Shown one piece after another: positions 1-23,652 of a stretch of DNA of 23,652 nucleotides. The DNA is from Caldisericota bacterium (GTDB lineage Bacteria; Caldisericota; JANLFM01): positions 1-23,652 of the forward strand of contig JANLFM010000021.1 of the NCBI GenBank assembly GCA_024655865.1, in the 5' to 3' direction. Made by a program: the position numbers and the translations under genes. How positions within the stretch are numbered: the stretch's first letter is position 1; each line of letters starts with the position of its first letter. Under the pieces are notes generated by a model. It ran no database searches and was not told the DNA's origin. It saw only the letters and a list, made by a program, of their open reading frames with translations.

Positions 1-51
1 CTCTTTCCTATTGGATTTTCAATTGCCATTTCCTTTCCTCCTTTCCTTCTA

Positions 52-89
52 TACCCCAGGAAAATGTGGAACACTTTCCTGGGGACCCC
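52..89. repeat. 38-bp palindromic repeat, copy 1
   Basis: Arms CCCCAGGAAA (54-63) and TTTCCTGGGG (75-84) are perfectly complementary, and the unit starts TA and ends GACCCC. Copies of exactly the same length lie at 16655-16692 and 17017-17054, and a shorter one at 17063-17094. The copy at 17017 differs at only four positions. The pattern fits a dispersed REP-like or transcript-end palindrome family. Its function is not known. Confidence 0.7.
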
Positions 90-99
90 AATGTAATTT

Positions 100-139
100 C
101 CCAGAAAGTGCTTACGCCTTTCCTTGCGACCTTTCTGGG
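100..139. repeat. Hairpin of the same style, degenerate
   Basis: CCCAGAAAG (100-108) pairs with CTTTCTGGG (131-139) in a perfect 9-bp stem, followed by TGCCCC much as copy 1 is followed by ACCCC. A weaker relative with GAAAAGC and GCCTTTC blocks follows at about 154-187. These look like decayed members of the palindrome family clustered at one site. Confidence 0.45.
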
Positions 140-200
140 TGCCCCCAGTTTTTCCCCAAAGAAAAGCATCCGCCTTTCCCCAGGGCCCTCACATTTCCCC

Positions 201-236
201 TAAAACAAAAACAGGGCCGACTTTTGCCGACCCTGT
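201..236 (-). terminator. Intrinsic terminator, leftward
   Basis: On the minus strand ACAGGGTCGGC, loop AAAA, GTCGGCCCTGT forms an 11-bp stem in which two of the pairs are G:U. It is followed by TTTTTGTTTTA. On the plus strand the two wobbles become C:A mismatches, so the structure is only good as leftward RNA. It would end either the small RNA above or the long restriction operon whose last gene stops at 461. Confidence 0.65.
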
Positions 237-271
237 AAGGTAGAAGCTTGGGGGAGGCCAATGCTTCCTGC
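203..271 (-). ncRNA. Putative small regulatory RNA with C-rich loop
   Basis: Inferred from signals only. A leftward promoter-like pair (277-306) is followed by about 70 nt with no ORF. The transcript would form one hairpin (243-267: nine pairs, one bulged A, loop CCUCCC), then an intrinsic terminator (211-236) with a U-rich run. A C-rich single-stranded loop is a known feature of some bacterial sRNAs that pair with Shine-Dalgarno sequences, and CCUCCC is complementary to GGGAGG. The alternative is that the hairpins are only the 3' trailer of the restriction operon. No sRNA family was recognised. Confidence 0.3.
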
Positions 272-276
272 CCCTT

Positions 277-306
277 ACTTTAAACTATCGAACAAATGTT
301 TGTCAA
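277..306 (-). promoter_or_regulatory. Leftward sigma70-type promoter candidate
   Basis: Minus strand TTGACA (306-301), an 18-bp spacer, then TAAAGT (282-277). The -35 box is a full consensus match; the -10 box matches 4 of 6. The near-palindrome ACAAATGTTTGT (292-303) overlaps the -35 box and could be an operator. No gene follows to the left within the window, only the hairpin and terminator. Confidence 0.35.
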
Positions 307-396
307 GAGGAACTCGAACAATAGAAAACAGCGAAAAAATTTTTTTACATTTCTTTAAATTATTATAAGTTTTGTGCTATTATTTATACGGAAATG

Positions 397-458
397 CCGC
401 TTTCTCGAACTGTCGCAAACCAATGCGTGCGTTCCCCCTTAGGGGATAGAGAAAGCGG
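397..458. repeat. Nested inverted repeat behind the DUF3800 gene
   Basis: CCGCTTTCTC (397-406) and GAGAAAGCGG (449-458) are perfect complements 42 bases apart. Between them sit GAAC/GTTC and the short palindrome CCCCTTAGGGG (435-445), so a three-way-junction fold is possible. It begins two bases beyond the DUF3800 stop codon. There is no U-run, so it is not a textbook terminator. It may protect or mark the operon 3' end. Confidence 0.4.
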
Positions 459-460
459 AT

Positions 461-1078
461 TTATTTTGGCCATTTCTGGACCCATTTTTCTTTCACTCTT
501 ATTATCTCCCGATAAAGGTTGCTGTCTTTTTTCGTTTTGAAACTTCGGTGAACTGCCCCTGCAACCATGTCGGCAAGCTGCAATAGATTGTTCTGATGCG
601 ATTCCTGAATTTTTAGTTTTTTTAATATCCCCGGCTCAGTTTCTCTTTTTAAATATTTTGAGAGTTGCCTTTTAAATTCTCTTGAGCCGCTACCATCAAT
701 GACTACAATTGCTTCTTTTAAACATTTCTTAGCGTTTGAAAAAACCAATTTGCAAGAAAACTTATAAAAGGAATCACCAAAACAGAACCCCTTTCCATAA
801 AGTTTTTCCGGATCCTTGTTTATTACCACTGCATAGTAAAAGAAATCATAGGGAAGAATATTTTTATAAAAAGCAATTCTTTTGTTTTGATCTAGTTTCA
901 CAAATTTAAATTCTTGATTTTTTAAATTAAGATCCATCTTCAACTTCTCAATTTTATTGTCGCAGTTTAAAGCTTCCTCATGATTTTCAAAAACTACCAT
1001 TGCAACTACGAAGAAGTAGCTGGACCCCTTATCCACTTTTAAACCGGTATCACCTGATTCATCAATGAAAGCAAGCAT
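461..1078 (-). CDS. DUF3800 domain protein
   Basis: A 205-residue protein of the DUF3800 family, usually described as an uncharacterised, predicted RNase H-like or metal-dependent enzyme common in phages and defence loci. Visible family marks are IDESGD at residues 5-10, an IDGSGS segment in the middle, and QLADMVAGAVHR near the C-terminus (167 onward), all places where DUF3800 proteins keep acidic residues. Length is usual for the family. The ATG lies one base after the hsdR stop codon (TAA-A-ATG), so it is probably translated by ribosomes leaving hsdR and is the last gene of the operon. It is much more AT-rich than hsdR, suggesting separate acquisition. Assignment to the family is fairly secure; the biochemical role is not. 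Confidence 0.8.
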   Translation of the reverse strand: MLAFIDESGDTGLKVDKGSSYFFVVAMVVFENHEEALNCDNKIEKLKMDLNLKNQEFKFVKLDQNKRIAFYKNILPYDFFYYAVVINKDPEKLYGKGFCFGDSFYKFSCKLVFSNAKKCLKEAIVVIDGSGSREFKRQLSKYLKRETEPGILKKLKIQESHQNNLLQLADMVAGAVHRSFKTKKDSNLYREIIRVKEKWVQKWPK

Positions 1079-1079
1079 T

Positions 1080-4000
1080 TTATGCTTCCTTTACCCACTC
1101 CTCTGAGAGCACCTCCGCTTGTTCCAGAACGGTCTTGGTGGCCTTCTCCTGCTTATCCGGGGGGTAGCCATACTTGCGCAGGACCCGCTTAACGGCCACC
1201 CGCAATTGCGCCCGCACGCTCTCCCGCAAGGTCCAGTCTATAGTCACATTTTTCCGCACGGCGTTTACAAGCTCTTGAGCGATAGTGCGTAATTTCTCAT
1301 CTCCCAGTACTTTCACAGCAGAGTCATTGGTCTCCAAAGCATCGTAGAAGGCTAACTCTTCTTCCGTTAATCCGAGCTCCTTTCCCCGTAAGTCCGTGCT
1401 CCTTAGTTCCTTTGCCATTTCGATCAATTCTTCAATAACCTTGACGGCTTCTATGGCCCGGTTTTGGTATCGGCGAATGGTTCTCTCTAACATCTCTGAG
1501 AAGGATCGCGCCCTCACGATGTTTTTTCTCCTTAAGGTCTTGATCTCCCCTTCGAGCAATTTTCGAAGGAGTTCCACTGCCAGGTGCTTTTGAGGCATGT
1601 TGCTTACCTCATGTAGGAATTCATCGGAGAGGATAGAAATATCAGGTTTCTTTAGACCCGCAGCGGCAAAGAGGTCAATTACTCCTTCGGGGGCGATGGC
1701 TCGAGAAATGATCTGGCGGATAGCATGGTCTAATTCATCCTCACTCTTAGCTTCGGCTGGGGCCCTCTTCACCAGGATAGAACGCAGTGCTTGGAAAAAA
1801 GCCAGGTCATCGCGGATGTGCAAGGCCTTTTCATGGGGAACCGCCAGGGCGAAAGCCTGAGAAAGTTCCTGCACTGCTTTCAGGAAACGATCCTTTCCAT
1901 CCGGTTGAGCCAAAATGTGCTCTTGAGCCGCAGGCAAAATAGAGAGGCGCTCTTGCGGTGTGCCCGCAATCCAGCGGGACCAGTCAAAACCATGGAGAAG
2001 CCCGCAACAAATTTCGTATTTCTCCATCATCACTGCTACTGCTTTCTCCTGGTCAATGACTGCATCCCCGGTGCCCCCACTTTCCGTGTATGTATGAATA
2101 GCCTCTTTCAATTCCCGGGCCAGGCCCAGGTAATCCACGATGAGCCCTCCTGGTTTATCGCGGTAGACCCTATTCACCCGGGCGATAGCCTGCATTAACC
2201 CGTGACCGCGCATGGGTTTGTCAAGATACATGGTGTGGAGGGAGGGAGCATCAAATCCGGTAAGCCACATATCACGGACGATCACCACCTTGAAAGGATC
2301 GTCCGGATCCCGGAAGCGATCCGCTAATTTCTCTCGCCGCAGCTTGTTGCGGATGTGACACTGCCACTCCGGGGGGTCTGAAGCGGATCCAGTCATCACT
2401 ACTTTGATAATCCCTTTATCGTCATCCTCATGATGCCATTCCGGGCGTAGTCGCACGATCTCATTATAAAGATCAACGCAAATGCGCCTGCTCATGCAGA
2501 CGATCATGGCCTTGCCATCCATAGCCTCGAGGCGTTTCTCAAAATGCTCCACGATATCCTGGGCAATGAGTCGAAGTCGCTTCTCTGCTCCCACCACAGC
2601 TTCGAGCTGAGCCCACTTAGTCTTAAGCTTTTCCTTGCGCTCGACCTCTTCGCCCTCGGTGACTTCCTCAAAATCAGGATCAATTTTGGGCCTTTCCTCT
2701 TCATTTAAGGCCAGCTTTGCCAGCCTGCTCTCGTAATAGATGGGTACAGTGGCCTTGTCCTCTATGGAACGCTTGATATCGTAGATGCTGATGTAATCTC
2801 CAAATACCGCTCGGGTGTTCCGGTCCGTGAGTTCAATTGGGGTTCCAGTAAAGCCAATGAAGGAAGCGTTGGGGAGGGCATCTCGTATGTGGCGAGCGAA
2901 GCCGTCAATGAAGTCGTATTGGCTGCGGTGCGCCTCATCGGCAATGACTACTATGTTCCGCCGATCTGAGAGCAGAGGATAACGATCCCCCTTTTCCTCA
3001 GGTAGAAACTTTTGGATCGTGGTGAAAATAATGCCACCCGAGGCCCTCCTTAACTTTTGCTTTAAATCCTCACAGCTTTCAGCTTGAACCGGTGGTTGCC
3101 GCAGGAGTTCCTGACAGCGCGAGAAAGTGCCAAAAAGTTGGTCGTCCAGGTCGTTGCGGTCAGTAATGACGACGATAGTGGGATTCTCCATGGCGGGCTC
3201 GCGGATGATCCGCCCGGAATAGAAGACCATGGTCAAGCTCTTCCCGGACCCCTGGGTGTGCCAGACTACACCGATGCGCCGGTCTCCAAAGACCTGGTTG
3301 CGATTGCTCGTAGCCTCCTCTCTATGAAAAGCGGGGGAAACCGCGCCTTCCCTTTGAAGTCTCGCCGCCCGCAGTGTTTCCTCCACGGCTACTTTTACCG
3401 CATGGAACTGATGATAACCAGCAACGAGCTTGGAAGGGGTTCCCTTATTATCTTCAAAGACAATGAAGTCCCTAATTAACTCCAGAAAGTGGCGCCTATC
3501 AAAAACCCCTTCCAAAAGGACCTGCAATTCGGGCATGGATGAGTGCGCAAGCTCCTTTCCAGAGACTGTACGCCATGGCTTGAACCACTCCCAGCCCGCA
3601 GTGATGGTGCCCATGCGAGCTTCCACCCCATCTGAGACTACAAGCAATTCATTGAAAGAGAAAAGGTTTAAAAGCTCGGATTTATATGTCTGAAGGTGCT
3701 TAAAAGCTGTATAAGCAGTGGCATTCTCCTCGGCGGGATTCTTGAATTCCATAATTACTAAAGGCAGCCCATTGACAAAGATTAAAAGGTCAGGTCGGCG
3801 ATTATTCTTGTTTCCCACTACAGTGAACTGATTGACGGCCAACCAATCGTTGTTCTCTGGGTTCTCGAAGCCAAACACCTGCACTTGTGCTCCGGCAATG
3901 GAACCGTCTGGCCGACGGTATTCTACGTTTACCCCATCAACTACCATTTTATGAAAAGCCCGATTGCGCATGATTAAATTGGCCCCTTCCGGGCGAGTAA

Positions 4001-4220
4001 GCTTGCGGAACCCATCCTCGATGGCCTCATGTGGAAGGTCAGGATTTAAGCGATACAGTGCTTGGCGCAGGCGGTCTTCCAGTATGACCTGGCTGTAATC
4101 CTGCCGCTCGGCCCCGGGTTCTCTTGGGGCGATCTCCGGGCCGTGCTTGATTGTGTAGCCCAGGCTTTCCAGCCAGGCGAGGGCCGCAGATTCAACTTCG
4201 GATTCGGTGAAGTTATACAT
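1080..4220 (-). CDS. hsdR: Type I restriction enzyme R subunit (HsdR)
   Basis: A 1046-residue HsdR: the ATP-dependent translocase and endonuclease of the HsdR2M2S complex, which cuts DNA lacking the host methyl mark. The N-terminal nuclease has D144 in RRPDLLIF followed by E158-F-K160, the PD-(D/E)XK pattern. A GYHQFHAV segment (268-275) precedes the SF2 motor: Walker A HTQGSGKS (321-328), DEAH box (428-431), TGTP (458-461), WLTGFDAP (652-659) and QAIARVNR (677-684). The C-terminal third is the helical region that docks on the methylase. All motifs and the full length are present, with no frameshift. The gene starts seven bases after the stop of the DUF4209-like gene. Here hsdR lies at the far end of the operon, separated from hsdS by four unrelated genes. 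Confidence 0.97.
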
Positions 4221-4227
4221 GGTCGGG

Positions 4228-5937
4228 TTACCCTTTCGACTCTTTTTTCTCGGTTTGTAGCAATGTAAGATGACAAGCTAAATGGATAAGCAATGTTGAG
4301 TCTTCTTTAGTTGTCTTTTGCAGTAAACCATGACAGATACGATTACGTAAGTTTACGCTAATGGGATTAACCAGCAAATTGTAAAAATATCGACGCCAGG
4401 ACTCATCTATCCTTCCCTTTAACTGCGCAAGTAATTTTCCTAATTGCACAACTCCTCCAGGGGTAGCCCCGACTGGCTCGTGAATTATCGCCAAGCCCAA
4501 AATTCTGGCTATATTACGAAAGACGGCCTCAATTCTGGGAACTAACAAATGCGCTGCAACATCATACTCACCCTTGAAGTACCAATTCACCCCTTGGGCG
4601 ATATTCTCTGCAATCTCAGGAGGTATTAGTTCAGTCGTAAAGAATTGGCTCAAATTTTCAACCTCTGGCATTCCATGCTTGTTAACTATTCTTTGAAGTA
4701 TATCTGTCGCCAGGTTGCCGAAAATTCTAATCCCCAAGGTTTCTTGTCTGACTACCTCTATTTCTATATTTTCTTCATAATCCCTACCAATGAAAATGGG
4801 AGCGTTGCTTTCATCAAGAACAAAGTTTGTCATTAGAAACTTGAGGGGGGACCGCTGTTTTACTTCTTCAAGGTTTTGCTCGTAATCACCACTTGGGGGA
4901 CCGTAGAAACCAAAACGTGTCAAAGACTCTGGCCAACCTTTTGCATCAACAAACCAATTCAAAAAATTTTCCACTTTTTCTTTTGGGATTTTTACCTCGG
5001 CGGTAATGGCCGACAGTCCAAGTTCTTCCTCAGGGATTGCTTGGATTTTTAGAAGTATCTCTTCAGCTATTTCTTTAAATCCAAAATTCCGAGCGAGTTC
5101 TAGAGCATGTTGCAAATGAGCCAAATATACTAAGCCCTGGCCTTCCCCTCTGCTTCTTTCGGCCTCTTCCAACCATCTATTAATCTGTTCTTTCCTCAGT
5201 TCATTTTTCCTACAGGGATCAGCAAGCTTAATCATTAATTCAAGGACGCTCTCAACTGTTGAAACGTCGCTTGAATAGACTTCCCTTGCTGATTTTAATA
5301 ATTCATGCACATCTTCCGGAATCTCCTCGGGTGGCAGGTCCATCAGAGCTTCAATAAGCCTCAATGAAATGTCTGAACGCCTTTCTGTCAAACTCAATTC
5401 TTGCTTAGCTTCGTTTATGATCAACTCAATGACTTTGTTTTTTCTTTCCTCATTTTTAACCTCTCTTGCGAGCTCTAAGGCTCTGATTAGACCAAGAGCC
5501 CGCTCTATTTCGTCCCATTGTCCTTTCGGGACCTGCATGTAGGCCTCGATGGCCACCTTGGCAAATAAATCCGGCCTCTGCCCCCATTTCCGAACCCATA
5601 ATAAATCTGCCAAACGAGAGCGAACCACTGGATGTTTACTAAGGTTAAGAATTTCCGCCCAGGTACTCAAGCTTTCTTCTGAAATTTTCGTCAATGGTGG
5701 AGGGAAAACGCCACTAACTGTTTCAATTAAGGGTGCAAAAGGGCCATAACGCCCTCGATACTCATCATTTGATTTTTCGACGTACATATATTCAAAAGCA
5801 TATACAAATATCCACAATGGATAGTCAGTGTTTTTTAAATCCTGCTTTCGCAAAAATGTCCCTATAGCATGCCAATGATTTGCATTTTTAGCTGCTTCTT
5901 CAAGTAAGTCTGCAATTTCGCTCTTGTCCATTTGCAT
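4228..5937 (-). CDS. DUF4209-like protein with RNxxxHG motif
   Basis: A 569-residue, soluble, mostly helical protein with no signal peptide or clear membrane segment. The strongest mark is RNRICHG at residues 531-537, in a helix-rich C-terminal domain. This is the RNxxxHG signature I associate with the DUF4209 family. It also fits the R-x4-6-H motif of HEPN ribonucleases, so an RNA-cutting, abortive-infection-type role is possible but unproven. Residues 1-110 (rich in W, Y and F) and a charged helical middle look like a separate N-terminal module. The gene is co-directional with hsdR, whose ATG follows its stop by seven bases, so the two are probably made together. Upstream GGAG lies 11 bases before the ATG; a second ATG at codon 3 is possible. 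Family call moderate, function unknown. Confidence 0.6.
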
Positions 5938-6048
5938 TTTTATTTGCGCTCCAACCTATGGCTCCAGAACTTCTCTTGATAAACTCTGCAATAATTTTTT
6001 GACTTTGTCATAGCAAAAAACCAAAGGGCTTCTAATAAGTACCAATTC

Positions 6049-7830
6049 TTACGCCAAGGACTCAAAACCTCGGCGGATTATTGAGGCCATCCTCCTCCGC
6101 CGTTCAGCCAAAAAGACTTCATATGGCATGTCCTCCCACCCTTCTGGCAAGGCATGTAGCTCATGCATCAACTTCCAATCAGACTCCTTAAATCGCTGGC
6201 GAATCTTCGGTACGTACTCAAAAGGAGGTGAATCGCCAATGTCCAAGTTATCCGGCCATTCTAACAGTGCGTAGTTTGCCTGCTGGTTGATGAGGGTCAT
6301 ATCCGTGATACCTTGGCTTTCCAGCCACCCTCTGGGAAACAGATGATGACGCTCCAAGGGTTTCTTCTTGGGTTTGATAGTGGGATCTAAAAGATCGGAA
6401 ACGCGCTTATGAGAGAATAGTACTGGGGTTCCTAATAGAACCTGGGCAGCAATGTAAGCGAATAATCCAGGGTTACGCGCAGAGGACGTTTCCAGGGCGG
6501 CAGGTAGAGTGATATTCCAGTAGTCGTTTGTTAGCTCGTTTGCCATAAGTTCATTTAAGACGGTTACAAACCTCTCGGAATTTGCGACCCCTCTTAAACG
6601 ATTAAGATCGCTGTCCATCACGGATTCTGGCGATGACGTGTAACGTCCCGTTAAGCTACTGAAAAAGAACCAGCGGCCAATTAGGTGTTGGAGCAGGTAC
6701 TCTGGCACACTAAAATGGTCCCGGCCAATTAAATAAAAAGCGTATGCGTATAGTAGGGCATTTTGGGAGGAGATGAGTTCCGAGCTGCGGAAACCGGCCC
6801 CATTGATAGCGCTGAGAAACTGGTGCCAGCGCGTGAGATCAAGCACCAAAGATTGGGCCTTCTTCAGGATTCCAAATTGCTCTTCTCGCCTTTCTGGAGA
6901 AATCTCACCAGTATCTATGTCTTTGCCACGAAGCACATTGTAAACTGCCTTGAGCGATCCTCGACGAAATCCAACAGCTACAGAGACCCTAAGCAATTGA
7001 TCGGGGTCAGGAAAAATCAGGTGATTAAAGGGGGAAGGGTGGCCGCCTAGTTTAAAAGGTTGACGTGACTCCCGGCAAAATCGTTCAAGCTCGGCCCGGC
7101 CATCGTCCCAGAAAACTGACATCAGGGTAAGGATAAAGTCTGCCTGATTTAACTTCACTCCTTCACTATTAATTCGGACGAAGATGGTCGCCACTTCTTC
7201 CTCATCAACAGTTGGAGCGATTTCAAGAGCGGTAAAAGGATATTTTTGAAGATCAAATAACCTATCAAGATTGCTACTGATGCGCTCTTCCTCTTCTGGA
7301 GAAATTGGCCCTTTAGCCTTCTGAAGCGATTGCAGAAAGTCTTTAATGATTAAGTAACTCGATTTCCCAGAGGCCCATAGCTTAGAAATGTTAGGAATCC
7401 ATTCGGGATCCTTTCTGATAGCAGCATCGCAAACCTCGAACTTGCCATCTCTGGGACGAAAAGCGATTTCAATTTCGCGCTCACAATAGTTATTATCAAG
7501 CACCTTTCGCCCTCTGAAAACTGCATATAGGGAAGTCAAGCGTTGTTGGCCATCAACAATTAGCCGTAAAGGAACAGAGTGCGCCTTTGTATCCAGGCCT
7601 ATCTGTTTGACCCCATTTACCTGACCGTTTTCCCAAAACAAAAGGTAACCCACCGGAAAACCATGGTACATGGAGTCGAAAAGGTCGCGCACTTTTGTGT
7701 TGGACCACACGAATGGCCTTTGAATATCTGGCAGGCCGATGTCTCCGATATCAATGTAATGAAGGAGGGACGACAGCTCGTAATCAACTCGTTTAAAACA
7801 GGTCTTTAAATTGTTTAGGTCCTCTAACAT
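6049..7830 (-). CDS. DUF262-HNH protein (GmrSD-like type IV restriction candidate)
   Basis: A 593-residue protein. The N-terminal DUF262 (ParB/GmrS-like) domain shows PDIQRPFVW (34-42) and the hallmark DGQQRLTSL (93-101). The C-terminal domain carries an HNH-type nuclease core: ERHHLFPRGWL with H495-H496, then N515 and N519 in an INQQAN segment. Fused DUF262 plus an HNH/DUF1524-like domain is the layout of GmrSD-type, nucleotide-dependent enzymes that restrict glucosylated or otherwise modified phage DNA. That would complement the type I system, which targets unmodified DNA. A clear ribosome binding site (AAAGGAG, 9 bases before the ATG) fixes the start. A 183-bp gap upstream holds small hairpins (7940-7957; 7973-7980 with its complement near 8000) and a 111-bp AT-rich gap follows. 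The exact substrate cannot be read from the sequence. Confidence 0.85.
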   Translation of the reverse strand: MLEDLNNLKTCFKRVDYELSSLLHYIDIGDIGLPDIQRPFVWSNTKVRDLFDSMYHGFPVGYLLFWENGQVNGVKQIGLDTKAHSVPLRLIVDGQQRLTSLYAVFRGRKVLDNNYCEREIEIAFRPRDGKFEVCDAAIRKDPEWIPNISKLWASGKSSYLIIKDFLQSLQKAKGPISPEEEERISSNLDRLFDLQKYPFTALEIAPTVDEEEVATIFVRINSEGVKLNQADFILTLMSVFWDDGRAELERFCRESRQPFKLGGHPSPFNHLIFPDPDQLLRVSVAVGFRRGSLKAVYNVLRGKDIDTGEISPERREEQFGILKKAQSLVLDLTRWHQFLSAINGAGFRSSELISSQNALLYAYAFYLIGRDHFSVPEYLLQHLIGRWFFFSSLTGRYTSSPESVMDSDLNRLRGVANSERFVTVLNELMANELTNDYWNITLPAALETSSARNPGLFAYIAAQVLLGTPVLFSHKRVSDLLDPTIKPKKKPLERHHLFPRGWLESQGITDMTLINQQANYALLEWPDNLDIGDSPPFEYVPKIRQRFKESDWKLMHELHALPEGWEDMPYEVFLAERRRRMASIIRRGFESLA

Positions 7831-8013
7831 TTTCTAAGCTCCTTTGAAAGAATTCTGCATCTTCTATATGGATTTCAACCTTTAGTAGCCTCGGGGTAGT
7901 GAACCGTCCATCACGCTTTCCCCCAAAACCCTAAACTTTCCTGGCGTTCCAGCCAGGGGATTCAAGCCAGGACAGCGTGGCCTCATCAACCTTTGACCCT
8001 GTCCACGCTGGCA

Positions 8014-8499
8014 TTAGCTGTACACTCCCAAAATCGCTAAAACAGCGTACATTGCCATGAAAATCAGCGGCACCCAGCCTTCAAGATGTGAAAGTGGGCG
8101 GTAAGCCTTGCCCTGTCCCCTTTCAGCAAGGTGCCACTCGTACTCGTAGATCGCCGCAGGCAGATACTTCTCAAGCTCGTGAATCACTTGAAACTTGATG
8201 GTATTCAAATTCCGGTACGAATGGATTAACCACCACCACACAAAACTGGCCAGGATTCCTGCAACCGGAACTGCAACGTGCCATACTGTAGATGAAGCGT
8301 GCTGCGAGGTCAGACCGTACAGGATAACGAGAGCAGTGTTCACCGTCAGAAGGTAGTTGTTCGCGGCAGTCCTTCGCTCGCTGACCTTATCAGCCGAGTC
8401 CACATATATCTTATACTGCTCAAATAACACCGCCTGCCACGACTCGCCGTAGGTTTCCTTGGTCTGCCGTATCAAGGAACTAGCGCCTTCTCTGGACAT
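8014..8499 (-). CDS. Small three-helix membrane protein paired with TIR gene
   Basis: A 161-residue protein with a charged helical N-terminus (1-45), predicted transmembrane helices at about 46-64, 72-93 and 142-160, and a charged segment between TM2 and TM3 containing SYRNLN and HELEKYLPA. The layout recalls SLATT-type and other small membrane effectors that are triggered by nucleotide signals, but I cannot assign it to a named family with confidence. It starts three bases after the stop of the TIR-like gene, and its ribosome binding site (GAGGT) overlaps that stop, so the two form a tight pair. The likely reading is that the TIR protein makes or senses a signal and this protein disrupts the membrane. 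That is inference from arrangement and topology. Confidence 0.6.
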   Translation of the reverse strand: MSREGASSLIRQTKETYGESWQAVLFEQYKIYVDSADKVSERRTAANNYLLTVNTALVILYGLTSQHASSTVWHVAVPVAGILASFVWWWLIHSYRNLNTIKFQVIHELEKYLPAAIYEYEWHLAERGQGKAYRPLSHLEGWVPLIFMAMYAVLAILGVYS

Positions 8500-8502
8500 T
8501 GC

Positions 8503-8892
8503 TTACCTCGCCCCACCAATCAGGGCCTTCAAGTTGTCCCACGTCCACTGGTAAATCTTGTCACTTGGCAGAGCGGATGCTGGCTTTGTGCACTTCTTAT
8601 CGCTGCGACCCCAGAGTAAGAAGTATGGCTTGCCTTCCTCCTGCGAAATCTTTAGCTCCTCTGCAACGCCTGTTGCAGTGTAAGTCCACTCCCCGCAGAT
8701 AACGATAGTCAGATCCGTGCGTCGGATGCGTTCTCGCACCCGCTCTTTCCAGTTTCCAGTCATCGGCTCCTTGACTGACCAGTCCTGAATACTGAAGGGC
8801 GAGTCTGGGTTCTTGGCCTGACCAACGAGAAGATTGCGCAGATCTTTATCGTGGTCAAAGTCAAAACTGATAAAAGCACGCTTAGTTGCCAT
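8503..8892 (-). CDS. ThsB-like TIR domain protein (MTH538/DUF1863 type)
   Basis: A 129-residue single-domain protein. The first strand reads KRAFISFDFDHD (4-15), followed by SPFSIQDWSVKE (31-42), a strand TIVICG (62-67), and the helix TATGVAEELKISQEEGKP (72-89) whose E78/E79 sit where TIR enzymes carry their catalytic glutamate. This is the pattern of the MTH538 TIR-like family, which includes ThsB of Thoeris, where the TIR domain converts NAD+ to a signal after phage sensing. No ThsA (SIR2-SLOG or Macro effector) is nearby; the only tight partner is the membrane protein that follows. A strong AAAGGAGG lies just before the ATG, and the gene starts 33 bases after hsdS. Confidence 0.8.
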   Translation of the reverse strand: MATKRAFISFDFDHDKDLRNLLVGQAKNPDSPFSIQDWSVKEPMTGNWKERVRERIRRTDLTIVICGEWTYTATGVAEELKISQEEGKPYFLLWGRSDKKCTKPASALPSDKIYQWTWDNLKALIGGAR

Positions 8893-8925
8893 GGTTCTGG
8901 CCTCCTTTCTTAGTGATTTCTGGCT

Positions 8926-10211
<1,286 letters not shown>

Positions 10212-10215
<4 letters not shown>

Positions 10216-10682
10216 AGGCAGCCACCCTTTCGGACGAGTTGCTGCAATGCAGGACTTGTGCCGGTGACAAGTGTTCCGCATTGCGTTCGGGCATAGGCGC
10301 AACGTACCTTACTCCAGGGTACTAAATTCTGATCTAAGCTGAAGATCTTTGAATAAGCAGCTCGTGACTCCAAGCGCATAGGCAGCGATCCATTGGGCTC
10401 GAGTCCAGGTACTGGTGAGATAGTTGCTTTTCTTCCATCGGCTAATTGGAAACCGATGTCTTCAATAACAACCGGGAACTCGCTCAAGTTAACTACCTCT
10501 ATGCTAAAATTCAAGGGCATGCTTCTATTTAACATAAGAATGGTGTGTTGTGGAGTTACTTTCAGTCGCACTTTGTTCCGTGTCAACTGATGCCAAATAT
10601 TAATTACACCAAGTATAGTCCCCGCAACACCGCAAACAGCACCAACAATAGCGGTAATAAGCGTTACTGTTTCACTTGCCAT
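10212..10682 (-). CDS. Membrane-anchored small beta-rich protein 2
   Basis: A 156-residue protein starting at the ATG in the GGGGCATGGC tail motif (a TTG five codons earlier is open but lies within the repeat). Residues about 5-30 form one hydrophobic helix (ITAIVGAVCGVAGTILGV), followed by a strand-rich domain with NKVRLKV, LNFSIEVVNLSEFPVVI and DIGFQL, suggesting an immunoglobulin-like fold anchored to the membrane. No catalytic motif is seen. It has the same plan as the protein encoded at 10790-11257, with little sequence identity. Its ribosome binding site and start come from an hsdM-tail copy (10678-10704). Its TGA overlaps the hsdS ATG, so it links the accessory cassettes to hsdS translation. 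Function unknown. Confidence 0.6.
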
Positions 10683-10776
10683 GCCCCAACTCCTCAAACT
10701 TTCTCGAGTTGACCCTTTTGAGAGTTACTCTTTCAACGCTGTACTTGGCTTTCAGCTGGAAGTGGTCACTTCTCAC
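10672..10776 (-). CDS. 34-codon mini-ORF ending FEELGHGK
   Basis: A GTG start at 10776 is preceded by a perfect AGGAGG with a seven-base spacer, placed directly after the TGA of the previous gene (10790). The 34-residue product is basic in its first two thirds and ends RKFEELGHGK, a variant of the hsdM C-terminus RNLEELGYG. Its last 11 bases overlap the ATG of the next gene at 10682, the same geometry as the mini-ORF at 11936-12043. It may act only as a translational coupler. The excellent ribosome binding site argues that it is translated. The upstream part does not clearly match HsdM. Confidence 0.45.
   Translation of the reverse strand: MRSDHFQLKAKYSVERVTLKRVNSRKFEELGHGK
10678..10704 (-). 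repeat. hsdM 3'-tail copy 4
   Basis: Minus-strand AGAAAGTTTGAGGAGTTGGG and the following GCATGGC match the native hsdM tail (13299-13325) at 22 of 27 positions without gaps. In one frame it reads RKFEELGHG; in the next frame it supplies GAGGAG, a seven-base spacer and the ATG of the membrane protein gene. Confidence 0.65.
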
Positions 10777-10789
10777 CCCTACACCTCCT

Positions 10790-11257
10790 TCATAATGTGA
10801 GAGTGCCATGGTAGACGTGGCCCTTACCTGAGTCATCATCCCAAAAAACCTCAATTTCAAAAGGAGGTGTGCATCCGAGCGAAAGGGCCAAGAGGCAACT
10901 AACTTCACCATTAGGTCCAATTAATGTTGGCATCTCATCTCCCTTTACAGCTGCATGATGGTCTTTTAATGGGACTCCATCCAGTTTTACCTGGACATTC
11001 CGCGCTTCTGCTTTACCAGAATTTACTAAGTAGAGGCGATAGGAGCCTTTATCTGTTTTTCTCAGCTCTGGATGTAGGAAAGCTTGTCTGGAGCTTAATA
11101 TCTTTTCTTTTTCCCGCTTCTCTTCAATTTCAGCTATCTTTTTTTGGGCAGCGGCGGCTTCACGTTGAGCTTTCCAACTTCCCCACATAGCAACCCCTGA
11201 CACAATCAGGGAAAGCCCACCTATAATAACACCTGCCCATGAGAGAAAATCAGCCAT
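10790..11257 (-). CDS. Membrane-anchored small beta-rich protein 1
   Basis: A 155-residue protein with one hydrophobic helix at about 6-27, a charged coiled-coil at 30-58 (REAAAAQKKIAEIEEKREKE), and a C-terminal strand-rich domain containing YRLYLVNSGKAEARNVQVKL and FEIEVFWDDD. No enzymatic motif is seen. Helix plus beta-sandwich suggests a membrane-tethered adaptor or receptor-like partner of the neighbouring nuclease candidate. The start is the ATG in the TTATGGC of an hsdM-tail copy, with AAGGAG seven bases before it. The gene downstream on the mRNA has the same plan, so the two may be anciently related or work as a pair. No named family was recognised. Confidence 0.6.
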   Translation of the reverse strand: MADFLSWAGVIIGGLSLIVSGVAMWGSWKAQREAAAAQKKIAEIEEKREKEKILSSRQAFLHPELRKTDKGSYRLYLVNSGKAEARNVQVKLDGVPLKDHHAAVKGDEMPTLIGPNGEVSCLLALSLGCTPPFEIEVFWDDDSGKGHVYHGTLTL

Positions 11258-11348
11258 AACCCAACTCCTTCAGATTCCTATTGATCTTCACTGCGATTAC
11301 CTGTTCTAGGTAGTCCAAAAGCTTTTCTAACCTCCTCCTCAAACTCAT
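11250..11348 (-). CDS. 32-codon mini-ORF ending NLKELGYG, overlapping the nuclease gene
   Basis: Begins ATG-AGT at 11348 and lies mostly inside the 3' end of the nuclease-like gene in another frame (overlap 71 bases), ending TGA at 11250 beyond that gene's stop. The product is a leucine/lysine-rich amphipathic helix (LEKLLDYLEQVIAVKINR) ending RNLKELGYG, very like an HsdM C-terminus. GGAG lies five bases upstream of the ATG after GC. Its end overlaps the ATG of the next gene (11257) by eight bases, as hsdM itself overlaps the frame starting at 13303. It could be coincidental as a protein, but the tail motif and the position repeat the pattern of the other mini-ORFs. Confidence 0.35.
   Translation of the reverse strand: MSLRRRLEKLLDYLEQVIAVKINRNLKELGYG
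11253..11279 (-). repeat. hsdM 3'-tail copy 3
   Basis: Minus-strand AGGAATCTGAAGGAGTTGGG then TTATGGC matches the native tail at 22 of 27 positions, ungapped. Its first bases share the TAG stop of the nuclease-like gene, so the copy fits exactly between that gene and the next. It provides AAGGAG plus a seven-base spacer and the ATG. Confidence 0.65.
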
Positions 11349-11946
11349 CCTCGCTCCCGCAACGGTCAAAAAGATACCTTAGTTTCCGTCCATCCCTTGG
11401 CCAATTTGCTACTGATGATTTTTGGCGGGGGTAATCACTAAATCTTTTATAAATGAATTGAATTACATCACTAAATAATATTTGGCGAACACCTTCAATA
11501 GGCAGCTTCCCTTTCTGATTCCCAAAGGCCAGAAGCCTACAGGTTATATTATCGTTCTGAAATCGCCCCTTCTGATAGAGAGCAATGGCCGCATCCTCCA
11601 TTTCGCGCTCTTCAAAACAGCCGATTGCCCGAAGGATGCGATGCATGTTCTCGTCGCTGGGATTTGTCCAGGGACCGTTGAGTGCACATTGTCCTCGTTT
11701 CACTTCCGCAATAATCACATTGCAAAAGGTGGAGCAATCACTTACTCGAGGGTCATCTTCCATGGAATTTATTAGCAACTCCCGGCGATGCTTGAAGCGA
11801 ACACCCAGGAAATCCGCATCGGTTCGCTGTAGATGGCCTTGGTCAGGATGTATGATAAAATTCTCCAGGATCAAGAAACCGTTTAACCTTAAGTACCAAT
11901 AAACCAGCCTCTCAGGTATAAAAGGCCAAATAGCATTATTTACCAT
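11278..11946 (-). CDS. Putative PD-(D/E)XK nuclease-like protein
   Basis: A 222-residue protein that I do not recognise by family. Residues 13-35 form a helix and strand (LVYWYLRLNGFLILENF), then TDADFLGVRF (42-51) is followed by NVIIAEVKRG (76-85), giving D43/D45, E81 and K83. That spacing of an acidic strand and an E-x-K strand after an N-terminal helix is typical of restriction-endonuclease folds. The C-terminus is helical and acidic. The start chosen is the ATG at 11946 within GGTATGG of an hsdM-tail copy, with GAGG eight bases upstream; a TTG five codons earlier belongs to the repeat. It is distinctly AT-richer than fic, its upstream neighbour, so it was probably acquired separately. It may work with the membrane proteins that follow. 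Confidence 0.55.
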   Translation of the reverse strand: MVNNAIWPFIPERLVYWYLRLNGFLILENFIIHPDQGHLQRTDADFLGVRFKHRRELLINSMEDDPRVSDCSTFCNVIIAEVKRGQCALNGPWTNPSDENMHRILRAIGCFEEREMEDAAIALYQKGRFQNDNITCRLLAFGNQKGKLPIEGVRQILFSDVIQFIYKRFSDYPRQKSSVANWPRDGRKLRYLFDRCGSEDEFEEEVRKAFGLPRTGNRSEDQ

Positions 11947-12043
11947 ACCCCAATTCCTCAAGATTTCTCCAAATAGCTTCTTCCAGTCTCTGCGCCTCAG
12001 CTTGCTGCTCGCGCAGTTGCGAGGTGAATTTGTTTTGCCTCAT
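11936..12043 (-). CDS. 35-codon mini-ORF, truncated copy of the HsdM C-terminus
   Basis: Starts ATG at 12043, overlapping the TGA of fic (ATGA), with AGGAG eight bases upstream. Eight new residues are followed by [17 protein letters not shown] and [11 protein letters not shown]. Over the last 26 comparable residues 21 match the true HsdM C-terminus. The stop lies 11 bases inside the next gene (ATG at 11946). This is a real, in-frame, well-initiated remnant of a methylase gene and probably couples fic translation to the nuclease gene. Whether the peptide does anything, for instance by competing for the HsdM tail site, is unknown. Confidence 0.55.
   Translation of the reverse strand: MRQNKFTSQLREQQAEAQRLEEAIWRNLEELGYGK
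11942..12021 (-). repeat. hsdM 3'-tail copy 2 (long)
   Basis: Aligns without gaps to the true hsdM end at 13299-13378 (constant offset of 1357 bases). The distal 28 bases (11994-12021 against 13351-13378) are identical, the middle is diverged at DNA level but conserved in protein, and the last 27 bases match at 22 positions. This is too long to be chance and shows a duplicated or imported methylase 3' end. Confidence 0.9.
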
Positions 12044-13218
12044 GCGCCTTTCTCCTCCGGCTCTTCAAACAGTCGCAGATACGGGTCGAAACGAAAGCGC
12101 CGGTTACGGGTGTAGCCGGTGATCTCACGCAGAAGACCCACGTCCACGAGCCGGTTGACCAGTTGGTTAGCGCCCGCGGGAGTGACGTTTAGCCACTTGC
12201 GCACGTTTGCCACGGTGACGATGGGGTGGTTGAAGAGCTTCTCCATCACGCGGTGTCCGTTGCCGGCGGCTCGTCCGAGTTTCTCAGTGATCCGGCTACG
12301 GTAGTCCTCGCGCATGCGCAGAATGGCAGCGGCAGTCTGGGTCGCTTCGGCGGCAACCTCGGCCACGCCGCGCAGGAAAAAGCCGAGCCAGCCCTCCCAG
12401 TCGCCTTCGTCGCGCACAGCCTGGAGACGCTCATAGTATTCGGCACGGTGGCGCTTGAAGTAGTGCGACAGGTATAGCACCGGACGCGCAAGTCGTTTCT
12501 TCTCGGTGAGCAGGAACGTGATGAGCAGCCGCCCGATGCGGCCGTTACCATCGAGGAAGGGGTGGATGGTCTCGAACTGGGCGTGGACAAGCCCGACCTG
12601 GACGAGCACCGGCAGGGGGCTTTCCGAGTGCAGGAAATTTTCAAGATCTGATAGCGCTTGGGGCACTTCGTGCGGTGGTGGCGGCACGAAGGTCGCTTCA
12701 CGCAAAGTGCAGCCAGGCGGGCCGATCCAGTTTTGCGAAGTTCGCAATTCGCCGGGCGTAAGCTTTCCCCCGCGCACGCCCTCCATCAGTACCGCATGAA
12801 TCTCGCGAATCAGGCGCACGGACACGGGCAACTCGGCCAGACGGTTCAGGCCGTGGTTCATGGCCTTGACGTAGTTAACCACTTCGGCGACGTCGCTGGG
12901 GGCGTCCGGGTCGAACAGTTGTGCCTCAGCGGCCAATAGGTTTTGAAGGGAACTTTGGGTGCCTTCAATTTGGCTGGATAGTACAGCTTCCTTGCGCACG
13001 TACATGAACACAAAGAGATCAGGATTCGGCAGGGTGAGAACCGCCCCATCCAGCCGGCCCAAGGCGTAGTCGGCCTGGGAAAGCAGGTCACGGAGTTCGC
13101 CCTCGAGCCGCACGGGCGGATGGGGCGGCAGGGGTGCCGGCACGAAAGCCCGATAGCCGGTGGGTTGCTGAACGTAACGTCCAGCCCGGAATTGCTTACT
13201 TTCCTCTGCGTTAACCAT
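12040..13218 (-). CDS. Fic family protein with winged-helix C-terminus
   Basis: A 392-residue Fic enzyme. The catalytic loop HPFLDGNGRIGR (219-230) matches the HxFx(D/E)GNGRxxR consensus completely, predicting AMP or other nucleotidyl transfer onto a target protein. An N-terminal SSQIEG (81-86) fits the (S/T)xxxE(G/N) inhibitory helix, so activity is probably self-restrained (class II type). The N-terminal half is the Fic_N-type domain. The last ~90 residues look like a winged helix (VTVANVRKWLNVTPAGANQLVNR cut here for length: VTVANVRKWLNV, then TPAGANQLVNRLV), suggesting DNA or operator binding. It is much more GC-rich than the genes on both sides. The start ATG overlaps the stop of a 30-codon leader ORF. 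Confidence 0.9.
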   Translation of the reverse strand: MVNAEESKQFRAGRYVQQPTGYRAFVPAPLPPHPPVRLEGELRDLLSQADYALGRLDGAVLTLPNPDLFVFMYVRKEAVLSSQIEGTQSSLQNLLAAEAQLFDPDAPSDVAEVVNYVKAMNHGLNRLAELPVSVRLIREIHAVLMEGVRGGKLTPGELRTSQNWIGPPGCTLREATFVPPPPHEVPQALSDLENFLHSESPLPVLVQVGLVHAQFETIHPFLDGNGRIGRLLITFLLTEKKRLARPVLYLSHYFKRHRAEYYERLQAVRDEGDWEGWLGFFLRGVAEVAAEATQTAAAILRMREDYRSRITEKLGRAAGNGHRVMEKLFNHPIVTVANVRKWLNVTPAGANQLVNRLVDVGLLREITGYTRNRRFRFDPYLRLFEEPEEKGA

Positions 13219-13303
13219 GGACGGGATTTGCCTGTATAGTAAACGCTGCGTTTAACATAGTATCAATGATACCTCTATATTCAACGGACACAATATCAGC
13301 CAT
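13211..13303 (-). CDS. 30-codon leader ORF bridging hsdM and fic
   Basis: The ATG at 13303 lies inside the last codons of hsdM (TATGGC), with GGAGGAG seven bases upstream, so ribosomes finishing hsdM can restart here. The 30-residue product begins [11 protein letters not shown] and ends NPVHG; its TAA at 13211 lies just past the fic ATG (13218-13216). It resembles no known protein. It is either a translation relay or the remnant of a gene replaced by fic. Confidence 0.35.
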
Positions 13304-14879
13304 ACCCCAGCTCCTCCAGGTTTCTTGCAATGGCGGCGTCGAGCTTCGCAGCCTCAGCTTGCTGCTCGCGCAGTTGCGCCACCAGACGGGCCATTTTTTG
13401 GTCAAATTCCTCGTCCTCATCTTCCAGCACCTCGGCTCCCACGTAGCGCCCCGGCGTGAGCACGTATCCTTGCTGGCGTATCTCCTCCAGCGTGGCGCTC
13501 TTACAGAAACCGGGGATGTCATGGTACTCGCCTGCGTCCTTCTCTCCGCGCCAGGCATGATAGGTGCCAGCAATCTTTTTTATATCCTCATCCGTTAATT
13601 CCCGATGTACCCGGTCCACCATGCGCCCCATCTTACGGGCATCGATAAAGAGGACTTCTCCTCGCCGGTCCCGGAAGCGGTTGTTTTTCTTATCTCGAGC
13701 CAGGAACCAGAGGCAGGCAGGAATCTGTGTGGAGTAAAAAAGTTGACCCGGGAGCGCCACCATGCAGTCCACAAGGTCTGCCTCGATAATGTTCTTGCGG
13801 ATTTCCCCTTCGCCTGAGGTATTGGAGGACATGGAACCATTAGCGAGCACGAAACCAGCTACCCCAGTTGGCGCCAGGTGGTAAATCATATGCTGCACCC
13901 AGGCGAAGTTGGCGTTATTTGCAGGAGGAATCCCATATTTCCATCTTTTATCCTCCCTGAGCAATTCTCCTCCCCAATCTTTGAGGTTAAAGGGCGGATT
14001 GGCTAAAATGAAGTCCGCCTTAAGGTCGGGGTGGAGGTCATTATGAAAGCTATCCCCGCACTCGATTTTGCCCTCAATTCCTCTTATGGCAAGGTTCATC
14101 CGGGCCAGTCTCCAGGTTGTAAAATTGGATTCCTGGCCGTAAATACTGATCGCTGATTTGGCTCTTCCGCCATTACCATTTCCGGTAGAATGTGCCTCGA
14201 GAAATTTCACCGACTGCACGAACATACCTCCTGAACCACAGCAAGGGTCATAAACTCGCCCCTTATACGGCTCAAGCATCTCTACGAGGAGCTGCACAAT
14301 ACAGCGGGGAGTGTAGAACTCTCCTCCTTTTTTCCCCTCAGCGCTGGCAAACTGGCCAAGAAAATACTCATACACCCTTCCCAGGACGTCCTTGGATCGA
14401 TTTTCGCTTTCTCCCAAGCCAATTGCGCTGATGAGGTCGATCAGCCTACCCAAGCGCTGCTTGTCCAGGTTGGGCCGGGCATAGTCTTTGGGCAAGACCC
14501 CCTTAAGGGATGGGTTATCCCTTTCCACTGCTTCCATGGCCTTGTCCACGATCTCCCCGATGGAAGGTTGCTTGGCATTATCCCTGATGTTTTTCCACCG
14601 AGCCTCAGCTGGGACCCAGAACACATTTACGGCTCTGTATTCGTCCGGATCTTCCGGATCAGCTCCTTGATCCTGCTCCGCAATAAGCCGGGCCCGCTGT
14701 TCTTCGAAAGCGTCAGAAATGAATTTGAGGAAAATCAATCCCAGGACCACGTGTTTGTATTCCGCAGCGTCCATGGTTCCTCGAAGGGTGTTAGCAGTCT
14801 GCCAGAGTTGAGCTTCAAAACCCAAATTTGCGCCAGTCCGATTAGAAGTTTCCACTTTCTTCTTGGATAGCCTGGCCAT
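13296..14879 (-). CDS. hsdM: Type I restriction-modification DNA methyltransferase subunit (HsdM)
   Basis: A 527-residue N6-adenine methyltransferase. The N-terminal HsdM_N helical domain (25-180, including [20 protein letters not shown]) is followed by GGEFYTPR (185-192), the AdoMet-binding DPCCGSGG (211-218) and catalytic NPPF (294-297). The C-terminus carries a coiled segment [16 protein letters not shown] and ends RNLEELGYG. With HsdS it methylates the target site, and with HsdR it forms the restriction complex. It is the first gene of the operon, with AGGGGG upstream of the ATG and a good promoter 40-70 bases away. Its last 27 bases (13299-13325) double as the ribosome binding site and start of the following frame, and are the parent of three tail copies downstream. 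Confidence 0.97.
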
Positions 14880-14921
14880 CCTTTGCCCCCTTTAGCATTT
14901 TTAAAGAGATAACTACAAAAA

Positions 14922-14950
14922 ATTATAGGAAAAGAGCTGGGAAGAAACAA
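14922..14950 (-). promoter_or_regulatory. Promoter of the restriction operon
   Basis: Minus strand TTGTTT (14950-14945), an exact 17-bp spacer, then a perfect TATAAT (14927-14922). The start point would fall near 14915, giving a leader of about 36 nt before the hsdM ATG. The surrounding DNA is AT-rich. It is the best promoter seen upstream of hsdM and probably drives all twelve downstream genes. Confidence 0.6.
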
Positions 14951-15073
14951 GGATTTGGAGGGAAAAAGGCATGGTGAAGAGAGACTTTTGAAAAGGGAAT
15001 CTTAAAAAGGGCACAATCGTGGGAGGTTTCTCCCCGTGATTTGTCTTTTGTCTTTCTGCCCCATTTTCCCTGT

Positions 15074-15103
15074 ATGACACCTACTTTCAAGTGTAGTAGT
15101 CAT
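15074..15103. repeat. Imperfect inverted repeat upstream of hsdM promoter
   Basis: ATGAC-AC-CTAC (15074-15084) and GTAG-TA-GTCAT (15093-15103) pair at nine of eleven positions around an eight-base centre. It lies about 125 bp upstream of the -35 box. It could be a regulator site or an RNA hairpin from the ATPase transcript. No known operator was recognised. Confidence 0.3.
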
Positions 15104-15112
15104 TTAAAAAAC

Positions 15113-15197
15113 TCCAAAGGGCTCGCCGGGTCGGCTGCGGCGAGCCCCCTCAAGACCCTAAGGAAAATGCGCAAGCATTTTCCTTAGGGAACCCATT
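15113..15197. repeat. Double-hairpin element, copy A
   Basis: Hairpin 1: GGGCTCGCCG (15119-15128) and CGGCGAGCCC (15138-15147), loop GGTCGGCTG. Hairpin 2: CCCTAAGGAAAATGC (15156-15170), loop GCAA, perfect complement 15175-15189. Both are preceded by TCCAAA and followed by AACCCAT. A second copy at 16718-16800 keeps the order, spacing and flanks. Hairpin 2 shares the GGAAAATG/CATTTTCC core of the 38-bp palindromes. The composition resembles REP/BIME-type elements. Confidence 0.65.
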
Positions 15198-15289
15198 TGA
15201 AGCGCGCCAACCAGAATCCCCAAAACCAACGCCGACCGGGACCTCCTTTTCCCCACCATGAAGTAATGGACCCCAAGCCCCTCATCTAA

Positions 15290-15311
15290 AAGGTTTGTAA
15301 ACCCAAACCTT
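15290..15311 (-). terminator. Weak terminator-like hairpin after ATPase gene
   Basis: AAGGTTTG (15290-15297) and CAAACCTT (15304-15311) pair perfectly around a six-base loop, two bases after the stop codon of the ATPase gene, followed leftward by a short TTTT run. The stem is AT-rich, so termination may be partial; the double hairpin further on could assist. Confidence 0.35.
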
Positions 15312-15313
15312 AA

Positions 15314-16528
15314 TCAGCAAAGCAAATCCCAGGGAATGGCGTAGACCTTCTGCGTGATTTTTTCCACCTTATCCCCGGTGTAGATCAGCAATCCCAGGGA
15401 AGTTTCCGGGAATTCCTCCAAAAAGGAGATCAGGCCCTTGCAGTCCTCATAGCGGATTTTATCGTTGATTTTAGCCTCCAGGGCGACGATTTTCCGCTCC
15501 TTTTCAAGGACAAAGTCCACTTCCCTTGTACCTCCCTTTCCCCTTCTCCGGAAGAAATAGAGGTTCCCTCTGATGATGGAGGCCATAATCTGAAGGTGGA
15601 GGAAAATCATGTTTTCAAAGAGCTTTCCTTTAAAGTCCTCGGGAATGGAGGAAGGGGAGGAATATCCGGAAAGGTAGGAAGTGAGCCCGGGATCAACAAA
15701 ATACCCTTTAGGGGACTTCACGATTTGCTTTGTTTTCCTGGTATAAAAAGGCCTTAATTTCCAGTAGATGAATGAGGCTTCCAGGAGATTGATGTATCTA
15801 TGAACCGTGGACTGGCTCATCCCCAGATTTTCCGAAATACGGGATTCGTTTAATGTGGAGGAAGTATTGATGGCCAGCACTTCCAAGAGTTTTTTAAAGT
15901 CTCCCAGATAAGAAATGTGAGAGAAATCTCGGAGATCCCTTTCCAGGTATGTTTTCACATAGCCTTCCCACCAGAGCGAAGCCTGGGAGTCCCGGGAGAT
16001 CTCCAAAACTCTGGGCATAAAACCTCTGAATAGATAAGAAACAGGCGAAATTTTTGGGCTTTCCAGGTTTTCTGGGGGTATGCCCTCGAGAAGGTTTAAA
16101 AACCACTGGGGAATGTTTTGGCCTTCCCATTCCTGCCTGGCAAAAGGAAGCAAGGGAAAGTATAAGGACCTCCCCGCCAAAGTTTCCGTGACTTCCTTCA
16201 AGAGTAAAAGGTTTGCGGACCCGGAGAGCACAAATCTCCTGTTTTTATTGCTATCAACCAGGTTTTTCACGAGGGGCAGGATTTCCGGCGCTTTCTGCAC
16301 CTCGTCAATTACAATCTTATCGAAAGCGGAAAGAAGATCCAGGGGGGACCTTTTAATTAAGGAGAGCGTATCCAGGTCGTCCAGGTTGATATAGTGCCAG
16401 TTTTTAAAAGGCTCTTCATTCTTGAGGAGGGTAGTTTTGCCCGTTTGCCGGGCACCTGTGAGCACGACCACTGGGACCACATCCAGAGAATTCCTCAATA
16501 AATCGCCTATCCACCGTTTTTTGTACAT
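15314..16528 (-). CDS. AAA ATPase with DUF4143 nuclease-like domain
   Basis: A 404-residue protein of the AAA_14/DUF4143 family, widespread in archaea and anaerobic bacteria and of unsettled function. Numbered from MYKK: Walker A GARQTGKT (25-32), Walker B IVIDEVQ (72-78), an FVLSGSANLLL sensor segment (about 99-109), then a helical and winged-helix-like middle (NESRISENLGMSQSTVHRYI) and a C-terminal EVDFVLE (336-342) with EAK (351-353), a PD-(D/E)XK-like pattern. I prefer the ATG at 16528. A GTG at 16537 is also open, but it sits inside an inverted repeat. The gene stands alone between repeat-rich spacers, and the repeats upstream suggest self-regulation. Not part of the restriction operon. 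Confidence 0.85.
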   Translation of the reverse strand: MYKKRWIGDLLRNSLDVVPVVVLTGARQTGKTTLLKNEEPFKNWHYINLDDLDTLSLIKRSPLDLLSAFDKIVIDEVQKAPEILPLVKNLVDSNKNRRFVLSGSANLLLLKEVTETLAGRSLYFPLLPFARQEWEGQNIPQWFLNLLEGIPPENLESPKISPVSYLFRGFMPRVLEISRDSQASLWWEGYVKTYLERDLRDFSHISYLGDFKKLLEVLAINTSSTLNESRISENLGMSQSTVHRYINLLEASFIYWKLRPFYTRKTKQIVKSPKGYFVDPGLTSYLSGYSSPSSIPEDFKGKLFENMIFLHLQIMASIIRGNLYFFRRRGKGGTREVDFVLEKERKIVALEAKINDKIRYEDCKGLISFLEEFPETSLGLLIYTGDKVEKITQKVYAIPWDLLC

Positions 16529-16530
16529 TC

Positions 16531-16602
16531 TATTCACTTCATGAATAAAAATTATTCACATCGTGAATAATTTTCCAACTATTGAGGGAAAAGGTCAATA
16601 GT
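16531..16602 (-). promoter_or_regulatory. Operator cluster of the DUF4143 ATPase gene
   Basis: Three inverted repeats in 72 bp. (1) AAAATTATTCAC (16548-16559) with perfect complement 16563-16574, centre ATC. (2) TATTCA/TGAATA (16531-16547) sharing the ATTCAC half-site. (3) ACTATTGA (16578-16585) and TCAATAGT (16595-16602). A weak leftward promoter, TTGACC (16598-16593) with GAAAAT 17 bp on, lies in and between them, so binding would block transcription. The winged-helix region of the ATPase itself is a possible binder; that is inference. Confidence 0.5.
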
Positions 16603-16654
16603 AGCTAATTTCCGGGAATTCACATTCATTTTTATTAGAGGCGCTTTGATTTTT

Positions 16655-16692
16655 TACCCCAGGGAAATGTGGAACATCTTCCTGAGGGCCCC
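16655..16692. repeat. 38-bp palindromic repeat, copy 2
   Basis: Starts TACCCCAGGGAAATGTGGAA and ends GGCCCC, exactly 38 bp like copy 1. The stem is weakened by changes on the right arm (CCTGAGGG in place of CCTGGGG), so it looks partly decayed. Confidence 0.6.
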
Positions 16693-16717
16693 AAGCAGGC
16701 GGGTTTTCAATGCTTTC

Positions 16718-16800
16718 TTCAAAGGGCCCGCCGGGTCGGCATCGGCGAGCCCCCTGAAGCGCCTGAAGGGAAACTTTCTTCTTCTCTTCAGGCAACCCAT
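16718..16800. repeat. Double-hairpin element, copy B
   Basis: Hairpin 1 (16724-16753) differs from copy A at three of 30 positions. Hairpin 2 uses GCCTGAAG and CTTCAGGC instead of CCTAAGG and CCTTAGG, so the sequence has changed while the fold is kept. The flanks TCAAA and AACCCAT match copy A. A fragment resembling copy A's second hairpin follows at about 16804-16830. Confidence 0.65.
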
Positions 16801-16973
16801 CAAGACCCTTAGGAAAGCGCTTGCGCCTTCTTTAAGCAATCCTCAGCGCTACCCAAGGTCGATGTTTCACTTTTTCTCAGGCCTGGCTTTTGCTTCCTCA
16901 ACCCTCTGAAAGCGTTTCACATTTTGCAGGAAACCCTTTAGCCACTTCATCTCCTCCATGAGTTGTCAGACAA

Positions 16974-17006
16974 AAGCGGAGCAGAAGCGGAGGAGAAGCG
17001 GAGCAT
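16974..17006. repeat. 11-bp tandem repeat, three units
   Basis: AAGCGGAGCAG, AAGCGGAGGAG, AAGCGGAGCAT in direct succession. Non-coding. It could be a small iteron-like binding array or replication slippage; three units are too few to decide. Confidence 0.5.
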
Positions 17007-17016
17007 GTCCCCTTTT

Positions 17017-17054
17017 TACCCCAGGAAAATGTAAAACATTTCCCTGGGGACCCC
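17017..17054. repeat. 38-bp palindromic repeat, copy 3
   Basis: Best-formed member: CCCCAGGAAAATGT and ACATTTCCCTGGGG pair at 13 of 14 positions around a tiny AAA-type loop. Only four differences from copy 1, which lies 17 kb away. Confidence 0.7.
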
Positions 17055-17062
17055 GAGTTCGA

Positions 17063-17094
17063 CCAGGAAAAGACAGAGCATTTCCTGGGGACCC
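17063..17094. repeat. 38-bp palindromic repeat, copy 4 (partial)
   Basis: CCAGGAAAA, then GCATTTCCTGGGGACCC, directly behind copy 3. It lacks the first CC of the left arm. The close tandem of copies 3 and 4 recalls BIME-like arrangement. Confidence 0.5.
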
Positions 17095-17169
17095 TGGCCG
17101 CACCTCGAGCCCGTGTGCTCCAAATTAATGCCCCAAGGAAACCCTCCGGTTTTTCTTTTGGCCCGCCCT

Positions 17170-17883
17170 TTAGTCTCCTTCGGAAAATATCTCATATTCC
17201 TCCAGGGTAGAGCTTTCTTTAAATTCCCCGGGGCATCCCTCCTGATCCCCTGTTTCCGTTCCCTTCTCTTCCGGGGCCTTGGCTCCCTTTTCCAGATTTT
17301 TAAGCAGAGTGCCGATAACCTCCAGGTAGCGCCTGCGTTTTTCCTGCACTTCCTCCTCGCTCAGGGGAGGGATTCCTCGAGTCGGAGAGCGCTTGGGCGG
17401 CTCTGGTAGCTCAAAGGGCGGGGGCCTGAGCTCCAAAGGGAGCATCTGCTCCTTGAACCAGCGCTCACGCGCCATCTCGAAGAACTTCAGGAAGTGTCCC
17501 CGCACGACTTCGGGATCCCCTTCCCGGATAGTCTCCCAGCCCAGAGCGCGCACCACCTCCCGGGTAAGAGGGGAGAGCTTCTCCATTCCTTCCTCCTCAC
17601 AGTAGCCCTCGGTGACCAGCGAGGCCTCAAGCCAGGCCTGCAGGGCGTCGATCTGATACTCCAGAGGAGCGCTCATTTCCACAATGGCCTTTCTGATCTC
17701 GGAGATCGAAGGGGGAAAGGGAGTGCCACAGGCGATGAGGTACTTTACAGTGCGGAGGGCGAGATCAAGGGGGACATCGGCCAGCATCTCGGACCAGATG
17801 GCGGCCTTCCCCTGGGAAACCTCGAATCCCCTCCAGGTCTCAGCGATCACCGCCAAGAGGCGCGTAGCCTCATTCTTTCTCAT
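17170..17883 (-). CDS. Phage-type replicative helicase loader (G39P-like)
   Basis: A 237-residue protein whose first 70 residues show the pattern of phage helicase loader/inhibitor proteins related to G39P: a tryptophan helix (ATRLLAVIAETWRGF), WSEMLADVPLDLALRTVKYL, then PFPPSISEIRKAI. Such proteins bind the DnaB-like helicase and hand it to the initiator at the phage origin. The C-terminal half is proline- and charge-rich and probably flexible. AAGGAGG lies before the ATG at 17883, 56 bases after the initiator gene, so it is the last gene of the leftward early operon. Short N-terminal match, so confidence is moderate to good. Confidence 0.7.
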   Translation of the reverse strand: MRKNEATRLLAVIAETWRGFEVSQGKAAIWSEMLADVPLDLALRTVKYLIACGTPFPPSISEIRKAIVEMSAPLEYQIDALQAWLEASLVTEGYCEEEGMEKLSPLTREVVRALGWETIREGDPEVVRGHFLKFFEMARERWFKEQMLPLELRPPPFELPEPPKRSPTRGIPPLSEEEVQEKRRRYLEVIGTLLKNLEKGAKAPEEKGTETGDQEGCPGEFKESSTLEEYEIFSEGD

Positions 17884-17939
17884 CAGGGCTCATCCTCCTT
17901 CCCTTCAGTTGGGAGACAAAGCGCCGGTCAAGGACCACT

Positions 17940-19577
17940 TCAGGGGGGATGCGAAAAGGGAGAAGGTGCGCCCTTCTTAAAGAACGCAGATATCCCCTGA
18001 TTTCCCTCTTCAAGAGAGATGTCCTCTTTTTCCCCTTGATCCTCTTCATTTCCTTCCTCCCTTTCGTACTTTTCCGCAAGTTCTATGGCTATCTGGGCCG
18101 CTCTGGAGAACTTGGGGATCCCTCTGGAGATGGTGCTCTTCTCCTCAAAACCGCGCTTCTCGTAGTACTCCAGAAGCCCGGCGATGTTCCGGGGATTCCA
18201 GCCGTGAGCCGCCCAGGATTGGCAAGCCTTTGCCCAGAGGCGCAGGTCCTCCTCATCATCACCCACCTTTTCTGCGATCAGGGAATAGAGGTTGCGCCTG
18301 GGATAGTAGAAGAAGGCTTTTTTGTAGGCCTCCACTGCTGGGTGCGGAGGAGAGCGCATAGATCTCCGTGCTTTCTCTGGGTGCGGAGGAGAGCGCAGGG
18401 ATCGCTCCATTTTGACTAATGGCGAGGCCTTGACAGGTTGCGCGGGACTGCCTGTTTCCAGGCTCCATGCTGGTTGCGGATAGCTCGCTCTCTGTGGCAC
18501 TTCCTTTCGCAGTTGAGCCCTTGCTAACTGCGGGGATGGGACCTCGAGCGGGACTTCCTCTGAGTGCGGCGCAGTTTTCCTAGTGCGCTCCGATTTGGCT
18601 GATTGTGGAAATTCTTCTTGTTCCGGCGCCCCTGCTGACTCGCGAGGACTCCCTCCCTCTGGCGGGGAAGTGCCTAAAGCGGAATCCTGGAGCGGCGGGA
18701 CTTCCAGAGAAGCCTCCTCGGGTTGAAGCGGCTGGACACTCAGAGGGGAATCCTCAGGTTGCGTGGGTGCCCCTCCCAAAGGCGCCTTCTCCGCCTGAAG
18801 GAGAAGACCGCTCAGAGGAGCATCCACATCTGGCGGCGGAACTTCACTTAAAGCCTTCTCTGCCCATAAGGAAGAAGCGCTCAGGGAGGGTTCCCCTGTT
18901 TGCGGCGGAACCTCTCTTGAAGCTTTCTCCTTTCGGGAGGCAGTTTCCGGAGTGCGTTTTTCTCCCTCCTGTGGGGGAGGTGCGCGCAAAGGCCTTTGCG
19001 CTTCTCCTTTAGGAGAAGCCTCTTTCAGGGAATCAGCAATCAGAGAATCAGGAGTCAGAATATCAGGAGTCAGAGAATCAGGAGTCAGAGAATCAGCGGG
19101 AGTGGCTCGAGAAATTTCGGGAGTGACTCGCTCCATTTCCCGAGGGGCTCGAGTAATTTCCTGAGTGACTCGCTCCATTTCCCGAGTCGCTCGATCCATT
19201 TCGGGAGTGACTCGAGTAATTTCCTGAGTCTCTTCCTCCTCTTCTTGAGGAGCGGGAATAGAGCTTTCCTTTTCGTTCCTGTGGGGATTCTGGTGCTTTT
19301 TAAAATTCACCACCTGGATGTACCTTTTCCTGTTTACCTCGTAGCGCTTGATGAAGGGATGATCTCCGGGGACATTCTCTAACTCCTTGAGCAGCTTTTC
19401 GATGTTCACCTTCTCGTAGGGGAAAATGGAAGCCTCGATCTGCTTGGGTCTGTCCTCAAGGCGTCCTTCTCTATCTGCAAGCATCCAGAGACCGATGAAG
19501 AGCAGGCGGGCATGCGGCGAGCAGGCAGCCAGGTATTCATTTAAAAAGAAGCCCGGTTTGATATCGCGTGCTCTCAT
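17940..19577 (-). CDS. Phage replication initiator with repeat-filled linker
   Basis: A 545-residue protein in three parts. Residues 1-110 are the conserved phage replication-protein N-terminus (RARDIKPGFFLNEYLA, LLFIGLWMLADREGRLED, RYIQVVNFKKHQNPHR), a winged-helix domain thought to bind the origin. Residues 111-430 are a long low-complexity linker with exact heptad and pentad repeats and then degenerate ~15-residue units rich in P, E, S and L. From about 430 a DnaD/helicase-contact-like domain follows (AYKKAFFYYPRRNLYSLI, AKACQSWAAHGWNPRNI). Related proteins are normally 250-320 residues, so the linker nearly doubles the length. The ATG lies one base after the stop of the upstream gene. Helicase loader follows, a natural partner. 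Confidence 0.75.
   Translation of the reverse strand: MRARDIKPGFFLNEYLAACSPHARLLFIGLWMLADREGRLEDRPKQIEASIFPYEKVNIEKLLKELENVPGDHPFIKRYEVNRKRYIQVVNFKKHQNPHRNEKESSIPAPQEEEEETQEITRVTPEMDRATREMERVTQEITRAPREMERVTPEISRATPADSLTPDSLTPDILTPDSLIADSLKEASPKGEAQRPLRAPPPQEGEKRTPETASRKEKASREVPPQTGEPSLSASSLWAEKALSEVPPPDVDAPLSGLLLQAEKAPLGGAPTQPEDSPLSVQPLQPEEASLEVPPLQDSALGTSPPEGGSPRESAGAPEQEEFPQSAKSERTRKTAPHSEEVPLEVPSPQLARAQLRKEVPQRASYPQPAWSLETGSPAQPVKASPLVKMERSLRSPPHPEKARRSMRSPPHPAVEAYKKAFFYYPRRNLYSLIAEKVGDDEEDLRLWAKACQSWAAHGWNPRNIAGLLEYYEKRGFEEKSTISRGIPKFSRAAQIAIELAEKYEREEGNEEDQGEKEDISLEEGNQGISAFFKKGAPSPFSHPP
19020..19229 (-). repeat. Coding minisatellites: 21-bp x6 and 15-bp x5
   Basis: Bases 19229-19104 encode six seven-residue units (TQEITRV, TPEMDRA, TREMERV, TQEITRA, PREMERV, TPEISRA). 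Bases 19094-19020 encode five five-residue units (DSLTP, DSLTP, DILTP, DSLIA, DSLKE). Unit lengths are multiples of three, so changes in copy number keep the frame. They lie in the linker of the replication initiator. Confidence 0.85.
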
Positions 19578-19578
19578 T

Positions 19579-20610
19579 TCATTCTCCCTTCAAAAAGAGG
19601 GTCTTAGCCCTGGATTCCAGACAGAGGGTGGCCAGGTAGCACTGCTCACGGGTCATTTCCCTGATCATGGGGGGAAAACCGTTTGACTTGAGGAACTCCC
19701 CCAGGTGGTGGTAGTCCACGCACTTCTTTCCTTCGGCGTTCACGGTCTGGAAGCCGTTCCTGTAGGCCAGGCGCAGGAGGTTCTGGATTTCCTCCCTGGT
19801 GGGGCGCTCCGTGGAAGGAGTAGGGGAGAGCTCCCCGTTCCCCCCTGAACTTCCTGAGGGGGAGGCGAGCTGGTTACCCTGCGGGGAGAGAGGAAACCCC
19901 TTGAAGGAGGGAGCGCTTCCACCTGTGGAGGATCCCTGGGCGGAAGGCGAGGAGCCCGGAGCCCCATTCCCGGAAGGGGAAGACCCCGCACCGCTCGTGG
20001 GTGAGCTTCCGCCGCTCGAGGGAGAGGCCCCACCGCCATTCAGGGAGCCCGCACCGTTCGCCGGTGTCCCTGAGCCTCCATTTTCCTGAGGAGCGCTCAC
20101 CCTGGCCTTCCCCTGAGGTGAAGATGGGAGCTCCTCCGCCGGAGTAGGCCGGTATCCAGCAAGCACCACCACCCAGGCCAGGACGTTGCGCAAAGCCTTT
20201 GCTCCTGCTCTCGTCTGGGCCATAGAAGCCAGCTGGAACCAGGGCTTCTCCTTCCAGTTCTCCTCATCCCTCATGCAGTAGGCTTCCGCCCCTCCCACCA
20301 CCATCCCTGTCCTTAAATCAATCACCTCCGCTTTGGCCTTGGCCCCCTTGATCCCGAAGATCTCCACGGGGACTGCCTCCACGCTCCTCGTGCACAACCC
20401 ATAGAACTTGGCCACAGTCTGCCAGTCTTCGAACTCTAAATACTGCTCCCCCCTGAAGATCACGGGCTTCCTTTTGTTGGCCACCACTCTCTGCAGGGCA
20501 GTAGCCGCCCTCTGCGCTTCCTGAAGCACAATCTCCGGTGCCTGGGCCAGGGGTCGAAGAGAGCTCTCCCCCTCCTTCACTTCCACAGGATAGATGACAT
20601 TCTCCTCCAT
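19579..20610 (-). CDS. Phage recombination-associated protein (putative)
   Basis: A 343-residue protein. Residues 25-155 match a conserved phage protein with FEDWQTVAKFYG, a central strand domain (AKAEVIDLRTGMVVGGAEAY) and FQLASMAQTRAGAKALRNVL followed by AWVVVLAGY. Similar proteins sit at the place of single-strand annealing or recombination proteins in phage early operons, so that role is likely but not proved. Residues about 165-255 are an extreme Gly/Ser/Pro linker, and a small C-terminal domain (260-343) ends the protein. The ATG overlaps the stop of the HNH gene (TGATG) and the stop is one base before the initiator gene, so the whole set is translationally coupled. Confidence 0.55.
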   Translation of the reverse strand: MEENVIYPVEVKEGESSLRPLAQAPEIVLQEAQRAATALQRVVANKRKPVIFRGEQYLEFEDWQTVAKFYGLCTRSVEAVPVEIFGIKGAKAKAEVIDLRTGMVVGGAEAYCMRDEENWKEKPWFQLASMAQTRAGAKALRNVLAWVVVLAGYRPTPAEELPSSPQGKARVSAPQENGGSGTPANGAGSLNGGGASPSSGGSSPTSGAGSSPSGNGAPGSSPSAQGSSTGGSAPSFKGFPLSPQGNQLASPSGSSGGNGELSPTPSTERPTREEIQNLLRLAYRNGFQTVNAEGKKCVDYHHLGEFLKSNGFPPMIREMTREQCYLATLCLESRAKTLFLKGE

Positions 20611-21578
20611 CAGAATTCCTCCTTCCTAACTTTCCCTGAGAAAACGCCAGGCATTTTCTCAGGGGCTCTCATGAAGTTCTCTTCGGCCTCTCCCAGACTT
20701 CTCGAACTCGCTTCCGCTACCTCGCAGTAATCGGCTTCCTCCAAAACCCCTGAAGGCGCCTCCTCTCCCAAATCGCTTTGAATAAAGCGCATCCTGTAGG
20801 ACTTCTCCTTTCCCTTGACGAAGGCCAGTGCGGCCTCCCGGGAGCGGAAGAAGCCCACGGGAAACTCCAGGGTTAAAGCGGGAGTCTCCACGCGCTCCGT
20901 CACAAACCACATGCCCTTGGCTTTCATGAAGAATCTCTCCTTCTGGAAGCTTTCTTTTGCCTCTCCCCGCTTCTCTTTCCCTGCCCTGAAAAGGGCGGCC
21001 TCATTTCCAGCCCCACAAGGGACGATCTTAAAAGCCTCTTCTACCTCATCCATACCTTGAGCCAGAACTTCTACCTCTGGCCCCATCACTTCTAAATTTC
21101 CTCCCTCAGGAACCCCTGAGCTCATTACCTGCGCCGGTTCCTTCCAGGTCTTCCCCGCCCTGATCTGCCAGATGGTCTTGTGATTTACGCCAAAGAGTTT
21201 GGCTACCCTTCTTGTGCTCCAGCCCATTTGAAAGAGCACACGGATGGTATCCACCTGGGGCCAGCTGAGCTTGGTCCTGCCGTTGTGCGGTCCAGACTTC
21301 CTGAGCTTCAAGACGGCGTCCTGCATGTTATCCTTCTGGGTTCCCAGAAATAAATGCCGAGGATTGACGCAGGAGGGGTTGTCGCACTTGTGAAGGACGC
21401 ACATCCCGGGAGGGATCTCCCCGTAGGTCAAAATCCAGGCAAAGCGCGAGGCGATGACCCTCTTTCCCTGAAAGTGGAAGGCCCCGTATCCGTCCCTCAT
21501 GTGGTATCCCTGCCACTCCCAGCAGGAGTCCGGACCATCCCTCTTCACCCTGGACCAGAAGCGCTCCTCAGGGCTCAA
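20610..21578 (-). CDS. HNH endonuclease with helix-turn-helix
   Basis: A 322-residue protein when started at the TTG at 21578, which overlaps the TGA of the small upstream gene (TTGA) and has an AGGGAAGAG purine run before it. The open frame continues to 21842, but that part runs over the upstream gene and its sequence looks non-native. CWEWQGYHMRDGYGAF leads into the HNH core VLHKCDNPSCVNPRHLFLG (H63, N72, H75), then a helix-turn-helix (TRRVAKLFGVNHKTIWQIRAG). This is the layout of phage HNH homing-type endonucleases. The last ~180 residues are not recognised, and the final codons are formed by a palindromic repeat (20634-20664). Confidence 0.75.
   Translation of the reverse strand: MSPEERFWSRVKRDGPDSCWEWQGYHMRDGYGAFHFQGKRVIASRFAWILTYGEIPPGMCVLHKCDNPSCVNPRHLFLGTQKDNMQDAVLKLRKSGPHNGRTKLSWPQVDTIRVLFQMGWSTRRVAKLFGVNHKTIWQIRAGKTWKEPAQVMSSGVPEGGNLEVMGPEVEVLAQGMDEVEEAFKIVPCGAGNEAALFRAGKEKRGEAKESFQKERFFMKAKGMWFVTERVETPALTLEFPVGFFRSREAALAFVKGKEKSYRMRFIQSDLGEEAPSGVLEEADYCEVAEASSRSLGEAEENFMRAPEKMPGVFSGKVRKEEF
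20634..20664. repeat. Palindromic repeat inside the HNH coding sequence
   Basis: CCCTGAGAAAA (20634-20644) and TTTTCTCAGGG (20654-20664) pair perfectly across nine bases (CGCCAGGCA). It has the same plan as the 38-bp palindromes and the second hairpin of the double element, and is followed by GGCTCTC. It encodes the HNH C-terminus PEKMPGVFSGK. Confidence 0.6.
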
Positions 21579-21769
21579 GACTCTTCCCTTTCCCTCTCCG
21601 TGGGCCAGATCTTCCTCCTCTGCGCTTCCTGCCTGATGAGTTCCCGGGCAGCTTCCTGGGGGCGCCTCCTCTCCTTGAAGGCGATCTCCTCCAAAGCGGA
21701 CATCTCGGCATCGGAGAGCACAAGATAGAGGACGTTCTTCCTCTTCCTCTCGGAGTTGGGGACTTCCAT
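21575..21769 (-). CDS. Small ribbon-helix-helix-like protein
   Basis: A 64-residue protein starting at the ATG at 21769, chosen because AAAGGAG lies eight bases before it; upstream ATGs at 21775 and 21799 have no suitable site. A short strand (NVLYLVLSD) is followed by two helices (AEMSALEEIAFKERR and PQEAARELIRQEAQRRK), the pattern of Arc/CopG-type DNA-binding dimers. It is the first gene of the leftward early operon, across from the repressor, where Cro- or Arc-like regulators usually sit. Its stop overlaps the HNH start. It is too short for certainty. Confidence 0.55.
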   Translation of the reverse strand: MEVPNSERKRKNVLYLVLSDAEMSALEEIAFKERRRPQEAARELIRQEAQRRKIWPTEREREES

Positions 21770-22034
21770 AACCATCACTCCTTTCGTGAGATTTTGCATT
21801 TCTGGAATTAATTAAAGAAATTCTCTTTTTGTAATCACTCATGATTTTACCTAAGCGCCCTTCTTTACTGATTCTACAACATCCTCTATAATATGTCCAT
21901 ATGAATCAAAAAATTTTTTTGCAAATACTTGCAATATTGAAGTAATTGTGATAAATTTACAATTAATTGAAAAAGTTAAAAGACTTCACTATAAAAATTC
22001 AAGAGTTAACTATAAAAATCAAGGAGATTAAAAA
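21770..22034. promoter_or_regulatory. Divergent control region of the phage-type module
   Basis: AT-rich (visibly unlike the GC-rich genes around it). Candidate operators: two TTGCAA palindromes (21919-21924, 21929-21934), AATTGT/ACAATT (21944-21949, 21959-21964) and a repeated CTATAAAAAT-CAAG motif (about 21989 and 22010). A leftward -10 such as TATTAT near 21893 is possible but has no good -35. This is where the repressor would act on both operons. Confidence 0.5.
21967..21995 (+). promoter_or_regulatory. Promoter of the repressor gene
   Basis: TTGAAA (21967-21972), a 17-bp spacer, TATAAA (21990-21995). Start point expected near 22003, about 30 nt before the repressor ATG. The -10 box lies in the first of two CTATAAAAAT repeats, the second of which lies downstream of the start point, so autoregulation is plausible. 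Confidence 0.55.
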
Positions 22035-22376
22035 ATGGAAAGAGTGGACACGAGGAAGCTTTTAGGAAGGAGAATTCAGCGCCTCTTAGATGAGCAGGGA
22101 AAGAGCGTGCGCCAGTGGGGTGAGTACATCGGGCGCCAACTCTCCACCTGCTACTCCATCCTCGCCGGGCGCTCCCACCTGAGGGTAGAGGATCTGATCA
22201 GGACCGCGGAATTCCTGGAGGTGAGCACGGACTATCTCCTCAGGGCTGAGGAGGAGATCCCCATCTACCTGCGCTTGGCCCCCGGGGAAAGCCGGGAGTC
22301 CGTGGCCAAGAAGATCATGGCCCAGGTGGAGGAGTACTTCCAGAAGCACCCGGAGCTGGAGAAAAGGGGAGAGTAG
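22035..22376 (+). CDS. XRE/Cro-CI-type repressor
   Basis: A 113-residue protein with a helix-turn-helix of the XRE type at about 7-70 (LGRRIQRLLDEQGKSVRQWG, YIGRQLSTCYSILAGRS, LIRTAEFLEVSTDYLL) and a helical C-terminal tail that may dimerise. It has no LexA-like autoprotease domain, so induction would depend on a partner, most likely the ImmA/IrrE-type protein encoded downstream, as in ICEBs1-like elements. AAGGAG lies eight bases before the ATG. It is transcribed away from the early replication operon, the usual lysogeny-switch arrangement. Confidence 0.85.
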   Translation: MERVDTRKLLGRRIQRLLDEQGKSVRQWGEYIGRQLSTCYSILAGRSHLRVEDLIRTAEFLEVSTDYLLRAEEEIPIYLRLAPGESRESVAKKIMAQVEEYFQKHPELEKRGE

Positions 22377-22484
22377 GCCACTCCCTGCGCTGATCTGCAC
22401 AAGAAAGCCTGCGGGCGCTTATTTTAAGAAATAGGGCTTGCCTGCGCAATTAAGAAAGGTTTAAATTTTCTCAGGTTGCCCCTT

Positions 22485-22501
22485 CCGCTCTTTTTGAGCG
22501 G
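22485..22501 (+). terminator. Terminator- or attenuator-like hairpin between repressor and protease genes
   Basis: CCGCTC, loop TTTTT, GAGCGG, then after TCATGA a TTTTTGTTT run. The stem is only six pairs and the U-run is offset by six bases, so it would be leaky. It could lower expression of the protease-like gene relative to the repressor. Confidence 0.35.
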
Positions 22502-22531
22502 TCATGATTTTTGTTTCCTTGAGATGAGGAA

Positions 22532-23542
22532 ATGACCACCGAGGAACTGAAAACAGAGTTTAAAAAGCGGGGAATTCACCTGGTCTTTGCCGCCCTGGAA
22601 GGGGACGGCGCCCTTTTCAAAAGAAACGGGAAATGGTACTGCTTCGTGAACTCCCATGCCCCCTCCGTGCGCCAGCGCTGGACCATGGCCCACGAGCTGG
22701 GGCACTTTGACCTGCACAGGAAAAAAGAAGGAAGCTTTCCCTTTGAGGATCAAGACGTGTTCTTCGACGGTCAGAGTTCTCCCTTTTGTGAAACCGCGAC
22801 CATAGAGCACGAGGCCAACCTCTACGCCGCCGAGCTTTTGATGCCTAAAGAGGAACTCTTAGAGAATCTTCCCGACCTCTACGAGCCCGAGCAGATCTCC
22901 TCTTACGTGGAGCGCTTGGCCTCAAAGTTTGAGGTCTCCTTCGAGGCCATGGTACGGCGCTTGATGGATCTCAGAGCGCTGCGAAAGGACTTGGGTGACT
23001 GGCTCCTCTCTGGTGCCGCGCAGGTAAATATGCCCACCCCAAATATTACCTCTGGGGAAACTGCTTCCTTACCTAAACTCCCAGAAAAGCACCTTCCCGT
23101 GATTTATCCCGAAGACGCCTTCCCCTACAATTCCGAGTTCCGCTACCCCGGGGATCCCCCTCACTGGATTCGCTTAAGACAACCTCCCCCTGAAGGGGCC
23201 AAGCTCTTCGCCCAGGGAATTGAGGTGGCCGGGATCTCCTTTGAGAGCGCCCGGGAGAATGCCCTTTCCTTTGCTTACGGAAAGGAGCGCTCCCTGGAAT
23301 TGAGGCGCGATCCCCAGAACCCCTACGACCAGAACGCCATTGAGGTCATCGGCCACTGGCGGGACAAAGAAGGGAAAGAACACTCCGGTCTTTTAGGCTA
23401 CGTCCCTCGGGAACTGGCAGGGCGCCTGACTTCAGAGGCTCCTTCTTCCCAGCTTTTTGCTACTTTAGAGACCCTGATCCTCCCCCGGAGAAAGAAATCC
23501 CCCGGGATCAGGTTTTCGGTGTGGGTTTCTTCTTCCAATTAA
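22532..23542 (+). CDS. ImmA/IrrE metallopeptidase fused to HIRAN domain
   Basis: A 336-residue two-domain protein. The N-terminal half is a zinc peptidase of the ImmA/IrrE type: TMAHELGHFDLH with HELGH at 54-58 and the second motif HEANLYAAELLMP (93-105), E94 being the likely third ligand. ImmA cleaves the phage repressor after DNA damage, and the adjacent XRE gene is the obvious substrate. A proline-rich linker (165-220) leads to a HIRAN domain (225-325) with NPYDQNAIEV (263-272) and LLGYVPRELA (287-296). HIRAN domains bind DNA 3' ends or damaged forks in HLTF-like proteins, so this one could sense damage directly. The Shine-Dalgarno (TGAGG) is very close to the ATG. The 110 bases beyond the stop show no gene. 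Confidence 0.85.
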   Translation: MTTEELKTEFKKRGIHLVFAALEGDGALFKRNGKWYCFVNSHAPSVRQRWTMAHELGHFDLHRKKEGSFPFEDQDVFFDGQSSPFCETATIEHEANLYAAELLMPKEELLENLPDLYEPEQISSYVERLASKFEVSFEAMVRRLMDLRALRKDLGDWLLSGAAQVNMPTPNITSGETASLPKLPEKHLPVIYPEDAFPYNSEFRYPGDPPHWIRLRQPPPEGAKLFAQGIEVAGISFESARENALSFAYGKERSLELRRDPQNPYDQNAIEVIGHWRDKEGKEHSGLLGYVPRELAGRLTSEAPSSQLFATLETLILPRRKKSPGIRFSVWVSSSN

Positions 23543-23652
23543 TGAATTCTTTTCCCCTGGAATATGCTAAAAGGGTCTTTTTGCGGTTAAAAGGCTAAAA
23601 TTGTCCCCTGTAGGGAAAGAGGCCTGATTTCATGTGATTACCTGATTTTTTT

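Follow-up and report, generated by a model that had tools for sequence, protein, structure and literature searches.

Many bacterial and archaeal restriction operons, judged by their sequences, hold extra genes, mostly toxin-antitoxin or defence-like ones, between their core genes, each accompanied by a copied end of the preceding core gene in which translation of the next gene starts. The overlapping end of a core gene is probably a portable junction of stop codon, ribosome site (SD) and start codon, which is duplicated or recombined upon gene insertion. This pattern suggests how restriction operons gain genes yet keep translation. It was found in a window of 23,652 nucleotides, the whole stretch of Caldisericota DNA analysed here (contig JANLFM010000021.1), and in loci of other genomes. 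The reading rests on the copies and their placement, their presence or absence between related loci, a rule for the frame of short relay ORFs, and the copied tails of hsdS.

The type I locus of the window

Homologues of hsdM, hsdS and hsdR stand together in one operon of the window (Pfam and PADLOC, with hsdR assigned by homology), as in a type I restriction-modification locus, and the non-hsd genes fic, g2, g3 and g4 are embedded between hsdM and hsdS. The order on the minus strand, on which all features below lie, is hsdM, fic, tail copy 2, g2, tail copy 3, g3, tail copy 4, g4 and hsdS; 3' of hsdS are found TIR-like, 8xMP, GmrSD and DUF7380 genes, followed by hsdR and one last gene. The methyltransferase subunit gene hsdM (13296-14879, 527 aa; Pfam N6_Mtase 1e-110 and HsdM_N 3e-29, PADLOC MTase_I) is the tail source. 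The specificity subunit gene hsdS (8926-10215, 429 aa; Pfam Methylase_S, PADLOC Specificity_I) overlaps the g4 stop through ATGA, and no tail precedes it here. The hsdR gene (1080-4220, 1046 aa) closes the core genes of the operon; used as the HsdR reference, it matched 94 downstream ORFs in other loci.

The first interposed gene, fic (12040-13218, 392 aa), belongs to the SoFic-like AMPylator family (Pfam Fic_N and Fic, PADLOC SoFic 3e-124). Its start is not the ATG of the hsdM tail; a leader of about 80 bases (13219-13295) intervenes, which holds the palindrome TAAACGCAGCGTTTA at 13240-13254 and aligns with related leaders preceding fic in loci L016, L006 and L163. From its sequence, this leader is probably fic's own promoter/operator. 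The ATG of the hsdM tail opens an orphan ORF of 30 codons (13211-13303), probably the relic of an earlier next gene or of the leader.

Gene g2 (11278-11946, 222 aa), with its ATG at 11944-11946 inside tail copy 2, is uncharacterised: Pfam, PADLOC and PHROG searches gave no match, a search of the window's phylum returned the window's own copy alone, and the one plasmid homologue, of 37% identity, is not within a recognisable type I locus. A D..ExK-like motif, judged by eye, suggests a candidate PD-(D/E)XK nuclease. Genes g3 (10790-11257, 155 aa, ATG at 11255-11257 in tail copy 3) and g4 (10212-10682, 156 aa, ATG at 10680-10682 in tail copy 4) each have a hydrophobic N-terminal segment and match PHROG 6723 (5e-10) and PHROG 4989 (1e-5), respectively, both of unknown function. 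The N-terminus of g4, MASE, looks like an hsdS start. Relatives of g2, g3 and g4 are too few for an alignment.

Tail copies in the window

The hsdM tail, comprising the last 36 codons (13299-13406), was delimited by the sequence and the tail profile. Near its end lies GGAGGAG (13311-13317), the next ATG stands at 13301-13303, and the hsdM stop overlaps the following ORF. The first-pass annotation had reported versions of the last 27 bases of hsdM (13299-13325) before three further genes, and these were confirmed: the 27-mers at 11942-11968, 11253-11279 and 10678-10704 each match at 22 of 27 positions on the minus strand with an identical ATG offset, and no other 27-mer, whichever strand of the window it lies on, exceeds 18 of 27. 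Under a simple composition model, with SD (GGAG) and ATG granted, the probability of at least 22 matches is about 2.5e-6 per site. When the whole 1.8-Mb genome was scanned with a profile built on the HsdM C-terminus, hsdM itself, copy 2 (E 2.6e-14) and copy 3 (E 0.02) were the sole matches at E ≤ 1.

The extent first given suits copies 3 and 4, which are short, but copy 2 extends over about 88 bases. Its alignment with hsdM (12021-11934) includes 28 consecutive identical bases, and HsdM as a protein query matches it independently. Copy 2 forms a relay mini-ORF of 35 aa (11936-12043), of which the start ATG overlaps the fic stop (ATGA) and the end overlaps the g2 start, stopping just past the g2 ATG. 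Copy 3 (11253-11279, RNLKELGYG) has no relay, and g2 terminates inside it with TAG. Copy 4 (10678-10704, RKFEELGHG) is possibly the end of a 34-codon relay ORF at 10672-10776, read by eye, with a GTG start behind AAGGAGGT. By appearance, copy 2 is a younger remnant than copies 3 and 4, which seem old. To call the accessory genes 'tail + gene' cassettes is a fair description of this array, except for fic behind its leader and hsdS without a tail.

In relatives whose HsdM is 68-80% identical, hsdM ends with ..LDAAIAANLKELGYGG and a stop, and hsdS begins within this end; their GGAGCTGGGGTATGGCGGGTGAGTGG reads ELGYGG and stop in one frame and MAGEW, the hsdS start, in the other. The overlap, seen in loci where both genes adjoin, is shared by these relatives and is therefore old.

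Tail copies in other genomes

A profile of the 37-residue HsdM C-terminus was run against about 1,240 genomes of four phyla, 54 of them from the window's own phylum; a further 38 genomes were reached via hsdM relatives; 100 regions were retrieved, and genes in the survey were called simply as longest ORFs. The loci are mostly metagenome-derived, and several key ones, namely L150, L151, L159, L163, L180 and L212, have contigs of 1 to 5.8 Mb. Matches above threshold were hsdM ends and isolated tails with little besides. Isolated tails occur in Acidobacteriota, Chloroflexota, Pseudomonadota and the window's own phylum, and behind them stand hsdS, MNT-HEPN, Fic, a YhcG-type nuclease and other genes. 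As expected of cassettes, other genomes differ in the genes that follow hsdM-tail copies, and a single tail is present where no gene is inserted.

By Pfam, the interposed genes include Fic, MNT-HEPN (NTP_transf_2 with HepT), YhcG/DUF1016 nuclease, Schlafen AlbA_2, ORF6N and DUF433-DUF5615. Arrays were also found elsewhere, with five tails within 3.5 kb in L171, three in L163, and two flanking fic in L183 of the window's phylum. Where copies end in ELGY[GDE], the next ATG takes the identical position before hsdS, MNT, Fic, DUF1016, g2 and g3. Very short tails, many of only 5-12 codons, precede hsdS, and there decay has proceeded towards SD and ATG only, with KELGYG-like remnants left. A search of plasmids with the tail peptide gave no match, perhaps owing to the shortness and low complexity of the query.

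In a survey of non-uniform sampling, with some junctions common by descent and a profile biased towards in-frame, conserved copies, second tails were found in none of 49 adjacent hsdM-hsdS loci and in 22 of 86 interposed loci, a set partly chosen for isolated tails; among loci chosen by HsdM similarity alone, the counts were 0/26 adjacent and 7/41 interposed. Most interposed loci of this latter sample, unselected for tails, have no profile-detectable tail (34/41), so genes also enter without a tail, or tails vanish. The pattern recurs in other genomes, but with a detectable copy in only 7 of 41 interposed loci; a tail copy is one common route of gene entry, not the rule.

The first-pass annotation had allowed that gene starts elsewhere might match equally well, and such a rate was not observed: away from profile-detected tails, 14 of 3,263 ATG sites in 184 loci reach 18 of 27. 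One of the 14 is copy 4 of the window, too short for the profile, and of 12 of the 14 sites that were listed, the majority are starts of hsdS where genes are interposed. Matches of 22/27, the level of window copies 3 and 4, do not occur at background ATG sites at a comparable rate.

Units of gene plus tail are present or absent between related loci. Loci L163 and L212 share a block of 92% identity, which begins 75 bases ahead of the hsdM stop of L212 and extends via MNT-HEPN into hsdS; in L163 what precedes this block is another hsdM (81%), followed by an AlbA gene, a tail and fic. Locus L150 has hsdM-AlbA and tail-MNT-HEPN as in L163, with the fic unit absent. Loci L165 and L172 differ by an insert of DUF433 and truncated DUF5615 genes, with identities of 95% on its upstream and 92% on its downstream side; the insert brings a second tail, into which the truncated toxin continues in frame. 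The difference between L170 and L217 is MNT-HEPN-tail, and L176 and L181 have in common 73 bases of tail plus HEPN-MNT between unlike flanks. Common ancestry of some junctions, those of AlbA and MNT units, means fewer independent events.

Copies of the HsdS C-terminus downstream of hsdS were sought as a planned negative control and were found. The copied end is ..LLPKLISGELRVRDAERFLKERGL and a stop, and its DNA, GAAGGAGCGGGGGCTATGA, contains SD and ATG of the following gene. Such copies precede further inserted genes in L163, L212, L189 and L197, with several in L197. Since hsdS ends are duplicated likewise, the rule applies to gene ends that overlap and is not confined to hsdM. Copies of hsdM ends do recur, but hsdM is not special among the core genes, and a phenomenon of hsdM only was rejected by the positive outcome of this control.

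Relay frames and the source of the copies

That the tail provides ribosome site and start of the next gene holds, with SD and ATG in place, but usually an NTGA-started relay ORF is present as well. The upstream gene ends in NTGA for 23 of 24 copies in which one was called, and an overlapping NTG in the tail frame, open to the tail end, exists in 16 of 24, where about 18% would be expected (p about 2e-7); given NTGA, the tail frame is correct in 17 of 23 (p 8e-5), the p-values assuming independent loci, which is only partly true. Overlaps of stop and start were found in the window at the hsdM tail with the next ATG and at the fic stop with the relay ATGA, and in 16 of 24 copies elsewhere. Within the window copy 2 obeys the relay rule and copy 3 breaks it, as do several copies besides. 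Most tails look, from their frames, like translated relays. The low pN/pS of the copies adds no separate support, since low values are what the profile selects.

The local hsdM tail had been taken as the source of the copies. Ranked by local alignment, since hsdM ends differ in length, the closest hsdM is the own one for 8 of 22 copies, in agreement with a local source, but for 11 of 22 at least five foreign hsdM are closer than the own. An origin from the local tail only was rejected by this ranking; half of the copies are nearer to foreign hsdM, and exchange between loci therefore contributes. Three mosaic copies from unrelated hosts are near-identical to their own hsdM as far as the R-E-Q-Q codons or slightly beyond and diverged from there on, with identities of 95% then 59% in L044, 93% then 70% in L159, and 100% then 65% in window copy 2, the p-values being those of the best split and uncorrected for its choice. 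Many copies with a non-hsdM upstream part also begin at R-E-Q-Q codons, and when examined as possible att cores or boundaries, tail boundaries vary yet recur at these codons. Mosaics and R-E-Q-Q starts fit recombination between hsdM ends, which would run through this conserved block. No recombinase gene was found among the window genes (Pfam, PADLOC) or the Pfam-named interposed families, nor any integrase-like Pfam match among the window genes scanned, nor other cassette-mobility machinery; an IS200-like Y1 transposase is confined to the hsdS-hsdR intervals of L163 and L212.

Mechanism and alternative explanations

The last codons of this HsdM family (..LKELGYGG and stop) carry, in a second frame, the SD and ATG from which the next gene starts, and the hsdM stop overlaps that start. 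In the proposed mechanism, an insertion would have to preserve the C-terminal codons of hsdM as well as this SD and ATG. Because both the hsdM end and the next start must survive insertion, the overlap must exist twice. Each insertion would leave a core gene with tail, an accessory gene, a tail and the next gene, and arrays like that of the window would be the product of repeated insertions. Ribosomes finishing the accessory gene may restart at the NTG overlapping its stop, read the tail in the old frame and terminate across the ATG of the next gene; the relay frame would in this way preserve coupling. Recombination between hsdM 3' ends, within one locus or with a foreign one, would create and exchange tails, in many cases close to the conserved R-E-Q-Q codons. 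Selection would retain SD, spacer and ATG, where the start of the next gene lies, and upstream of the SD the tail would decay with age.

One concrete history within this explanation, in no contradiction to it, is turnover of hsdM itself, whereby a copy is what remains of an earlier hsdM after an incoming hsdM'-accessory block took the place of its body, and an array records successive replacements with the newest beside hsdM. Such scars are consistent with the 92% block of L163 and L212 behind another hsdM, with the 11 copies closer to foreign hsdM, and with hsdM remnants such as the N-terminal motif fused to a tail in L157. Turnover is nonetheless rather doubtful, though possible, given the 8 copies closest to their own hsdM, the tandem near-identical tail repeats of L167 and the long near-identical 5' part in L044, the latter two being local duplications or conversions. 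Site-specific integration, in which a trans-acting recombinase inserts single genes at the hsdM 3' end as attachment site and restores this end, would explain the second copy at the far side and why boundaries, like the points where mosaics switch, fall repeatedly at the R-E-Q-Q codons (DNA GCGAGCAGCAGGC) in unrelated hosts. The inserts lack a recombinase gene, however, the tails are strongly diverged, copy length ranges from about 7 to over 60 codons, and hsdS ends of unrelated sequence behave alike, which makes integration of this kind very unlikely.

Still less probable is convergence, in which different genes evolved an equal ribosome site (GGAGGAG, spacer, ATG) with the peptide likeness as by-product. 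Conservation is highest exactly from SD to ATG, and before hsdS convergence is indistinguishable from very short tails; but copies extend 20-36 and more codons upstream of the SD, tails are unique genome-wide and absent from adjacent loci (0/49), and the background ATG sites argue likewise. As the sole cause, convergence on a ribosome-binding site was rejected by the long copies together with the ATG-site background. An equally slight chance is given to a protein function, in which the tail peptide, free or fused, docks on HsdS like the HsdM C-terminus and tethers an accessory protein or regulates assembly. The HsdM C-terminus of EcoKI adjoins the HsdS N-terminus (PMC3510504), and the tail is fused to an accessory ORF in L019 and L165; yet most tails are short ORFs of their own, in many cases cut down to 5-12 codons where hsdS follows, and HsdS tails are copied as well.

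Returning to portable junctions, a wider version is put forward tentatively: the ends of hsdM and hsdS might be interchangeable junction modules with a preferred recombination point (R-E-Q-Q in hsdM), through which toxin-antitoxin and defence genes are traded across phyla as recombinase-free cassettes with coupled translation. The acquisition of defence genes raises the question of how a gene can enter a tightly coupled operon without broken translation. Since the junctions bear a legible trace of insertions, the order and source of these can be worked out, and the tail copies offer a way to locate embedded toxin-antitoxin or defence genes overlooked by annotation. The relay ORF yields a specific prediction that is cheap to test with reporters.

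Comparison with known systems

Defence genes embedded in type I operons (PMC11411939) and hsdM-hsdS coupling (PMC3510504) are already known. V. cholerae TgvAB represents foreign defence genes between hsd genes of one operon, like the accessory genes of the window operon, and a preprint by Payne et al., cited in the same paper, concerns defence genes embedded in type I operons; the duplicated core-gene end and entry without broken translation are not treated in the available part of that paper (PMC11411939). The end of EcoKI hsdM overlaps the hsdS start in another frame, as in the present loci, and coupling was proposed (Roberts et al. 2012, PMC3510504). The same authors proposed that HsdM-tail DNA was copied into hsdS, giving type IB; there the tail copy joins the HsdS protein, whereas here it is a free-standing junction before inserted genes and forms arrays (PMC3510504). 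Duplicated gene ends as junctions were not found described in a literature search that was thin on subscription papers and bioRxiv, and priority is uncertain.

Islands at gene 3' ends (tRNA genes, rlmH/SCCmec) restore the target end, place a second copy at the far side and can form tandem arrays, all of which resembles the hsd tails. The hsd tails differ in that they have no integrase, inserts of one or two genes and variable boundaries; they also diverge and bear the start of the next gene. Integron gene cassettes are arrays of single-gene units with a repeated separating element, and the hsd tail arrays are likewise single-gene units parted by a repeat. Unlike attC, the hsd repeat is a coding gene end with SD and ATG, no integrase accompanies it, and the units appear to be translationally linked.

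Boundaries and arrangement of the hsdM tails

The codons for R-E-Q-Q (GCGAGCAGCAGGC), a conserved block in the C-terminal coding end of HsdM, form a repeated site of tail boundaries and mosaic switch points across unrelated hosts. Such sites were located in the window at 11994-12021 (tail copy 2) and 13351-13378 (the tail of hsdM itself), and in the type I regions L044 and L159, as well as L006, L015, L150, L163 and L181 from other genomes. In region L167, four hsdM-tail repeats with up to 97% identity and a spacing of about 128 bases lie from +1 to +470 behind hsdM, with no gene between them; this is a recent tandem duplication confined to the tail.

Tails joined to an MNT-HEPN pair (NTP_transf_2 and HepT) were found in L165, L172, L176 and L181 with no intact hsdM within reach, and the 2.6 kb of upstream DNA common to L165 and L172 contains no hsdM match. 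In L181, fragments of hsdS and hsdR follow the unit. The same short peptide stretch, ..ARxVHFA.., precedes tail copies in four loci (L015, L151, L152 and L180) and may belong to a small gene in fusion with the tail.

Leaders of the fic genes

The leader ahead of SoFic-type fic genes, at 13219-13295 in the window and in L016, L006 and L163, carries the palindrome TAAACGCAGCGTTTA beside a TATAAT-like box; a different inverted repeat, TTTAATA..TTATTAAA, belongs to a second Fic type. Both elements are probably autoregulatory operators.

Genes downstream of hsdS

Downstream of hsdS in the window (4228-8892), the operon has another set of candidate defence genes, this one free of tail copies: a TIR-like gene, an 8xMP membrane gene, a GmrSD-like gene (PADLOC HEC-05) and a DUF7380 gene (PDC-S39). 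In the hsdS-hsdR interval of L163, L212, L189, L197, L010 and L008, duplicates of the HsdS C-terminal end stand ahead of additional inserted genes, and in L163 and L212 an IS200-like Y1 transposase gene lies downstream of a copied HsdS tail.
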